DNA of 64,000 nucleotides from Halobacteriovorax sp. (GTDB taxonomy: Bacteria; Bdellovibrionota; Bacteriovoracia; Bacteriovoracales; Bacteriovoracaceae): assembly GCA_002720865.1 (NCBI GenBank), contig PBIO01000031.1:1-64000 (forward strand), read 5' to 3'. Positions within the stretch are counted from its first letter, which is position 1. Every line of letters starts with the position of its first letter. Under the pieces are notes generated by a model. It was not told the DNA's origin. It ran no database searches and saw only the letters and a list, made by a program, of their open reading frames with translations. The position numbers were made by a program, and so were the translations under genes. Positions 1-64,000 of the stretch are shown here, in pieces.

Positions 1-112
1 AATCTGATTTTGGGCAGCTACGATTCACGAGGGTAAATCTAAGCAAAAGCTGTACCAGTTAAACGAGGCTAGTCTTGGGAGTAAAGTTCATCACCACGGT
101 AGTAGGTCAGTT
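1..112. other. Left edge, unassigned
   Basis: No complete gene is visible. Two + frames stay open from the edge until stops at about 34-36 and 60-62, so the 3' end of a rightward gene may be here, but nothing in the few residues identifies it. Confidence 0.3.
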
Positions 113-769
113 TTAGATCTTTATTTTTCCTGATTTAATTTCGTCTCTGATTTCCATCCATATTTGATTATATTTCCAAGCTGGAGGGGAGTCTGGTTTT
201 TGCTTATGATCAGGAAGTAGTATTAAGTTTCCCGTCGCCATTAATACATCTTGAACATCTTTATTCTGCACAACTTTTTGAACCATTAATTTTCTGATGA
301 GCTGATAATGCTTAGCTTTTTTTGGCGTTCTATAGGTCATGCGTTCACCTTTATAGGTAACCCAATTAATCCCGAGACGTTTCATATTCTTTGAACCTTC
401 TTTACCAGCTCGCTTGGCCTTAAAGGCGGACATTTTTTCAACTTCACTTCTCTTTAATTTATATTTTAATTTTGACCGTGGATCTCTTGGTCCTTCCGGG
501 TACTTCATCGACTGCCAAAGGCCCTCTATTCCTTGATAGGTTTTTCCTTCAAATTTAATAGGAGTCGGGGCGAAGTTAGAGAGGATACCTAGCTCATTTC
601 GCTTAGACAGAATAACGCTTTTACCTGGCTCACCAGCTTGAGGCAAAATCTCCCAAGAGGGGGCGTCTTTTTCTGAAACAGGAGTCCACCAATGTTTTGG
701 GTATTTCTTCGTTGTTGAACAAGAAAAGAGGAATAAAAAACTAAGGGCTACGATTATTTGATTTTTCAT
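113..769 (-). CDS. Lipoprotein with NADAR-like domain
   Basis: The 218-residue product begins with a lipoprotein signal peptide whose lipobox LFSC places the lipidated cysteine at residue 17. Residues about 52-215 resemble the NADAR (YbiA/DUF1768) fold: an N-terminal ILSNFAPTPI block, a GKTYQGIEGLWQSMKY block and a C-terminal ATGN...AWKYNQIWMEIRDEI block. Characterised NADAR proteins are N-glycosidases acting on ADP-ribose-type substrates in the cytosol, so a membrane-anchored extracytoplasmic copy is unusual. The usual Glu-His of the second block reads Glu-Gly here, so activity is uncertain. It lies 9 bases after the preceding leftward gene and is probably co-transcribed with it. The family call is by eye. 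Confidence 0.6.
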   Translation of the reverse strand: MKNQIIVALSFLFLFSCSTTKKYPKHWWTPVSEKDAPSWEILPQAGEPGKSVILSKRNELGILSNFAPTPIKFEGKTYQGIEGLWQSMKYPEGPRDPRSKLKYKLKRSEVEKMSAFKAKRAGKEGSKNMKRLGINWVTYKGERMTYRTPKKAKHYQLIRKLMVQKVVQNKDVQDVLMATGNLILLPDHKQKPDSPPAWKYNQIWMEIRDEIKSGKIKI

Positions 770-778
770 GGAAGAATC

Positions 779-1339
779 TTATTCTTTTTCAATAAGGCAA
801 TCATCTTGCTCTGAGTTGAGCTTGACGATCTTTCCATTTATTTCACTAATGCTAATCTCTCTTCCATCTTTTAACTCAAGGCGATAGTCTTTTTCATCAT
901 GGAGAATTTCAGCCCCTGCGTAGAAACTTTTTAGGTATTCTGCAGAGGGCTCCCGCTCTTTGCCTTTTGGCAGTGGAAGAATATGGGGAAAGCCATCTTT
1001 ATCTTCTTTATAATGAACAAGCTTTTGAAAACTTCCGTTATTTCCATCTTCTAAAAAAACTCTCACTCTAAAAACTTCTCCATCTTTTCTATAATGAATA
1101 TTATGGGCCAAGGACTCCCTAGAGCTTATATTTTTTGGATCTATAAGCTGTATATCAGGGCAATTGCTTTGCATCTCTTGGTTAACTTTCGCAATGTGTA
1201 AGTTTTTGCTTTTCACTTGTGAAACTTTCGTTGCAGGTTTTGTACTTTTTGGTGCAACATGTTGATGTCGTTCTTTCATCCACTTACCTAAAGATAAAAG
1301 AAAAAGTATCGCAAAAAAAATGTATCTTTTGTATCGCAC
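779..1339 (-). CDS. Hypothetical exported or membrane-anchored protein
   Basis: The 186-residue product starts at a GTG codon and has one N-terminal hydrophobic stretch (about residues 5-18) that could be a signal anchor. A basic linker follows, then a polar, charged C-terminal domain with two cysteines (in SNCPD and DDCLI). I recognise no family. It is the upstream partner of the NADAR-like lipoprotein gene, and a short spacer of about 100 bases separates it from the divergent gene at 1447. The start is uncertain because no clear ribosome binding site is present. Confidence 0.6.
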   Translation of the reverse strand: MRYKRYIFFAILFLLSLGKWMKERHQHVAPKSTKPATKVSQVKSKNLHIAKVNQEMQSNCPDIQLIDPKNISSRESLAHNIHYRKDGEVFRVRVFLEDGNNGSFQKLVHYKEDKDGFPHILPLPKGKEREPSAEYLKSFYAGAEILHDEKDYRLELKDGREISISEINGKIVKLNSEQDDCLIEKE

Positions 1340-1446
1340 AAAATATTTCTAATAGAAGAAGACTAAACTGAAAAGTTAAATTATTGACAAACTGCACCCT
1401 GAAACTTACTTCTCTAATATACTTTGTGGAATTATAGGGGATTTTT

Positions 1447-2715
1447 ATGATGCATAAGCTCTTAGGCGTTCTTGCCTTCATTATTTTTAGTACAAATATT
1501 CATGCGGCCATTTGGAATGACACAGAAACTTGGTCTATTGAGTGGGAACAAAAGTTTGCCACTTGGATGAAATCAGAAGAAGTTCATAAGAATATCTTTG
1601 TTGGAACGGGAAGCAAGTACCATGGAATCAAAGCCGATTGTGCTGATGCCTCTTATGCTTTAAGAGCCATTTTTTCTCTAGAAAATAATCTTCCTTTTAA
1701 GGTTATCAATCCTTCAGGGGGAAGAGACGGAAAGTATAAATACTTAACAAATAGAACTCATAAATTCGACGGTGCAGGTTCATCTGCTGAGAAAAGATTG
1801 ATCGCTATGGTGAATTATTTAGGTGGATCAGTAGGGACTGAACATTTAAGCCATCACGATACTCTACCGGTTAAGATCGAAGCTATTGATGCTGGAATGA
1901 TGTTTACTTATAAACTAAAAAGACGTTTTAGAAGGACCATTCGCCACTCTTATAATATTAAAGCCGTTACTCAATACGGAGACTTTGATGTTATTTACTC
2001 CACACAGGCAATCGCTAAAGAAAACCTTTCTATGATTCACAGAAATGGTTACAGCTTTTCTCAAATTCCTCATGGAGTTTGGGGCTTTAAAAGATGGAAG
2101 TGGCCTCAGCATGAAGGAATGAGAAACAGAAGTCTTCCAGATGAGATCAACTATAGTGAAGAGCAATTCAAGCTTGCTAATGATCTAGGAAAGAAGTTTT
2201 TTCGCTATGTTAAAGATAAGCTAAAAACAGTTACTGAAGCCCCTCAAGAGTTACTAGAAAGAAAGTTTAGACTTCTATGTGTAGAGTCTCGTGACCGTAT
2301 TGAATACGTTAACCAAGGTTATCTGCATCATATGGCCACTAATGGAAAATGCATGAACTATGCTGATTATGATGCTTATTCGACACCGGCTAGAGATGCT
2401 GCTCTATTAGCTTCTTATGAGAGGTTTGAAGAAGATTATAAAGAAGTTGTGAAAGAAGGTTTAGAAGGACTTGTGGATTATGAGATTCTTGAAATGGCCA
2501 AGGCTATTGTTGAAGGAGTTGAAGTTGATTCAGAAGTAGAGAAGGATCTTTATAAGCTTTGCTCAGTTAAATATATGGACGATAAAAAAATGCATATGGC
2601 AGAACTTTATCGTCGTTTAAAGGGAGGCTTACTCTCTTCACATCCTAATGACTTATTACCTCAGCGTTGGGGTGACACCACTAGAAATAGAACAAAGTGT
2701 AAGGTCTGGTACTAA
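1447..2715 (+). CDS. Secreted protein, possible Cys-His hydrolase
   Basis: This 422-residue protein carries a clean signal peptide (residues 1-20, ending HA). The start is ATG preceded by GGGG about 6 bases upstream; a second ATG follows immediately. The segment KADCADASYALRAIF (Cys65), followed by RHSYNIKAV (His167) and GDFDVIYSTQA (Asp179/181), has the order and spacing of a papain- or transglutaminase-like Cys-His-Asp triad. That reading is inference from local pattern. The C-terminal half is charged and helical with further cysteines. Its 3' end overlaps the convergent MepA-like gene by four bases. Confidence 0.65.
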   Translation: MMHKLLGVLAFIIFSTNIHAAIWNDTETWSIEWEQKFATWMKSEEVHKNIFVGTGSKYHGIKADCADASYALRAIFSLENNLPFKVINPSGGRDGKYKYLTNRTHKFDGAGSSAEKRLIAMVNYLGGSVGTEHLSHHDTLPVKIEAIDAGMMFTYKLKRRFRRTIRHSYNIKAVTQYGDFDVIYSTQAIAKENLSMIHRNGYSFSQIPHGVWGFKRWKWPQHEGMRNRSLPDEINYSEEQFKLANDLGKKFFRYVKDKLKTVTEAPQELLERKFRLLCVESRDRIEYVNQGYLHHMATNGKCMNYADYDAYSTPARDAALLASYERFEEDYKEVVKEGLEGLVDYEILEMAKAIVEGVEVDSEVEKDLYKLCSVKYMDDKKMHMAELYRRLKGGLLSSHPNDLLPQRWGDTTRNRTKCKVWY

Positions 2716-3392
2716 CAGCCACTACCCGCTGGAGGTTCTGCTTGAGCCTTGCAGCGGGAATTTCCTGAAGGGCATTTCAAACGTAAGTGAAAATGGTGCA
2801 TATGCACTGAGTTTTCAATTCTAAGTCTTCTTAGAGTTTCTTTTTCTTGCTCAAACTCCCCATTCTTTTTGGCGTAGTTACATAGAGCTTTTTTAATTTT
2901 ACCATCGACAAAGATTCTTCCTACGTCATGATTATTGACGAGGTACTTCATGGCCTCCCAATTCCTTTGGACATGAAAATTCTTAGTTAGTTTTCCATTA
3001 ATAACAAAGTCCTCGCCCCATTCTGTTTCTGATTCAGGTTGAGCTCTTTCGTTGGTTCGGTAATAGACCACATCGGAATCAAGACCATTTTGATGACTTT
3101 TATGTCTTCTAATCTTTCTGCCTTTCTTTGAAGAGATATCTCCAATTTGAGTAACCTCAATAGATGGGTAGAGAGTTTTCATATGATCTGCAAGCCCTGC
3201 TAGCGCTCGCATGGTTTCCGTTGTCCCATAAAGCTGCCCACGATTACGAAAGAGTTTTCTCACATGTGAATCTGAATAATCATCAATGGAAACGGAGTTC
3301 TTAATGCTGCCGTTTGAATAAAATCCAATGGCCTCGCTGGCAAAAGAATTGTGAAATGAAAATAAAACTGTGAAGCATAAAAACGCTTTCAT
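2712..3392 (-). CDS. MepA-like murein endopeptidase
   Basis: The 226-residue exported protein has a signal peptide (about residues 1-18). Its core matches penicillin-insensitive murein endopeptidases (M74, LAS fold): HKSHQNGLDSDVVYY supplies His100 and Asp107 with the seven-residue spacing of the MepA zinc ligands, and VHMHHFHLRLKCP near residue 200 supplies the final histidine. The family cleaves D-Ala-mDAP cross-links in peptidoglycan. It is shorter than E. coli MepA (about 270 residues), and the residues before the first zinc ligand differ, so substrate specificity is open. Its stop overlaps the stop of the convergent gene at 1447-2715. Confidence 0.75.
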   Translation of the reverse strand: MKAFLCFTVLFSFHNSFASEAIGFYSNGSIKNSVSIDDYSDSHVRKLFRNRGQLYGTTETMRALAGLADHMKTLYPSIEVTQIGDISSKKGRKIRRHKSHQNGLDSDVVYYRTNERAQPESETEWGEDFVINGKLTKNFHVQRNWEAMKYLVNNHDVGRIFVDGKIKKALCNYAKKNGEFEQEKETLRRLRIENSVHMHHFHLRLKCPSGNSRCKAQAEPPAGSGC

Positions 3393-3463
3393 AATTACCT
3401 CTACTTTAACTCTTCTCTCTTGCTTCTATTATAGCTAAACTTAATGCTGTGTCAGGTGGATCA

Positions 3464-3871
3464 ATGTTTTCAAGAGTTTTTAAGTCAAGTAAAGAGTGGG
3501 CCCGGGAGCATTTATTAGAAATGTTTCTCTTTGTTATTATCGTCTCAATCGCCACTCCAACCTTCTTTTATAAAGATAATAATTATTTATACGTGGCCGT
3601 GAGTGAAAGATCCTTTGTGAAATGTAATAAAATATCGGCCCAATTTATTAAGCATCGCTGCTTTGAAAAGGTTTTAGAGAATAAGCTCTCAAAATGCCCT
3701 GACTTTGCTTTGAATGGAAATATTGAGGGATGCCGCCGCGATATGACGGCCAGATATAACGGATTAAGGCCTAAAGAAAAATTTCCTTTAAAGCTAGCTC
3801 TGTACCTTCTCTTGGTCTTCGTCCTTGGACTCTACTTTTTTTATTTAAAAGAAAAGTGGAGTAGTTGGTAA
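3464..3871 (+). CDS. Small membrane protein with two TM segments
   Basis: About 135 residues. ATG at 3464 follows AGGTGGA at a good distance and is preferred over an in-frame GTG at 3449. Hydrophobic segments near residues 14-33 and 112-130 flank a periplasmic-sized loop with four cysteines that could form disulphides. The C-terminus is basic. It resembles no family I know. It precedes the pilus ATPase gene by 43 bases on the same strand, so co-transcription and a link to the pilus are possible but unproven. Confidence 0.6.
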   Translation: MFSRVFKSSKEWAREHLLEMFLFVIIVSIATPTFFYKDNNYLYVAVSERSFVKCNKISAQFIKHRCFEKVLENKLSKCPDFALNGNIEGCRRDMTARYNGLRPKEKFPLKLALYLLLVFVLGLYFFYLKEKWSSW

Positions 3872-3914
3872 ATAATTTTATCAGTATTTAAAATAGCCAA
3901 CCGAAAAGATTCTT

Positions 3915-5108
3915 ATGCCAATGGATAAGGAAACCTTTCATAAACTTTTAAAGTCAGCTACTGTCAACGGAGTTAGTGATATTCATTTGCGTGAAGGGGA
4001 GTTTCCTTACTTTAGAATGAAGGGCGGCCTAAAGAAAATAAAGGCTAGCGTATTAACTAAAGAAGATATGAAAAATATCTGTAAAGTCATTATTCAAGAT
4101 CAAGAAATCCTAAAAGACTTAGATAAAATAAAAGAGTATGACGGCTCCTATCAGTTAGGGAAAATCTGCCGCGTTCGAGTTAATCTTTTAAAGTTTCAAG
4201 GAAAGATAGCCATCATTATGCGAGTGATTACGATGCAAGTACCAACCATGGAACAACTTGGTCTTCCAAAAGCTTTAGTTGGATTTGTTAATGCAAAGAG
4301 GGGACTCGTTCTCGTTACTGGCGTTACTGGTTCTGGGAAAAGTTCAACCTTGGCTTCGATTATTCAGGAAATTAATAGAACAAGAGAAGAGCATATCTTA
4401 ACGATTGAGGACCCCGTCGAATTTATATTTACTTCAGAAAAATGTAGGATAACTCAACGTGAGCTTGGTGCCGATACGGACAGTTTTAAAGACGCATTAA
4501 GGGGTGCCCTAAGGCAGGACCCGGATATCATTGTTATTGGTGAGCTTAGAGATGCGGAAACGATCCAAATTTCTATGAAGGCCGCTGAAACTGGGCATTT
4601 AGTTTTTGGAACAGTTCACACAACCAATGCTCCAGCAACCATCAACAGAATAGTTTCTATGTTTCCTCCTGAGGAGCAAGATAATGTTAAGCTTAGGCTT
4701 TCAGAGTGTTTGTTTGGATCGATCAGTCAAAGGCTACTGCCAACCTTAGATGGAAAGGGCAGGGTTTGTGCCCAAGAGATTATGGTTAATAAAGTTGGGA
4801 TACAAGACTGCATTAGTGGAAAAGAACCTTTGTCTAATATGTATGTAACAATAGAAAAGTCTAAGGGGGAAATGCAATCCTTTGATCAGCATTTAACAAA
4901 GCTTTATCGAGAAGAAATGATAACTTATGACGTGGCCATTGGGGCAGCTTCCTCACCTACCAATTTTGAACGAAATTTAGAATTTGGTGGTAATGATGAA
5001 TCAGAAGAGGAAGAGGAAAACGTAAGTCCTATTAAAAATCAGGCTGAAGAAGGGGAGACCGAAGAGGAGTCCTCTAATGGAGAACTCTCTCTCGATATCG
5101 CCAAGTAG
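3915..5108 (+). CDS. pilT: PilT/PilU-family pilus retraction ATPase
   Basis: The 397-residue protein is a hexameric secretion-ATPase relative of PilT/PilU, which power retraction of type IV pili at the inner membrane. Visible are Walker A (GVTGSGKSS, residues 136-144), the Asp box region (TIEDPVEF), Walker B (DPDIIVIGELRD, 202-213) and the His box (GTVHTTNA). The C-terminal MQSFDQHLTKLYRE...AA stretch is PilU/PilT-like. A strongly acidic tail of about 45 residues is extra compared with usual family members. Two in-frame ATGs six bases apart are possible starts. PilT and PilU cannot be told apart reliably here. Confidence 0.85.
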   Translation: MPMDKETFHKLLKSATVNGVSDIHLREGEFPYFRMKGGLKKIKASVLTKEDMKNICKVIIQDQEILKDLDKIKEYDGSYQLGKICRVRVNLLKFQGKIAIIMRVITMQVPTMEQLGLPKALVGFVNAKRGLVLVTGVTGSGKSSTLASIIQEINRTREEHILTIEDPVEFIFTSEKCRITQRELGADTDSFKDALRGALRQDPDIIVIGELRDAETIQISMKAAETGHLVFGTVHTTNAPATINRIVSMFPPEEQDNVKLRLSECLFGSISQRLLPTLDGKGRVCAQEIMVNKVGIQDCISGKEPLSNMYVTIEKSKGEMQSFDQHLTKLYREEMITYDVAIGAASSPTNFERNLEFGGNDESEEEEENVSPIKNQAEEGETEEESSNGELSLDIAK

Positions 5109-5125
5109 GTAACCAGGTACCTTTT
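5107..5125. terminator. Possible terminator after pilT
   Basis: A short imperfect dyad (AGGTAACC / GGTACCT) runs into TTTT just past the pilT stop and just before the convergent gene's stop. The stem is short and has a bulge, so this is a weak call. Confidence 0.3.
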
Positions 5126-5126
5126 C

Positions 5127-5630
5127 TTATAAAGTTTTTCTAACTAACTTAACAAGAGCATTAAAAGCATCTTCAGAAACATAGTCACGGTACTCAGACC
5201 ATAGCTCTTTTGCCGCTTCAGCTTTTACTTCTTTTGAACCCTCAAGTGTCGCAACTTCAGAAGAAACCATGTCTTTAATAGCGTTAAGCTCTTCAAGCTC
5301 TTCGTTATAGGCTAAAGTTTCATCAGCAGTAATTCCAGCTTCCTGAGCTTTTTGAGCTTTTAGCTCTCCAAAAGTCATTTTTCCGTTGTCATCAAGAACA
5401 ACAAGTCCCGCTAGGAAAAGTGGAACATAAGTAAAAACTCTAAATGTTCTATAGACCACACGGCTACTACGTGTTCTATAAACAGTAGTATCTACAACGT
5501 AGATTTGACTAATGTCCATCATGATGAGACCAACTGCTGCAGTTGAGTCGCTGTCGGCCACAAGACCTGAGATAGCATGTGCTCTTAATGAGACAATCAT
5601 AGCTAAACTTAATAGTACTTTTTTAAACAT
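5127..5630 (-). CDS. Hypothetical exported/membrane protein
   Basis: 167 residues with a signal peptide (about 1-19, ending AHA) and a second hydrophobic stretch near residues 68-82. The C-terminal half is Ala/Glu/Lys rich and probably helical. A full AGGAGG sits seven bases before the ATG, so expression is likely strong. No family is recognised. The 3' end faces pilT; the gene upstream on the same strand encodes the caspase-like protein, 18 bases away, so the two may share a transcript. Confidence 0.65.
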   Translation of the reverse strand: MFKKVLLSLAMIVSLRAHAISGLVADSDSTAAVGLIMMDISQIYVVDTTVYRTRSSRVVYRTFRVFTYVPLFLAGLVVLDDNGKMTFGELKAQKAQEAGITADETLAYNEELEELNAIKDMVSSEVATLEGSKEVKAEAAKELWSEYRDYVSEDAFNALVKLVRKTL

Positions 5631-5648
5631 AGCATCCTCCTGGGATTA

Positions 5649-6599
5649 TTAATTGGTATTACATTGATTTGGTAAAACCGGTTTTGTTATTAACTGATTA
5701 TTTAATTTTCCTGTAAATCTATAAACATGGGCACCGAATCCAAGAGGCTTCCCCTCCCTATCAGCAAATAACTTCCAGGATAGCTCTGGATTTAGTGATT
5801 CAAACTCTAGTCTTCCTAAATTGAATAACTCAGGAGAGATATTATTTGGTGCACCTGATTCAAATGTTAATTTGTACTCTGACTTTTTAAGTCCCTTTGG
5901 CAGATAGATGATGATCTCGTCTTGATCCTCTTCAAAAGTTCCAACTAAAACTCCTTTTCTCAAAATTCTAGCCGCACTTAGTTTACTATCTGACTTTCTT
6001 CTTACTGTGATTGGAAGTAATTCTTTTTCTAGGCAAACAGGAGCAGGCTTTTCTTTAAAATTTAAAAAAGCTTTTATGGCCCGCTTTAATCCTTTTCTCG
6101 CATCTGTTTTCTTATCTCTTGCGTAGAACGATAGATGAGAATTGAGATCCCAATGTCCTTTTTCTTTAAGGCCTTGTATAAAGGGCAAGGCTCGGCATCC
6201 GACTAAGCCTAAGAACTTTATATTCTGATGAACTTCTTGAAAGATTTCTTTCAAGTTAAAACCTCGATCGTCATACATTCCAGCAGTAGCTAAGCTGTCG
6301 GCACGGTTGGCATGACCTACCCAAAACACGGCATGATTACTTGGGTTTAGCAGCTCGTTTCTAAGCTCTGTCTGTCTTACAAAAGGAATGATGACGAGCT
6401 CTAAGTTTTCTTTTTTTAATTTTCGTTTAAATAGTTTCTCTAGCTTTTCGTTAATATCCCAGCTTCTAAATCTTAAGGGAGGGCGGTTAGTTTCTGGGTC
6501 TAAGCTAACTAGCATAACCACTCGATTACCAGCAGTGGCACTAAGGCTAAATAGTCCCAAAAATATGAACAATAAGATCTGTTTCACTCTCTCTCCCAT
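5649..6599 (-). CDS. Secreted caspase-like (Cys-His) protein
   Basis: Start ATG at 6599 is preferred because AAGG precedes it and the signal peptide then begins at once; an upstream in-frame ATG at 6632 adds 11 residues. In the 316-residue form, FWVGHANRADSL (His96) and FLGLVGCRALPF (Cys135) follow short beta-strand-like segments. This is the arrangement of the His-Cys dyad in caspase/CHAT-type (clan CD) peptidases. The C-terminal 150 residues look beta-rich and contain further cysteines. It is exported, unlike most bacterial caspase-like proteins. The family call is by local motif only. Confidence 0.55.
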   Translation of the reverse strand: MGERVKQILLFIFLGLFSLSATAGNRVVMLVSLDPETNRPPLRFRSWDINEKLEKLFKRKLKKENLELVIIPFVRQTELRNELLNPSNHAVFWVGHANRADSLATAGMYDDRGFNLKEIFQEVHQNIKFLGLVGCRALPFIQGLKEKGHWDLNSHLSFYARDKKTDARKGLKRAIKAFLNFKEKPAPVCLEKELLPITVRRKSDSKLSAARILRKGVLVGTFEEDQDEIIIYLPKGLKKSEYKLTFESGAPNNISPELFNLGRLEFESLNPELSWKLFADREGKPLGFGAHVYRFTGKLNNQLITKPVLPNQCNTN

Positions 6600-6782
6600 A
6601 GTGAGCCTTACTTCTATAGCGATTGGGCTCATTCGGGTAGAGAGCTTGTATTTTATACTCGAAATAGTGGCGGTTTTCGGGACTCTGAAGCTAGTTAAGT
6701 GTTTGATTTTCTGTAAAGTTTTAGAGACTGATAATCTGATCTTGGTTAAACTTCTTTTTATCTTTAGAGGTTTGGAGCATAT

Positions 6783-7202
6783 ATGGACGTTGTTGAGGGA
6801 ATCTTAAACGAAAAGGATTACTCGTCTCTTGATGTTCTCATCGTCGAGGATGAGGATGAAATTCGTGAGCTGGTCTGTAGACAGATCCGAAGAGATATAG
6901 ACCCCCATTCAATAATAGAAGCTAAGGATGGAGTTGAGGCTCTTCAGAAGCTATCTATGCAAAGCTTTGATCTTGTCATTCTAGATTTAAAAATGCCTAA
7001 GAAAAATGGAATGGAAGTGATTAGGTTTTTGAAGGATAAGCCCAAGACGAGCTCAATACCTATCATTGTTATTTCCGGTGCTCTAGATGAAAGTATCATC
7101 TCTCAAATGGTAAAATGGGGAATCAAAAACGTTTTAACCAAACCCTTTAATCCCAAACTTCTTCTAGAGAGCATTGAGAAATTAACTGGTAAGCAGGCTT
7201 AG
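6783..7202 (+). CDS. Stand-alone response-regulator receiver
   Basis: 139 residues forming one CheY-like receiver domain. The acidic pair lies in VEDEDEIRE (residues 21-29), the phosphoacceptor is Asp68 in DLVILDLKMP, the switch Ser/Thr region is IVISGA and the conserved Lys is in LTKPF. There is no output domain, and no histidine kinase is encoded nearby. GGAG precedes the ATG. About 150 bases separate it from the divergent caspase-like gene, so both promoters should lie in that gap. Its target is unknown. Confidence 0.9.
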   Translation: MDVVEGILNEKDYSSLDVLIVEDEDEIRELVCRQIRRDIDPHSIIEAKDGVEALQKLSMQSFDLVILDLKMPKKNGMEVIRFLKDKPKTSSIPIIVISGALDESIISQMVKWGIKNVLTKPFNPKLLLESIEKLTGKQA

Positions 7203-7204
7203 GC

Positions 7205-7903
7205 CTATCTTATGGGATAGACCGGAGTACAAGAAAGCTGAAAATATCTAATTTTCTTTTTAAAACGCTTTGTAACTTGCTTAACCTTGAGTGAGTCAAA
7301 AACTAAGTCGTAAGTGATCGTTGTTTTAAAATCATCGTCTTTAAACTTAAACTCTAAGTGATCATTTTCTATCTTTGCCTCTTTAAATCCATAAAGAGCA
7401 TAAAGAGTTTGATTCCAATCCTCGTCAACTTGAGTAAAGTTTCCCTCTGCAGTAAAAATCGTTATTCCGTTATTATAGGTACTTTTTAGAAGACAGATGC
7501 TACCGGACTTTACAACTTCATTATAGCTAGAGCTTAGTCGGCCATTTTTCATTTGCTTACAATTGGCCACCGGCTTTGCAATGGTATCGTTCATATATTT
7601 ATAACAAGGATCGTTTGGTCCAATCATCGAAATATTAATTTCTTCTTGCTCTTCCTCTGTTTGATCTTCAACAACATCTCTAGTTGGAAGCTCTTCTTCT
7701 TCATCATCAAAGTCTCTCGTTGGAAGCTCTTCTTCTGAGTTGGTTTCTTCTTCACCCTCATTTTCTGTACTACCAATATTTACACCGGGGTTGTCTGAGG
7801 GAGAAACTTCCTGCTTTTGTGGTACGACGGTTTCAGTTTTAGATTTTGAACAGCCGAAGTTAAGCAGACAAAGACTCAATACAAAAAATAGTAAGCGATA
7901 CAT
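7205..7903 (-). CDS. Hypothetical acidic lipoprotein
   Basis: 232 residues. The signal peptide ends in a lipobox-like LNFGC (Cys18). A low-complexity Glu/Asp-rich linker (about residues 45-90) contains the hexapeptide ELPTRD twice. A C-terminal domain follows with paired cysteines (CYKYM, NCKQM, SICLL, LSCTP). No family recognised. The linker probably spaces the folded domain from the membrane. Its 3' end is two bases from the end of the convergent receiver gene. Confidence 0.65.
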   Translation of the reverse strand: MYRLLFFVLSLCLLNFGCSKSKTETVVPQKQEVSPSDNPGVNIGSTENEGEEETNSEEELPTRDFDDEEEELPTRDVVEDQTEEEQEEINISMIGPNDPCYKYMNDTIAKPVANCKQMKNGRLSSSYNEVVKSGSICLLKSTYNNGITIFTAEGNFTQVDEDWNQTLYALYGFKEAKIENDHLEFKFKDDDFKTTITYDLVFDSLKVKQVTKRFKKKIRYFQLSCTPVYPIR

Positions 7904-8018
7904 AAATCCTCCAAATTGGATGGATAAGCTATACCATAGGGCCTTTAAAAGGCCTGACGCATTGCTTCTTGTTTGTCATTCTTACAGGATTGTCTTCGTC
8001 ATTTCACGAAGATGAGCT

Positions 8019-9956
8019 TTATTCGGCCTTACGTTTTGCCTCTTTGTCAGAATAGGATTCGATTTGAAGCCCTGTGATTACAAAGCGTAAGAAGTTTTTA
8101 ACACCACCTCTAAAAAGAAATTCTGTCATCTTATCAAACAGCTTATATTTTTTAAGAGTATAGGGGTACCAATTGACTTCAACTTTATTTGAGTCACTAT
8201 CTATAAGAACGGATTTTTGGTGGCAAAATCCTCTTAGGCCGTGTTCACCTTTATATCTTCCTATACCCGAATTCTTAACCCCTCCAAATGGAAGAGCGGG
8301 GTTACCTTCCGTAAGCATAATATTATTTATGGATACATTTCCAGTATGAAGGGCCCTGGCAACTCGTTCACACCTAATCATATCTTTTGACCAAATTGAA
8401 GCGGAGAGACCGAACTTAGAGGCATTACATTTATCGATAACTTCTTGTTCACTCTCAAAGGAAATTAAAGGAATAATGGGACCAAACGTTTCTTCATCAT
8501 AGATTTTCATTTCAGCGGTGATATTCTCAAGGATAAGAGGAGGAATCGATTTTGATTTATAATCCCACTCATTTCCACTTAATAAGGTAGCCCCTTTGTT
8601 TAAAGCATCTTTAATATGATCCGCTACAATGTCGACTTGAGAGCTTGTCGTCATGAGTCCGATCTCTCCGTCCCCGTCCGTGTCTATTCCAACTCGAACT
8701 TTCTTAGCTTCAGTTAATATCATGTTCTTGAAATTTTCAAAGATTGAATGATGAATAAATACCTGCTCGGCTGATGTGCAAGATTGCCCACTACAAGTAA
8801 GAGCGCCCCATAGAACACCTCTTACTGAACGTTCAAGGGAAGCATCTTCAAAAACTATTGAAGGGTCTTTACCTCCTAGCTCTAGTTCAACGGGAATTAA
8901 CTCTGAACTGGCCTGAGCCATAATTTTTTTCCCGGTATTAACTGAGCCTGTAAAGAAAATTTTATCAGGTCTTAAATCTATTAATTCGCTTCCTATTTTT
9001 CCGTCTCCATAAACGATCTGGCACCAGTTGGGTTTAAAACCTGCTCGCTCTAATATTTTTTCGATAACTCCAGTAAGGGGAGTATGTTCGCTCGGTTTAT
9101 AAAGGACTGAGTTTCCTGCAATAAAAGCTGATGTGATAGGAACGATGGCCTGATAAAATGGATAGTTCCAAGGACTGATGATCAAGATGGTCCCTAAAGG
9201 CTCATAGTAGATTCGTGATTTTTTACCAAGAAGAGCAATAGGGGTGTGGACCTTTTCATCTTTAAGTATCCTTGGTGCAAACTTAATTAGGTAATTAAGA
9301 TAATCTAGAACACCAAAGATTTCAGAAATAAGGGCATCACTTCTCGTTTTGCCATTTTCTTTTTGGATCTCGTCAATAATCCAATCGCGACTATCCAAGA
9401 TAACTTCTTTTAATTCTAAGAGGTGATTAACTTTTGCTTCTATAGAAATCTCTCTTAGCTCAGCCTGGGCGGACTTTGCTCTAATCATAAAATCTTTTGG
9501 TTCGTTTCCTAATTTTACCATTCGGCTAGCCTCATCTGTATGCTCATAAAGATCGTCACTCTCGACTGGGATCGATGTAATCTTAGTTTTCCATTTAAGA
9601 ACCTCAAAAATCTCTTCACCTTTTTCATCTAAGTTTGAATAATACAAAGTTGTAATGATTCCTTTTAATCCTATATTCAACAGCCTTAAATTCGCTAAAA
9701 TTAGATTACCTCCCCCAGATCTTTGGGAAAGTTGTAAGATTATGTTGATGATAAACTTAGGTGTAAATGAAAAGACAGTGAGCAAGAATCTGATTCCCTC
9801 TAGATCATCTTTTTCCATATAATCTAAAATTCTATCAACCTCTTTATAAAATTCAGTTTTTGAAAATCTTGGTAACTCGAGGTCTCCAGGACAAATGACA
9901 TCCCCTAATTTGAGTAAGCCTTTTTGTTGAATAGGTTTTAAGAGTTTAATAGTCAT
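8019..9956 (-). CDS. Aldehyde dehydrogenase with extra N-terminal domain
   Basis: 645 residues, about 165 longer than a normal ALDH. From about residue 170 all ALDH landmarks are present: SPWNYPFYQ (active-site Asn), KPSEHTP, FTGSVNTGKKIM, ELELGGKDP (general base Glu), CSGQSCTSAEQ (catalytic Cys) and EETFGPI. The N-terminal part contains LGDVICPGDLELPRFS and resembles the small subunit that accompanies some GMC/gluconate-type dehydrogenases; that comparison is inference. Its ATG overlaps the stop of the upstream GMC oxidoreductase gene by one base (TAATG), so the two are coupled and may pass an aldehyde directly from one to the other. Confidence 0.85.
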   Translation of the reverse strand: MTIKLLKPIQQKGLLKLGDVICPGDLELPRFSKTEFYKEVDRILDYMEKDDLEGIRFLLTVFSFTPKFIINIILQLSQRSGGGNLILANLRLLNIGLKGIITTLYYSNLDEKGEEIFEVLKWKTKITSIPVESDDLYEHTDEASRMVKLGNEPKDFMIRAKSAQAELREISIEAKVNHLLELKEVILDSRDWIIDEIQKENGKTRSDALISEIFGVLDYLNYLIKFAPRILKDEKVHTPIALLGKKSRIYYEPLGTILIISPWNYPFYQAIVPITSAFIAGNSVLYKPSEHTPLTGVIEKILERAGFKPNWCQIVYGDGKIGSELIDLRPDKIFFTGSVNTGKKIMAQASSELIPVELELGGKDPSIVFEDASLERSVRGVLWGALTCSGQSCTSAEQVFIHHSIFENFKNMILTEAKKVRVGIDTDGDGEIGLMTTSSQVDIVADHIKDALNKGATLLSGNEWDYKSKSIPPLILENITAEMKIYDEETFGPIIPLISFESEQEVIDKCNASKFGLSASIWSKDMIRCERVARALHTGNVSINNIMLTEGNPALPFGGVKNSGIGRYKGEHGLRGFCHQKSVLIDSDSNKVEVNWYPYTLKKYKLFDKMTEFLFRGGVKNFLRFVITGLQIESYSDKEAKRKAE

Positions 9957-11401
9957 TATCTAAAAACCTTTGAAGCCGCCATTTTTGTTAAGGCCATAAT
10001 CGTTAAACTTGGATTTATTCCAGGGGCGTTGGGAAATATTGAACTGTCAGCTGCAAAAATATTTTTATAGCCATGTAAATGAAAGTCGGGAGTGACAACT
10101 GAAAACCTGGCTCTTTCTCCTATTCCTAGGCCACCCATAAGGTGAAGTCCAATGGGAAGATTACCTTCAATGATTCTTTGAGCCCCTTGTGAGGAGAAAA
10201 TATTATTAATAGCCTCAATTCCTGCATTTTTTCTTTTCTTATCTTCTTCATTTAATTTTTTATCAATAATCATTTTTCCATGACGGTTAGTTTTTATTGA
10301 ACCAGGATTAGTGTCTCTAATCGCCACTTCGATACAGGCCATATGAGAAATCTTTTTCATTAGTTGTTGATGTTCTTCGCCATGTCCGGGAAGTAACATA
10401 CTTATACCAACAGGTGGGGCAAAGACATTCTCTAGTTTAAAACCCTTTCTACGAAAATTTGGGTCTGCAGACTTCAGGGCCTGAAAGGGACCATTTCCAG
10501 AATTTATTTGTTCTTTAAAAAGTCCAAGTACCATAAACTGAGGATGTGAGTAAAAGTTTTGACCTAAGGCAGGTAAGCTTTTTTTAAAGCCGCTATTTAG
10601 AAGTAGCTTTGAGTTACCCATGGCTCCACTGGCCAGGACTAATTTCTTGGCCCTAAAGCTTTCATATTCTCTTTTAAGGTGAATCCCATCGACGCGGACT
10701 TCGTCAGTTTTATGGACAATATTTTTAACTTCAAAAAGTGACTTCATATGAAGTCCGTTGTTAATGGCAGACTTAAGAGTCGTGATAAGGGTGCTTTGTT
10801 TACTATCTCTGCGGCAGCCAGAAAGGCATTCAATGCAGTCGTTACCTTCCTCATACGCACAATTTTTTTGGGCCCTTGTTAAAGAGTCATAGAGATAATT
10901 ATTTTCTTCAAAGCCTTTTGCAAAAATTTCAGCGTTCTTATTTCTGTGCTCTTTTGGAATAACCTCTTGATGGATTTCACTTTCAGCTTTTTCATACCAG
11001 GGCTGCATGGATTCTTTTGTAAAAAAAGAAACACCGCTTTGCTCCTTGAAAGAGTCGAGGGCCATATCGTCAAATCTATCGAGTAGGGCCTGATTTACGA
11101 TACTTCCTCCGCCTACAACTTTTGGTCTTAAAAAGGCTAGATCCGCAGACTTATTAAATTCAATTCCCCCGGACCAATAGAGCTTAGAGTTTGCATCAAT
11201 TTCTTTTTTAGGAAAATTAGTTCGGCTAAAAAACTCACCGGCCTCTAGGAGTAGGACATCTAGACCAGCGTCCACCAGTTCCTTGGCCATAAAGGAGCCG
11301 GAGACCCCAGAGCCAACTATAATGACATCGTAAATCTTATGAGTATTAGCTTTATCCACGCTGTCATTATCATTAAAAAGGGATTGATAGCCAATAGCCA
11401 A
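9956..11401 (-). CDS. GMC-family FAD-dependent oxidoreductase
   Basis: 481 residues. An FAD-binding GSGVSGSFMAKELVDAG motif follows VIIV near residue 30. GGGSIVNQA lies near residue 95, and the C-terminal GMC block includes HLMGGLG, IFAADSSIFP and GINPSLTIMALT. Members oxidise alcohols or sugars; long-chain alcohol oxidase or dehydrogenase is one possibility. A cysteine cluster (CAYEEGNDCIECLSGC, residues about 180-195) might bind iron-sulphur or zinc. The start is uncertain: TTG at 11401 lacks a good ribosome site, and GTG at 11359 is an alternative. It is followed directly by the aldehyde dehydrogenase. Confidence 0.85.
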   Translation of the reverse strand: MAIGYQSLFNDNDSVDKANTHKIYDVIIVGSGVSGSFMAKELVDAGLDVLLLEAGEFFSRTNFPKKEIDANSKLYWSGGIEFNKSADLAFLRPKVVGGGSIVNQALLDRFDDMALDSFKEQSGVSFFTKESMQPWYEKAESEIHQEVIPKEHRNKNAEIFAKGFEENNYLYDSLTRAQKNCAYEEGNDCIECLSGCRRDSKQSTLITTLKSAINNGLHMKSLFEVKNIVHKTDEVRVDGIHLKREYESFRAKKLVLASGAMGNSKLLLNSGFKKSLPALGQNFYSHPQFMVLGLFKEQINSGNGPFQALKSADPNFRRKGFKLENVFAPPVGISMLLPGHGEEHQQLMKKISHMACIEVAIRDTNPGSIKTNRHGKMIIDKKLNEEDKKRKNAGIEAINNIFSSQGAQRIIEGNLPIGLHLMGGLGIGERARFSVVTPDFHLHGYKNIFAADSSIFPNAPGINPSLTIMALTKMAASKVFR

Positions 11402-11443
11402 GCCTTCGTTGACTCTTTCTCTCTGGCTTTGTTAGGATTTATT

Positions 11444-12370
11444 ATGAAAAATTTCTTAATAATACTCCTTGCGTTATATTCAGGATATTCTCTCTCGAGT
11501 GAAATTGATTCTTTTACTAATCGCTATCAGCCATTAGAGAATTCTGTGGAAAGAGTGAACTTTATTGCCAATGAATTTCTTGATAAGGCCATTATCAATG
11601 CCAATAAAAAAGATCATGCCTGTAAGGAAAAGAAGCTCTACAAGGCCATGCGCAAATACTTTAAGAACCATATTAGTGGAGAAGTAACGGTTAGCATTCA
11701 AAATGATGAGCAGATTGATAAAAGATTGTTTCATGTAAAAGAGTCAGTTTATCGGGATTTTAAATGGTGGAACTCTTTTGTCCTGATGGTTGTTGGGAGA
11801 CTTTATGATGGTGCTCACGGAGCTGTTATAAATTTTAATGACCACCTTATTGGAACCGACAAATTTGAGCATATGTTTGGTAGGGGCTTTCTTTATTTTA
11901 AACGCTATTACTTAAAGGGAAAGAAGTTAAAAAAAGTATTGAAGTACGGGGCCTGGCAGGAGAACTGGACCCTCGGATCTAAAACGACTGGCATCTTTAG
12001 TTATGCAGATCAGGCCGCAAATTTTAATGGAATGAGATTTTGGAATCATATTTTACAAAAGAGAAAAGATTATTTAGGAGAAAACCACGGGCCTCTAGTT
12101 AAATGCCAAGAAAATAAATGGGTGAAAATTAAGGACTTGGATTTTACTCCGTTTATAGATGACTCTATGGACGAAGGTCATAACTGTTCAATGTTTTCGA
12201 CCAAGAAATTAACAAAAAGTGTGATTAGACAAATAAAGAAGTTAGAAGAGGCTGATGGGCTAAGGTATACCTGCCCTATTCGCTCAGACGTAGTGAATAT
12301 TTTGAACGAAAAATATGGTTCCAAATTGGCACCTTACCTCTTAAATTTTAGAGGGCATCTACACCGTTAA
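11444..12370 (+). CDS. Hypothetical exported protein
   Basis: ATG at 11444 follows AGGA and opens a signal peptide (about 18 residues, ending YSLSS), giving 308 residues. The middle has GTDKFEHMFGRGFLYF and GIFSYADQAANFNGMRFW. A DK..H pattern near hydrophobic residues recalls some small membrane-associated families, but I cannot name one. The C-terminal part has four or more cysteines. It is divergent from the GMC gene with overlapping 5' regions. Confidence 0.6.
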   Translation: MKNFLIILLALYSGYSLSSEIDSFTNRYQPLENSVERVNFIANEFLDKAIINANKKDHACKEKKLYKAMRKYFKNHISGEVTVSIQNDEQIDKRLFHVKESVYRDFKWWNSFVLMVVGRLYDGAHGAVINFNDHLIGTDKFEHMFGRGFLYFKRYYLKGKKLKKVLKYGAWQENWTLGSKTTGIFSYADQAANFNGMRFWNHILQKRKDYLGENHGPLVKCQENKWVKIKDLDFTPFIDDSMDEGHNCSMFSTKKLTKSVIRQIKKLEEADGLRYTCPIRSDVVNILNEKYGSKLAPYLLNFRGHLHR

Positions 12371-12506
12371 TCTGTCATTTTATAACAGAGCCACCACTTT
12401 ATAGGTGATTAACGCAAGTCTGAATTAATCTTAGAGGAAATCTAAGGTAGCGTTATTAAAATTATATAAACATTATTTTTATAAATTTCATCTAGGGAGA
12501 GATGTC

Positions 12507-13562
12507 ATGAAATCAACTCTAATAGTATTCCTATTTGGACTATGGTCGGTCCTAGGAATTGCAGCTGAAACTGACCAAGGAAGCTTAAGCTATAGTGGCT
12601 CAAGGGGAGATCAAAACTTAAGTCTTCAAACAGAGACGATGAGAACTGAGTACCGTTGGGTGCAGGTTCCTTATCAAGAGCGTGTTTGTAGAACTGAGAC
12701 ACGTTATAGAAGAGAATGTCGTCAAGAACCACCAAGACGTCAATGTCGTCAAGAACCACCAAGACGCCAATGCCGAACTGTTAATAAACCAGTTTGTAGA
12801 ATCGTAAATGGTAGAAGAGTTTGTAGAGATCGTCCTGTGAGGGTCTGCCGGGATATTCCTGGAAGAAGAGTCTGCCGCGACATTCCTGGAAGAAGAGTTT
12901 GTAGAGATGTTCCTTATCAGCATAGAGTTTGCCGAATGGAAACTCGTTATAGGCAAGAAAGAAGAGCCTATCAAGTTGTTGATAGAAGAACTTATGCCAA
13001 TATCAATTTCAACTTTAGAACAGTAGGAGATACCTTTGGAATACGTTCAGATATTAGGGCGAATCTTGATAGAGAATTCCTAACAATTAGAACAGAAGAT
13101 TTCTCTTCACCAAGAAGAGCCTTAGTTTACTCGCTTGTAGATTCAAGAGATCAAAGAGGTAGAGATACCCATATTACGAAAAGTTATTCAGTTCGAGTGA
13201 TTTCAGCTCATGAGCTTTTCAGACCGCTTGATGAAGTGATGACTTCTTCTGAAATTTCAAATGGTCTAATGACTTTTGAACTTGGATTAATGGAACATCC
13301 ATCTGATACAAAACTTGCTCTTAGAGTAACAAGTGGGCCGGTTCTTTTTGATAGAGAATTGAGTCCTTCGGACTTTCAGTTAAATCACGATGGAAGTAAA
13401 ACGCAGGTTGCAATAGATCTTGCAAGACTTCTTGGAAATGATTACTCAGGAAGGGAACTAAGTATTGAGTTTATAGTTAGAGTTCCAAGAGAGTCTCTCT
13501 TAAATAGTAATCAGTTCTCAAAGTTTGAGAAAAGAGAATTATTTAATAGAGTTTGGAGATAA
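12507..13562 (+). CDS. Secreted Cys/Arg-rich repeat protein
   Basis: 351 residues with a signal peptide (about 1-20) and an AGGGAGAG site before the ATG. Residues about 45-160 are made of short units ending in Cys-Arg (RQEPPRRQC, CRDIPGRRV, VCRTETRYRR), giving about 14 cysteines and many arginines. This is followed by a roughly 200-residue domain without cysteines that looks beta-rich (YANINFNFRTVGDTFGIR onward). Such a strongly basic, disulphide-capable arm could bind polyanions such as DNA or LPS, but that is inference. It is followed by a strong terminator. Confidence 0.7.
   Translation: MKSTLIVFLFGLWSVLGIAAETDQGSLSYSGSRGDQNLSLQTETMRTEYRWVQVPYQERVCRTETRYRRECRQEPPRRQCRQEPPRRQCRTVNKPVCRIVNGRRVCRDRPVRVCRDIPGRRVCRDIPGRRVCRDVPYQHRVCRMETRYRQERRAYQVVDRRTYANINFNFRTVGDTFGIRSDIRANLDREFLTIRTEDFSSPRRALVYSLVDSRDQRGRDTHITKSYSVRVISAHELFRPLDEVMTSSEISNGLMTFELGLMEHPSDTKLALRVTSGPVLFDRELSPSDFQLNHDGSKTQVAIDLARLLGNDYSGRELSIEFIVRVPRESLLNSNQFSKFEKRELFNRVWR
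12718..12899 (+). repeat. 27-base tandem repeats coding Cys-Arg units
   Basis: Two adjacent 27-base copies (12718-12744, 12745-12771) encode RQEPPRRQC units. Two more (12846-12872, 12873-12899) encode CRDIPGRRV units, with a partial copy following. The near-identity of the DNA implies recent duplication. Confidence 0.85.
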
Positions 13563-13572
13563 TCTAGTTAAT

Positions 13573-13601
13573 AAAGGCGGCCATAAAAGGCCGCCTTTTT
13601 T
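13573..13601. terminator. Strong rho-independent terminator
   Basis: AAAGGCGGCC (13573-13582) pairs perfectly with GGCCGCCTTT (13589-13598) around a six-base loop, followed by T residues on + and preceded by A residues. It sits between convergent genes and probably serves both. Confidence 0.9.
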
Positions 13602-13971
13602 AAATTATTTTCGCTAGCCTAGAGAGCAACATTTCTTTTGTTATAGGTTTAACCAAGATTGCACTAATCCCTAATTCAATCATTTCTTTAACCGCATCAG
13701 AGTCACTATTGGCCGTGACCATGGCAAAAGGCGTGTGGATATCTTTTAAGATCATCGATTTATAGAGATCTAAGCCTGACTTTCCTGGCATAATATAATC
13801 AGAAATAACGAGGTTAAAGGAGTTGGAGTCGAGCTCCTCTAGGGCCTGATCAACTGAGCTTGCTTCAAAAACTTCAAGGGCCCCAAGTTTTTTTATTAAG
13901 AGGTTATGGGCAAGCCGAGTTGTGGCGTCATCATCAACGATTAGTACTTTATAGTTTTTAAGAAAGTTCAT
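13600..13971 (-). CDS. Stand-alone response-regulator receiver
   Basis: 123 residues of receiver domain only: IVDDDATTR acidic pocket, phosphoacceptor Asp in LVISDYIMPGKSG, switch Thr in AMVTAN and conserved Lys in ILVKPI. No output domain and no neighbouring kinase. It is 12 bases from the downstream leftward gene, with which it is probably not functionally linked. It faces the Cys/Arg repeat gene across a shared terminator. Confidence 0.9.
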   Translation of the reverse strand: MNFLKNYKVLIVDDDATTRLAHNLLIKKLGALEVFEASSVDQALEELDSNSFNLVISDYIMPGKSGLDLYKSMILKDIHTPFAMVTANSDSDAVKEMIELGISAILVKPITKEMLLSRLAKII

Positions 13972-13983
13972 CTGGTAAGTTTA

Positions 13984-14478
13984 CTAAAGTTTTTGGCAAT
14001 TGAATCTTGCAGAGTACCATTTCCTTTTTTTTAGTCCGATAAGAGCTTTTTTCTTATAAACTTCTATCTCGAGCAATTTACTTTGTTTTTCAAACTCGGA
14101 AACTTTATAGATATTGGCCGTCATGAAATCAGTGGCTGTAATATCTTTCATCTTTATTTTCTTTTTGGTTTCCCACATTTTAGAAACTGAATCATTTTTT
14201 TTGTGGTGCCACTTAAAGGTTGAAAAATGATACTTAAGACCTGACTCACTTATGGCATTGGTCTCCATATGCGTATAGCTATAGACCTTTCCATCTTCTT
14301 CCATTGTTTTTGCTCGAATAATACAAAGCTTGTTAATCTTTTTTATAGACTCAAAAGAAGTCGGGGTACAAATATAACTATCAAAAATTGTATCTGAACT
14401 ATTGAGCTTCGCTTTTTCGCAGTCGGCGAAGGCGAATATTGGTAGCAATAATAAAAGGATAAACATCTTTGACATCAT
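13984..14478 (-). CDS. Hypothetical exported protein
   Basis: The likely start is the ATG at 14478 (ATGATG pair), preceded by GGAG, giving 165 residues with a signal peptide ending FAFA. A longer in-frame ATG at 14544 would place the signal internally and overlap a terminator. Four cysteines occur in the mature part (DCEK, SYICTP, LCIIR, FNCQK), enough for two disulphides. Function unknown. Confidence 0.6.
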   Translation of the reverse strand: MMSKMFILLLLLPIFAFADCEKAKLNSSDTIFDSYICTPTSFESIKKINKLCIIRAKTMEEDGKVYSYTHMETNAISESGLKYHFSTFKWHHKKNDSVSKMWETKKKIKMKDITATDFMTANIYKVSEFEKQSKLLEIEVYKKKALIGLKKRKWYSARFNCQKL

Positions 14479-14516
14479 AAAAACTCCGTAAAGTTTTATT
14501 AGCCTGATTTTTATGG

Positions 14517-14550
14517 ATATAAAAGCCCTCTGAAGGAAATTCAAAGGGCT
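14517..14550 (-). terminator. Rho-independent terminator
   Basis: Read leftward, AGCCCTTTGAA pairs with TTCAGAGGGCT around a short loop and is followed by TTTTAT. It lies 13 bases past the stop of the DUF899-type gene and separates it from the next leftward gene. Confidence 0.75.
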
Positions 14551-14562
14551 AAGTAGCTTAAA

Positions 14563-15153
14563 TTATTTGTTGAACTGTGGCTGCCAACCGTCCACCCCTT
14601 TCTTTAACAGGGAAAATAGATGCCAAGGGCTACAGAACATATCTCCAGGTCCAAATGGAGAAGTAGCATGTCTATAGACCTTATCTCCCTCTTTAAAAAA
14701 GCTTGAGACTCCAGGAAGATTCATACTTTTGCCATCATGCTCACCCCAGAAGCCGAGGTCTTTTTTTAGAGTTGTACCAAGGCTTGAAACAGCCGGGTAG
14801 TTCCAACCTCTTTCTTCACTGAAGGCCTTCCATTTTTCAGCTGGCTGATCGGTTTCAACTACAAAAGCACAACGTGCTTCAATATATGGCATAAAGCCCT
14901 TAAAACCGTCCGCCCAAAGAGTACAGTATGGACAGCCTGGTCCCATATTATGCACGAGAAGTAGTTCATCTTTTTCACCAAAAAGCTCCAGTAGGGTGGT
15001 CTTTGAACCATCGGTATTGGTTAGCTCATAGTTTGTTATTTCTTCAGGTGGTAAGTCCTCTCTTAATTTTGAAATCTTTTGACCTAGGGCCAAGAACTCT
15101 TGCTCAAGGTCACAGATTTCTTTTTCAACTGGGTTTCTAGGTTCTCCAAACAT
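14563..15153 (-). CDS. DUF899-family thioredoxin-like protein
   Basis: ATG at 15153 follows AGGAGA and is preferred to the in-frame start at 15207, giving 196 residues. The protein shows the DUF899 layout: LREDLPPEEITNYEL, then LFGEKDELLLVHNM, GPGCPYCTLWADGF (CxxC), GWNYPAVSS and a late PGVSSFF. The family has a thioredoxin-like fold and is poorly characterised; a role in redox or oxidative-stress chemistry is likely. It is divergent from the GspE/PilB gene and ends at a clear terminator. Confidence 0.8.
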   Translation of the reverse strand: MFGEPRNPVEKEICDLEQEFLALGQKISKLREDLPPEEITNYELTNTDGSKTTLLELFGEKDELLLVHNMGPGCPYCTLWADGFKGFMPYIEARCAFVVETDQPAEKWKAFSEERGWNYPAVSSLGTTLKKDLGFWGEHDGKSMNLPGVSSFFKEGDKVYRHATSPFGPGDMFCSPWHLFSLLKKGVDGWQPQFNK

Positions 15154-15288
15154 ATCTTCTCCTATGGATAAAAGGAGAATTATAGGGACTAAAATAGCTG
15201 AGGACAAACGGTCTAAGTCACCATAAATAGATAGTAAATAATTTCAAATTTCGCTCTGTAAGTCCGATAAGAAGCTAGGAGAATTAAA

Positions 15289-17049
15289 ATGGGTGAACCA
15301 AAGCTTGAGCAGGTTAGTCGGAAATTAGAACTTAAAGAAGTTTTAGAAGCCTTGATTCATTCGGGCTGGGTGACTCTGGAAGAGGCAAAAGAGATTTTAA
15401 GCAAAAGAAAAAATACAAAGCTTCACCCCCTAGTTGTTCTCTCTCAGTTTAATTTAAAACAAAAGAAACCCCCTTATCTTGAAATCGGAATTGAATCACT
15501 GTCTACGTGGTTGGCTGAATTTTCAGGATTGAGTTATTTTGAAATCGATCCTTTAAAAATCGATATCGCTGCTTGCACTAGCGTTCTTCCAAAGGCCTTT
15601 ATTAAAAGGTTAAAAGTAATACCAGTTGAGGTTAAGTCAGACTGTGTTGTGTTTGCAACGGCCGAACCCTTTGATCGAAATTGGATAATGGAAGTTCAAT
15701 CTGCCATTTCAAAAAAGGTTGAAATTGTTGTAACTTCACCTGTGCAAATTGATCACTTTATTGAAGAATTTTTTACCGTTCATAAGGCTGCTAAAAGTTT
15801 TGCAAGGAGCCAGCCAAAAGATAAATCATTTCAAAATCCTGACCTTGAGAAAATGCTTGGCGAGGGAAGAAAGCAAGGCTTAGAAGTTGTTGATTCAAAC
15901 ATTGGTTCTATCTGTGATTGGCTTTTACAGTTTGCCTATGATGAAAGAGCTACTGATATTCATATAGAGCCCAAAAAAGGAAAAGGACAAATTCGATTTC
16001 GAATCGATGGAAAAATGCGGGTTATTTATAAATTTGAGCCTGAAGTGGTTTTACCTATTGTGAGTAGGTTCAAATTATTGGCCCATATGAAAGTTGATGA
16101 AAAACGAAGACCTCAAGATGGACGAATTAAGCGCCCCGTGGGTCAAAATATTTTGATTGAAATGAGACTTTCAACTATTCCTTGTCATTATGGCGAAAAA
16201 CTTGTGATTAGAATTTTTGACCCTAAGATGGTTGAGAAAACCATGGTTGAATTAGGTTACTACGATAAAGACATAAGAACCTGGAATGAATTTGTTTCTC
16301 ATAGTTACGGACTTGTTCTTGTCACGGGTCCAACGGGCTCAGGTAAATCGACAACTCTTCATAGTACTTTAAAAAGGCTTTCAGATGATGCTGTAAATAT
16401 TTGTACGGTTGAAGATCCAATTGAAATTATAAATGATGGTTTTAATCAGATGCAGGTTAATACTCAAATTGGCTTAACCTTTGCCAACTCAATTAGATCC
16501 TTTTTAAGACAGGATCCAGATATTATTATGGTAGGGGAAATTAGAGATAAAGAGGGTGGCGAGATGGCCATCCAAGCAAGTCTTACGGGTCACTTAGTAT
16601 TATCAACCTTACACACTAATGATGCTCTTTCAGCTATTACAAGGCTTATAGATATTGGTGTACCAGCACATTTAATAAATGCTTCTGTTAGAGGTATCCT
16701 CGCACAGAGACTTGTTCGGGTACTATGTAAGTACTGTAAAGAGCAAGCTCCTTGTAGTGAAGACTTATGGAAAACTCTGGTTGGAGGAGAGGATATCAAA
16801 GCTCCCGCCCATGTTTTTAAAGCAGCTGGATGTCGTGAATGTAAAAACACCGGCTATTCTGGACGAGTTTGTATCTATGAGATGGTACCTTATACTTCCG
16901 AAATAAAGAATTTTGTAAACGATCAAGTATCTCTTGAGGCTCTTAAAGATTTAACTAAGGGAAAGTTTATTGGTATTCGAATTAATGGAGCAAGAAAAGT
17001 AATGGAAGGTGTTACTTCGATTGAGGAAGTCTTAAGAGTGGCTTTCTAA
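15289..17049 (+). CDS. GspE/PilB-type secretion/pilus assembly ATPase
   Basis: 586 residues. An N-terminal domain (about 1-165) of the type II secretion E/MshEN kind precedes the ATPase: Walker A GPTGSGKSTT (about residue 347), Asp box VEDPIE, Walker B DPDIIMVGEIRD and His box STLHTNDA. A tetracysteine zinc element follows (CKYC ... CREC). This is the assembly ATPase for type II secretion or type IV pili; the domain content does not separate GspE from PilB. GGAG precedes the ATG. The adjacent convergent prepilin gene overlaps by four bases and may belong to the same apparatus. Confidence 0.88.
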   Translation: MGEPKLEQVSRKLELKEVLEALIHSGWVTLEEAKEILSKRKNTKLHPLVVLSQFNLKQKKPPYLEIGIESLSTWLAEFSGLSYFEIDPLKIDIAACTSVLPKAFIKRLKVIPVEVKSDCVVFATAEPFDRNWIMEVQSAISKKVEIVVTSPVQIDHFIEEFFTVHKAAKSFARSQPKDKSFQNPDLEKMLGEGRKQGLEVVDSNIGSICDWLLQFAYDERATDIHIEPKKGKGQIRFRIDGKMRVIYKFEPEVVLPIVSRFKLLAHMKVDEKRRPQDGRIKRPVGQNILIEMRLSTIPCHYGEKLVIRIFDPKMVEKTMVELGYYDKDIRTWNEFVSHSYGLVLVTGPTGSGKSTTLHSTLKRLSDDAVNICTVEDPIEIINDGFNQMQVNTQIGLTFANSIRSFLRQDPDIIMVGEIRDKEGGEMAIQASLTGHLVLSTLHTNDALSAITRLIDIGVPAHLINASVRGILAQRLVRVLCKYCKEQAPCSEDLWKTLVGGEDIKAPAHVFKAAGCRECKNTGYSGRVCIYEMVPYTSEIKNFVNDQVSLEALKDLTKGKFIGIRINGARKVMEGVTSIEEVLRVAF

Positions 17050-17990
17050 TTACAAATTGCGGAAAAATTACCACGACATTCTACGCTGGCCGTTCCCACA
17101 GATACTTCAAATGTTTTGAATACTCCTAGTTTTGCATCACAGGTATGAAGATTGCTCATTCCTACACCGTTAGCTACCCCAGCTAGACTTTGATTATAGG
17201 AACTTAAGCAAGCCGGAGTGTAGAGAGGGGCATCTAGTCCAGTAGAAGTTGCTACGTAATTTGTGCTAACTACATAAGCACAGGCTAAGTTTTTTGATTT
17301 GCAGGCGTCATTACCAGTCTTACCTTTATAGCTTGGGGTTTTGACAGCATCGATTGCCACAAGTCCCGCTTCTCCACCAGCAGGAAGACCCATGCTTGAG
17401 CAAGTTATAACCGTTTGAGAATCGTCGACGGCTACCTCAATTGGAATTTGATAAGGTTTAAACCTGGTACCAAAAGTTTTATCACCTCTGTCAAAAACAA
17501 CTTCAAAGTTTATCTCACCACGGTTAAAAGTTTTAAGGATCTTTTCTTCAGTTTCAGGAAAGCGAATTTTATATTCTGAAATAGTGACAAGACGATTAGC
17601 ATGTTTAACCTCTTGCTCACCTTTAATGAACCTTTGAAACTTAGGAACGACTAGAACTTCAGGGTCCTTATCTTCTTCACCTGGGGAGGGGGCTTTTAAG
17701 TAAACTTTTTTTAACTCATCAATAGGCTCTTCTAAAGTATCAATACCATCAGTATTTGCATCGAGTCTTTGGTTTTTTAAGGTTTCTAAGCAATTGGTTG
17801 AGTTCATCAAAAGAATTCTAATCTCATTCAAGACGTTGGCCTCCTCCATTTTCATGAGGACTGTCTTTTGAGATTTCATTTGTTCAGTAAAGTATTTGTA
17901 AAAAAACATGGAGAGAACACCCATGATGCCGGCGGCAACCATCACTTCTACGAGTGAAAAGCCTTTTTGATTCTCATTTAAAAAATTCAT
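17046..17990 (-). CDS. Prepilin-type protein (minor pilin/pseudopilin)
   Basis: 314 residues. A type III signal (QKGFSLVEVMVAAGIMG) has the prepilin-peptidase Gly-Phe site and Glu5 of the mature protein, followed by the usual hydrophobic helix. The mature domain is large, with cysteine pairs (NACKSKNLACAY, VECRGNFSAICN) that may form disulphides. It could be a minor pilin or pseudopilin of the type IV pilus or type II system. Its start codon lies inside a perfect hairpin (17988-18006). Confidence 0.8.
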   Translation of the reverse strand: MNFLNENQKGFSLVEVMVAAGIMGVLSMFFYKYFTEQMKSQKTVLMKMEEANVLNEIRILLMNSTNCLETLKNQRLDANTDGIDTLEEPIDELKKVYLKAPSPGEEDKDPEVLVVPKFQRFIKGEQEVKHANRLVTISEYKIRFPETEEKILKTFNRGEINFEVVFDRGDKTFGTRFKPYQIPIEVAVDDSQTVITCSSMGLPAGGEAGLVAIDAVKTPSYKGKTGNDACKSKNLACAYVVSTNYVATSTGLDAPLYTPACLSSYNQSLAGVANGVGMSNLHTCDAKLGVFKTFEVSVGTASVECRGNFSAICN

Positions 17991-18006
17991 ACTCTAATAG
18001 AGTATG
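17981..18006 (-). terminator. Hairpin plus T-run over the prepilin start codon
   Basis: CATACTCT (17988-17995) pairs perfectly with AGAGTATG (17999-18006). Read leftward, the stem is followed by AATTTTTT, so it could end transcripts of the deacetylase gene. The ATG of the prepilin gene is part of the stem, so it could also limit translation initiation. Confidence 0.5.
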
Positions 18007-18019
18007 GGTCAACGAGATT

Positions 18020-18943
18020 CTAGTCAATCTTGCAGGTTTTACCTTTAAAAGAGTACTCTTCAACTGAGTCTAGTGGAACGATCTCTACACCTTCGGCTTT
18101 TGCTTTTTTTATAAAAATCTCAGCGGCATCTATACTCTTATCGTGAATATCATGAAGAAGAGCGACTCCTCCACCAAAGGGCCAAGTATGTTGGTACTTT
18201 TTAGTCTTGTATTTAACCTTACCAAAGATAGACCTTTTCATAGTTGTCTTATAAGCGGTACCACCTTTTATATGGGCCCAAATATTTTGTGCAATCTGTT
18301 CGTCTTTTAACTTTGGAGACCAATCAGCAGAATCGATATCCCAGAATGCAAAATTGATACAATTTTCTCCATACAAATCGTATGAAAGAGTCTTGATAAC
18401 GTTCATATGATGATAAGTTTCTGACTTACCATAGGCACCGTAAGGAAAGCGGTAGAAAATTCCTTTGTTCGATGGGCGGTACTTCTTATAAAGCTTATCT
18501 ATTATTAAGATAGAAGTTTTTAACTCATTATAAAAAGTTTCCTGATCTTCACCATTGTTATTGTCGTGATCGTGATCATGGGTAGCAACAATATGCCCTT
18601 CTTTAATCATCCTTTCTAAAATTGGCCTGGTGCTATCGTTAACTAGTTTAGTTAAAACAAAAAATGTGGCCTTAACATTATACTTTTTTAGAATGTCTAA
18701 AAGTCTTGGGGTTCTTGTTTTATGGGGACCGTCATCAAAGGTTAAAACAACTTTATCGCTATTTTTAAGAGATTTTGTTTTATATTGATCAAAGCCAGCA
18801 TCTACACCGGGTTGGTATTCTCTTTCTTCAGGAAATTGCTTTAATTCAGACTTATTAAAGCCCGCTTGGCAATTGTAGGCCAGGGCCTCATTCATCAGAA
18901 CTGCACAGAGTAAAATAACAGTTGTAGAGATTAAAAACTTCAT
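18020..18943 (-). CDS. Polysaccharide deacetylase (CE4, NodB domain)
   Basis: ATG at 18943 follows GAGGA and opens a signal peptide, giving 307 residues. Conserved CE4 motifs are TFDDGPH (catalytic Asp and metal Asp), THDHDHD (metal His pair, four apart), FRFPYG-type RFPYGAYG, WDIDSADW and GGVALLHDIH. The family removes acetyl groups from GlcNAc in peptidoglycan or chitin-like chains. The second motif has Asp where Ser/Thr is usual. It may act on the cell's own wall or, in a predator, on prey wall; the sequence does not say. Confidence 0.85.
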   Translation of the reverse strand: MKFLISTTVILLCAVLMNEALAYNCQAGFNKSELKQFPEEREYQPGVDAGFDQYKTKSLKNSDKVVLTFDDGPHKTRTPRLLDILKKYNVKATFFVLTKLVNDSTRPILERMIKEGHIVATHDHDHDNNNGEDQETFYNELKTSILIIDKLYKKYRPSNKGIFYRFPYGAYGKSETYHHMNVIKTLSYDLYGENCINFAFWDIDSADWSPKLKDEQIAQNIWAHIKGGTAYKTTMKRSIFGKVKYKTKKYQHTWPFGGGVALLHDIHDKSIDAAEIFIKKAKAEGVEIVPLDSVEEYSFKGKTCKID

Positions 18944-19033
18944 CTTTTCCTCACAAATAATAGTGAGGTTACATACCATTATGTAATGTGATGGCGCGTA
19001 GTGTTATTGTGTTGAATAGCAATTATTACAGGA

Positions 19034-19444
19034 CTATTTCTTTAATATGGAGATATTAAAGCCCTTATTTTGCATATCCGAGATGGTTCGTTCCAGTTTG
19101 CCCTTTGCGTCAATATTGACTGCCAATTGCTGAATTCGACCAAGTTCCTTTGAGTCTAGCCAAATCCCAAAGCATTCAGAGCATTTATCAATTAAAAGAC
19201 TTTGGGCCTTTAGGTAAGGAATCTCGTAGAGGCTATTCTTCTCACACTTAGGACATTCCATTTCCGTGAGGGTGCCTTCGCTGGTGAGGTGAAATTTTTC
19301 AGGAGTATCCTTTATGGTTTCTACATAGCTAGCAAGCTCTCCTCTATCACACCAGATTCCATGGCAATCAGAGCAAAAATCAAACTCGACTCCCTCATGC
19401 TTAAATGGATTAAAGTCTTGGCTTTGGCACTTCGGACATTTCAT
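19034..19444 (-). CDS. Zinc-ribbon protein with two zf-TFIIB domains
   Basis: 136 residues with a duplicated zinc ribbon: MKCPKCQ ... FCSDCHGIWCDRGEL and MECPKCE ... KCSECFGIWLDSKEL. Each half has two CxxC knuckles followed by the GIW.D..EL signature of the zf-TFIIB family. Function in bacteria is unknown; a nucleic-acid or protein-binding role is possible. AAAGGTG precedes the ATG. It is divergent from the AdoMet decarboxylase gene. Confidence 0.85.
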   Translation of the reverse strand: MKCPKCQSQDFNPFKHEGVEFDFCSDCHGIWCDRGELASYVETIKDTPEKFHLTSEGTLTEMECPKCEKNSLYEIPYLKAQSLLIDKCSECFGIWLDSKELGRIQQLAVNIDAKGKLERTISDMQNKGFNISILKK

Positions 19445-19458
19445 AGTTTCACCTTTCG

Positions 19459-19487
19459 TTGACAGTATAACAGTTTAATAATATTAA
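19459..19487 (+). promoter_or_regulatory. Sigma70-type promoter for the decarboxylase-speE genes
   Basis: TTGACA (19459-19464) and TATTAA (19482-19487) are separated by exactly 17 bases. The predicted transcript start near 19494 leaves a leader of about 50 bases before the TTG start. Confidence 0.7.
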
Positions 19488-19544
19488 GTTTTCTCTAGCA
19501 ATTCCATTGTTTTAGAAAGGGCAATTTTTGACCAGGAGTAGTTC

Positions 19545-20480
19545 TTGTTCTTTGAGGGATCAGAAAAAAAAGTAGAGATTGTGGTTAAAAGTAATATTGA
19601 CCTTCTGTCGGTCGAAGAAAGCTTTTGGTCAGCTTTAGTAAAAGAGGCTAAGGCCACGATATTATCTTCTATCAAAAACAAGAACTGTAAGGCCTATTTA
19701 CTTTCAGAATCTAGTCTTTTTGTATGGAGTGATCGAATTGTTCTTATAACCTGTGGTCAGACGACTTTAGTGGAAGCGATTAAGTTTTTTCTTAAGAGCT
19801 ATCCTAAAGAGCAATTAGAATCGTTAATATTTCAAAGAAAGAATGAATATTTCTCGCATCTTCAAAAGACATCCTTTTTGGATGATATAGAACTCTTAGA
19901 AAAGGAAGTTACTGGAAAGGCCTATCGGTTTGGAAAAATGCATGAGCATCACAATTTTATGTTTTGCACGGATCACCCATATGATGCTCCAGATGAAGAT
20001 ATTACGAATGAGCTTCTTATGTATGATATAAGTGGTGAAGCCTCAATTATTCTAAATAAGTCCCACGAAAATACTAAGCAGATTCGATCATTTTTAAAAC
20101 TTGAAACTTTATTTCCAGACTATCAAATTGATGACTTTGCCTTTAGCCCTCAAGGATACTCTGCAAACGCTATTAGAGACGAGTTCTATTTTACAATCCA
20201 TATTACACCAGAAGAATTTAATTCTTATGTGAGTTTTGAAACAAATGAGCCCCTTTGCAAGGCGAAGCTAGCCGAACTTTTAGATATTTTAAAACCAGAA
20301 AGCTTTGATTTGGTGACTTTTAATCATGAAGACTCACTAGAGATCCCAACGAATTATCACAAAAGAGCGCTAGTGAGAGAAAAAATTAATCTTGGATATA
20401 ATGTTATTTTTAGTCATTTTTATAATAAGGAGACCGTCAATGATAGGGCCCTTATTTTTGATCATAAGGAACAAAGATGA
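19545..20480 (+). CDS. Eukaryote-type S-adenosylmethionine decarboxylase
   Basis: 311 residues; makes decarboxylated AdoMet, the aminopropyl donor for spermidine. It matches the animal/plant class rather than bacterial SpeD/SpeH: FFEGSEKKVE at the very N-terminus (catalytic Glu4 and Glu7), YLLSESSLFV (Glu55-Ser56 self-cleavage giving the pyruvoyl group), ITCGQTT (Cys70, 14 residues later as in the human enzyme), FSPQGYS and FTIHITPE...YVSFETN. The start is TTG with AGGAG seven bases before, confirmed by alignment of FFEG with eukaryotic N-termini. It overlaps speE by four bases. Confidence 0.92.
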   Translation: MFFEGSEKKVEIVVKSNIDLLSVEESFWSALVKEAKATILSSIKNKNCKAYLLSESSLFVWSDRIVLITCGQTTLVEAIKFFLKSYPKEQLESLIFQRKNEYFSHLQKTSFLDDIELLEKEVTGKAYRFGKMHEHHNFMFCTDHPYDAPDEDITNELLMYDISGEASIILNKSHENTKQIRSFLKLETLFPDYQIDDFAFSPQGYSANAIRDEFYFTIHITPEEFNSYVSFETNEPLCKAKLAELLDILKPESFDLVTFNHEDSLEIPTNYHKRALVREKINLGYNVIFSHFYNKETVNDRALIFDHKEQR

Positions 20481-21331
20481 GCGATTGGACAACTGAGAAA
20501 ACTGAAGATTTTATGGAAGTGCGATTTAAAAACGATGGCACCTTATTCTCGGGAAAAAGTGAATTTCAAAAAGTTGAAGTTGTGCAAACCAGATGGCATG
20601 GAAAAATGCTTTTGAATGACGACCTAGTGATGCTAACTGAGGCAGATGAATTTGTTTACCACGATATGATTACCCATGTGCCTCTCTTTACTCACCCGAA
20701 CCCCAAGAATGTTCTTGTCATTGGCGGAGGAGACGGAGGCACGGCCAGAGAGGTGCTCCGTCATTCAAATGTCGAAAAGGTAGTCATGGTCGAAATCGAC
20801 AAGATGGTCGTAGATGCATGTCTTGAGCATATTCCGGTTACAAGTGAAGTTTTAAAGGGGCATCCTAAGCTAGAGCTAATAATAGGAGACGGGGTTAAGT
20901 ACGTTAACGAAACAAAAGAAAAATTTGATGTAGTAATTGTGGACTCGACTGATCCAATCGGACCTGCATGTCCTCTCTTTGGTCCTGACTTTTATCGGGA
21001 TGTCTACGCTTGCTTAAATGAGGATGGAATTGTCGTAAGTCAGGGAGAGTCTCCTTGGTATAATGTTCCAATTCAAAAATCGATGATGAAAGTATTAAGT
21101 GAGCAGTTTCCTTTTGTTAGAATGTACCAGTTTGGAAACCTAACTTACCCTGGGGGCGCTTGGTGTTTTACTTTTGCCTCTAAAGGATTGAGTCCTATAA
21201 ATGATTTTGACCGAAAAAGAGTTCTAGATTCAAACTTAAAATTTAGGTATTACACTCCAGACCTTCATACCGCCTCTTTTGCTCTTCCCCAATTTCTACT
21301 TGATAATATTCAAGAATACTTTAGAGGCTAA
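20477..21331 (+). CDS. speE: Spermidine synthase
   Basis: 284 residues. Transfers the aminopropyl group from decarboxylated AdoMet to putrescine. The N-terminal beta domain is followed by LNDDLVMLTEADEFVYHDM, the AdoMet-binding GGGDGGTAREVLRH and the acidic VEIDKMVVDAC. The active-site loop DSTDPIGPA and YPGGAWCF are also present. Its ATG lies in the stop of the AdoMet decarboxylase gene (ATGA), a strong functional link. The substrate is inferred as putrescine because agmatinase and arginine decarboxylase are encoded 2-4 kb away. Confidence 0.93.
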   Translation: MSDWTTEKTEDFMEVRFKNDGTLFSGKSEFQKVEVVQTRWHGKMLLNDDLVMLTEADEFVYHDMITHVPLFTHPNPKNVLVIGGGDGGTAREVLRHSNVEKVVMVEIDKMVVDACLEHIPVTSEVLKGHPKLELIIGDGVKYVNETKEKFDVVIVDSTDPIGPACPLFGPDFYRDVYACLNEDGIVVSQGESPWYNVPIQKSMMKVLSEQFPFVRMYQFGNLTYPGGAWCFTFASKGLSPINDFDRKRVLDSNLKFRYYTPDLHTASFALPQFLLDNIQEYFRG

Positions 21332-21332
21332 T

Positions 21333-21791
21333 ATGAATTATTGGTTGATGAAGTCAGAACCAGACGTTTTTGGAATAGATGATCTTAAGAAAGTAAAAAA
21401 AGAACCTTGGGATGGGGTACGAAACTACCAAGCAAGAAACTATATGAGAGATGAAATGAAAAAAGGGGATCTTGTCCTTTTTTATCACTCAAATAGTAAG
21501 CCTGCGGGAATCGCTGGGCTTATGGAAATATCTAAAGAGTCTCATCCTGATCCAACCTGTTGGGATAAGAAGAGCAATTACTATGATTCCAAAAGCACTA
21601 AAGAGAACCCTCGTTGGTTTATGGTCGAAGTAAAATATAAAAAGAAATTTAAAGAGATTATTAGTTTAGAGACGATCAAAAATACAAAAGCATTATCTAC
21701 CATGAAAATCGCTCAAAAAGGTAACCGGCTTTCTATTACACCGGTTACCGAAAAAGAATTTAATTATGTTTTAGAGCTGGCAAAAGCTTAA
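21333..21791 (+). CDS. EVE-domain protein
   Basis: 152 residues from the ATG at 21333, which follows GAGG and starts one base after the speE stop. It is an EVE/thymocyte nuclear protein 1-type fold (PUA-related): MNYWLMKSEPDVFGIDDL, WDGVRNYQARNYMRDEMKKGD, FYHSN and GIAGLMEI are all characteristic. These domains bind modified bases in DNA or RNA; the cellular role of stand-alone copies is not settled. Its last codons overlap the convergent lipoprotein gene and contain that gene's terminator. Confidence 0.88.
   Translation: MNYWLMKSEPDVFGIDDLKKVKKEPWDGVRNYQARNYMRDEMKKGDLVLFYHSNSKPAGIAGLMEISKESHPDPTCWDKKSNYYDSKSTKENPRWFMVEVKYKKKFKEIISLETIKNTKALSTMKIAQKGNRLSITPVTEKEFNYVLELAKA
21715..21749 (-). 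terminator. Leftward terminator inside the EVE gene
   Basis: GGTAACCGG (21720-21728) and CCGGTTACC (21741-21749) form a perfect nine-base-pair stem with a 12-base loop. Read leftward it ends in TTTTT (21715-21719), so it fits the convergent lipoprotein gene ending at 21771. Confidence 0.7.
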
Positions 21792-22445
21792 TCCTGCCAT
21801 CTGGCTTTTAAAGAAATTTTGAACTTTATACTTTTTAGATGTTGTTAGGACCGACCAGTAATAAGCTCTTGTTGGAAAGAGAGAGCCTCTTTTTCTTATT
21901 TGATTTCTCATAACGGCAACAGCGCAGCGAATATTACCAATCGGATCAAGAATATTGTCCTTAGTTATATGCCCACATCCGCTATGGTACCTTCCTGTTG
22001 AGACACTAAGTTGAAAAAGACCTTCAGACCATAAGTTCAGTCCTCTTTCCCAGTATCTAGTATTGGGATTAAAATCGGTTTCATAAAGAGAGATAGAAGA
22101 CATAAATAGGGCCCAGAACCTCTTCTTATCATTTTCTTTGGCCTGATTAAATCCGGGACAATTTAATTTTGCTAAATCGCTAGAGGGGAGGGTCACTTCC
22201 ATGGCGAGCTCTCTTGAATGCTCATCTATGGCCGACCCAACCGCGTTACTCCAGGCTTCTTTCCATTTACCTGAAGTTCCTCTTGGGGATCTAACATTTA
22301 CATAATTAATAGAATCACTGGGTGAATCAGGTCCATCTCCAACTCTTTGCTCTCCTGAACCACCGAGTAGTGCCGCTGCTTCCTCTTCTGACTTACAACC
22401 AAAAACAAAAACTAATAAAAGTAAGATTAATTTTTTATTACTCAT
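21771..22445 (-). CDS. Lipoprotein, lytic-transglycosylase-like
   Basis: 224 residues. The signal ends VFVFGCKS (lipidated Cys17). The region SSISLYETDFNPNTRYWE, followed by SEGLFQLSVSTG and later LDPIGNIRCAVAVMR, follows the SLT/goose-lysozyme pattern, in which Glu of ET is the catalytic acid. Such enzymes cleave glycan strands of peptidoglycan. The match is to short motifs, so the family call is tentative. It ends in the opposing EVE gene. Confidence 0.65.
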   Translation of the reverse strand: MSNKKLILLLLVFVFGCKSEEEAAALLGGSGEQRVGDGPDSPSDSINYVNVRSPRGTSGKWKEAWSNAVGSAIDEHSRELAMEVTLPSSDLAKLNCPGFNQAKENDKKRFWALFMSSISLYETDFNPNTRYWERGLNLWSEGLFQLSVSTGRYHSGCGHITKDNILDPIGNIRCAVAVMRNQIRKRGSLFPTRAYYWSVLTTSKKYKVQNFFKSQMAGLSFCQL

Positions 22446-22576
22446 CCTGAGTCTCCTTTTGTTTGGCTCACCCTCAATTTAATTGTCTCGAGATTATAGA
22501 GCTCCTGCAACAAAGTGAAACGCTTTAGTCTGGTAATCTTTTGGTCAATACTTTGCAAGAAGTTAACAATTACTGT

Positions 22577-23203
22577 TTATGCAATTCTTAAAAGGTTTCT
22601 TAGGCCTGTGAAAAAATACTCAACGGCTATAACCATGACGATTAGGCCCATAATTCTAAAAAGAACTTTAGCTCCGGCTTCTCCAAGCTTTTCCATAATC
22701 CACTTTGAGGCCAATAGCATAAAAAGGACAATGGCCGAGGTAGACAAGATGGCAAAGTAGAGAACTCCTTTTGCCTGTAGTGTGGTCGCTCCTTGATTCA
22801 TTAAAATCACTGCCGTAATCGTTCCTGGACCACAAAGAAGAGGAATACCAAGGGGAGTAACCGCTACATCGTTATTAAGATCGTCTTCGTAGTCTGTCTC
22901 ATCTTTGGTTCTGACTGGTTTAGCTTGTAGCATATCAAAACCGTTAATGAAGAATAGAATTCCACCAACAACTCTTAGGCTATCTAGGCTGATCGAAAAA
23001 AACTTAAAGATCATTTGGCCAGATAGAGCAAAGAAGATCATCGCAATCATCGCCGCGAGAGTTCCTTTCTTTGCCAGTTGTTTTGTTTTTTCTTTAGAAA
23101 GCCCATCTGAAAATTTTACGAAGACGGGCATGACACTAAAGGGATTAACCATACTAAATAAGGTAGTAAAGGCTAGTAAATAGAAGTCTAATAATTCCTT
23201 CAT
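22577..23203 (-). CDS. MarC-family membrane protein
   Basis: 208 residues from the ATG at 23203. About six hydrophobic segments and the family landmarks SMVNPFSVMPVF, VVGGILFFINGFDML, PLGIPLLCGPGTITAV and a C-terminal RIMGLIVMVIAVEYFF identify MarC/UPF0056. The function of the family is not established. Its ATG overlaps the stop of speA (ATGA), so it is translationally coupled to the arginine decarboxylase gene. That hints at a link with polyamine or agmatine movement, which is inference. Confidence 0.88.
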   Translation of the reverse strand: MKELLDFYLLAFTTLFSMVNPFSVMPVFVKFSDGLSKEKTKQLAKKGTLAAMIAMIFFALSGQMIFKFFSISLDSLRVVGGILFFINGFDMLQAKPVRTKDETDYEDDLNNDVAVTPLGIPLLCGPGTITAVILMNQGATTLQAKGVLYFAILSTSAIVLFMLLASKWIMEKLGEAGAKVLFRIMGLIVMVIAVEYFFTGLRNLLRIA

Positions 23204-25110
23204 GTTTTTAAGTAAGTGTATTCCTCTAGACATTGATCATAAAAATCAACCCACTTAACACCTTCTCTTGGTCTTATATTCCCATCTGCAATCTCTTTAT
23301 CAATTATCCTTTTTACTCTATAGCTTAGGAACTCTGGAGAGTATTGCATTGTCGAAAGAACATCTCTGATTTTTCCACCAGGAATAACTTCTTCTATATA
23401 AAAGTCACCTTCGTCTCCATCCTTATAAACATGAACCTCATTTAATCTTCCAAAAAGGTTATGCATATCTCCCATGACATCCTGATAAGCTCCAGTTAAG
23501 AAAATTCCCACATAGTAATCCTCATCAGGATTTAATTCATGCAAGGGAATATTCTTTGCTTCTTCTTCAAGGTTGATAAAGTGATCAATTTTCCCATCGC
23601 TATCACAGGTGATGTCAGCAATAGAGCACCATACATTAGGTTTTTCGTTAAGACGCTTAATCGGCATAATAGGAAGTAGTTGACCAATCGCCCAAGAGTC
23701 GGCGGCAGATTGAAAAACTGAAAAATTACAAAGGTATTGGCTGGTTAAGCTATCTTGAAGATTTGAAAGATCATCGGAAGGAAATTCGAGCTGATCTACC
23801 ATCTCATCAATTTTTTGAGTTGCTTGCCAATATAAAGTTTCAATTTTAGCTTTTTCAACGAGGTTTATAACACCTAGGTTAAAGGCGCTTATTGAATCGT
23901 CCTTAATTTTAATAGCATCATTGTATACTTCGTTAAAGTTCTCTTTTTTTAATTCGCTGACAACATCTCTCATCTGTTTTACAAGGTTATGTTCGCCCTC
24001 AGCTTTTGTCGTCTCAAAATCTGTTTGAGCTGTTTTAATAGATCCAATAACCTTAGTGATGACACATGAGTGGTGTGCGGTTATGGCTCGACCAGATTCA
24101 GAAACGATGTTTGGGCAAGGAACATTTTCATCTTCACAGATTTGCTTAATTCCCCAAACAACATCACTGGCATATTCTTTATTTCCATAATTAATAGAAC
24201 TTTCATTTGTCGAATGGGTTCCATCATAGTCGACACCAAGTCCACCACCGACATCCATATACTCAAGGGGAACACCCATTTTTACTAATTTAGAATAGAC
24301 TCTGGCACCTTCGGAAATTGCATCTTTTACATTTCTAATATCAGTAATCTGACTTCCTAAATGAAAATGAAGAAGCTTAGTGCAATCCATGAAATTTCTT
24401 TTTTCCAGAATCTCTACGGCCTGAATTAGCTCTGTCGTGGTTAGCCCAAACTTTGCCCTTTCTCCACCACTGTCGGCCCATTTTCCAGCGCACTTGATTG
24501 AAAGTTTTGTTCTAAGTCCAATTAGTGGTCTTACTTTATACTTTTCTGAAAGTTCAAGAAGCCTTTCTAACTCCGTCATCTTTTCAATTACAACTAGAAC
24601 CTTTCTCCCAACTTTTCTTCCAAGAAGAGCAAGTCTTAGATACTCATTATCCTTGTAGCCATTTAGGATTGTAAGAGCTTCTGGATTCCTATTATAAGCA
24701 AGAACACACATAAGCTCTGCTTTAGAACCAGCCTCAAGTCCCATATTATAGGGCTTTCCTGCTTCTAGAATTTCTTCAACGACTTCCCTCATTTGGTTAA
24801 CTTTAATAGGGTACACGCCAATGTATTTTCCCGAATAGTTTGCCTCGGCTATGGCATTGCTAAAAGTTTCATTTAGGTCGATTACTCTAGATCTTAAAAC
24901 GTCCTGGAACCTGATAACGGCAGGGGAAGCTATCTTTTGCTCTTTCATCTCTTCGATAACTTCGTTTATATCTATACCAATAGAGTTTTCTTTTTCCGGA
25001 TGAACACATAGATGTCCATTCGCGTTTACATCAAAGTAGCCGGAGCCCCAACGATCAAAAAGGAAAGTTCTTTTAGCTTCTTCCTTTGTCCATTCTCTGT
25101 AATTATTCAT
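23200..25110 (-). CDS. speA: Biosynthetic arginine decarboxylase
   Basis: 636 residues, full length for SpeA. This PLP enzyme converts arginine to agmatine. Landmarks are FDRWGSGYFDVNANGHL, GVYPIKVNQMREVVEE (PLP-Lys), GLEAGSKAELM, KFGLTT, HLGSQITDIR, VGGGLGVDYDGTHS, SESGRAITAHHS and the C-terminal DITCDSDG and GAYQDVMGDMHNLFG. The ATG overlaps the end of speB by eight bases, with GGAG inside speB. Order speB-speA-marC on one strand with overlaps indicates an operon supplying putrescine. Confidence 0.95.
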   Translation of the reverse strand: MNNYREWTKEEAKRTFLFDRWGSGYFDVNANGHLCVHPEKENSIGIDINEVIEEMKEQKIASPAVIRFQDVLRSRVIDLNETFSNAIAEANYSGKYIGVYPIKVNQMREVVEEILEAGKPYNMGLEAGSKAELMCVLAYNRNPEALTILNGYKDNEYLRLALLGRKVGRKVLVVIEKMTELERLLELSEKYKVRPLIGLRTKLSIKCAGKWADSGGERAKFGLTTTELIQAVEILEKRNFMDCTKLLHFHLGSQITDIRNVKDAISEGARVYSKLVKMGVPLEYMDVGGGLGVDYDGTHSTNESSINYGNKEYASDVVWGIKQICEDENVPCPNIVSESGRAITAHHSCVITKVIGSIKTAQTDFETTKAEGEHNLVKQMRDVVSELKKENFNEVYNDAIKIKDDSISAFNLGVINLVEKAKIETLYWQATQKIDEMVDQLEFPSDDLSNLQDSLTSQYLCNFSVFQSAADSWAIGQLLPIMPIKRLNEKPNVWCSIADITCDSDGKIDHFINLEEEAKNIPLHELNPDEDYYVGIFLTGAYQDVMGDMHNLFGRLNEVHVYKDGDEGDFYIEEVIPGGKIRDVLSTMQYSPEFLSYRVKRIIDKEIADGNIRPREGVKWVDFYDQCLEEYTYLKT

Positions 25111-25990
25111 TTAAATTCTCCATGGCCAAAATAAGCTCTCTTACTACTTTCGCTGCAAAAACGCTTGAATTGCCGGTGGAATCTATCGGAGGTGATAATT
25201 CTACCACATCAGCTCCGACGAGATTTTTCTTAATGAGAATTTTAACCAGGCTTATAAATGAATGAAAATCCTCTCCACCAGCTTCAGGTGTTCCAGTACC
25301 TGGTAAGAAAGAAGGATCAAAATAATCTAAATCTAAAGTTAAATAAATGGGACGATCAGAGGAGATAGCCTCGACTTTAGCTAGGAACTCTGATCTTGAT
25401 TTGCAAAGAGTTCCATTATCTTTCATCCACTGAAACTCTTCTTTTGTTCCAGAACGAATTCCATATTGGATAAGGTCTTGCTCGGTGCTCATATGGTCTA
25501 GGGTTCTACGAATTATGGACGCATGCGAGTATTGATGACCCTCATAGCCGTCTCTTAAATCTGCATGAGCATCTAGATGAAGAATGACGAGGTCATCATA
25601 AGTCTGAAGCATCTCAACTATTGGGGCATATGAGATACTATGCTCACCACCTATAGTTAAAAGTTTAATTTTTTTCTCTTCTAAGTTTGTATCTTGAACT
25701 AGGTCTCTAAAAGCGTTGACGCCTTTCCACCAATTTTGCTCTATATCGTCTGATTCACCAACCGGAAGATTCCCAAGATCAAAAAGGGGGACGTCAGAGG
25801 TGTCCCGATCGAGGTAGGGACTATAAGACTCTATTCCATCTGAAACTTCTCTTAGGCCATCGGGACCAAAAGCGGTACCTTTTCTAAAACAAGCGGTTCC
25901 ATCAAAGCCAAAACCAAGGAGGTAAATTCCTTCAAGAGATAAAGATTCTGCATACTTTGATTGATAGAAAAGCTCACTAGGCTTATTCAT
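25103..25990 (-). CDS. speB: Agmatinase (ureohydrolase)
   Basis: 295 residues. Manganese ureohydrolase motifs are GGEHSISY, HLDAHADLRDGYEG, YSHASI and LDLDYFDPSFLPGTGTPEAGG. The C-terminal VVELSPPIDSTGNSS is also typical. The family includes arginase and formiminoglutamase; overlap with speA makes agmatinase (agmatine to putrescine plus urea) most likely. AAGGTGA precedes the ATG. It is the first gene of the speB-speA-marC operon. Confidence 0.9.
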   Translation of the reverse strand: MNKPSELFYQSKYAESLSLEGIYLLGFGFDGTACFRKGTAFGPDGLREVSDGIESYSPYLDRDTSDVPLFDLGNLPVGESDDIEQNWWKGVNAFRDLVQDTNLEEKKIKLLTIGGEHSISYAPIVEMLQTYDDLVILHLDAHADLRDGYEGHQYSHASIIRRTLDHMSTEQDLIQYGIRSGTKEEFQWMKDNGTLCKSRSEFLAKVEAISSDRPIYLTLDLDYFDPSFLPGTGTPEAGGEDFHSFISLVKILIKKNLVGADVVELSPPIDSTGNSSVFAAKVVRELILAMENLNE

Positions 25991-26104
25991 ATTTTCACCT
26001 TAATACTTGTTTTAAATATTTGTTTTAAGGTGAAGAATTGAACAGGTCAAGAGGGAGAGTGTGGACTCCTAAAAACTATGTAAAAAGGTAAGAAAAAACC
26101 GAGC

Positions 26105-27835
26105 TTAGTGCCCGATAATATTGATTTTCCAGTTGGTCAGTTTACCAAGGTCTTGGGCATAGCCATCAATAATCTTAAGGCTCCATTGTCCATTTGAGCT
26201 TTCTCCATAAAAAGCATTGGAAAGGAGAACCTCATCTACGATGGCCGTCCCGACAATTCCACTGTTGATGTTCATCAGGATAGACTTGGTACCAGAAGGA
26301 GAGGTTAGTTCAACACCGAGATCCCCAATATAGGTGTGTTCAATGCTAATCTTAATTTGTACGGCCTCTATTGTTAGAGCTTGGTTTACGGTGAGGCTTG
26401 AAGTCGCTCCTCCAGCGGAGTCATCTGGAATTGAGACGTCTATGGTTCCTGAGCTTGTAAAACCAGATTCAACTTGCTGACCAAGAGAGGAAATATATGA
26501 GGCGGCCATTGTAGTGGCAGCTCCAGCGTCAACCGCTCCAAAGCCATACCAGTTGTGAAAATTAAACCCAGCTGAATTTGTGATCCAGCCCATTTGATAA
26601 GTATGACCTGTTAGGTTTAGGGCATTGGGATGACCTGTATCCCCACGATTGGGATCTGTTTTGCGGGCCGTGCTAGCTAGAATATGTTTAACGTCGCGCC
26701 AAGATAAATTTGGATTAGCCTGTAGCATAAGTGCGGCCACTCCTGAAACCATTGGGGTGGCCGAAGAGGTTCCATTAAAAGTTGAAGTATAATTGCAGTT
26801 TAAGTTTTCCGGGTCCCCGTCTTCGAAACTATTTCTAGTTGAATCATCCTTAGAATAACCTTTATCACAGCCTGTCCTATCCGTGGTCATAATTGCAGGG
26901 TTTGTATTTCCAAACTCCCCACCTGGAGCGCTAACCCAAACACTTGAACCAGGAGTAGAGTAGCTTGCTGAAATCCCATTAGCATTAATTGAAGAGACAA
27001 CGATCTGATAGGGGTAGGAGTGATCTTCTTCTAAGTTTGCGTTTCCATAGTAGAGTCTAGGATTCTCTTCATCGGGAAAACAATCTGTAGTCGTTGCAAT
27101 ATACTCATTGCCTGCAGCTTTTACATAAATGGCCCCTTTGCCATTTCGTAAGTTCTCAACTCCGTATTTAAGCTGAGCTATAAACTCCGGAGGCACACTT
27201 GAAAAGATACAAGAGTATAGACCATAGCTATAGTTGAAAATATCAAATGGACCATTGGCCTGATCAAGCATTCTAGATAAGGTATTTGTTCCAGCGATAT
27301 ACTTAAAACCCGCAAGACTCGAGCCGTAAGCAATTCCTTGGCTACCTTTTCCATTGTTCCCAACGGCAGCAATTATTCCGCTGACGCTTGTTCCGTGGTC
27401 GCCGCCGGTTCCTGATGGGTTAGGGTCACCTTGAAAGGGACTGCTCGACTTTGTATAATCTCGATGATCGTTAGGGAGAAGATTTGAGCTGAGGTCTTCG
27501 TGGGTAGTTTCAACTCCCGTATCACTTACGGCCACACGAACACCTGTACCGATATAACCCTGATTTCTTGCGGGTCCAATATTAATATCATTTCCTGCAA
27601 TCCCACCACTTTGAGCAAAATTCATTTGACCAGTATTGATTAAATGCCAAGCATGACTAAAAAGTGGGTCCGGTTGATTTGATACCGGAGGGGAGGGAGT
27701 TGGAGTCGGATTATTATTAGTTGTTGTATTAGTTTGAGTGTTAGTTGTAGGGGACTCATTTTTTGGAGCCGCTGATTTGTTAGACTTTACACAAGAACTT
27801 ATTAGTAAAAGAGCTATGAAAAAACTATTTCGCAC
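26105..27835 (-). CDS. Subtilisin-like serine protease lipoprotein with P-domain
   Basis: 576 residues from a GTG with GGAGG five bases upstream. The signal ends LLISSC (lipidated Cys), and a Thr/Asn/Pro linker (about 20-50) leads to DPLFSHAWHLINTGQ. The S8 triad is Asp in AVSDTGVE, His in GDHGTSVSGI and Ser in GTSSATPMVSGV. Residues about 460-576 form a proprotein-convertase P-domain (SIEHTYIGDLGVEL, GQWSLKIIDG). It resembles kexin/furin-type bacterial proteases, but the propeptide normally in the same chain is encoded by the preceding overlapping gene. Surface or periplasmic proteolysis is expected. Confidence 0.9.
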   Translation of the reverse strand: MRNSFFIALLLISSCVKSNKSAAPKNESPTTNTQTNTTTNNNPTPTPSPPVSNQPDPLFSHAWHLINTGQMNFAQSGGIAGNDINIGPARNQGYIGTGVRVAVSDTGVETTHEDLSSNLLPNDHRDYTKSSSPFQGDPNPSGTGGDHGTSVSGIIAAVGNNGKGSQGIAYGSSLAGFKYIAGTNTLSRMLDQANGPFDIFNYSYGLYSCIFSSVPPEFIAQLKYGVENLRNGKGAIYVKAAGNEYIATTTDCFPDEENPRLYYGNANLEEDHSYPYQIVVSSINANGISASYSTPGSSVWVSAPGGEFGNTNPAIMTTDRTGCDKGYSKDDSTRNSFEDGDPENLNCNYTSTFNGTSSATPMVSGVAALMLQANPNLSWRDVKHILASTARKTDPNRGDTGHPNALNLTGHTYQMGWITNSAGFNFHNWYGFGAVDAGAATTMAASYISSLGQQVESGFTSSGTIDVSIPDDSAGGATSSLTVNQALTIEAVQIKISIEHTYIGDLGVELTSPSGTKSILMNINSGIVGTAIVDEVLLSNAFYGESSNGQWSLKIIDGYAQDLGKLTNWKINIIGH

Positions 27836-28532
27836 GGGGACCTCCGTAAGAAATATCTAATTTTACTGACTCAAGGAGCGCACTCTCAGATAATTTAATT
27901 GAGGTGTTTAGAAGTTGCTCTGGGCTTGAAGGTACAAAAGCTATTAAGTTCAAATGGGGAACTGTGTGATGAATCTTTAAATTATGTTCATTGGCTAAAC
28001 CTGTTAGGTCGACATCGGGCTTTGCCTTGACGATGATATGGCCAGTCGCAATTCCTTTTCTAAACTTTATAGGGTCTTGTACCACTGGTAATCCTGTTGT
28101 TCCTTTAACAATGGCATGATTGTTAATAGAGGCTACTTCTCTTGATCCCCTATATTCACTTTTTGGAATGGCAGAGTGAGTAGTTGAAATAAAGAGTTTT
28201 TGCCCTTTTAATCTAAATTCTTTTGAATTAAGGCTAATTACACTAGGTTTTGTTTTTTTATATGTCTTAGTTAAGTCACCAATGGTGTCTTTACCTGATC
28301 TAAAATTTTTTATAATTTCCTTATTTAATTTTGATACCTTTTTTTCAGTTCTTTCTTGGCGAGGTGGTTTATTAATTCTCGATGCTAGTTTTCTAAGGTT
28401 GGACTTTGGCTCAGGATCTAAATTAATTCCGATCTTTACACTTTGATGGGAAGGGGAGCCTTGGGACCGTAAAAACCATCCGGCCGTTAGAACTAAGCAA
28501 AGAGACAAAAAAATGATAGAGGTCTTTTTCAT
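27825..28532 (-). CDS. Separate propeptide-like partner of the S8 protease
   Basis: 235 residues. An N-terminal signal or anchor (about 6-24) and a basic segment precede a C-terminal region of about 85 residues: GLPVVQDPIKFRKGIATGHI, VKAKPDVDLTGLANEHNL and LNLIAFVPSSPEQLL. This is what normally stands N-terminal of the catalytic domain in bacterial subtilases (an I9-like inhibitory chaperone domain). The last 11 bases overlap the protease gene, and its final codons carry that gene's GGAGG. It probably folds and inhibits the protease in trans. The role is inferred from position and pattern. Confidence 0.7.
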   Translation of the reverse strand: MKKTSIIFLSLCLVLTAGWFLRSQGSPSHQSVKIGINLDPEPKSNLRKLASRINKPPRQERTEKKVSKLNKEIIKNFRSGKDTIGDLTKTYKKTKPSVISLNSKEFRLKGQKLFISTTHSAIPKSEYRGSREVASINNHAIVKGTTGLPVVQDPIKFRKGIATGHIIVKAKPDVDLTGLANEHNLKIHHTVPHLNLIAFVPSSPEQLLNTSIKLSESALLESVKLDISYGGPRAK

Positions 28533-28645
28533 ACTCTACTTATCGGTAAATCTTGTAAAAAACGAAGCTCTTTATTTGGCATAAGTTCTTGTAATTATGA
28601 GCTTTTTCTAGGTTTTACCCGGTAGAGATGGGTCACTTTAGAGAG

Positions 28646-28684
28646 TATAATAAACAAGGATGCAAGTAAGGAGGCTAGGGCATC
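28646..28684 (+). promoter_or_regulatory. Minus-10 box, strong ribosome site and ATC start of pldA
   Basis: A perfect TATAAT lies at 28646-28651 without a clear -35 box. TAAGGAGG (28667-28674) is followed, seven bases later, by ATC at 28682. No ATG, GTG or TTG occurs in this frame between the in-frame stop at 28676 and a TTG at 28901, which lies well inside the conserved protein. Confidence 0.65.
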
Positions 28685-29443
28685 AAATTCATCAGTCTAT
28701 TTTTCTCCATTCTTCTTATTTTTCAGGGAACTTCTTTTGCTCAAGAAGAGCAGGGGCTTAAATTTCTTCAGCTCCACAAATTTAATTATCTTCACCCTTA
28801 CTCCTATACCACTTCGGATAAAGATACAGGAAAAAGAAGCGAGTTAAAGTATCAGTTTAGTATCAGAATCCCTTTTTTTGGTGATGGTAGCCGTTACACT
28901 TTGTTTGCGGCCTATACTCAAAAAAGTCTTTGGCAGATTTATGATAAAGAAGGGTCTCGTCCCTTTAGAGAAACGAATTATAACCCTGAAGTTTTCTATC
29001 GTTTTGGTGGAGCACGAGTATATTCCGATATAGGTTACGCCCATGAGTCAAATGGTAGGGAAGACCCTGAGTCTCGCAGTTGGGACCGGATCTATGCAAA
29101 AGTCGCTTGGGTATCAGATCTTTTAAATTTTGATTTAAATATTTGGCATATTCTCGTGGAGGATCAAGGTAAAGCACAGTTTCCTGAAAAGACTGAGCCT
29201 ATTAAAGATTTTTATGGGCATGGAGACTTTCGAATTACTTTAAAAATGGACTGGCTTTTTATTTCCACTTTAACGAGGTTTAATTGGAGTACTAATAAAG
29301 GCGCCTGGGAAACGGATATTTCTTTTCGTTTAACTGAAAACTTCTTTTTAACTTTTCAGCATTTTCTTGGCTATGGAGACACCCTTAGGGATTATAATAA
29401 TTATACCAATCGATATGGTATCGGTATTATGTTAAATCGTTGA
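28682..29443 (+). CDS. pldA: Outer-membrane phospholipase A (OMPLA), apparent ATC start
   Basis: 253 residues if translation begins at ATC 28682: a signal peptide (about 20 residues, ending TSFA), then HKFNYLHPYSYTTSDKD and the OMPLA beta-barrel. Matches to E. coli PldA include AAYTQKSLWQIYDKE, PFRETNYNPEVF and HESNGREDPESRSWDR. The catalytic His121 and Ser123 are kept, but the third triad residue (Asn156 in E. coli) is Asp135. The enzyme hydrolyses outer-membrane phospholipids and makes lysophospholipids. The 3' end overlaps the convergent gene by 12 bases. Confidence 0.85.
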   Translation: MKFISLFFSILLIFQGTSFAQEEQGLKFLQLHKFNYLHPYSYTTSDKDTGKRSELKYQFSIRIPFFGDGSRYTLFAAYTQKSLWQIYDKEGSRPFRETNYNPEVFYRFGGARVYSDIGYAHESNGREDPESRSWDRIYAKVAWVSDLLNFDLNIWHILVEDQGKAQFPEKTEPIKDFYGHGDFRITLKMDWLFISTLTRFNWSTNKGAWETDISFRLTENFFLTFQHFLGYGDTLRDYNNYTNRYGIGIMLNR

Positions 29444-30133
29444 TTTATCGTCCGATATGATTGCTTCCGCTGAATGAAAGAAGAGCTCACCTACTTGTTT
29501 AATTAATCGACTATGTCCATCTTCCACATCAAAAGAGTCCTTAAAGTTCTTTTCCGCTCTCTTAAATTCTTTTTCAAAGATCTTATGTCTTTTCTTCCAA
29601 AGATCCTTTGTGCGGTCAATTTCGTCTTTGGTGTCATAGTCACAGTTTGAACTTTCCTCACAGGATTCTTTTAGCTTTTTAAAATGATCTTTTTCTTTTT
29701 CAAGAAGTACAACTTTATCATTTAAGATTTTATATAAAGTTGCTCGGTGGTTAAGAAGATGCCTTTTCACGAGATAGGCTTCTCTTAAGCACCAGTAAAT
29801 AATATTATTTATATCAAAGTTTTGATTTTTATTTGAGAGAGATTTTACAAAACGTTTCCAGATAGAATTGGCCATGGGAACTCTACCCGTTCTTAGACTA
29901 TCTCGAATAGCCTCGATCATTAATTCTTGATTATCATTTAGTTTTTCGAGAAATTTTTTACTGGATGCTGCCGATTCAGCAAACATAAAAGCAATTAAAC
30001 TTCCGTTTCTATTTCGAGGGAGCTCTCGAAGTTTTAGTTGCCGATATCCAGGCTTCATCGGAAGATCTTTGGCAAAAATATGAGTTGAGATTAAAAAAGA
30101 GAAGATTAGAGAAATTATTTTGAATACTTTCAT
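29432..30133 (-). CDS. Hypothetical exported protein
   Basis: 233 residues with a signal peptide (about 1-21, ending IFA). The mature protein is highly charged and helical, with a likely coiled coil at about residues 130-200 (repeated Lys/Glu/Leu) and a small CEESSNCDY cysteine pair. No family recognised. No ribosome site is evident, and a nine-base-pair hairpin lies six bases before the ATG. Confidence 0.6.
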   Translation of the reverse strand: MKVFKIISLIFSFLISTHIFAKDLPMKPGYRQLKLRELPRNRNGSLIAFMFAESAASSKKFLEKLNDNQELMIEAIRDSLRTGRVPMANSIWKRFVKSLSNKNQNFDINNIIYWCLREAYLVKRHLLNHRATLYKILNDKVVLLEKEKDHFKKLKESCEESSNCDYDTKDEIDRTKDLWKKRHKIFEKEFKRAEKNFKDSFDVEDGHSRLIKQVGELFFHSAEAIISDDKSTI

Positions 30134-30138
30134 ACTAT

Positions 30139-30162
30139 AAGGCTAACCGGATTGTTAGCCTT
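30139..30162. terminator. Intergenic hairpin
   Basis: AAGGCTAAC (30139-30147) pairs perfectly with GTTAGCCTT (30154-30162). Read leftward it follows the AgmX/PglI-type gene but lacks a T-run; it stands directly before the start codon of the gene ending at 29432. Confidence 0.5.
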
Positions 30163-30177
30163 TTACAATGCTTAAAC

Positions 30178-30561
30178 CTACTTTCTAGGGGGCTTAAACA
30201 TAAAGGGTTGATTCACTTGAACCGCTTTTACATTGTCATGAGTAGGGAATTTAATTTGATGAATGGTTTTTACGAAACAGCCCTTGATTCGCTTATTCCT
30301 TAAGCTATCATCGATTAATTTTACCAGTTCAACTTTACCAGTCGACTTGATATGAATTTTAAATGTCACAGCACCAGCAAGTGGTATTCCAGTTCTTAAC
30401 AATTCCTTTGTGTAACACTCTTGCAACAGAGGGGAGAATTCAATAAGTACTCTTCTTGCTTTTTCATCGTAAGTTTTAGGCTTGCTGTATTTAGGTTTAA
30501 AAATTCCACAAGACGTCATTGTTAATAAGAGGGCAAGAACAAAAGTAAGATGTTTTTTCAT
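30178..30561 (-). CDS. Lipoprotein with AgmX/PglI C-terminal-like domain
   Basis: 127 residues from the ATG at 30561 (GGA upstream); an in-frame start at 30603 would bury the signal. The lipobox is LTMTSC. Residues about 35-125 have the AgmX/PglI C-terminal pattern: LLQECYTKELLR, then GAVTFKIHIKSTGKVELVKL, KGCFVKTIHQIKFP and a final QPFMFKPP. This TonB-like domain occurs in many predatory and gliding bacteria; its partner is unknown. Two hairpins bracket the gene. Confidence 0.75.
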   Translation of the reverse strand: MKKHLTFVLALLLTMTSCGIFKPKYSKPKTYDEKARRVLIEFSPLLQECYTKELLRTGIPLAGAVTFKIHIKSTGKVELVKLIDDSLRNKRIKGCFVKTIHQIKFPTHDNVKAVQVNQPFMFKPPRK

Positions 30562-30577
30562 GATAAATCCAATGAGT

Positions 30578-30600
30578 ACTGCCCTTAAAAAAAGGGCAGT
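30578..30600. terminator. Intergenic hairpin
   Basis: ACTGCCCTT (30578-30586) and AAGGGCAGT (30592-30600) form a nine-base-pair stem with an A-rich (leftward: T-rich) loop. It lies just after the stop of the 30607 gene. There is no following T-run, so it may be an mRNA end stabiliser rather than a terminator. Confidence 0.5.
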
Positions 30601-30606
30601 CATATA

Positions 30607-30975
30607 TTATTTACAGGTAAATCCAGCTTCTTCTAAATTATTAGAAACCTTATTGGCCATTTGAGAGCAATAACCTAAGTCGTACTTTGCTGTGGCAACG
30701 ACCTTCTTTTCTCCGAACTTCTCATAGTGTACTTCGCAACCACCATCTCCGAATTTAACACTAGAGATCTTTCGAGAATCATTATTATACTTGCAGGTAA
30801 TAGACTCCATCGTCTCTGCAACTGCTTTGGTCGCCATGGTCTTAGCTTTAGCTTCGACTTTCTTAGCCCCTTCTTTTACTTTTTCAGTGGCCTCTGTCTT
30901 GGCCTCTGCAGCCTTTTCTTTAGATCCACAACCAACGATAACTAATGCCATTGTTAGTAAAATTATCCTCAACAT
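30607..30975 (-). CDS. Small lipoprotein with Ala/Lys/Glu helix
   Basis: 122 residues. The signal ends VIVGCGSK (lipidated Cys16). Residues about 20-55 are an Ala/Lys/Glu-rich helix likely to form a coiled coil. The C-terminal part has four cysteines (ITCKY, GGCEV, GYCSQ, FTCK), consistent with two disulphides. GGGAG precedes the ATG. No family recognised. Confidence 0.65.
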   Translation of the reverse strand: MLRIILLTMALVIVGCGSKEKAAEAKTEATEKVKEGAKKVEAKAKTMATKAVAETMESITCKYNNDSRKISSVKFGDGGCEVHYEKFGEKKVVATAKYDLGYCSQMANKVSNNLEEAGFTCK

Positions 30976-31073
30976 ATAAACTCCCTTCGTATTTTTAGAT
31001 ACTTCTATTATATGGAAAAACTAGATTTGATGCACCTGTTCTCTTAAATAATAATTAATTATACTTGAATGAA

Positions 31074-31733
31074 TTACTTTTGTTTTTTGAAAAGTCTAAT
31101 TTTTGAAGCAATCTCTCGTTGATTGATCTCTTCAAAGTCTTTGTAGTAAAGGGTGAAGCCCGCAAAGATAAGATTTGGATCTCTAATGAGATCGCGATTA
31201 TTATACCAAATAGCCTGCCAGTGTTTCTTGTCCTCATAAACTTTATGAGAAATTTTTCCTAGTGTATCTCCTCTTCTTATTAAATAAGGGGAGCCTTCGG
31301 GGCTATATTTAAACTCGAATTCTGGCGGATAGTAAAAGAGTTTCATACCTTTTTGGAGGTTATGTCCACTAATGAAAATGTCCGAATTTATAGTTTTTAA
31401 TTCTTTCCATCGTTTATAATCTCCGTAAAGCTTCCAAGAGATAAGCATCAGGGTTTCGTTCTCTTGAACTTCGTAGAAGTTAGCTTTAACTTTTTCATTG
31501 ATTAGTTCGGTAGAGGCTATTTCTCTTTTTAAGTCTGGACTCTCAAAAGAATCATCTTCGATCTCAACAATAAAATCCTCATCCTCACTATCGATAAGAT
31601 TAGACTGAGACTCTACTTCTTCCAAGGGAGTATTATTAAGCTGAGATAAGCTAATGGTAGCTTCTTTTTGAGTTCCTTTAGAAAGGCACCCCGTAAGTAA
31701 AAATAATGCTGTTAAGGCAGTAAATAACTTCAT
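31074..31733 (-). CDS. Lipoprotein with two LysM-like domains
   Basis: 219 residues. The signal ends LFLLTGCLSK. An acidic linker (about 30-70) precedes two LysM-like units: FYEVQENETLMLISWKLYGD and YLIRRGDTLGKISHKVYEDK, each followed by a W..I/L..N..L..P pattern. LysM domains bind peptidoglycan GlcNAc chains. It has no catalytic domain, so it may be a structural or docking lipoprotein. It is divergent from the FecR-domain gene. Confidence 0.85.
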   Translation of the reverse strand: MKLFTALTALFLLTGCLSKGTQKEATISLSQLNNTPLEEVESQSNLIDSEDEDFIVEIEDDSFESPDLKREIASTELINEKVKANFYEVQENETLMLISWKLYGDYKRWKELKTINSDIFISGHNLQKGMKLFYYPPEFEFKYSPEGSPYLIRRGDTLGKISHKVYEDKKHWQAIWYNNRDLIRDPNLIFAGFTLYYKDFEEINQREIASKIRLFKKQK

Positions 31734-31860
31734 GATTCGGTATCGGTAATACTTGAGGGAAACATTAGGGTTATCGTTATAAGGAAATGATTACGGGTAT
31801 TTGGGATGGGAAAAAACCTCTCTGGCTTTCACTTAATCAAATAAATGATATTTTATTAGT

Positions 31861-32751
31861 ATGACATTTAAAATAACCATTTCTTTTTTCCTATTCTGCT
31901 TTTTCTCAGGCAATAGCTTTGCTCAAAAAGAATTTGAATTTGATCCTGTGGCATCGAAAGTCATCCCGAAGTATTTAGGGGAAGTCATTCTTGTTAAGGG
32001 TAATGTAACAGCAAAGAAAAAAGGTGCTGATCGCAAGATTAAGTTAAAGATGGGAACTAAGGTTTGGCCTCAGGATGTTGTGGAAACTAAGGGAAGATCT
32101 TTTTTGAAGGTTCTTATGGTTGATGATACTTATCTAACTCTAGGGCCTAAGAGTGTAATGGATTTTAAAAAATTTAAATTTAAAGCAAAAAATGATCGGA
32201 TCATGGATGTGAATCTTCTTAGAGGAAAGATGCGAATGCATTTTAGAAAGAAAGCAAAAGAAGGGGATCTTCGCGTTCACGTGGGTGAAGTTTCCATGGG
32301 AATACGCGGAACAGAGATTATGGGTAATGCCTTTATCACAAAAGCCGGTACTAAGGTGAGTCAGGTTGCCTTATTAAGAGGAAGTGTCATGGCTGAATTT
32401 CCAAATGGTTCTTCAAAGCTTCTTTCTCCTGGGGATCATTCAGTTACAACATTAAGACTTAATGGACAGCAAGATAATAAGGTGGCCCCAATGGATAAGG
32501 AACAAGTGATGAAATACTTATCACTTCAGGCCGATCCTTCTAAAGACTTTAAGCCTTTGTTAGATTTCTATAAGGCACTTGACGAGATGGTGATAGATAG
32601 AACAAGTGGGAATCGCGTAGATCCGGAGAGTAATACTGAAGACTCAATGGAAGACGATGGTGGATGGCCAGCTCCAAAGCCAAAAAAACAAAACTGGAGA
32701 AATTCACTTCAAAAACTTAATAATCGATTGCAAGAAAATAACGCTGACTAA
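31861..32751 (+). CDS. Exported FecR-domain protein
   Basis: 296 residues with a signal peptide (about 1-21, ending SFA). The FecR-type domain runs about residues 40-190: LVKGNVTAKKKG, KVWPQDVVETKGRSFLKV, DDTYLTLGPKSVMDF, LLRGKMRMHF and VGEVSMGIRGTEIM. Unlike sigma-regulator FecR proteins it is periplasmic without a TM anchor and has no ECF sigma gene beside it. A charged tail follows. No clear ribosome site precedes the ATG. Its stop overlaps the next gene's ATG by one base (TAATG). Confidence 0.85.
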   Translation: MTFKITISFFLFCFFSGNSFAQKEFEFDPVASKVIPKYLGEVILVKGNVTAKKKGADRKIKLKMGTKVWPQDVVETKGRSFLKVLMVDDTYLTLGPKSVMDFKKFKFKAKNDRIMDVNLLRGKMRMHFRKKAKEGDLRVHVGEVSMGIRGTEIMGNAFITKAGTKVSQVALLRGSVMAEFPNGSSKLLSPGDHSVTTLRLNGQQDNKVAPMDKEQVMKYLSLQADPSKDFKPLLDFYKALDEMVIDRTSGNRVDPESNTEDSMEDDGGWPAPKPKKQNWRNSLQKLNNRLQENNAD

Positions 32752-34235
32752 TGAGTGAAAATCTAAGAGGACGCCTCTATAAAGATAGTGATTCGATTGT
32801 TAGATTTGACTGTCCAAAATACAAAAAACATTTTGAACTAATTATTCCTTCAGCCTATCAATTTGCTTTTGATGAGAAACTCTTGAATAGTCCAAACTAT
32901 TTTTTCGAGTTGGTAGGAAAAAGAGAAGAGGAACACTTCTTAGTTGAAGCCACTCCTACCCTGGTCGCCGATATTGAAAACCTGAATGGGCTGCTTCATG
33001 AAAAAGAAGGTTTTCTTTATATAGGTGAACAAAGAGCTAAATTAGGTAGAACTAAGATCATCCATGAGTCTGAATTCGACCGACAGGGGCTAGAGTACTA
33101 TTTAAATGAAGAAGTTTTGGCCCATGGTCATTTTGAGGAAGATGAATTTATTATAAATGCCTTACTTCAAAAAGACTTGATCACCTCAATAGGATCCAAG
33201 TACCCACCACCAAATGAATTCTTCGAGATGGATCCTTTTAAATTTGTTTTAAACGAACTTCCCAAAAATGAATTCTCTCAAAGAAGAGAATCTTGGCGTG
33301 CTGTCCTTCATACTGATGAAGGTTATGAACCTAGTGAAGGAGAGGGGGTATTGATTGTGACTCTTTCTGGAAGGCAAGGGGACGATCCAAGCTCTTCAGG
33401 TGGTCATTTTGCCATTGGGATGGGGGAAGTCTTAAAGGACGGTAGCATTTTAGGAGAGACCTTTAATTTTTACTTTGAAGGAGAAAAAGAAGTGCTCGCT
33501 GGAAATACAGATCTTGTTAGTTACTTTGGGCATCTAATTCAGGGGCAACAAAACTACAGACCTAGTTTTACCATTTATGTTTATGGTGTTTCTCCAGATG
33601 ACCTAAAGAAGGTACGTGATGAATACGAGATGGATCTTCATCGAGTTCGAACGGAACCTGGTCTTAGGATAACTCCCGGGTATAACTGCGCTACTACTTC
33701 CAATGAACATCTTAAGAAAATTGGGATTAAGGGTAATCATAAAAACCTATGGGAAAGGGCGAGAAAGCTTCGCCGTCAAATTGCTAAAATTAACCCCCTG
33801 GCCTGGAGGGCAAAAGGAACGAGTAAGGAAGGACTTCTCGGAAAGGCTCGCTTTATTAGTTATATATTAAAAACAGATCTCGCAGAATTTATGCCAAGAC
33901 CGGCCCTCGAATCATTTATTAAAAACTTCTCAAGTGAAAAAAGAAGAAAGAAGATGGGAATTAAGAGAGTTGATTATGTTTTCTTGGCCCAATTACCTTC
34001 TTCAAGACAAGTGGGTGGAATGAGCTACGATAGTTTAAGAGAGGCTTCAAAAATCGTTGGCTTTAGCGAAGAAAGAGCTCGAAGAAGAGAAGAAGAAAGA
34101 AGAGCCAGAGAAGTCATCAATGATGAAAATTCAACTATCCAAGAAAAAGAAGAAGCCCAAAGGGTTCTTAGCGAATCTCTTTCTTGGGAAGAAGATCAAA
34201 AAATGGTTCGAGAACTTCTTGAAACAATTGATTAG
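32751..34235 (+). CDS. Large hypothetical protein, possible Cys-His hydrolase
   Basis: 494 residues with no signal peptide. GGHFAIGMGEV (His219) and PGYNCATTSNEHL (Cys313) resemble a His/Cys pair seen in DUF4105-like and NlpC/P60-like folds, though in reversed order relative to classical NlpC. The C-terminal 80 residues are an Arg/Glu-rich helix. Start and FecR stop overlap, so the two proteins are probably made together. Function unknown. Confidence 0.6.
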   Translation: MSENLRGRLYKDSDSIVRFDCPKYKKHFELIIPSAYQFAFDEKLLNSPNYFFELVGKREEEHFLVEATPTLVADIENLNGLLHEKEGFLYIGEQRAKLGRTKIIHESEFDRQGLEYYLNEEVLAHGHFEEDEFIINALLQKDLITSIGSKYPPPNEFFEMDPFKFVLNELPKNEFSQRRESWRAVLHTDEGYEPSEGEGVLIVTLSGRQGDDPSSSGGHFAIGMGEVLKDGSILGETFNFYFEGEKEVLAGNTDLVSYFGHLIQGQQNYRPSFTIYVYGVSPDDLKKVRDEYEMDLHRVRTEPGLRITPGYNCATTSNEHLKKIGIKGNHKNLWERARKLRRQIAKINPLAWRAKGTSKEGLLGKARFISYILKTDLAEFMPRPALESFIKNFSSEKRRKKMGIKRVDYVFLAQLPSSRQVGGMSYDSLREASKIVGFSEERARRREEERRAREVINDENSTIQEKEEAQRVLSESLSWEEDQKMVRELLETID

Positions 34236-34774
34236 ATACCGAAGGCCGTGTAGAGGGTCTGTTTTGTTTGGGTAAAAAGCTCAGTCAGGTAACCAGCACG
34301 AAATTGTGAGTATTGATTCGAATTTACGATCACCGCATTCATCATACTTGATTTTCTTGAAGCGCCATTTACTTCGACAGTTTCATTATCGTGATCTCTT
34401 CCTAATACACAATGTCCTAATTCATGAAAGAGAAGAGATTCTCTAAGGGCCTGGGATGCACTATTCCACCAGCTTTCTCTAATGATGACTTCTGTTCTGC
34501 CGTCTGGATAGCTAAAGCAAACACCTTCAAAACTAGGGTTTTCGGTGTCTCCAAAATTTACAGGAACGTCCCCAACAGTGAATTCAGAGTTACCAGAGTA
34601 TTGCTTACCTGCTTGTTCAAATTGAGTAACGATATTGGCAAAGACTGGATTAGAAACTTCGAACTGCCGAACCTCGCCTTTGTTTTTAACCACGAGGTCT
34701 CTATGCAGTGGTAGTCCACATGAGCCAAGGCTTAGGCAAATTATGGCAAATATAAAAATTCTACTAATATTCAT
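34232..34774 (-). CDS. Lipoprotein zinc metalloprotease-like protein
   Basis: 180 residues. The lipobox is LSLGSC (Cys19). LLFHELGHCVLGRDHDN (about residues 118-134) is an HExxHxxxxxH zinc motif of the metzincin kind, followed by SSMMNAV, which could act as the Met-turn. It is small for a metalloprotease. GGAG precedes the ATG. The stop overlaps the convergent 494-residue gene by four bases. Substrate unknown. Confidence 0.75.
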   Translation of the reverse strand: MNISRIFIFAIICLSLGSCGLPLHRDLVVKNKGEVRQFEVSNPVFANIVTQFEQAGKQYSGNSEFTVGDVPVNFGDTENPSFEGVCFSYPDGRTEVIIRESWWNSASQALRESLLFHELGHCVLGRDHDNETVEVNGASRKSSMMNAVIVNSNQYSQFRAGYLTELFTQTKQTLYTAFGI

Positions 34775-34889
34775 TCAATCTCTCCGATATTCATAATTGC
34801 AAGGGGGAGACCAAAAAAATGGTCTGATTTCAAGGGGTTAGGGTGGGATAACTTGTTGAATTTTTTGACAGTTCTGAGAGAATTAGCCA

Positions 34890-35549
34890 ATGGCGAATAA
34901 AAGAACATTAATTATAGGTGACGTTCATGGCTGCTTCGATGAGCTTATGGAGCTTTTAAAGAAAGTCAGTTTTGATAAGGAAGTAGACCGCCTTATTTTA
35001 GTTGGAGATCTAATTAATAAAGGACCTAAATCTTTTGACGTTTTAAAATGGGTTAGGAAAAATAAGATTGAGCTGGTCCTTGGAAACCATGAACTTGGTT
35101 TTTTAAATTTTCTACAAAATCCAAATCCTAAATATAAAAATTTTGTGAGATTAAAAGAAGAAATGGGAGAAGAGTTACTTGAATGGACGGCCTGGCTAAG
35201 TTCAATCCCATTTTTTATTGAAGAAGACAGTTTTATCGTCGTTCATGGAGGCGTTATACCAGAAGTTCCGCTTCATAAAACAGAACCTTATATCTTAACT
35301 CAAATCCGTACATGGGACGGGGAGGGAAAGGATATGAGGAATAAGGAAAATCCTCCTTGGTACGAACTGTACAAAGGAGACAAAACTATAATTTATGGTC
35401 ATTGGGCCGCGAAGGGGCTAAATATTCGAGAGAAGACGATTGGATTAGATTCGGGTTGTTGTTTTGGTAAGAAGTTAAGCCTCTTACATCTTGAAACAAG
35501 AGAGATTATTCAAGTTGATGCGAAAGAGGCTTATATTAAAATTGGTTAA
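34890..35549 (+). CDS. ApaH/PrpE-like metallophosphoesterase
   Basis: 219 residues. Calcineurin-type motifs are GDVHGC, GDLINKGP, LGNHE, VVHGG and a late YGHW. The set and length fit symmetrical bis(5'-nucleosyl)-tetraphosphatase (ApaH) or related PPP-family phosphatases. The usual ApaH signature GDL..RGP has KGP here. Probably cytosolic. It has its own upstream spacer and converges with the next gene. Confidence 0.85.
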   Translation: MANKRTLIIGDVHGCFDELMELLKKVSFDKEVDRLILVGDLINKGPKSFDVLKWVRKNKIELVLGNHELGFLNFLQNPNPKYKNFVRLKEEMGEELLEWTAWLSSIPFFIEEDSFIVVHGGVIPEVPLHKTEPYILTQIRTWDGEGKDMRNKENPPWYELYKGDKTIIYGHWAAKGLNIREKTIGLDSGCCFGKKLSLLHLETREIIQVDAKEAYIKIG

Positions 35550-36418
35550 AGATTAATGATGATATTATAGCCAAAGACTTGAACATTTTTAATTCCGGCC
35601 TTTTGAATTTCTTTTAGTACCTTTTTTCTAACACTGAACCATCCAACTTTTGCTTTCTCTACTGAGATGATCACCCGGTTTTGCTCTGGCTGATACTCCG
35701 CTTTTCCTTCCATCTTAAGCTTTAAGTTAACGATAAATTTAGTCTTAAGTGATAGGGTGTAGCGGTTTTTATAAACCATAAAGTTGATGTCTTTTAAAAC
35801 ATCTGGGCCTTTAATCTTTTTAATCTCTTCGCTATAATCAACACCTTCGATTTCACTTACAGGAAAAGCTTCAGCTAAAGTTCCTTTTGAAAGCTCGTCG
35901 ATATTTAAGTAGGGGATACTTAGTTTTCCAAGCTGAAAGCATGGGCGTAAAAAGCTCATTACGTCGCCATTTCTATTTCTTTCACTTTTACATTCTAGGC
36001 TCATTTGTCCAAAACTTTGAATTCCATCACCTAGTTCAAATTCCCCACCATCCATATAGAATTTAAGTGCCACTTCTGGGTCAATAAATAAGCTGGCGTT
36101 ATCTAGGGCCAATACTGAAATAGAATCTAGAACACTTCCTTGAATTTTCTCGACTAAAAGAGAGGTATCTTCTTTAGAGAATAGAATTTTTTCATTTTCT
36201 TTTTTTATATCAACTTGATAGTCCGTAAAATTCAGACTGAAGTCTCCAACTTTAGTGCTTAACTGTTCAAAGGACGCTGTCCCCATTCCAGAACGATAAT
36301 CAACAGTGAAGTTTTTAATATCAACCTTTTCAAAGTCCATGGATCCGGCGTTTGCTGCACTAGTAAACCATCCTAAATAAACAAGTACTGTTGCTATAGT
36401 GAATAGACTAATCTTCAT
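35546..36418 (-). CDS. Hypothetical exported protein
   Basis: 290 residues with a signal peptide (about 1-24, ending ANA). The mature part alternates short beta-like segments throughout and contains two cysteines (LECKS, RPCFQ). A repeated-strand lipid-carrier or AsmA-like fold is conceivable but not shown. GAGG precedes the ATG, and a possible 27-codon leader ORF overlaps the start. Its stop overlaps the stop of the convergent phosphatase gene. Confidence 0.6.
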   Translation of the reverse strand: MKISLFTIATVLVYLGWFTSAANAGSMDFEKVDIKNFTVDYRSGMGTASFEQLSTKVGDFSLNFTDYQVDIKKENEKILFSKEDTSLLVEKIQGSVLDSISVLALDNASLFIDPEVALKFYMDGGEFELGDGIQSFGQMSLECKSERNRNGDVMSFLRPCFQLGKLSIPYLNIDELSKGTLAEAFPVSEIEGVDYSEEIKKIKGPDVLKDINFMVYKNRYTLSLKTKFIVNLKLKMEGKAEYQPEQNRVIISVEKAKVGWFSVRKKVLKEIQKAGIKNVQVFGYNIIINL

Positions 36419-36491
36419 AATGACCTCTAGGGTTGAATTTTTGGGTACTTTCTTTTCGGATAAGAAGGAGGTGATTCGAAATCTTGAACAT
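36408..36491 (-). CDS. Possible 27-codon leader peptide ORF
   Basis: ATG at 36491 is preceded by GGGAGGTGA at ideal spacing. The ORF (MFKISNHLLLIRKE...) ends with TAG overlapping the first codons of the exported-protein gene, so ribosomes finishing here would be placed at its ATG. The peptide itself resembles nothing known and may matter only for coupling. Confidence 0.4.
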   Translation of the reverse strand: MFKISNHLLLIRKESTQKFNPRGHYED

Positions 36492-36501
36492 GCTCACCTC
36501 C
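36465..36501. promoter_or_regulatory. Dyad that can hide the leader ORF's ribosome site
   Basis: GGAGGTGA (36467-36474) and TCACCTCC (36494-36501) are exact inverse complements. On the leftward transcript the second arm is the ribosome site of the leader ORF and the first lies inside its codons 7-9, so base pairing would cover the site. It could also be a weak terminator for the upstream gene. Confidence 0.45.
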
Positions 36502-36522
36502 CTTAATGGCACTTCTTTCCCT

Positions 36523-37236
36523 TTAATAGATTTCGGGAAACTTTTCTCTCAAGTACTTTATCGCTTGATCTTTAGACTCATCTATTAATTTATAAGCCTT
36601 GAATTGATTTGGTTTATGAATATTTCTTTTTACAAACACATTATCTCGGTCATTTTGAGTATGAACAAACATATCAACTCTTTTAGATCCTACCCCTTGA
36701 AAAGCGCCGCCAGTATCTCTTACTTGGAAAAGTCCTGAGTGAAGGCTTCCATCTGGAAGTTCAATATTTGATTCTTTTACAAAAGGAATATAGATTATAT
36801 CCCCTGGACGATGAACTTTGTTGTCGGCTGCAAGAGTATGAAAGGGGAGAAGGCAAAGGCCCCTAACTCCAAGACCGTATTTACACTTTCTCATTACTTT
36901 ATATCTATAGTTTCCTGCCCAATTCACGGTCATACCGCCATTTTCTTTAGAAAGGATTCCCGTTCCTTCCATGGCCAAAACAGCCGCAAATCGTGAGCAA
37001 ACAGTCGCGATCTTAGTGCCTTTTGGAGTTAGAATATTTGTTCTTTCTCTTCCGTTATATCTTCTTGAGCGGTATTTACCTTTGCAGTTGGTCTGCTCCT
37101 CATTGGCAATATGGTAGGTCGTTGGTAGGAGCTTTGGCAGCTCCAGCATATCCCGAGGATTCATCTTGATGGTGTCGGCCTGAGCTTGGAACTGAATTAA
37201 TAGAATTAAAAAGATAGCGACTATTATTGACCTCAT
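36523..37236 (-). CDS. Exported 3D-domain (MltA-like C-terminal) protein
   Basis: 237 residues with a signal peptide (about 1-20) and GGAGG before the ATG. The C-terminal half has the 3D pattern: HTLAADNKVHRPGDIIYIPF, GLFQVRDTGGAFQG and KRVDMFVHT, with three conserved Asp. In MltA this domain contains the catalytic Asp of lytic transglycosylase activity; stand-alone 3D proteins also occur. Here the N-terminal MltA domain is missing and replaced by a short cysteine-bearing region. A role in peptidoglycan cleavage is likely. Confidence 0.8.
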   Translation of the reverse strand: MRSIIVAIFLILLIQFQAQADTIKMNPRDMLELPKLLPTTYHIANEEQTNCKGKYRSRRYNGRERTNILTPKGTKIATVCSRFAAVLAMEGTGILSKENGGMTVNWAGNYRYKVMRKCKYGLGVRGLCLLPFHTLAADNKVHRPGDIIYIPFVKESNIELPDGSLHSGLFQVRDTGGAFQGVGSKRVDMFVHTQNDRDNVFVKRNIHKPNQFKAYKLIDESKDQAIKYLREKFPEIY

Positions 37237-37407
37237 GGGTCCTCCAAAAAAAATATTGTGCAGTACTTCTATTTTCGCAGAAGCTGATTATTTGGGGAGA
37301 GAGAAAGATTTTCTGTATTTGACCGAGGCATATACTCGGATTAATTTTTAGTTGGGCTAAACAGGGTTTCTTTGTATAATTTTAGAAACACCAGCTCAGG
37401 AGCTAGA

Positions 37408-37773
37408 ATGTCCCTTCAGGGTAAAACAATATTAGTTGTCGATGATGAATCTGACATAAGAGAACTTTTTAAAGAAGAGCTAGAAGATAATGGGGCAAAA
37501 GTCTTAGAAGCTGATAACGGAAATAAAGCGTTTGAAGTATTTCAGGCCGGTGGAGTCGATGCCATTATTTCAGATATCAGAATGCCCGGTGGCGACGGTG
37601 TTGATCTTGTAAAAAATGTAAAAACGACCAATAAGGATATTCCAATTTATCTTATTACTGGGTTCGCTGATTATACAGGTAACGAGTTAAAGCTGTTAGG
37701 AGTTGAGGCTGTGGTTTTTAAACCTTTTGATATTAGTGAAGTCGTCGGTATGGTGGAGACTAAGTTCTCTTAG
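37408..37773 (+). CDS. Stand-alone response-regulator receiver
   Basis: 121 residues from the ATG at 37408, preceded by AGGAG. Receiver motifs are VVDDESDIRE, phosphoacceptor Asp in AIISDIRMPGGDG, switch Thr in YLITGFAD and Lys in VVFKPFD. No output domain and no adjacent kinase gene. It overlaps the end of the convergent TrmB-like gene by 14 bases. It is the third orphan receiver in the window. Confidence 0.9.
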   Translation: MSLQGKTILVVDDESDIRELFKEELEDNGAKVLEADNGNKAFEVFQAGGVDAIISDIRMPGGDGVDLVKNVKTTNKDIPIYLITGFADYTGNELKLLGVEAVVFKPFDISEVVGMVETKFS

Positions 37774-38380
37774 AAAATACTAAGTTATAACAAGTCTCCC
37801 CTCGTTCCAAATATTTTTTTTCAAAATGTGTTCGCGGCTTAAATCCTATTTGCAACTCTTTATCTTCAACTAGGTCTAACTTCCAATGATTTAAAAAATA
37901 GTCTAAGGCTTCGTCGTGATAAAACTTTTCGTTTGTCGCAAGAGTTATCTTTCCATCTTGCTTTAGGATCTCAAGAACCTTATGCATGAAAGGCATGGCA
38001 TACCAGCGTTTATTCAAATCTCCAGATTTTGGATTTGGATTAGGATAAAGAAAATAAAAATGATCAACGGAATTTGGGGATAATTGTTGGCTTACCCAAG
38101 AGATTGCATTTGCGTGAATGGGAAGCAAATTGCTGGGTTGATCGTGACTAATAAATCGTCTTTGAAATTTTTCAAACTTTTCTTTTGTATGTTCGATGGC
38201 CACTAAAAACCGATCAGGGTTTGCCTTAAAAAACTGAATAGGGTGCAATCCAACTCCGCATCCTATTTCAATATCTAGTGGTGAACTCGCAAATCTGTTA
38301 GGCAAAACAAATTTTACATAGTCCTCTTTGGGGGGAGGTGTGAAAGAACGAATGTTTTTAATCTTTTTAGCACTATCCAT
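37760..38380 (-). CDS. TrmB-like tRNA (guanine-N7) methyltransferase
   Basis: 206 residues. The Rossmann core IEIGCGVGLHPIQF and ATNEKFYHDEA, and a C-terminal RTHFEKKYLERGETCYNLVF, match TrmB, which methylates G46 of tRNA using AdoMet. The diagnostic FPDPWPK loop reads YPNPNPK with a longer SGDLNKRW continuation, so it is a divergent member and could have another substrate. Divergent from the EamA transporter gene, 25 bases away. Confidence 0.75.
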   Translation of the reverse strand: MDSAKKIKNIRSFTPPPKEDYVKFVLPNRFASSPLDIEIGCGVGLHPIQFFKANPDRFLVAIEHTKEKFEKFQRRFISHDQPSNLLPIHANAISWVSQQLSPNSVDHFYFLYPNPNPKSGDLNKRWYAMPFMHKVLEILKQDGKITLATNEKFYHDEALDYFLNHWKLDLVEDKELQIGFKPRTHFEKKYLERGETCYNLVFSKRT

Positions 38381-38405
38381 CTTATCTTTATGGTAATTTT
38401 AGAAT

Positions 38406-39284
38406 GTGGAACCGACAGTACTATATTTAGCTTTAGGAGCAAACCTAAGTTTCGCCCTTGGCTCTCAAATTTTTACCCATTATGCTCGCAAGTTTTCCAG
38501 CACTTGGATGAACTTCTTTAAGGCCTGTATGGGGCTACTGTGTTTTGGAATCACAATCTCAATTGCTGGAAGTTGGCACGATATTCCAGCTTCTTGGGTA
38601 GGGCTTTTTCTATTGTCCGGAACGATTGGTTTAGGAATCGGGGATATTTTGCTCCTTAAGGCTTTTAGTCAACTAGGCCCTGGTAGAACCTTGATTATCT
38701 TTAGTTTTCAACCCTTATTTCTTGGGCTGATGAGCTACTACGCTTTTGATCAAACCATGGATTCAAGGAAGTTTCTTGCCATCTTCTTTTTTATTTTATG
38801 TGTAGGAATAACCTCTTTTGAAAGTTTTAGAAAAGATCGAAGCTGGCAGCTTGGGGGAATCGCATTGGCCTTAGGAGGAATCCTCTTAGATGCCAGTGGG
38901 CTTATTATCACAAGGTATACATTTGACAATAATCCTATGGTCACAAGCCTTGAAGGGAATTTCTATCGCTGTGTCGGTGCTGTATTGTTCTTCTTATTAT
39001 TATCAAGAGTTCGGCCCTACAATATTGTGGAGCAGTTTAAGAGCTTAAATTTAAAAAGTAAGTCGATGGTTTTTCTTGGAGGATTCTTAGGAACTTATTT
39101 ATCACTGGCTCTTTATCTTCACGCGGTCAAACAAGCTCATCTGGCTTCACTCGCTGGAATTGCTATTACCGGGACATTGTTCACTAATATTCTTGAGTGC
39201 GCTATTGAGCGAAAGTGGCCTTCGAAGTACTTACTTTTTTCACTAATCTTTTTTGCCTGTGGAATGAACTTTTTGATCTTCTAG
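38406..39284 (+). CDS. EamA/DMT-family transporter
   Basis: 292 residues starting at GTG. About ten hydrophobic segments with the internal duplication of drug/metabolite transporters; GIGDILLLKAFSQLGPGRTLI and LASLAGIAITGTLFTNILE are the two halves' signature regions. Substrate unknown. The 3' end overlaps the glutaredoxin gene by four bases in convergent arrangement. Confidence 0.85.
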   Translation: MEPTVLYLALGANLSFALGSQIFTHYARKFSSTWMNFFKACMGLLCFGITISIAGSWHDIPASWVGLFLLSGTIGLGIGDILLLKAFSQLGPGRTLIIFSFQPLFLGLMSYYAFDQTMDSRKFLAIFFFILCVGITSFESFRKDRSWQLGGIALALGGILLDASGLIITRYTFDNNPMVTSLEGNFYRCVGAVLFFLLLSRVRPYNIVEQFKSLNLKSKSMVFLGGFLGTYLSLALYLHAVKQAHLASLAGIAITGTLFTNILECAIERKWPSKYLLFSLIFFACGMNFLIF

Positions 39285-39916
39285 TTCCAAAAATCTTCGT
39301 GATACTCAAAGTTAGTTATTTTTTTGATCTCTTGAAGATAAGAATGAATTTTTTTGGAGAATTGAAACTCCGGAAAGATGTACATCCCCCAAAGATGGGA
39401 GGCTAGCATTATGTCCTTAATAGTAAAGCTTTCGCTTTGATAGTAAGGAGTAAGTTTAGTTTCAATGATTTTTGTCGTCTCGTTAAAAGAGCTTAGATAT
39501 TTTTCTTTATCTTGAATCAGCTTATTAAAAGGACCTCTCTTGATCTCTTTCTTTTTTTGAAAATAATCTCTACTCTCTTTATTGAATTCAGGGGTCCACA
39601 TCCAATAGGGCATACAAAGAGAGTGAACGTCTGAGCCAATTCTTGAAAGAAGCTCTTCCAATTCTTGATCAGAAGAACCTTCGTTAGATAGGAGGTTTTC
39701 TTTATCTATTCTTTTAATAATATCTAAACTTTCATTACTAAGATCGCCATTTTCAAACTCTACTATAGGTAGCATTTTTTTATTCATAAGTTTGATGGGA
39801 GTTTCTTCGTCATCATAAGGTAGGACGATTGACTCAAATTTAAGTCCTAGAAATCCGAGTCCTAAACGAACGCGAACACAGAAGGGGCAATGGACGTAGT
39901 GATATAGCTTGATCAT
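39281..39916 (-). CDS. grxB: Glutaredoxin 2-type protein
   Basis: 211 residues from the ATG at 39916. The N-terminal thioredoxin fold has the active site HCPFCVRVRL and the GrxB-like LPYDDEETPIKLMNKKMLPI and LSNESLDIIKRID. A helical GST-like C-terminal domain follows. Reduces disulphides with glutathione. A 13-residue longer form from an upstream in-frame start is less likely. Confidence 0.85.
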   Translation of the reverse strand: MIKLYHYVHCPFCVRVRLGLGFLGLKFESIVLPYDDEETPIKLMNKKMLPIVEFENGDLSNESLDIIKRIDKENLLSNEGSSDQELEELLSRIGSDVHSLCMPYWMWTPEFNKESRDYFQKKKEIKRGPFNKLIQDKEKYLSSFNETTKIIETKLTPYYQSESFTIKDIMLASHLWGMYIFPEFQFSKKIHSYLQEIKKITNFEYHEDFWN

Positions 39917-40082
39917 ATGTAAGAAAGTTTTAAATCTGCCGTGACAAAACTTCAAGTACCTAGAAGTGCTGTCAAGCGTTAAGGTAATGGAAATATTACG
40001 TCGTGTAATTCTTACAGGTTCCTATCCTTATCGTTTCAGCCTTGGGACTGTAGCCATCCAAAAACGAAACGGAGGAATGAGT

Positions 40083-40580
40083 ATGAAAACGATGATTCGT
40101 GGGGCTGTGATGGCAGGAATCTTGTGGGGAGCGATGGCTGGGACTGCCTTTGCTAAAGACATACTTTTGGCATCTGTGACTAATAATCACGATGCTCTGA
40201 ATGGAAGACTTTATTTGGTCGTCGATGAAGAAGACAAAGCGACAGGTTTAAAACTTCACGACCTAGCAGACGGTAAAACCCAAGAATGGCAGGTATCTGC
40301 CCTCGCTAAAGGTGGAGCTGTGATTAAGCAGGAAGGTAGACATGAAGTCATCGTCCTAAAGAGTAACGACTTTGAAATTGATCGTGGCGGTCACTTCAAA
40401 CTCGATATGCTCTATAATGGGGCAACTGGGAAAAGACACTCAGTGGACCTAAAAGTTGATTTTGACGGAACCAACTGGAAGATCTTTAGCAATGGTGAGG
40501 CCGTAAAGCGTTTTCACTTTATTGTTAAAAAAGTGGCCTTTCTTGGGGTCGTAGGAATCAAGTCAGTTCAATTTAAGTAG
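40083..40580 (+). CDS. Hypothetical exported protein
   Basis: 165 residues from the ATG at 40083, which has GGAGG seven bases upstream; an ATG six bases earlier is too close to that site. The signal peptide ends TAFA. The mature protein (about 140 residues, no cysteine) looks beta-rich. Codon use appears somewhat more GC-rich than the neighbours. A terminator follows, so it is a single-gene unit. No family recognised. Confidence 0.65.
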   Translation: MKTMIRGAVMAGILWGAMAGTAFAKDILLASVTNNHDALNGRLYLVVDEEDKATGLKLHDLADGKTQEWQVSALAKGGAVIKQEGRHEVIVLKSNDFEIDRGGHFKLDMLYNGATGKRHSVDLKVDFDGTNWKIFSNGEAVKRFHFIVKKVAFLGVVGIKSVQFK

Positions 40581-40589
40581 ATGCAATGA

Positions 40590-40622
40590 TGCTGTGCTCC
40601 CCAAAAGGAGCATGGCACTTTT
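40590..40622 (+). terminator. Rho-independent terminator
   Basis: TGCTCC (40595-40600) pairs with GGAGCA (40607-40612) around CCAAAA, extended by an outer TGC/GCA pair beyond a two-base mismatch, then CTTTTC. It ends the 40083 gene. Confidence 0.65.
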
Positions 40623-40647
40623 CAAAAATACCCCCTAAAATAATGGA

Positions 40648-42558
40648 ATGAGTTTAAAGTACGTAACTACGGATAGGCGTTTTTGGCCTTTGTTTTGGAC
40701 CCAATTTTTAGGCGCGCTGAACGACAACTTTTTTAAAAATGCCATGGTCATTCTTATCGCATATCAAGGCGTTAAGTTATGGGGCTTAGAGTCTGCCATG
40801 CTTGTTCCAGCCGCGGGCGGTATTTTCATTCTTCCTTTCTTTTTATTCTCGGCAACTGCCGGACAGATTGCCGATAAATACGAAAAAGCGACCATAATTA
40901 AAGTTACTAAAATAACAGAGTTCATCATTATGTGTGTGGCCTCTCTGGGATTTTATCTTGGAAATTTTCAAATGCTTTTCTTTGTGCTTTTTTGCATGGG
41001 AACTCAATCTGCATTTTTTGGTCCTCTAAAATATGGAATCATTCCAGCATTAGTTGATGATGATGAATTGGTTGTGGCCAATGCTTTTGTTACGACGGGT
41101 ACCTTTATCGCCATTCTTGTGGGAACGATTATGGGTGGGCAATTTGTCTCTTTTGAAAATTATGTTCTCCCCTTGGCCATAGGCCTAACAGCTTTTAGTG
41201 GACTTGGGATTTTAAGCTCTCAGTTTATAAATAAGGTTGGGGTCGTTTACCCAGATATCAAGGTAGATTACACTTTCTTTAGGCCCACCTGGGAAATCTT
41301 GAAGATTACTGCTAGAGATAAAAAAATCTTTAAAACGGTTCTAGGGATTTCTTGGTTCTGGTTTATGGGAGCGGCCATTCTCTCGATTCTTCCGACATAT
41401 TGTAAGGATGTTCTAGGGGGCGATAAATCCGTCGGAACATTATTCTTAGCGCTTTTTACAATCGGAATGGGGGTTGGCTCTTTTATTGTAGCTAAAATTT
41501 CTCATAAAAAAGTTGAAATTGGAGTTGTCCCAACGGCCGGTGTGATCATGGGAATCTTTCTTATTGATCTATATTTTATGCCTCAGCTTTATTCAAAACC
41601 AACAGAGCTAATTGGTCTTAGTGAGTTTATGGCCAAGCCTTGGGCATGGAGGGCCGTGCTTGACCTCTTTGTGATCTCTGTTTTTGGTGGGATGTATACA
41701 GTTCCACAAATGACTTATATCCAAGAGATTTCAGACCCGGGTGTTCTAGCAAGAACTATTGCTGGCAATAATATTTGGAATGCTCTTTTTATGGTTTCCG
41801 CCTCCGTGGTGGTTATGCTTTTGGTTCCAAAGGGAATACCGACGGTTTGCTTAATCTTAGGAATTTTACATATCTTAGTTAGTTATATTGTTTATTGGTT
41901 CTACTCAGAACACGCAGCTCGTTTTTGGATGAAGATCATTGCTAATACTTTTTATAAAGTTAAAGTCAAAGGAGAAGAAAATGTTCCTAAAGGTCCTTTC
42001 ATACTTGCCAGTAATCATATTAGTTTTGTGGATTGGGTTATCCTTATGGGAACACTTAAAGATCCGATCCGTTTTGTCATCGATTATAACTACTACTATA
42101 TGCCGATGGGACCGTTTTGGTTTAGCCAAGCTAAGCTTGTTCCAATCGCAACAAAAAAAGAAGATCCTGAAGTTTTAAAAAAGGCCTTTGATAAAATTAC
42201 AGAGCATCTCGCAGAGGGAGCTACTCTAGGAATTTTTCCAGAAGGCTGGATCAGCCGAGATGGAAAGATGAGAAAGTTCCAACCTGGCATTTTAAAGATA
42301 TTAAAAGACAACCCAGTACCTGTAGTACTCGTGAGCCTTGATGGTCTTTGGGGTTCTATCTTTAGTTACCATGGAGGAAAAGTAGTTCTTAAATGGCCAA
42401 AGCTTTTTTCAAGACGTGAAGTAACAGTCACTATTCATAAGCCCATAATGCCTGAGGATTACACTTCAAAAGAAGCTGAAAAGATAATGATTTCAGCTGT
42501 TTCTGACTATCATAAGAATGGTCAAACCTCTGCTCCCTCTAGTCAAGAAACCACCTAA
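40648..42558 (+). CDS. MFS lysophospholipid transporter fused to PlsC acyltransferase
   Basis: 636 residues. Residues 1 to about 425 are an MFS permease of the LplT kind (WTQFLGALNDNFFKNAMV at the start, about 12 TM segments). Residues about 430-636 are a PlsC-type acyltransferase with NHISFVDW (His457, Asp462), FPEGWISRDG and a QPGILKIL region. Such fusions flip 2-acyl-lysophospholipids inward and re-acylate them. It would complement the OMPLA encoded 11 kb away. The ribosome site is weak. Confidence 0.88.
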   Translation: MSLKYVTTDRRFWPLFWTQFLGALNDNFFKNAMVILIAYQGVKLWGLESAMLVPAAGGIFILPFFLFSATAGQIADKYEKATIIKVTKITEFIIMCVASLGFYLGNFQMLFFVLFCMGTQSAFFGPLKYGIIPALVDDDELVVANAFVTTGTFIAILVGTIMGGQFVSFENYVLPLAIGLTAFSGLGILSSQFINKVGVVYPDIKVDYTFFRPTWEILKITARDKKIFKTVLGISWFWFMGAAILSILPTYCKDVLGGDKSVGTLFLALFTIGMGVGSFIVAKISHKKVEIGVVPTAGVIMGIFLIDLYFMPQLYSKPTELIGLSEFMAKPWAWRAVLDLFVISVFGGMYTVPQMTYIQEISDPGVLARTIAGNNIWNALFMVSASVVVMLLVPKGIPTVCLILGILHILVSYIVYWFYSEHAARFWMKIIANTFYKVKVKGEENVPKGPFILASNHISFVDWVILMGTLKDPIRFVIDYNYYYMPMGPFWFSQAKLVPIATKKEDPEVLKKAFDKITEHLAEGATLGIFPEGWISRDGKMRKFQPGILKILKDNPVPVVLVSLDGLWGSIFSYHGGKVVLKWPKLFSRREVTVTIHKPIMPEDYTSKEAEKIMISAVSDYHKNGQTSAPSSQETT

Positions 42559-42576
42559 ATATGTCGATAAGAAGAG

Positions 42577-43392
42577 GTGAAGAACCTCTTTTTCGCCATA
42601 GCTATGTTGACTTTATTTTCCTGCGGAAAAACTGATGTCATTGCGCCTCCACCTGGTATAGAGATAAACAAGTCTCAAACAGCTGAAAATCTTAATAAAT
42701 TTTACGGAACAGAAATGAAAAATCTTTATATAAGGGTTTTTTATGAAACCGGTGCTGAACCTTACGCAGGAAACAATAGTCGTGACCAACCTGTTTGGGG
42801 ACTGCTTGAGCAAAATATAAAGCAAGTATTCGAAACAAGAAATCAAACGGTAACTTTTCATGTACCTAAAAATCTCTCAGAGATGAGCGAGTTTCCTGCT
42901 CAAAATAAAGTAGGATGGAGAACTAGTGAGCTTGTTCAATTTGCTGAGGGACTAGGTGTGCCTCCAAGCACAAATGAAACCGCCTACTTTACAATTGTTT
43001 TTGTAAAGGGTGGTTTTGATACCGGTCAAGACATAACTAATTCTGTTCTGGGAGTTAGTATTGCGGGCACAACAATCATTGCTATTTTTAAAGATGCGAT
43101 TCGACTTTTAGGTCCAAGTGATCAATCCTTAACTGTTAAGTTCGGAGAACAGGCTACCCTCGTTCACGAGATGGGTCATGCCCTAGGTATCGTGGCCAAT
43201 GGGGTCAACGTCGTCGAGGATCATCACGACGAGGATCATGGTAGTCATTGCTCGAATTCAAGCTGTGTTATGTATTGGATGAACGAAGGTAATAAAGACC
43301 TATTAGAATTTATTCAAGGCATCGTACAAAACGGAAATGCGACCCTTTACGGTCAACAATGCTTAGATGACATAAAGGCCTACAACCCTTAA
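42577..43392 (+). CDS. Metzincin-like metalloprotease lipoprotein
   Basis: 271 residues from GTG. The lipobox is LTLFSC (Cys16). LVHEMGHALG starts the zinc motif at His197, and the following segment is His/Asp-rich (DHHDEDHGSHC), ending SSCVMYWMN with a Met-turn-like Met. The HExxHxxG, Cys-containing insert and CxM order recall archaemetzincins (M54), but the spacing is longer. A surface protease is likely. It lies 18 bases after the fusion transporter gene and is followed at once by the large hairpin. Confidence 0.75.
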   Translation: MKNLFFAIAMLTLFSCGKTDVIAPPPGIEINKSQTAENLNKFYGTEMKNLYIRVFYETGAEPYAGNNSRDQPVWGLLEQNIKQVFETRNQTVTFHVPKNLSEMSEFPAQNKVGWRTSELVQFAEGLGVPPSTNETAYFTIVFVKGGFDTGQDITNSVLGVSIAGTTIIAIFKDAIRLLGPSDQSLTVKFGEQATLVHEMGHALGIVANGVNVVEDHHDEDHGSHCSNSSCVMYWMNEGNKDLLEFIQGIVQNGNATLYGQQCLDDIKAYNP

Positions 43393-43393
43393 T

Positions 43394-43474
43394 CTATAGG
43401 TGCCAGTTACCTTTTGGGACTTAAAGCGTTACGAAGTAACGCAAAAAGTCCCAAAAGGTAACTGGCACCTATAG
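43394..43474. repeat. 81-base near-perfect inverted repeat (REP/MITE-like hairpin)
   Basis: Arms 43394-43422 and 43446-43474 are 29-base perfect inverse complements beginning CTATAGGTGCCAG. Inside, after an AAA/AAA mismatch, GCGTTAC (43426-43432) and GTAACGC (43436-43442) form a second stem with loop GAA. The right end overlaps the ribosome site (AGGAG, 43473-43477) of the next gene. It starts one base after the previous gene's stop. I see no other copy in the window. Confidence 0.95.
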
Positions 43475-43482
43475 GAGAAGTT

Positions 43483-43917
43483 ATGGAAGCATTGCGAGAT
43501 GGTGATTGTTGGTTTTTAAGACTGGATAAAGATGAAGATCTTTTTTCGACACTTGAAGAATGGGCAGCAAAAGAAGGATTAAAGTCTGGTCATATGTCAG
43601 GTATCGGCGCTCTTAAGGATTGTGAACTCGGCTTTTATCATTTAGCTGATAAACATTACGACAGAAAAGTATTCCCTAACGAAGCTGAACTTCTTAGTCT
43701 CGATGGAAACCTTTCTTTTTTAGATGGAAAACCATTCTTTCATATTCATACGGTTTTAGGAGATGAGGAATTCAGGGCCTATGGAGGTCATCTCTTTTCA
43801 GCGAAAGTTGCAGTCACATGTGAGATTAATTTTAGACCTTTTAATGCTGACATCAAAAGAACTCCAAATGAAGAAATAGGTTTAAACCTTTTAAGTTTTT
43901 GTAAAGCAGGACATTAA
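43483..43917 (+). CDS. PPC-domain (DUF296) protein
   Basis: 144 residues. The PCC/DUF296 pattern is clear: GDCWFLRLDKDEDL, GHMSGIGALKDCELGFYH, LLSLDGNLSFLDGKPFFHIH and GGHLFSAKVAVTCEI. The domain forms trimers, is linked to DNA binding in AT-hook proteins, and is of unknown biochemical role in bacteria. It is the first of three genes joined by one-base stop/start overlaps and starts nine bases after the large hairpin. Confidence 0.85.
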   Translation: MEALRDGDCWFLRLDKDEDLFSTLEEWAAKEGLKSGHMSGIGALKDCELGFYHLADKHYDRKVFPNEAELLSLDGNLSFLDGKPFFHIHTVLGDEEFRAYGGHLFSAKVAVTCEINFRPFNADIKRTPNEEIGLNLLSFCKAGH

Positions 43918-44357
43918 TGGAAAAGGCAATCCTAGTTGATCTAGATGGAACATTGGCTGATATTGAACACCGAGTACATCATGTTCAATCTGAGAATAAA
44001 GACTGGAAAGCCTTTAATCAAAATATGGAATCTGATTCTTTAAATCAGTGGTGTGCTGACCTAGTAAAGGCCATGCGTTCTGAAAATTATAAAATTATCT
44101 TTATAACAGGAAGAGGGGAGTCGACTCGAAAAGTAACAGAAGAATGGCTCTCAAGTCACGATATTAGTTTTGAGCACCTCTTTATGCGCCCACTCAAAGA
44201 TAGAAGAGAAGATTTTGAAGTTAAAAAAGAAATTTACGAAAAACAAATAAAAAGTAAATACCAGGTCGTTTTCGTTGTCGAGGATAGGGCATCTGTTGTT
44301 AAGATGTGGAGAAGTATTGGACTTGTTTGTCTACAATGTGACTGGGGGGATTTTTAA
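43917..44357 (+). CDS. PNKP-type polynucleotide phosphatase domain (HAD)
   Basis: 146 residues. A HAD phosphatase with ILVDLDGTLADIEHR, IIFITGRGESTRKVTEEWL, MRPLKDRREDFEVKKEIY and VVEDRASVVKMWRSIGLVCLQ. This matches the phosphatase half of T4-type polynucleotide kinase, which removes 3' or 2',3'-cyclic phosphates from nucleic-acid ends. No kinase half and no ligase are encoded nearby. TAATG overlaps at both ends tie it to the PPC-domain and secreted-protein genes. Confidence 0.85.
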   Translation: MEKAILVDLDGTLADIEHRVHHVQSENKDWKAFNQNMESDSLNQWCADLVKAMRSENYKIIFITGRGESTRKVTEEWLSSHDISFEHLFMRPLKDRREDFEVKKEIYEKQIKSKYQVVFVVEDRASVVKMWRSIGLVCLQCDWGDF

Positions 44358-44944
44358 TGAAACGATTAGTACTTTTATTCCTTTTTCCGTTATCACTCTT
44401 AGCAAATGAAAGTAGTTTCACGGCCATCGCGAATAAAAAGTGCGGAAAAATCGCCGATGAAAAGGAAAGAAATTATTGTATTACAGGAACCTTTATCGAC
44501 TTTTGTAATAAACCAAAAAATCAAGAATTCTGTAAAAAGGAAGCTGCCCGTTCGGACTATAGTAAAAGAATGGAAGGGGCTAAATTAGGGCTAAAAAAAA
44601 TATATAAGAATGTAAAAAAGAATAATGGTGTACTTAACCTTTTAGAAGTTTTTTCTAAAAAAGATAAGGAGTCCTACTATTATATTTTTGGCGTGCCTTC
44701 TCATTGTAAGAAGACCTACAAAGAGGGAACACCAAGTAACTCCTCTAATCTTCATGGCATGTATGAAAGAACAAGCTTTGCAGAAAAGGGTATTGCTAAG
44801 ATGCTCAATAAGTTTAAATGTCCTAGAAAGGGAGAGTTTAGAGTCTATGCTATTGGGCAAATCGATGACGATTTGGCCTTCGACGTTTGGTATGTTGATA
44901 GCAAAAAGAGAATCAAACACTTTCGCTCGGATTTTAAACGCTAA
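44357..44944 (+). CDS. Exported protein with pilin-like C-terminal motif
   Basis: 195 residues with a signal peptide (about 1-16). Five or more cysteines lie in the first 60 mature residues. The C-terminal EFRVYAIGQIDDDLAFDVW resembles the late beta-region of some type IV pilins, but the prepilin N-terminal helix is absent. ATG overlaps the stop of the phosphatase gene (TAATGA). Function unknown. Confidence 0.6.
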   Translation: MKRLVLLFLFPLSLLANESSFTAIANKKCGKIADEKERNYCITGTFIDFCNKPKNQEFCKKEAARSDYSKRMEGAKLGLKKIYKNVKKNNGVLNLLEVFSKKDKESYYYIFGVPSHCKKTYKEGTPSNSSNLHGMYERTSFAEKGIAKMLNKFKCPRKGEFRVYAIGQIDDDLAFDVWYVDSKKRIKHFRSDFKR

Positions 44945-44967
44945 TACCTAAGGGGCATTCGAGCTTT

Positions 44968-44996
44968 TTGCCGAACCTAAAATGATTATCTATTAT
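44968..44996 (+). promoter_or_regulatory. Sigma70-type promoter
   Basis: TTGCCG (44968-44973) and TATTAT (44991-44996) are 17 bases apart, a short distance before the lipoprotein gene at 45019. Confidence 0.5.
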
Positions 44997-45018
44997 TTAA
45001 TAAACAAGGATGTTTATT

Positions 45019-45687
45019 ATGAAATGGATTTCAATTCTAATCTTTTTTCCACTACTTTTTTCCTGCAATAAACAGGATCAAAACAAAGAGCAACCTGCTG
45101 GCTTTTCGTTTGGGAATCCATTATCCGCTAACCGTGATTTAAATAAAACTGAAACTGCTCAGGCACTTGAAGCCTGCTCCCTTTTGCGTGATAAAAGAGA
45201 GTATTTTGAAACTCTAGAAGATAATAGGTGGGAGTTTGAATTCAAAGGAGAGGAGAGCCTTTGTGGAGGTTCAAGAGCTTCAGGGACCAGATATATAACT
45301 AGGCTTAGAGTCCCTAGCAGTGGACCACTTATTTTTGATTCAAGAACCAGAAGATACCTAAGTGAAATCTTAACAGATAAAAATGGCTTTCTTTCTCATT
45401 ATTGCGAAGATCTATTTACAGGAATGCCGACCAAAATTATTCAACAAGTGGGTGGTAAAAAACTTCAGCTAACTGTATCTAAGCCTCAGTCACATCTTTT
45501 GATCGAGGGCGCCTGGTATTATCCTGATGATAGAGGTGTTTTTAAAGCTTATTTACTTGATAAGGTTTTAATTCATACTAAAGGGACTACAGATAATAGA
45601 CGCTACTATGGTGTAGCAAAAGATAGGGCCCAGCACCGCCCCTGTGACGATGGAAGCGTGAAATACCTTAGGCAGACTCTTCTTTAA
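45019..45687 (+). CDS. Hypothetical lipoprotein
   Basis: 222 residues from the ATG at 45019, which has AAGGA at good distance; an ATG at 45010 overlaps that site. The lipobox is PLLFSC (Cys16). The mature part contains cysteine residues (EACSLL, SLCGGS, HYCED, RPCDD) that could form two disulphides. No family recognised. Its end overlaps a convergent small ORF by four bases. Confidence 0.65.
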   Translation: MKWISILIFFPLLFSCNKQDQNKEQPAGFSFGNPLSANRDLNKTETAQALEACSLLRDKREYFETLEDNRWEFEFKGEESLCGGSRASGTRYITRLRVPSSGPLIFDSRTRRYLSEILTDKNGFLSHYCEDLFTGMPTKIIQQVGGKKLQLTVSKPQSHLLIEGAWYYPDDRGVFKAYLLDKVLIHTKGTTDNRRYYGVAKDRAQHRPCDDGSVKYLRQTLL

Positions 45688-45791
45688 TTTGAACTAATAT
45701 TGACGAGTAAGGCCAGTATAGCAAAGCCGATCATTAGCATTATGATCTGGAAGTTCTTGAAAAATTTTAACGACCGCTCTAGTCTTTTCAT
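45684..45791 (-). CDS. Small single-TM protein (35 residues)
   Basis: MKRLERSLKFFKNFQIIM... is a basic amphipathic start followed by a hydrophobic helix (about residues 15-31, IIMLMIGFAILALLV). GGAG lies eight bases before the ATG. The charge pattern fits an inner-membrane small protein with its N-terminus in the cytoplasm. No homology is known to me. Confidence 0.45.
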   Translation of the reverse strand: MKRLERSLKFFKNFQIIMLMIGFAILALLVNISSN

Positions 45792-45794
45792 GGC

Positions 45795-45935
45795 CTATAC
45801 TCCGGGATGGGGGGTTATCCGGTGGTGTCCTAATGTCACATTAATATTCTCTCTTCCTAAGTCATTGCAATTTGAGTGCCTGAAATTCAGGCCCCTATTG
45901 GCATCGTGCAGCGCGTGAAGAGATTGTTTTCTCAT
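45795..45935 (-). CDS. Possible 46-residue ORF upstream of the small TM protein
   Basis: ATG at 45935 has AAGGA at somewhat long spacing, and the stop lies three bases before the next ATG. The peptide (MRKQSLHALHD...) is His/Asn/Arg rich without a signal. It could be a real small gene or a chance reading frame between the RND gene and the TM peptide. The 308-base gap between 45687 and 45996 otherwise shows only a GCCTGAA/TTCAGGC dyad at 45878-45892. Confidence 0.25.
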   Translation of the reverse strand: MRKQSLHALHDANRGLNFRHSNCNDLGRENINVTLGHHRITPHPGV

Positions 45936-45995
45936 AGGCTCGGTTCCTTATGGCCCTATCCTTTAAGTAACAGTGCTTCGCGTTGATCGTTAAAA

Positions 45996-48900
45996 CTAAA
46001 TGGGTTCTTCTTGAACAAATGAATACAGGCAGGGAATTAGAAGTAGGGTAATAAATGTCCCAAAGGCTAAGCCCCATCCCATTGTAAGCATCATCTCAGC
46101 TAACATCGAATCATATCCTGCAAGACCATAGGCCGTGGGGAGAATTCCGGCAACGGTTGTAATGGTTGTAACAAGAACAGGTCTTAATCTCGTGGAAGCA
46201 ATTTTTGCAATGGCACTAAAGCCTCTATGCTTATCGTTTTCAAATTTATCCACCATGACGATGGCATCATTGATGACAACGCCAACCATACCTAGAGCGC
46301 CGATGGCCGCAAAGAATCCGTAAACGCTCATTCCGTGGGCCATTAAGACAAAGACCACTCCAGAAAGACCAAAAGGAACAATAGATAGGACCAGTAAGGG
46401 TTTAGTTAAAGAATTAAACATGATGATGAGAATTAGATAAATTAAGATCACCACCATAATAACTGAGTTTTTAAATTCCCCGGCACTTTCTCTAGAATCT
46501 TCAATCTCACCTTTAAACTTTAATATGGTAGTGGGGTACTTGCCGATAATAATTGGAAAAACCTCAGCTTCTAAAACTTCAGCTACTTGAAGGGGAGTCT
46601 TTTTGCTTCCTTCTTTAGGGTTAGCATAAAGCATAGTGGTTCTTTTGAAGTCATTTCTAGCAATATTAACAGGCCTTTGAACTTCTTCAATATCGACAAT
46701 TTTATTTAGGAAAACGAGCTGTCCACCTTTGTTCTCAACCTGAAGTTCTAATAAAAGACTAAGGTCATTCTTTGCTTCGTCAGGGACACTTAGCCTGACA
46801 TCAACTTCTTCGTCTCCTTTATTAATTGAATAGAGAATACTTCCTTCCACAAAAGATCTAAGAGAAGTAGTGACTTTTTCCGGTGAGACATTGAATTTAA
46901 TTAGATTTTCTTGTTTGAGTTTAAATAGAAATTCTTTTTTCATTAAGGGTTTATCTATTTCAATATCGACGATATAGGGAATCTTTTTCATGGACTCTTC
47001 TAAGAGGTTGGCCACGGCCTCTCGTTTTTCTTCATCATTCTCTTGGATTTGAATTTCTATAGCATTCCCTGAGGAGTGGCCCCATCTTCCTTTTAAAATT
47101 TTAACGGATTTAAGCTCTTTCATTTCAGCAGCTTTTTCTTCCCAGGTTTTAATTAATTTCTTTAGGGGCGTTTTTCGGTCATCCGCTGGGAGAAGTTCTA
47201 CTAAAATTGAAGCTTCGTTTTCTTTTACTTCTCCGCCTCGTCTTGAAAGACCAATACTTGATCTGACGGCAACCACATCTTTTTTATAATCTAAGAAAAG
47301 TCGCTCTAGGGATCCTATGGCAATAGCCGTTTCTTTTCTGGTAAAATCTTTAGCGGTTTTAACTTTGATAAAAACTTCTTCACTTTCTTCTCTTGGAAAC
47401 ATAACGAACTTCATTTTCGTTTTAAAGAAGTATCCTCCAGAGATAAGTAGAAGAATAAAAAAGGAGATAACTAAAGTTCGGTATTTAAAAACTTCTAATA
47501 AAAAAGCTTCATACTTTATTTCATACTTATGAAACCAGCTTTTTTCGCCAGATGGCTTTGAAAATTTATCTAAGAGTGGCGTTTTCCCGGCCATATGGGC
47601 AGGAAGAACAAAGAGGGACTCAAGAAGAGAGCCGAGCAACATAAGAATAACGATAAAAGGAATATAGGCCACGAGTTTGCCAAAAAAACCTTCAAAGAAA
47701 ATCAGAGGAACAAAGGCAACGCAGGTAGTGACAATACTAGCAAAAATTGGTTTTACTACCTCAGCCGTTCCAACTATGGCCGCTTCTCCAATAGGAAGGC
47801 CTTCTTCTTTTTTTCTTGTGATATTTTCTGCAATTATAATCGCATCATCGACGACAATACCTAATACGATAATAATACCCGCAAGGGTCATATTGTTGAC
47901 CGTATAACCTACTAAGTGTGAAATGATTAAGGTAAAGCCCATGCAAAAAGGGATACCCATGGCCACCCAAAATCCAGACTTAACATCTAAGAAAATCAAG
48001 AGAACTAAAACGATGAGAATAAAACCAATAAGGCCGTTGGAGCCAATAATATTTAAGCGGTTAGTAACCGCATAAGATTCATCATCCATAAGGACGATAT
48101 CAATTGGAGCATCAATATTAGTTTTTTTAAAGTTATCGATAAATTTCATTACCGACTCTTGGGCCGTGAGAATATCAGTAGAAACACTTTTTTTGATATT
48201 AAGGAAGATTCCTTCATGACCATTAATTTTAAAAATAGAGTTATCTTTCTTATGTCCGTTTTGAATTTTGGCTACTTCGCCTAGCTTTATATTAATACCT
48301 TCATAGTTTCCTCGAAGGATTAGGTTCTTTAGAGAGTCGGTGCTCTCAAGTTCATTAATGGCGGTTACTTTACTTTCCCCTCGATCTTGCATGGAACCAA
48401 TGGGGACTCTGATATTATTTGACTGGATTTGGCTTTTAATTTCAGAGAGAGATAATTGTAGATTCTCTTTTTCTTTAGGGTCCACCAGAATTTGAAGCTC
48501 AGGTTGAAGATAAAAAGACCTACTAACTGAGCTTATTTCTTTAAGGGAAAGAATTTGAGACTCAAAGGTTTGAACATATTTTTGAAGCTCATGTCTATGT
48601 TTATAGTCAAGAAACTCATGGCCTTTCATAAAGATACCGATATCTAAAATAGCCTTTTCGGCACTTTTAAATTGCCTGATTGAGGGAAGGTCCCTCACTT
48701 CGCTCGGTAGTTTTGTTCTAAGCACAGCGTCTTTTACATCTTGAACAACTTCGTCCTTATCGGGGTAGTCGTCATCAATGGTGATCCTAAGACTTGAAAC
48801 TCCAACACTTGAAGTTGTGGCCACTTCTTCAAGTCCAACCACACCTTTTAATTCTTCTTCAAGAGGTTTTGTTACAAAGAGCTCTACATCCTCGGCGGGG

Positions 48901-49064
48901 GCTCCGGGGTATATTGTTGAGACTCTAATCCAGTTACTCGCAAACTCAGGCATTTCTTCTTTACCAATATTATTCCAAGTGAAGATGGAGAAGATTATAG
49001 TTCCAAAGAAGAGAACATTGGTGATGAGGTGCCGTTTAGCAAAATACTCGATAAGACTTAACAT
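45996..49064 (-). CDS. RND-family efflux permease
   Basis: 1022 residues with the duplicated RND layout: an N-terminal TM helix, two large periplasmic loops and two blocks of TM helices. GIVVDDAIIIAENITRKKEEG in TM4 carries the proton-relay Asp pair. It resembles the AcrB/MexB-like HAE group of environmental bacteria. Periplasmic adaptor and outer-membrane channel genes are not adjacent. It lies 14 bases after the glycerophosphodiesterase gene, so it may be the last gene of a tkt-glpQ-RND transcript. Confidence 0.92.
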   Translation of the reverse strand: MLSLIEYFAKRHLITNVLFFGTIIFSIFTWNNIGKEEMPEFASNWIRVSTIYPGAPAEDVELFVTKPLEEELKGVVGLEEVATTSSVGVSSLRITIDDDYPDKDEVVQDVKDAVLRTKLPSEVRDLPSIRQFKSAEKAILDIGIFMKGHEFLDYKHRHELQKYVQTFESQILSLKEISSVSRSFYLQPELQILVDPKEKENLQLSLSEIKSQIQSNNIRVPIGSMQDRGESKVTAINELESTDSLKNLILRGNYEGINIKLGEVAKIQNGHKKDNSIFKINGHEGIFLNIKKSVSTDILTAQESVMKFIDNFKKTNIDAPIDIVLMDDESYAVTNRLNIIGSNGLIGFILIVLVLLIFLDVKSGFWVAMGIPFCMGFTLIISHLVGYTVNNMTLAGIIIVLGIVVDDAIIIAENITRKKEEGLPIGEAAIVGTAEVVKPIFASIVTTCVAFVPLIFFEGFFGKLVAYIPFIVILMLLGSLLESLFVLPAHMAGKTPLLDKFSKPSGEKSWFHKYEIKYEAFLLEVFKYRTLVISFFILLLISGGYFFKTKMKFVMFPREESEEVFIKVKTAKDFTRKETAIAIGSLERLFLDYKKDVVAVRSSIGLSRRGGEVKENEASILVELLPADDRKTPLKKLIKTWEEKAAEMKELKSVKILKGRWGHSSGNAIEIQIQENDEEKREAVANLLEESMKKIPYIVDIEIDKPLMKKEFLFKLKQENLIKFNVSPEKVTTSLRSFVEGSILYSINKGDEEVDVRLSVPDEAKNDLSLLLELQVENKGGQLVFLNKIVDIEEVQRPVNIARNDFKRTTMLYANPKEGSKKTPLQVAEVLEAEVFPIIIGKYPTTILKFKGEIEDSRESAGEFKNSVIMVVILIYLILIIMFNSLTKPLLVLSIVPFGLSGVVFVLMAHGMSVYGFFAAIGALGMVGVVINDAIVMVDKFENDKHRGFSAIAKIASTRLRPVLVTTITTVAGILPTAYGLAGYDSMLAEMMLTMGWGLAFGTFITLLLIPCLYSFVQEEPI

Positions 49065-49078
49065 TCGGGTATTCTACT

Positions 49079-50068
49079 CTATTTTCTTAGAATATTAACT
49101 GCTGAATCAGGAAAATCTGTAAAGATTCCGTCAACTTTTGCCTTAAAGAGGATGTTGAGAAAACTTTTAGTATCCCCCGCGAAACTGGGTAGCGAATCGT
49201 CTCTTAAGGTATAGGGATGAACCACCAGTCCTGCGTCATGGGCCCATTTCACTAACATGGTTTCCTGATAGGACTTTTGGTCTTTTGAAGGCTTTAGGAC
49301 AAAGGGAAACCATGGACCAATCCCGTCTGCGTAGGATGCAATTTTTTTGATTCCCTCGGGAGTCATCATCTTAGCGTAGTTATGTTTACTTTCTCCCCAG
49401 GAGTCATGGGCAATTAACTGAACAAGTTTTATTGGTGAATCAGGGTAACGCTTTTTAAAGTCTAGGAGTAGATCCGGATCAAAGCATTGTAAAAAAATAG
49501 GCGCGCCTGGTTTGTTATAGCCATATTTTGTGAGGATCTTCATCACAATACCAAGGGCATCCTTTCCATTTTCTTTGTGAAAGGCAGGAGCTTTAATCTC
49601 GGGATAAATACCAATATTTTTTTTGCGGCTTTTATTTAGACCTTGAACGAGTTCAATATACTCTTCTAAGGTAGGTACCTCAAAGGAGCTAGCACCATAA
49701 GGAAATCGGTTTTTAAAAACAGTAGTTTTACCTTTAGCTCTTTCATGGACTTTTAATTTCTTAATTTGTTTTAAAGTAAAGTCTACTGGATACCAACGTC
49801 CGTCCGTTCTTTTTTTACGGGGATAAAGCTCTTCGACATTAGTATTTCCTTCGAGGTGAATATCGTGAAGGACAATAGCTCTATTATCTTTTGTTATGAC
49901 AACGTCCGGCTCAATATAGTCAGGATTAAAGGCATGGGCCATGGCCACTGCTTCTAAGGTATGTTCAGGAACATAACCACTTGCACCCCTATGGGCAATG
50001 ATGACCTTATCCTTAAAAGGATGAGCGCAAGAGGTAAGAACCAAACAAAAAAGAAGAAACCTTAGCAT
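49079..50068 (-). CDS. glpQ: Glycerophosphodiester phosphodiesterase lipoprotein
   Basis: 329 residues. The signal ends LVLTSC, so it is probably lipidated. IIAHRGASGYVPEHTLEA and YIEPDVVITKDNRAIVLHD carry the active-site His, Glu and Asp residues of the GDPD family, and YPEIKAP and DGIFTDFPD complete the barrel. It hydrolyses deacylated phospholipid headgroups to glycerol-3-phosphate. Length and motifs favour the periplasmic GlpQ type. Its ATG is one base after the transketolase stop. Confidence 0.9.
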   Translation of the reverse strand: MLRFLLFCLVLTSCAHPFKDKVIIAHRGASGYVPEHTLEAVAMAHAFNPDYIEPDVVITKDNRAIVLHDIHLEGNTNVEELYPRKKRTDGRWYPVDFTLKQIKKLKVHERAKGKTTVFKNRFPYGASSFEVPTLEEYIELVQGLNKSRKKNIGIYPEIKAPAFHKENGKDALGIVMKILTKYGYNKPGAPIFLQCFDPDLLLDFKKRYPDSPIKLVQLIAHDSWGESKHNYAKMMTPEGIKKIASYADGIGPWFPFVLKPSKDQKSYQETMLVKWAHDAGLVVHPYTLRDDSLPSFAGDTKSFLNILFKAKVDGIFTDFPDSAVNILRK

Positions 50069-50069
50069 A

Positions 50070-52079
50070 TTAAAGCATCTCTTTTACTGCAGAAACGATG
50101 GCGGCGTCGTCCATTTTATTGGCCGCATATAAGTGATCAGCAAGATAAGCTGATTGCCCAAATTTTCCATCAATGGCCAGTGACTTAAGTTTAAAATCAA
50201 CTCCTGCTAAAGCTAGTCCATGGCAAAGGGCCGCGCCCATTCCACCGATTAACTGATGGTCCTCAACCGTAATAAGTTTCCCATTGGCCTTAGCTAACTC
50301 TGTTTTGAAAGTTTCTACATCCACCTTATTTGCAAAGCAGTTATTGATTACCGTGGCATTGATTCCATCTTTTTTAAGTTCTTCAGCGGCCAGAAGTGCT
50401 TTAGCAACGAGGGGACCACCTGTGGCGATTACAACATCACCACCGTCTTCAAGAACTTGGGCCTTGCCCCATTCATAAGAAAGACCTTCTTTATAATATT
50501 CAGGATGATTTTCTCTACCAAAGAAAAAGAGAATAGACTCTGGCTCATCTCCACTTTCCTGCGCCTTTTTAAAGCGGTTTATGGCTTCAGTCATATAAGC
50601 CTCAGCTTCTTTTGAACAAGCACAAGTAATAGTTGTTGTATGAGGAAGTGCATTCGTTGCCGCTAGGTAAGTCGTAGCCTGATGACTGGCACCATCCGCT
50701 GCATCTTGAAAGCCTGTATGACTAAAAAGACCAATAACGGGACCTTGTGACAGTCCGGACATGATTAGGGGAAGATTTCCTTTTGAAATTGCGAACTGAG
50801 CAAAGGTATCAACAATTGGAATAAGTCCTTGCTTAGAAAGACCCACGGCCGTGCTGATCATATTACTTTCTGCAACCCCAACGTCAACATAACGATCGGG
50901 AAACTCTTTATGAAAACCTGCGATACCAGTAGAGCCTTGTAGATCTGATGTTACAGAAAAAACTGGAAGACCTGCTTTGGCCGCATTGATTGTGGCCCTA
51001 GCAAAACCAGGTTGAACTTTTTCTTTTTTTATTGGAGATGCTGCTTTTTCTTCTGCAGCCGGCTTTGAAGCCAAGATACCATCGGCCCATTCAACAAGCT
51101 CGCTTGGAGCTTCTCCGTGATAAATTTCTTGAATAAACTCAGGAAGCTTTGGATCGTAAGCTTTTAAGGGGTAGCCATGACCGCCGCTTGGAGCGTCTTC
51201 TGTTGCTTTAATCCCATAACCTTTAACTGTTTCAAAAACTACTGCCACAGGTTGAGTTGGATCAGCTTTAGCTTCTTCGATGGCCATATCAATGGCAGGA
51301 TGAACTTTTTCTAAGTTGTTTCCTTCTTTAATCCAAAAGAGTTTCCACCCTAGGGTTTCAAGAGATCTAAATGTTGGAGTCATATCAAAAGAATCGTCTT
51401 TGATCCTTCCAGAAAGTTTAGTGTTGTTAAAAGACACAAGCATAACAAAAGGATTTAGCTGACCTTTTTTCGCCATTCCTGGAATCGCGGTCATGGCCTC
51501 TTTTGCTTCACCTTCCATCGAGGCTCCGTCACTTATGGCAACAACGGTTGTTCTATCATTGCCGATGACTTTATCACCGAGGGCCAAGCCTTGTGCCCCA
51601 GGAAGACCAGATCCTAGCGGACCATTTGAAAGATAAACACCTTCTGGATTTAAATGAGCTTCACCATGACCTGTTAGTTTCGATTCAATTGAGCGAAAAC
51701 CTTTAAGAGTCTCTAGGTTCATATTATCAAAACCGTAATTGGCTCTTAAGGCATAGATTCCATTTTCCGCGTGACCAGCATCATTAACAAAATTATAAGC
51801 TTCGTGCCAAACTGGTTTTCTAAACATTATGGTATGAAGTGAAGACATCATCTCTGCAAAAGCAGCCGGTCCACCCCAGTGACAAGCGGCTCCGCCAATT
51901 ACTGCATGTTGATTCATAAGCGCAACCAAGGCCCTCGTTGCTTTTGGATCACCTAGAGTTTCCATAGCGCCCGCAGAATTTTTACATTCAACCTTAAACT
52001 TTGGCTCGTTTGTTGGGTTAGGGGCTAATTTGTTTTTAATTTTTAGGGGCTCTAAGGTGGCTAAGCTTCTTTCGCTCAT
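50070..52079 (-). CDS. tkt: Transketolase
   Basis: 669 residues, standard length. The thiamine-diphosphate region has GHGEAHLNPEGVYLSNGPLG and AISDGASMEGEAKEA with NNTKLSG. The middle domain has VGVAESNMISTAVGLSKQGL and DTFAQFA, and the C-terminal domain follows. It moves two-carbon units in the pentose phosphate pathway. An Ala/Glu/Lys linker near residue 345 (PAAEEKAASP) is longer than usual. It is the first of the leftward tkt-glpQ-RND group. Confidence 0.88.
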   Translation of the reverse strand: MSERSLATLEPLKIKNKLAPNPTNEPKFKVECKNSAGAMETLGDPKATRALVALMNQHAVIGGAACHWGGPAAFAEMMSSLHTIMFRKPVWHEAYNFVNDAGHAENGIYALRANYGFDNMNLETLKGFRSIESKLTGHGEAHLNPEGVYLSNGPLGSGLPGAQGLALGDKVIGNDRTTVVAISDGASMEGEAKEAMTAIPGMAKKGQLNPFVMLVSFNNTKLSGRIKDDSFDMTPTFRSLETLGWKLFWIKEGNNLEKVHPAIDMAIEEAKADPTQPVAVVFETVKGYGIKATEDAPSGGHGYPLKAYDPKLPEFIQEIYHGEAPSELVEWADGILASKPAAEEKAASPIKKEKVQPGFARATINAAKAGLPVFSVTSDLQGSTGIAGFHKEFPDRYVDVGVAESNMISTAVGLSKQGLIPIVDTFAQFAISKGNLPLIMSGLSQGPVIGLFSHTGFQDAADGASHQATTYLAATNALPHTTTITCACSKEAEAYMTEAINRFKKAQESGDEPESILFFFGRENHPEYYKEGLSYEWGKAQVLEDGGDVVIATGGPLVAKALLAAEELKKDGINATVINNCFANKVDVETFKTELAKANGKLITVEDHQLIGGMGAALCHGLALAGVDFKLKSLAIDGKFGQSAYLADHLYAANKMDDAAIVSAVKEML

Positions 52080-52268
52080 GGGTGTTCTCCGAGTGGTGAT
52101 TGTGCCCCCACATCCTATCCTTTTTAAAGGGAATCTGAAAAGAAACGACTAATCATAAGTATCAGTTTGACCTAATGGACTAAGTACTTGAAATCCGGAA
52201 AAGGAAACGCGTACCTAAAGATTTGTCCGAGTGTTCCGATAGGTTATTGTCTGAATGAGGAGGGGAAA

Positions 52269-52499
52269 ATGTGCGATGCATGCCGAGCAACTGGCGAGAA
52301 TTATGTCTTTAGAAATAAGGATTCTAATTTATACACAAATAGGCTTTATCAAGTTTATAGAGATGGAGTAGCTAAGCTAGTACTTTGTAGAATTCACGAT
52401 ATTGAGCTTTTCCATAGTGGTGAGTTTCGTTTCCTTGAGAAGAATTTAGATTTGGCCAACAAGATTGCTAATAATAACCGTTACTTTTCTTACGGATAG
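52269..52499 (+). CDS. Small CxxC protein
   Basis: 76 residues from the ATG at 52269, which follows GAGGAGG at five bases; a longer frame from TTG 52188 has no such site. It starts MCDACR and later has LVLCRIHDIELFHSGEFRFL, so a Cys2-Cys-His zinc site is plausible. Cytosolic. No named family. It is separated from the divergent transketolase gene by about 190 bases that hold both promoters. Confidence 0.6.
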   Translation: MCDACRATGENYVFRNKDSNLYTNRLYQVYRDGVAKLVLCRIHDIELFHSGEFRFLEKNLDLANKIANNNRYFSYG

Positions 52500-52510
52500 C
52501 AGAATGTTAT

Positions 52511-52528
52511 AAGCTCCTTATGGAGCTT
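52511..52528. promoter_or_regulatory. Hairpin around the ALDH start codon
   Basis: AAGCTCC (52511-52517) and GGAGCTT (52522-52528) form a perfect seven-base-pair stem whose TTAT loop and first stem base contain the ATG at 52520. No ribosome binding site precedes it. It may limit initiation, or act as an end for the small upstream gene. Confidence 0.45.
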
Positions 52529-53890
52529 AAAGTTTTCGATAAATATTCTAAAAGTCTTTTAGGGACAACTGAACTGGCAACGGCCGAAGCAGTTGAAGAA
52601 GTTCTCTTAGGGGCAACTAAATCATTTCAGGAATTAAAAAAAACATCTGCCGGTGAGCGATCTGCTTGGCTTAGGTCCCTTGCCTCATTGATTCAAAGAG
52701 ATTCTCAAAGATTAGCAGGCCTTATTACGGCCGAAGCTGGTAAACCCATTTCCTATTCATTAGGTGAAGTGGCCAGGTCAGTTACAACTTTAAACTTTGC
52801 AGCAGATGAATGTTTAAAGTTTGGCGGTGAAGTCGTTGGAGTTGATTTTGGTGCAGGTGCTGGTAAGCAGGCCTATACCCAAAGATTTCCCATTGGACCG
52901 ATCCTTGGAATTGCTCCTTTTAATTTTCCTCTCAATTTAATTTTACATAAACTTGGTCCGGCCTTGGCCGTCGGAGCACCAACTATCATAAAGCCCTCCC
53001 TCTATACACCCTTAACCGCACTTGCTCTTGAAGAGCTGGCCAGTGAAGCGGGAATCCCGAAATCGGCCTTTCAAGTTGTGGTTTGTGAAAATGAGCTTTG
53101 TGAAAAAATATTACTTGATGAAAGAGTTAAAGCCTTTTCTTTTACTGGCTCTCCAAAAGTTGGATGGGACTTAAAAGCTAAAGTTCCAAAAAAGAAAACC
53201 ACTCTTGAACTTGGTGGGAACGCAGCTGTCATCGTCGATCAAACCGCTGATTTAAATTTAGCAGTCAATGCCATAGCAAGCGGAGCCTTTTTATACTCGG
53301 GACAAATCTGTATCTCCACTCAAAGAATTTTTATACAAGATGAAATTTATAATAAGTTTTTAAATATGCTCACTGAAAAAGTGGAATCCTTAAAAGTTGG
53401 GGACCCTCATGATCCGGCTACAATTGTAGGACCTTTAATTGACCCTCTTCATATGACAAGAGTTTCAGACTGGGTCAATGAAGCGGTGGATGCAGGAGCT
53501 CAAGTTCACTGCGGTGGTGAGGCCTTTGATGAAGAGCATGGTCTTTATAAGCCAACCTTAATCTCTGATGCCAAAAATGAATTGCGAATTGTTTGTGAAG
53601 AAGTTTTTGGACCTGTTGCTGTACTTCAAAAATTTGGGCATTTTTCTCACGCCCTTGAAGAAGTCAATAAATCTAAATTTGGTCTTCAGGCCGGTGTGTT
53701 TACAAATAGGTTAGACCATATGAAACAAGCTTTTAATGAATTAGAAGTTGGGGGGGTTATGATCAATAATGTTCCTGGCTTTAGAGTGGACTCCATGCCA
53801 TACGGCGGAGTTAAGGAAAGTGGATTTGGCCGCGAAGGAATTCGCTACGCCATGGAAGAGATGACAGAAGAAAAATTATTAGTTTTTTAA
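52520..53890 (+). CDS. Aldehyde dehydrogenase family protein
   Basis: 456 residues, normal ALDH length. Motifs are GIAPFNFPLN (oxyanion Asn), KPSLYTPL, FTGSPKVGWDL, LELGGNAA (general base Glu), YSGQICISTQRIF (catalytic Cys) and EEVFGPVA. The N-terminal VFDKYSKSLLG start is typical of lactaldehyde/succinate-semialdehyde-like branches; the substrate cannot be fixed. It lies 10 bases before gltX on the same strand. Confidence 0.9.
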   Translation: MELKVFDKYSKSLLGTTELATAEAVEEVLLGATKSFQELKKTSAGERSAWLRSLASLIQRDSQRLAGLITAEAGKPISYSLGEVARSVTTLNFAADECLKFGGEVVGVDFGAGAGKQAYTQRFPIGPILGIAPFNFPLNLILHKLGPALAVGAPTIIKPSLYTPLTALALEELASEAGIPKSAFQVVVCENELCEKILLDERVKAFSFTGSPKVGWDLKAKVPKKKTTLELGGNAAVIVDQTADLNLAVNAIASGAFLYSGQICISTQRIFIQDEIYNKFLNMLTEKVESLKVGDPHDPATIVGPLIDPLHMTRVSDWVNEAVDAGAQVHCGGEAFDEEHGLYKPTLISDAKNELRIVCEEVFGPVAVLQKFGHFSHALEEVNKSKFGLQAGVFTNRLDHMKQAFNELEVGGVMINNVPGFRVDSMPYGGVKESGFGREGIRYAMEEMTEEKLLVF

Positions 53891-53900
53891 AGGATAGAAT

Positions 53901-55325
53901 ATGACAGTTCGAGTTCGTTACGCTCCAAGCCCAACAGGTCACCAGCATATCGGTGGTGCCCGTACCGCTCTTTACGATTTAATTTTTGCAAAGTCCCAAG
54001 GGGGAACTTTTGTTCTTAGAGTTGAAGATACAGATCAAGAGCGCTCTAAAAGAGAGTACGAAGACTCTTTATTGGAAGACTTTAAATGGCTAGGATTAGA
54101 ATTTGACGAAGGTCCTCATAAACCAGGTGCCCATGGCCCCTACCGCCAATCAGAAAGAATCGAGCTTTATAAAGAGCTAGCTTGGAAGCTTGTTGAAGAA
54201 GGAAAGGCCTATCCTTGTTTTTTAACTTCAGAAGAACTTGAAAAACTTACGGCAGAAGCTGAAGCAGAAAAAAAAGCTCCTCATACATATCATGGAAAAT
54301 ATAGAAATTTAGACCCGGCCGAAGCTAAAGCAAAAGTAGATGGGGGAGCTGAATACGTTATCAGATTTAAGAACCCACAAAAAGAAGTTAGCTTTACAGA
54401 TATGGTTAGAGGAGAGGTAAAGTTTTACCCAGATATGGTTGGTGACTTTGTTATCCTTAGGGCCAATGGTTATCCGGTTTATAACTTCTGCTGTGTTGTG
54501 GATGACTGGAAAATGGAAATCACTCATGCCTTTAGGTCTGAAGAGCATTTAAATAATTCTTTAAGACAGCTCCTTTTATATGAGGCTTTTGATGCTAAAC
54601 CTCCTGTCTTTGCTCATCTATCAATGCTTGTTGGTGAAGATAGAAAAAAGCTTTCTAAACGTCATGGAGCCACTTCTGTAAGGCAATATAAAGATCAACA
54701 CTATCTGCCAGCGGCTCTATTAAATTATCTTTGCCTTCTTGGATGGTCTCATCCTGAAGAGACAGATATATTTGATGTATATGAATTAGAAAAAGGGTTT
54801 GATGCTTCTCGTTTTAACAAGTCACCAGCTCTTTACGATATTCAAAAACTAAAGTTTTTTAATGAACAGCATTTAAGAGCTCTTCCAGAAGATAAACTTC
54901 TTGAGCATGCCCTTGAGGCCTTACCTGCTGAAAGTAAATTTAGAACTCAAGATTCTGACTGGCAGAATAAGTGTCTAGGCGTTTTCAAAGAAAAAATTCA
55001 ACTTATAACTGAACTCGATGAAATGACCTCTGTTCTTTTTAATGAGGGAACCAGTGATTCTGAAGACTATAAAGAGGCTATGAGTTGGGAGACAACTCCA
55101 CAAATTCAAGCTTACTTAAAGGGAGAGCTAGAATCACTTGAAGGTGACTTCGTCTCTGAAGAAAAGGTTGGTGAGTGGATGAATTACCTTAAAAAGGAAT
55201 TGAAAATAAAAGGTAAACCACTTTTTATGGGGGCCCGTGCTTGCTTAACAGGGCAAGTTCATGGACCTGACTTAAAAGGGATTGTTGCCTTAACACCTAA
55301 GACCGTCTTACTTAGCCGCTTCTAA
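53901..55325 (+). CDS. gltX: Glutamyl-tRNA synthetase
   Basis: 474 residues, standard length. Class I motifs are YAPSPTGHQHIGGARTALYD (HIGH equivalent), VEDTDQERSK and KKLSKRHGA (KMSKS). Charges tRNA-Glu, and possibly tRNA-Gln in organisms lacking GlnRS. A potential AAAGGA lies before the ATG. Its last 18 bases overlap the convergent SGNH-hydrolase gene. Confidence 0.95.
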   Translation: MTVRVRYAPSPTGHQHIGGARTALYDLIFAKSQGGTFVLRVEDTDQERSKREYEDSLLEDFKWLGLEFDEGPHKPGAHGPYRQSERIELYKELAWKLVEEGKAYPCFLTSEELEKLTAEAEAEKKAPHTYHGKYRNLDPAEAKAKVDGGAEYVIRFKNPQKEVSFTDMVRGEVKFYPDMVGDFVILRANGYPVYNFCCVVDDWKMEITHAFRSEEHLNNSLRQLLLYEAFDAKPPVFAHLSMLVGEDRKKLSKRHGATSVRQYKDQHYLPAALLNYLCLLGWSHPEETDIFDVYELEKGFDASRFNKSPALYDIQKLKFFNEQHLRALPEDKLLEHALEALPAESKFRTQDSDWQNKCLGVFKEKIQLITELDEMTSVLFNEGTSDSEDYKEAMSWETTPQIQAYLKGELESLEGDFVSEEKVGEWMNYLKKELKIKGKPLFMGARACLTGQVHGPDLKGIVALTPKTVLLSRF

Positions 55326-56489
55326 GTCCTCTGATATGGCCTGGCCAATATGCTGGGCCTTTATCGCAAGACCACTATCATTAACATGGGCAAAGTCTGT
55401 AAAGATGGAATCATCTTTTTTTTGCATCAACTTGTATAAATCGACAAAGAGAACATGGGGCTTAAATTCTGAAACTAAGTCCCTCATAATCTGATTGCAT
55501 TGCTCTATATGCCTGGCCATTCCAGGATCAAAGTTTTTTCCACTTGAAACAAAGGGCTGAGTTGTCAAAACGACTTTCGTTTTATTGGCCATGGCCGAAG
55601 TGATGATGGCCCTAAGGTTTCTTTTAAAAGGAATAAGCTCTTTCAGGTCCTTATAATTTTCGGTGGTTTCTTGTCTTTTTATTTTTAAGTTTGAGTCTAT
55701 AAAGCGCCAGCTTGGGTATGGAGTTAGCTTATGCTTTAAATGGCGATATAGTGCCGAAAACCTAATTAAATATAAGTCAGGGATAAAAGGAAGTTCCCAA
55801 GACTTAAGGGCATGAGCATAGTCAGACCTAAAAGTTTTGTCATCTGTATTTCTAACGACATTATCATTCCATCCCTGATGAATAACTAAATAGTCTGGCT
55901 TTAATTCAATAACGTTTAAAAAATAATTAATCATTGTATGGGTGGAGGTGAAGTAGGCCTGCCCGAAGTTTAAAACTTCTGCTTTATCATTAAATATTTC
56001 TTGAAGCTTATTAGGATAACCAGAGGCCGTAGTAGATCCCCCAAGAGTTACAACTCGAGAAACGGTTTTATTTTTCTTTGGAGTTTTTGTAGGAAAACCA
56101 CGGTACCACTTATTGGAACCTGAAAACTGTAAAAAGGGGTGACCCTGAAACTCAGCTCCGTTAGGATATGTGCTCTTGGCCCAGGCCTTATTCGCCTCAT
56201 ACGCCACAGGGTTTGACTTAATAATTAATCTCCCGGCGAGCTCAGCCCCTAATAAAATATAAAGCGAAAGACAGAAGAGAATAATTTTTTCTGACCTAAT
56301 CATCCCCATTAGAACGCAAACAGAAAAGGCGATGATGGCAAAACAAAAAGAGCCGCTGGCCAAAATTTCACCAAGGCCAAATTCTCCCATGGCAAAAACA
56401 TGGGGAAAAAGAATGGGAAGATATAGAGGTCCTATAAAGAGCCCCATAACCCCAATTAGCTTAATCAGTTTATCTTTAGTGTCGTTCAT
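55308..56489 (-). CDS. Membrane-anchored SGNH/GDSL hydrolase
   Basis: 393 residues. Three N-terminal hydrophobic segments (about 10-95) precede an SGNH domain: TLGGSTTASGYP (Ser), LNFGQA (Gly), HQGWNDN (Asn) and DFAHVNDSG (Asp/His). Membrane-linked members often transfer or remove acetyl groups from envelope polysaccharides, or act as lipases. Substrate unknown. Overlaps the end of gltX. Confidence 0.8.
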   Translation of the reverse strand: MNDTKDKLIKLIGVMGLFIGPLYLPILFPHVFAMGEFGLGEILASGSFCFAIIAFSVCVLMGMIRSEKIILFCLSLYILLGAELAGRLIIKSNPVAYEANKAWAKSTYPNGAEFQGHPFLQFSGSNKWYRGFPTKTPKKNKTVSRVVTLGGSTTASGYPNKLQEIFNDKAEVLNFGQAYFTSTHTMINYFLNVIELKPDYLVIHQGWNDNVVRNTDDKTFRSDYAHALKSWELPFIPDLYLIRFSALYRHLKHKLTPYPSWRFIDSNLKIKRQETTENYKDLKELIPFKRNLRAIITSAMANKTKVVLTTQPFVSSGKNFDPGMARHIEQCNQIMRDLVSEFKPHVLFVDLYKLMQKKDDSIFTDFAHVNDSGLAIKAQHIGQAISEDLEAAK

Positions 56490-56591
56490 ATATTGAATTC
56501 TATTCTAGACGAGAACTTATCTAATTTTAAAGATTTACCTCTATGCTATTGAAAATACTTTAGCTTTTGACGCGCTGCGCACCTGTAAAAA

Positions 56592-56620
56592 TTCCGGAAT
56601 CATTAATTGGTATTTCGGAA
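56592..56620. promoter_or_regulatory. Operator-like dyad
   Basis: TTCCGGAAT (56592-56600) and ATTTCGGAA (56612-56620) are inverse complements with one mismatch, 11 bases apart, about 50 bases before the start of the RoxA-like operon. A regulator site is possible. Confidence 0.35.
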
Positions 56621-56668
56621 AAATTCCATCACCTGATAGGTTCTCTTTGGAATATTAGAGGGGAGTAA

Positions 56669-58054
56669 ATGATTTCGATCTTAGCTAGATTAGCCATAGC
56701 GTCGCTTCTATGGGCTAACATGCCAAAGGCTTATGCAACTAGTTGTATAGACCTTATGAATGGTTTTTTAACCGTGAAGACTAATGAAGTTAGTCAGACG
56801 CAAAGCTTTAAGTCATGGGCCCTTAAAGAGGCCAGTGACCTTGAGCTAAGTGAAAAAGTTCTTAAAACTTTAGATTCAAAACTAAGCTCAGCAGAATTAA
56901 AACCAGATAAGGAAGAGTTTCGATCTTTCTTACTATTTCTTGATAGTTTAAACGAAAAGAATAGGCTTAAGCTTATTGCAGATCTTGATCAGCTTGGCAG
57001 CCAAGAACCAACTTCTAAACTTATTAAAAAACATAAAAAAATTCAAAAGATTGTGGCCAAAGGTAATGAAAAACAGGCCCGTAAGTTAACAAAAGAGATT
57101 GAATTAGAAAATCCAGGGATTCCAAAGTCTGAAGTAGAGGCGAGAGTCTCAAAAGAAATGCTTGAGTATTCAAAAAAATACGAAAGATTAACTTATGGCT
57201 GTCGTTCCACCAAGTGGACTCCTGAAAGAAAAGCCGCTGCTCAGAGCTTTAAAAAGTTCACCATCGGGATTGGTCTGGCTTCTTCAATTGGGGCCTATAC
57301 CTATCAAAACTGGGACAGAGATGTTGATGCCAAGTGGATTGGAAGGCTTGGTTACGAGTTAACCGTAGGTACTCTTGTTGGACTAGTTGCTTCGAAAATT
57401 GTTTCAAACCCGGAGAATACTCCAGTGGCCCTTGCTCTTAAGAAGTATTTCTTTAGTAGAGGAACTGGTCTCGTTGATATGGTGGCCTATGGGGCTCTTT
57501 TTGGAATTTCAGATGAGGAAGCAAAGGCTCGTCTGGAAAAACTAATGAATGATCCAAATAGGAAAGCAGAAATCGAAAAACTTCGTAAGTATATGGACGA
57601 TAAAAATCTGTATCAAAAATTTAAGGAAAAATTTGTTGAGACGGTTAAGAAATATAAAGAAAACGGCGAGCCCCTAAAAGGTGATGGAAAAATCCTAGAA
57701 CCTATTAGTGGAAAGTCTGTTGATTGGGATAGTTTAAGTAGCGAAGACTTAGAAGATGAGGCTATTCAAAACCTTCTTCTAACTTCAATCATGCAGCAGA
57801 TGTATGATGAGCAAAAAGGTGATCTTATTGCGACGGGTAATGCTGGATCGGATAGGTATGCCTTTCATGCGGCCTATGGAGCGTTAATGCTTCCAAAGGA
57901 TACTTTTGTATCTTTATATATTTATAACACCCTTTGTATGGGGGCCTTAAACCCTAAAGCGGCCTTAATAAAAGCCGTCGCTCTCTTTGCACTGAATCGC
58001 GCGGTTTTTGATCAAGTTTACTACTTCTCTAGAAGAACGAGTATTAATCAGTAG
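56669..58054 (+). CDS. Hypothetical exported/membrane protein
   Basis: 461 residues with a signal peptide (about 1-23, ending AYA) and GAGGGGAG before the ATG. The first 180 residues are charged and helical. Hydrophobic segments at about 195-210, 228-245 and the C-terminus suggest membrane association, with a soluble helical stretch between. No family recognised. It lies eight bases before the di-haem cytochrome gene and probably shares its transcript. Confidence 0.6.
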   Translation: MISILARLAIASLLWANMPKAYATSCIDLMNGFLTVKTNEVSQTQSFKSWALKEASDLELSEKVLKTLDSKLSSAELKPDKEEFRSFLLFLDSLNEKNRLKLIADLDQLGSQEPTSKLIKKHKKIQKIVAKGNEKQARKLTKEIELENPGIPKSEVEARVSKEMLEYSKKYERLTYGCRSTKWTPERKAAAQSFKKFTIGIGLASSIGAYTYQNWDRDVDAKWIGRLGYELTVGTLVGLVASKIVSNPENTPVALALKKYFFSRGTGLVDMVAYGALFGISDEEAKARLEKLMNDPNRKAEIEKLRKYMDDKNLYQKFKEKFVETVKKYKENGEPLKGDGKILEPISGKSVDWDSLSSEDLEDEAIQNLLLTSIMQQMYDEQKGDLIATGNAGSDRYAFHAAYGALMLPKDTFVSLYIYNTLCMGALNPKAALIKAVALFALNRAVFDQVYYFSRRTSINQ

Positions 58055-58062
58055 GACAGATC

Positions 58063-59817
58063 ATGACAAAAGTCAGTGTTCAAAGATTTAAGAATTCTAT
58101 GCTTTCTACGAGAAATTTTAAGTGGCATGCTTTATCTATGATTTTTCCACTTCTTATTGTGACAACTTTGTTTTCTGCCTCAGCAAATGCCTTTGGGCCG
58201 GACTGGACGGAAAATGCCAGACTACCTGAAAGTGGTTCAAGAAAAAACATCTATGAATTAAAAGGTGATGAGTTTAAAAAAGTAAACCGCGCTGGAAAGA
58301 TTCATGCAAGCTCTTATCCCGTGACCGTTACTGGAGCCTTACTTCCATATGAAGCGACCAGAAGAGTGGTGGAAGCGGATACGAAAAATCCTATTCGAAG
58401 ATGGATCTATAATATTGGCAGAAAATCTCTAGGCTTTAAGTCCATGGACGATATGTATAAGTGGGTTGGTCTTAATGACTTTAACGAAGAGGATGCCACT
58501 GGTATTTTTAAGATCCCTTATCCAAATGATGAAAAACCAGACTATCCCATGGGCGCTACCTTTATGAAGCGCTTTGGAGAAACCGGTTTAACTTTTAGCT
58601 GTACTACTTGCCATTCCACAAGGCTTTTTGGCAAAACAGTTTTTGGTCTTAATAATAAAAGGCCAAGGGCCAATGAATTCTTTCTCATGGGTCAAAAACA
58701 TGTTCCAAAACTATTACCAGGGTTCTTTAAGGTAGGGGCTAAGGCCACTAAGGGTGAAACGCAAATGTATCGTGAGGCCAGAAAGAATATTATGGCCATT
58801 GGGGCAGTTGCTCCTCAGGTTTTAGGACTTGATTCTTCTCTAGCTCAGGTGGCTCTTTCCTTAGCAAAAAGAAATCAAGACCCCTACGCCACCTATAATA
58901 AAAAACTTCAAAAAAACCCAAGACCCAATGCCCTTGAGCACTTTGTGGCCGACTCAAAGCCAGGTGTTTGGTGGAATCTTAAATACAAGACTCGTTGGCT
59001 TCGAGATGGCTCTATTGTTAGTGGCAATCCTATTTATACAAACTTTTTATGGAATGAAATCGGTAGGGGAACGGACTTAAAGAAACTTGAGAAATGGATG
59101 AAGGAAAACGATCAGGTGGTTAAAGAGCTAACGGCAGCTGTCTTTGCAACAGAGGCTCCTAAGTGGACTGATTTCTTTCCAGCAGAATCCATTGATCTTC
59201 CTTCGGCCAAAAGAGGTCAGAAACATTTTAAGAAAAGCTGCGCTAAATGCCATGGTGCTTATGATAAAACTTGGGATTTGCCTGGTTCAGAAGAGCTAAC
59301 ATTAGAAGAGCAACTAACTACGGCTAAAGTGGTCTATCCTAAAAAGACGAGAGTTAAAGATGTGGGAACCGATCCTAATAGGTGGATGGGGATGCAGCAT
59401 TTTTCTGAGGACCTAAACCGCTTGGCCATTTCTAAATGGATGAAAACAAAAGTCGTTCCGCAAAAAGGTTATGTGCCACCGCCACTTGTTGGTGTCTTTG
59501 CACGTTATCCTTATTTTCACAACAACTCGGCTCCATCTCTATGTGATGTTCTAAGTAAGCCAAAGGATAGAACTGTTATCTTTTATCAAGGACCAGCTGA
59601 AGATCCAGAGACTGATTATGATTCTGAATGTGTTGGGTACCCCACTGGAAGAGATATTCCTAAAAAGTGGTATGAAGAGAAAGAGGCTAAATTTGATACC
59701 AGAAAGCCCGGACTATCCAATTCAGGGCATTATAAGATGTTTATAAATGAGGATGGATCAGAAAAGTATTCTCCAGCTGAGAAAAAAGAACTTATCATGT
59801 TCTTAAAGACCCTCTAG
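58063..59817 (+). CDS. RoxA-like di-haem c-type cytochrome
   Basis: 584 residues. A signal segment (about 24-42, ending ASANA) leads to two haem-binding motifs, CTTCH (180-184) and CAKCH (393-397). A later PPLVGVFARYPYFHNNSAPSL (His486) is the conserved region of the cytochrome c peroxidase/MauG/RoxA superfamily. Size and order fit RoxA/RoxB-like proteins, the best known of which are rubber oxygenases; many relatives have unknown substrates. Periplasmic. It lies between a hypothetical gene and a BASS transporter gene, both on the same strand with 8-9 base gaps. Confidence 0.8.
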   Translation: MTKVSVQRFKNSMLSTRNFKWHALSMIFPLLIVTTLFSASANAFGPDWTENARLPESGSRKNIYELKGDEFKKVNRAGKIHASSYPVTVTGALLPYEATRRVVEADTKNPIRRWIYNIGRKSLGFKSMDDMYKWVGLNDFNEEDATGIFKIPYPNDEKPDYPMGATFMKRFGETGLTFSCTTCHSTRLFGKTVFGLNNKRPRANEFFLMGQKHVPKLLPGFFKVGAKATKGETQMYREARKNIMAIGAVAPQVLGLDSSLAQVALSLAKRNQDPYATYNKKLQKNPRPNALEHFVADSKPGVWWNLKYKTRWLRDGSIVSGNPIYTNFLWNEIGRGTDLKKLEKWMKENDQVVKELTAAVFATEAPKWTDFFPAESIDLPSAKRGQKHFKKSCAKCHGAYDKTWDLPGSEELTLEEQLTTAKVVYPKKTRVKDVGTDPNRWMGMQHFSEDLNRLAISKWMKTKVVPQKGYVPPPLVGVFARYPYFHNNSAPSLCDVLSKPKDRTVIFYQGPAEDPETDYDSECVGYPTGRDIPKKWYEEKEAKFDTRKPGLSNSGHYKMFINEDGSEKYSPAEKKELIMFLKTL

Positions 59818-59826
59818 AATTTTCCT

Positions 59827-60696
59827 ATGTCAGAATTCTCACTAATTGAACAGGCTCTTATGGGCCTGATGGTATTTGCCCTCATGTTTGCGGTTGGGTG
59901 CTCACTTTTTTTCGAAGATTTTAAAACAACCTTAATCAGGCCGAAAAGTTTCCTCATAGGTATTTGCGGTCAATTTCTTTTAATGCCCCTAATTGCTTTT
60001 GGAATTTATAAAGTATTCTCTCTTCCTTTTGAAATTGGTTTGGCATTAATTTTAGTTAGCTGCGCTCCAGGGGGTTCGACTTCTAATCTCTTTAGTTTCT
60101 TTGCTAAGGCCAATGTGGTTCTCTCTGTTTGTCTTACAATCGCCACCACTTTTTTAGCTACTATAATGATGCCCCTTTTATTGTCTTTATATATGGACTT
60201 TGGAGATAAGGAACTCTCTATTCCATTTATTAAAATGTTTGGAACCTTACTAGCGGCTCTTTTTCCTATACTCGTTGGGATGTTTGTACGCTTTAAATTC
60301 GAGGATAAGGCCTCTTTAATTGAAAAGTGGGCCACTCGCTTTGGGCATCTTATGATTCTTTTGATGGTTGCGATTTGGATACCAAAACTAAAAGATGCCA
60401 TCAATATCCATAACCTAAAAACTTATGGGGCTATTTATCTTTTATGCTTTTTGGCCATGGTTTTTGGCAATCTTCTAGCGAGAGTCTTTAGCCTTCCAAA
60501 AAGGGATCGAAGAACCATCTCTCTTGAAGTAGGAATTCAAAATGCACCATTGGCCTTTGCCATCCTTGGATTAAGTTTTGGAAAAGAGCTTATGCAATCT
60601 GTGGGTTGGGTTTGCTTAGTTTACGGAGCTTTTTCTTTTAGCAATGCCATCAACTTCACACTCCTTTTTTGGTGGCGGGATAAAAAGGAAATTTAG
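59827..60696 (+). CDS. Bile acid:sodium symporter (BASS) family transporter
   Basis: 289 residues, about nine hydrophobic segments. LVSCAPGGSTSNLFSFFAKANVVLSV is the BASS core with the conserved PGGS...N. A C-terminal LEVGIQNAPLAFAIL matches the second discontinuous helix. Members move organic anions such as sterol acids, pantoate or pyruvate with sodium. Nine bases after the RoxA-like gene. Confidence 0.88.
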   Translation: MSEFSLIEQALMGLMVFALMFAVGCSLFFEDFKTTLIRPKSFLIGICGQFLLMPLIAFGIYKVFSLPFEIGLALILVSCAPGGSTSNLFSFFAKANVVLSVCLTIATTFLATIMMPLLLSLYMDFGDKELSIPFIKMFGTLLAALFPILVGMFVRFKFEDKASLIEKWATRFGHLMILLMVAIWIPKLKDAINIHNLKTYGAIYLLCFLAMVFGNLLARVFSLPKRDRRTISLEVGIQNAPLAFAILGLSFGKELMQSVGWVCLVYGAFSFSNAINFTLLFWWRDKKEI

Positions 60697-60709
60697 GGGA
60701 AAGGTCTTC

Positions 60710-60832
60710 TCAGGGGTTCCCTAGTTGAGAGAGGGAGAGTGTGTTGGAGTTGTTGGAAACCCCTGAGTAAGCCCAATTGGGACCGAGGGCCAAAATACTA
60801 AGAAAAACTATTAAAAGCAGAGACTTAAGCAT
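60710..60832 (-). CDS. Small exported peptide (40 residues)
   Basis: ATG at 60832 has GGAGG six bases upstream. The peptide starts MLKSLLLIVFLSILALGP and ends with a short Ser/Asn-rich tail, so it is a signal peptide with about 15-18 mature residues, or a small membrane protein. Arms CTCAGGGGTTCC (60709-60720) and GGAAACCCCTGAG (60755-60767) form a nearly perfect inverted repeat across its 3' half. No homologue known to me. Confidence 0.5.
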   Translation of the reverse strand: MLKSLLLIVFLSILALGPNWAYSGVSNNSNTLSLSQLGNP

Positions 60833-61124
60833 TTGATTCCTCCGTCGTTGATATATTCAGATTAGAATTTCAAACAAGATTCGTTGTCAGAACTTTGTTA
60901 AGTTTCCGTAATTTCGATGTAGTCGTTTTCTTGTTTAATTGAAAAATATATAGCTGATCTTCTTAAGATCCTTCGTCATAGTGTAAGTATCGAAGTAATT
61001 TATCGTACTTTCAGTAGCTTATACTTCGTCATCAGGTGTTAGATTTGTGACACGACGAACAAAATTACAGGTATATTACCCAATTCCTTGAACCCCGCGT
61101 CAAAAACCTCTACAAAGTATATAG
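60833..61124. other. Intergenic region between divergent genes
   Basis: About 290 AT-rich bases between the small leftward peptide gene and the rightward repeat-protein gene. It must hold both promoters. CTTCGTCAT-type direct motifs near 60971 and 61028 recur, but I see no consensus promoter pair or structured RNA. Confidence 0.4.
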
Positions 61125-62063
61125 ATGAAAATTTTAATATCCTTCCTATTGCTATGTCTTGTTAGCTCCGCCCATGCTGGCCGAGATGACTTAATCATTT
61201 ATAAGTCTGGAGACGGAACTTATGTTCGTACAAATATTGTCGATCACTGTGTAGACAGTGGATATATCCGTCCCAAAAATATCGAAGTTGCTAGCAGAAA
61301 ATTCTGCGACATTATCGGACCTGATGGAAGACAGTCACTAGAAGAGTGCGAAGACGAGTACGTTGTTCGCGAAGTACTTAAAAGACATATGTATCTAAAA
61401 GAAACAATTCACTTAGGAAATAGTCGTATTTTTACTCGCTACTATAGAGATAAGTATGTTGCTAAGAGAACTTTTCCAAAGTGTGAAAAAGAGATTATTG
61501 AAAGAGATCACGGAATGTATGTAACTCGAGAAGCTACATTACAGGAAAGACTTTTCTATGGAGCTCTTCATCAAGAAGGGATCACCTCAATAACTAATGA
61601 AACAATTTCTCCTAAGCAGGCCCAAGAGGGACGCTGGGGACAAGACGGAGATCGTATCAGGTCAATAATGATCTATTACGATACGCCCGATTGTAATAAT
61701 GGAAATGTTAATAATGGAAATAATGAATTTAGAGAATCAAACTTTTTTCGCCAAGGCGGAGAAGGGTCTGGCTCCGGTCGATTAGGTGGAGAAGGGTCTG
61801 GCTCTGGTCACCTTGGAGGCGAAGGGTCTGGTTCAGGTCATATGGGCGGCGAAGGCTCAGGCTCTGGTTATATGGGCGGCGAAGGCTCAGGAACTGGAAG
61901 AGTTATGACAACTGTAAATATAACACCACAGAGATTAAATACACTTCGAATTAGACCGAATCTTGTTGAGAGACAATTAGGGATTAGACCAGCAATGGCT
62001 CGGTATCTAACTGGTGAAGAAGAAATACCAAGAAGTATTATGGGGGTACGATGTCAGAAATAA
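61125..62063 (+). CDS. Exported protein with Gly/Ser repeat linker
   Basis: 312 residues with a signal peptide (about 1-18, ending AHA). An N-terminal domain (about 20-195) contains six cysteines in a C-only-in-first-half pattern suited to disulphides. Residues about 211-259 are five copies of a Gly-Glu-Gly-Ser-rich decamer. A short C-terminal domain (about 50 residues) follows. The repeat looks like a flexible spacer. No ribosome site is clear. The gene overlaps the next by 13 bases. Confidence 0.65.
   Translation: MKILISFLLLCLVSSAHAGRDDLIIYKSGDGTYVRTNIVDHCVDSGYIRPKNIEVASRKFCDIIGPDGRQSLEECEDEYVVREVLKRHMYLKETIHLGNSRIFTRYYRDKYVAKRTFPKCEKEIIERDHGMYVTREATLQERLFYGALHQEGITSITNETISPKQAQEGRWGQDGDRIRSIMIYYDTPDCNNGNVNNGNNEFRESNFFRQGGEGSGSGRLGGEGSGSGHLGGEGSGSGHMGGEGSGSGYMGGEGSGTGRVMTTVNITPQRLNTLRIRPNLVERQLGIRPAMARYLTGEEEIPRSIMGVRCQK
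61755..61900 (+). repeat. 30-base tandem repeat, about five copies
   Basis: Units of 30 bases encode GGEGSGSG plus two variable residues (RL, HL, HM, YM); the last unit is shorter. Third-position differences between copies show that the array is not freshly duplicated. Confidence 0.9.
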
Positions 62064-62878
62064 CAACAGAACAGATTCAGCCAGCTGCTAAGCCAACTGT
62101 CATTTCAGAACTTCAAAAAGTTATTCGAGGTTATCTTGATAAACATACTCGAATCTCTCTTAACGGTCTTTCTAAAAGATGTACGGTTAGTGAACCGACA
62201 TTAAGAAGAATTATGAATGGTCAGGTAAAGACCACACCTACTTTAACTACTGTTGTTGATATTCTTTCAACAATTAATAAAGAAGGAAATATAAGGACTC
62301 TTGCGGATATGTACCCGGGACCTCTTGCTGAAGTTCTAAGCGAAGGATTTTCGATCTTTGAAGCTGAAGAACTTGATTATGTTTATAATCAAAAACTAAA
62401 TGAAGTTTTAAAAGATGAGACTTCATACCTTATTTATAAATTAGCAGCGAACCGATGTGGATTAGCTCAGTCAAAGATTAGAGAACTTTTTGGTCTAGTC
62501 GGTGAAGAAAAGATCTATAACCTTAAAAAAGAAGACTTGATTGAAGAAAAACTAGAGCGCGGTCAGGTTCACTACCACGCTAAGATTGTAGGCTTTAGTC
62601 TTGATCATAAACTCTTTGTTAAGAACTTTAAGTCGGTCGCTAACTTTATAAAAACAGGAACTCAAACTGGACCAAAGACAAACCTCTATTATAACTTCTC
62701 AGAATCAGTAAATGAGCAGGGAAGAAGAGAGATTCTTCGCCTTCAAAAAGAGGCCCTTCGTAAGATTGCTAAGATTCTAGATGACGAGAGATTTGCAGGT
62801 GATATCCCTCTATTTGTGCTTAGCGCAGTGGATGATATGGACTCTACAGGAACAATCCCTGGTTCAGTCCTACAGTAA
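62051..62878 (+). CDS. Putative HTH regulator (TIGR02147-like)
   Basis: 275 residues. Residues about 15-75 contain a helix-turn-helix-like region (ISLNGLSKRCTVSEPTLRRI followed by MNGQVKTTPTLTTVVDILS), resembling Cro/XRE-type DNA-binding domains. The rest is helical, ending in DDMDSTGTIPGSVLQ. The overall size recalls TIGR02147 proteins of Bdellovibrio and Fibrobacter, but this is only a general resemblance. GGGGG lies four bases before the ATG, inside the previous gene. Confidence 0.6.
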   Translation: MSEITTEQIQPAAKPTVISELQKVIRGYLDKHTRISLNGLSKRCTVSEPTLRRIMNGQVKTTPTLTTVVDILSTINKEGNIRTLADMYPGPLAEVLSEGFSIFEAEELDYVYNQKLNEVLKDETSYLIYKLAANRCGLAQSKIRELFGLVGEEKIYNLKKEDLIEEKLERGQVHYHAKIVGFSLDHKLFVKNFKSVANFIKTGTQTGPKTNLYYNFSESVNEQGRREILRLQKEALRKIAKILDDERFAGDIPLFVLSAVDDMDSTGTIPGSVLQ

Positions 62879-62945
62879 GTAGACACCTCTTTTTAATCTA
62901 GTTTACTATTTTACCTTGTTATTTAATCAGCATAACGAGGTAGTC

Positions 62946-63434
62946 ATGCCATCATTTGACCTAGTTTCCAAGCTCGACGTCATGGAGCTTAAAAACGTCA
63001 TCCAATTAACAGAAAAAGAAGTTGGAAATCGCTACGATTTTAAAGGTGCTAAAATCACTTTTGACCTAAAAGATAGCTTTATCGAACTAACCGCTCCCGA
63101 CGATTATAAAATAGGCGCGGCCTTAGAAATCTTTAGAAAGAATATGGGAAAAAGGGGAATAGGGCAAAAGGCCATAGAGCCGCAAGATGTAAAGCCTTCT
63201 GGAAATCAGCAAGTCAAACAAACGATTCTTTTTAAAAGTGGAATTGATAAAGAGCTTGGTAAAAAAATTAATAAAATTGTTAAAAATTCTGGAATGAAAA
63301 TTACCTCGGCTTATCTTGATGAGAAGATTCGAATTACGGGTAAGAAAATTGATGACCTCCAGTCAGCCTTTCAAATGATTAAGAACCATGATGATGTAAA
63401 CTGTGAAGTTAAAATGGAAAATATGAAAAGCTAA
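62946..63434 (+). CDS. yajQ: YajQ-family nucleotide-binding protein
   Basis: 162 residues from the ATG at 62946 (GAGG five bases before). MPSFDLVSKLDVMELKNVI, VGNRYDFKGAK and KQTILFKSGIDKELGKKI are family signatures. YajQ proteins bind cyclic di-GMP in some bacteria and RNA/tRNA in others. Cytosolic. Its stop overlaps the ATG of the GNAT gene (TAATGA). Confidence 0.93.
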   Translation: MPSFDLVSKLDVMELKNVIQLTEKEVGNRYDFKGAKITFDLKDSFIELTAPDDYKIGAALEIFRKNMGKRGIGQKAIEPQDVKPSGNQQVKQTILFKSGIDKELGKKINKIVKNSGMKITSAYLDEKIRITGKKIDDLQSAFQMIKNHDDVNCEVKMENMKS

Positions 63435-63976
63435 TGACACCTCTTTATTCCTCTCTTAAAGAGAGTGATATTGCCGAAGTTATTTCTTTCTTTGATCGAT
63501 GGAGCGGGAAGAATTTTTATACCCCAGAAGAGCTCCAATATGTTTTTGAACTTTCTAATGGGGCTAGCTTTATAGCTCGAGTGGAAAATAAAATAGCAGG
63601 GGTTCGCTTAACTCATGCCCCTGGGGAGTGGTCAAATGCCTATAAGCAAATCTCGCCCAATAAATGGAAGGTCCCAAGAGCTGAAGTGGCCTACTTTAAA
63701 AGCTTATTTGTGAGCTCTGACTTTCAAAAAATGGGTATCGGAAAGACTCTTTCAAGCATGAGTATTGAAGTCTTAAAGAAGCTTGGGGCCAAGGCTATAC
63801 TTTGTCACTCTTGGGCCGAGTCACCGGGGAATAGTTCAAGAATATATTTAGAAAGAATGGGTTTTGAAGCAGTAGAAGAGCATAAGAATTTTTGGTTAGA
63901 AGTTCCCTACGAATGTGTCCGATGTAAGCCTCGTGCTTGCACTTGCACAGGGGTAGAGATGATTAAATACATCTAG
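63434..63976 (+). CDS. GNAT acetyltransferase with C-terminal cysteine cluster
   Basis: 180 residues. The GNAT core is FIARVENKIAGVRL, FKSLFVSSDFQKMGIGKTLS (acetyl-CoA loop QKMGIGK) and NSSRIYLERMGFE. After the fold comes YECVRCKPRACTC, four cysteines in 10 residues, which may bind zinc. Acceptor substrate unknown. Coupled to yajQ by a one-base overlap, so the two are probably co-expressed. Confidence 0.85.
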   Translation: MTPLYSSLKESDIAEVISFFDRWSGKNFYTPEELQYVFELSNGASFIARVENKIAGVRLTHAPGEWSNAYKQISPNKWKVPRAEVAYFKSLFVSSDFQKMGIGKTLSSMSIEVLKKLGAKAILCHSWAESPGNSSRIYLERMGFEAVEEHKNFWLEVPYECVRCKPRACTCTGVEMIKYI

Positions 63977-63984
63977 GAGAAAGG

Positions 63985-64000
63985 ATGAGCGTTTCTTATT
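63985..64000 (+). CDS. Partial gene at right edge
   Basis: ATG at 63985 follows AGGAGAAAGG and starts MSVSY before the window ends. It probably continues the yajQ-GNAT operon. Confidence 0.4.

What the first reader, a model, noticed from the sequence alone, without database searches (positions are those of the whole stretch)
28682..29443. Outer-membrane phospholipase A gene with an apparent ATC start codon
The reading frame has TAAGGAGG seven bases before ATC, then a perfect signal peptide and a full OMPLA barrel. An in-frame stop lies at 28676, and the first ATG/GTG/TTG is deep inside the barrel (28901). Non-AUG starts of the ATT/ATC kind are rare and usually regulatory (infC, pcnB). A sequencing error or a frameshift is the alternative.
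Basis: partly seen in the sequence, partly recalled or inferred. Interest (0 to 1): 0.7.

Follow-up and report, generated by a model that had tools for sequence, protein, structure and literature searches.

The report
Phospholipase gene starting at AUC codon
An outer-membrane phospholipase gene in a Halobacteriovorax-like predatory bacterium appears to begin at AUC instead of AUG; two sister species keep AUC or AUU at the same codon, so it is neither a sequencing error nor a dead gene, and at least four other genes of the genus besides the classic case (infC) show the same habit.

Summary
The ORF at 28682-29443 is a complete OMPLA (PF02253, E=3e-55; PDB OMPLA 2e-32). It has TAAGGAGG ending seven bases before ATC, an in-frame TAG at 28676, and no ATG/GTG/TTG before 28901. 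Error, frameshift and pseudogene are effectively excluded by relatives. A congeneric species (91% protein identity) has GGAGG-7 nt-ATC-AAA at the same codon, although its signal peptide is almost wholly different. A second congener (70%) has GGAGG-4 nt-ATT-AAA. The mature protein is under strong purifying selection (dN/dS about 0.015). The genus's infC is an AUU-start gene with a similar initiation site. A comparison of 372 ortholog pairs found three further genes, all secreted proteins or lipoproteins, with conserved AUA, AUU or AUC starts; a histidine kinase keeps AUA in three species. No non-AUH codon gave an independent case. The likely role is to cap translation of a potentially self-damaging phospholipase, probably through IF3 discrimination; this is inferred, not shown. 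It is a new member of a known kind (infC, pcnB, ccpN). N-terminal proteomics or a start-codon reporter would settle it.

The parts
28646..28651 (+). TATAAT, likely -10 promoter element (inferred transcription start about 28658-28660, so a 5' leader of only about 22-24 nt)
   Evidence: AGTATAATA conserved in all three congeneric species (alignment); promoter function and transcription start inferred
28667..28674 (+). Shine-Dalgarno sequence TAAGGAGG, 7-nt spacer to ATC
   Evidence: only 5 of 838 surveyed genes have an 8-nt SD at a canonical start
28676..28678 (+). in-frame TAG stop that rules out an upstream in-frame start
28682..28684 (+). ATC initiation codon of pldA
   Evidence: ATC at the same codon in L025 (91% identical protein), ATT in L026/L004 (70%)
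28682..28741 (+). signal peptide, fMet-KFISLFFSILLIFQGTSFA, cleaved before QEE (cleavage inferred)
   Evidence: same 20-residue length in all three species although residues differ
28742..29443 (+). mature outer-membrane phospholipase A (OMPLA/PldA) and TGA stop
   Evidence: Pfam PF02253 E=3.4e-55; PDB 1qd6 OMPLA E=2.2e-32; dN/dS 0.015 against L025
29042..29086 (+). active-site motif HESNG...SRSWD: His 29042-29044, Ser 29048-29050, Asp 29084-29086 (Asn in E. coli OMPLA)
   Evidence: alignments

Best explanation
The gene is an intact outer-membrane phospholipase A whose translation starts at AUC (28682). A strong extended Shine-Dalgarno sequence on a short leader places the 30S subunit on AUC. 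The ordinary initiator tRNA (anticodon CAU) reads it with a third-base mismatch, so the protein begins fMet-Lys-Phe-Ile and the signal peptide directs it to the periplasm. Shown from sequence: the frame, the SD, lack of any other usable start, conservation of AUC/AUC/AUU in three species, purifying selection, an ordinary fMet tRNA. Inferred: the weak codon caps synthesis of an enzyme that can damage the cell's own outer membrane (about 0.75), and because IF3 rejects AUH codons, output would follow free IF3 in the way infC does (about 0.5).
For: anatomy; complete OMPLA with catalytic His and Ser; ATC in L025 and ATT in L026 at the same codon, each after GGAGG; mature dN/dS 0.015; signal peptide pN 0.49, yet ATC AAA identical; only 3 of 11 Ile codons of the mature protein are identical between the two species, so codon choice is otherwise scrambled; infC of the genus starts GGAGG-5 nt-ATT-AAG, close to the pldA site; nearest homologs outside the genus also mostly use weak starts: TTG x3, GTG, ATG; other conserved AUH starts in the genus; standard CAU initiator tRNA; 47 (PMC10158994: in vitro, raising IF3 lowers full-length product from weakly paired initiator codons including AUU/CAU); 15 (PMC13009471: conserved AUU/AUA starts in S. 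aureus have extended SDs and lower initiation).
Against: No expression, ribosome-profiling or N-terminal data exist here. In L026 alternative in-frame ATGs exist (one overlapping the -10 element, one at codon 5), so that species alone would not prove a non-AUG start. The function as a brake, and the link to IF3, rest on analogy. Start codons of the outgroup homologs were assigned by inspection.
Confidence: 0.87

Rival explanations
1. Sequencing or assembly error: the true codon is ATG, or a base is missing and the real start lies upstream in another frame.
For: The source is a 33-contig draft.
Against: Independently assembled genomes of two other species have ATC and ATT at the same codon, with the same spacing to the signal-peptide end. 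Error in all three at one codon is not credible.
Confidence: 0.02
2. Initiation at ATG 28660 (near the transcription start, possibly leaderless) followed by a +1 frameshift into the pldA frame, or ATG 28660 as a regulatory overlapping small ORF.
For: ATG-CAA at this place is also present in L025, with open frames of 33 and 53 codons, and the frame contains AGG-AGG.
Against: A +1 shift at AGG-AGG would run into TAG 28676 in the window. The ATG is absent from the same place and frame in L026. The peptides are not conserved. The GGAGG is ideally spaced for AUC, while ATG 28660 has no usable SD.
Confidence: 0.05
3. Decaying gene: the start was lost and either nothing or only a barrel fragment from TTG 28901 is made.
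For: There is no canonical start in frame.
Against: dN/dS 0.015 over 231 mature codons against L025, an intact frame in three species, and a signal peptide kept as a signal peptide even though its residues changed. A TTG 28901 product would lack signal peptide and first strands.
Confidence: 0.02
4. True AUC start, but with no regulatory meaning: AUG to AUH changes are nearly neutral here because the SD is strong and little enzyme is needed.
For: No genome-wide excess of SD+ATH sites in the single-genome scan. The codon varies between AUC and AUU.
Against: AUH rather than AUG is kept in all three species despite near-saturated synonymous divergence, and relatives outside the genus also avoid AUG, which points to selection for weak initiation.
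Confidence: 0.25

Closest known systems
infC (IF3) with AUU start, E. coli and many other bacteria; also present in this genus
   Same: Conserved AUH start after a strong SD. The genus's infC (GGAGG-5 nt-ATT-AAG) and the pldA of L026 (GGAGG-4 nt-ATT-AAA) have nearly the same initiation site.
   Different: infC is a translation factor that regulates itself through IF3; PldA is an outer-membrane enzyme with no feedback role in initiation.
pcnB with AUU start in E. coli (Binns and Masters 2002, cited in PMC13009471)
   Same: A non-AUG start that limits the level of an enzyme whose excess is harmful.
   Different: Cytoplasmic enzyme. The pcnB-like genes of this genus appear to use ATG, so the trait is on a different gene here.
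ccpN (AUA) and cvfC1 (AUU) of S. aureus (PMC13009471)
   Same: Conserved near-AUG starts with extended SD, shown there to lower initiation.
   Different: Genes of a Gram-positive species found by ribosome profiling; here the evidence is comparative only.
OMPLA / PldA (PF02253; PDB 1qd5/1qd6)
   Same: Same fold family, catalytic His and Ser kept.
   Different: Starts at AUC; Asp in place of the catalytic Asn156 of E. coli.

Membership tests
OMPLA (PldA, PF02253) | profile match over the barrel | tested here: met
   E=3.4e-55, 187.8 bits against cut-off 27; PDB OMPLA 2.2e-32
OMPLA (PldA, PF02253) | catalytic His142, Ser144 and Asn156 (E. coli numbering) | tested here: inconclusive
   His121 and Ser123 present; the position of Asn156 is Asp135, shared with L025, L026, L005, L027; activity not testable
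OMPLA (PldA, PF02253) | N-terminal signal peptide for export | tested here: met
   MK + hydrophobic core + SFA|QEE only if translation starts at ATC; by inspection, no predictor available
Genes with a conserved AUH start codon (infC/pcnB/ccpN type) | no usable ATG/GTG/TTG in frame | tested here: met
   TAG 28676; first canonical codon TTG 28901
Genes with a conserved AUH start codon (infC/pcnB/ccpN type) | AUH codon conserved in related species | tested here: met
   ATC, ATC, ATT in three species of the genus; only three genomes of the genus are held
Genes with a conserved AUH start codon (infC/pcnB/ccpN type) | strong or extended SD at proper spacing | tested here: met
   8 nt, spacer 7 (window); GGAGG in both relatives
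Genes with a conserved AUH start codon (infC/pcnB/ccpN type) | initiation shown at the AUH codon and reduced relative to AUG, IF3-sensitive | not testable with these tools
   needs ribosome profiling, N-terminomics or reporters

The most novel reading that the evidence does not exclude
This genus of predatory bacteria uses AUH initiation as a recurring device: roughly 1% of orthologs, mostly large secreted proteins and lipoproteins plus a sensor kinase and PldA, carry conserved AUA/AUC/AUU starts, so that free IF3 would jointly tune an envelope gene set together with infC.
Probability: 0.3. Interest if true: 0.78.

Novelty: new member of a known kind. Interest (0 to 1): 0.56.

Why it matters
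Conserved AUH starts are documented for only a handful of bacterial genes, and gene finders limited to ATG/GTG/TTG do not call them, so such a caller would truncate this pldA (to TTG 28901) and lose its signal peptide. Finding an outer-membrane enzyme and several other envelope genes with conserved AUH starts in one genus suggests that such starts are under-annotated and can be kept by selection outside infC. Whether IF3 level tunes a gene set becomes directly testable.

Tried and rejected
Sequencing error, frameshift and pseudogene: rejected by relatives and dN/dS. Leaderless ATG 28660 or programmed +1 shift: rejected because TAG 28676 follows AGG-AGG and the ATG is not in the same place in L026. 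An unusual initiator tRNA that would read AUH: the tRNA-fMet found has a normal CAU anticodon; 30 of the 39 tRNA matches were read as loci, and no initiator with GAU was seen. A genome-wide AUH excess in one genome alone: none (6/299 ATH positions against 49/2902 others, p=0.41); only conservation between species separates true cases. Exact TAAGGAGG-N6-ATC pattern in the genome: one other hit, with the spacing chosen one base short of the real 7. pcnB as a second classic case: its homologs here appear to start at ATG. Rfam: no known RNA element in the window. Papers on pldA in Bdellovibrio or on start codons in Halobacteriovorax: none useful.

Full report
Observation. The frame is exactly as described: GGAGG at 28670-28674, extended to TAAGGAGG from 28667, in-frame TAG at 28676-28678, GGC, then ATC at 28682 and an open frame to TGA at 29441-29443. 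The first ATG/GTG/TTG in frame is TTG at 28901. The product matches Phospholipase A1 (PF02253, E=3.4e-55, residues 27-251) and solved OMPLA structures (E=2.2e-32). The neighbours on both sides are on the other strand, so the gene is not translationally coupled to an upstream gene. A TATAAT at 28646-28651 is conserved in the two congeners, which implies a short leader carrying little more than the SD.

Relatives. The genome is a Halobacteriovorax-like member of the Bacteriovoracaceae lineage (titles of L025 and L026; kinship). Two other species of the genus are held. L025 (91% identity) reads AAGGAGGCAGTGGC-ATC-AAA and L026 (70%) reads CCTGGAGGATTT-ATT-AAA at the aligned codon. In all three the codon lies 20 residues before the same signal-peptide end. 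Between the window and L025 the mature protein has pN 0.027 against pS 0.684 (dN/dS about 0.015), whereas the signal peptide has pN 0.49; only 3 of 11 isoleucine codons of the mature part are identical. Against that background the identity of ATC-AAA, and of GGAGGC and GGC before it, is meaningful. Sequencing error and gene decay are therefore excluded in practice. In L026 two in-frame ATGs exist, one overlapping the conserved -10 element (so probably not transcribed) and one at codon 5 with a 16-nt SD distance; the ATT is the better-placed start, but this species alone would not prove the case.

Outside the genus, the nearest homologs start, by inspection, at TTG (L005, L008, L045), GTG (L006) and ATG (L007). 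With the three species of the genus, only one of eight uses ATG. Taking an ATG share of about 0.79 (SD-preceded ATG 339, GTG 44, TTG 44), the binomial tail is about 1e-4, but the sequences are related and the starts hand-assigned, so this is only suggestive of selection for weak initiation.

Is pldA alone? I read 1.44 Mb of the genome and 0.80 Mb of L026's genome (G002). In a single-genome scan of 1.05 Mb, ATH codons are not preceded by an SD more often than other codons, so AUH starts are not common. Comparing 372 ortholog pairs, with the demand that an SD of at least 5 nt and the codon class be kept in both species, upstream of every canonical start, and at least 8 codons from the next one in at least one species, three genes pass and all three are ATH: C31:181705 (1964-aa secreted protein; ATA in three species, with AGCTATAGAGAGGTAGTT identical before it), C31:450494 (801-aa lipoprotein; ATT in three species) and C9:16239 (3307-aa secreted protein; ATC in two). 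The AGG and GAG entries in that list are neighbouring codons of two of the same genes, so no other codon class gives an independent case. In G002 C9:16239 has an ATG two codons later, so that case is weaker. The strict filter misses pldA and infC because canonical codons lie upstream in frame in one or both species; adding them gives 5 of 372. A sixth, the histidine kinase at C17:94773, has ATA in all three species. infC itself begins ATT-AAG after GGAGG in all three.

Mechanism. The initiator tRNA is ordinary (CAU anticodon with the GGG/CCC anticodon stem), so AUH must be read with a third-base mismatch. PMC10158994 reports that in vitro IF3 accepts only Watson-Crick pairs at the first two codon bases, is more tolerant at the third, and lowers full-length product from weakly paired initiator codons as its concentration rises. 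That fits the fact that all cases here are AUH. PMC13009471 shows conserved AUU/AUA starts in S. aureus with extended SDs and reduced initiation. The TAAGGAGG of pldA belongs to a class seen at a canonical start in only 5 of 838 surveyed genes, consistent with a strong SD compensating a weak codon. I therefore infer a gene held at low output and probably sensitive to IF3. A reason to cap PldA is that the enzyme degrades the cell's own outer-membrane phospholipids; this is from general knowledge of OMPLA, not shown here.

Verdict. It is a new member of a known kind, made more interesting by its conservation and by the small set of other AUH-start genes in the same genus. Limits: three genomes of the genus, partial genome coverage, no control genus run through the same comparison, and no protein-level evidence.

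Noticed in passing
29084-29086: The OMPLA active-site Asn (E. coli Asn156, SRSWN) is Asp here (SRSWD) and in L025, L026, L005, L027, which would give a classical Ser-His-Asp triad; gammaproteobacterial and Desulfoluna homologs keep Asn. The second OMPLA of the same genome (C9:147306) keeps SRSWN.
   Followed up: partly
L121:17705 (contig C31:181705, + strand): 1964-aa secreted protein without Pfam match in its first 765 residues, apparent ATA start conserved in three species with 18 identical bases upstream.
   Followed up: yes
L081:14773 (contig C17:94773, - strand): Hybrid histidine kinase with apparent ATA start conserved in three species.
   Followed up: yes
L135:6494 (contig C31:450494, - strand): 801-aa lipoprotein with apparent ATT start conserved in three species and a long n-region before the lipobox; weak match to thermolysin C-terminal domain.
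   Followed up: yes
L069:16239 (contig C9:16239, - strand): 3307-aa secreted protein with ATC in this genome and ATC two codons before an ATG in G002.
   Followed up: partly
28682-28741 compared with L025:1099-1158: Signal peptide diverged almost completely (2 of 18 residues kept after the first two) while the mature protein is over 95% identical, a sharp boundary at the cleavage site.
   Followed up: partly
28660-28761: ATG near the predicted transcription start opens a 33-codon frame overlapping the start of pldA; an overlapping ATG frame of 53 codons exists in L025 but not in L026.
   Followed up: partly
L219 (C16:21040) and L222 (C25:91268): Two equally scoring 635-aa PolyA_pol genes in this genome that neither congener shows; with 4.36% stated contamination and a larger genome than its relatives, these contigs may be foreign.
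   Followed up: no
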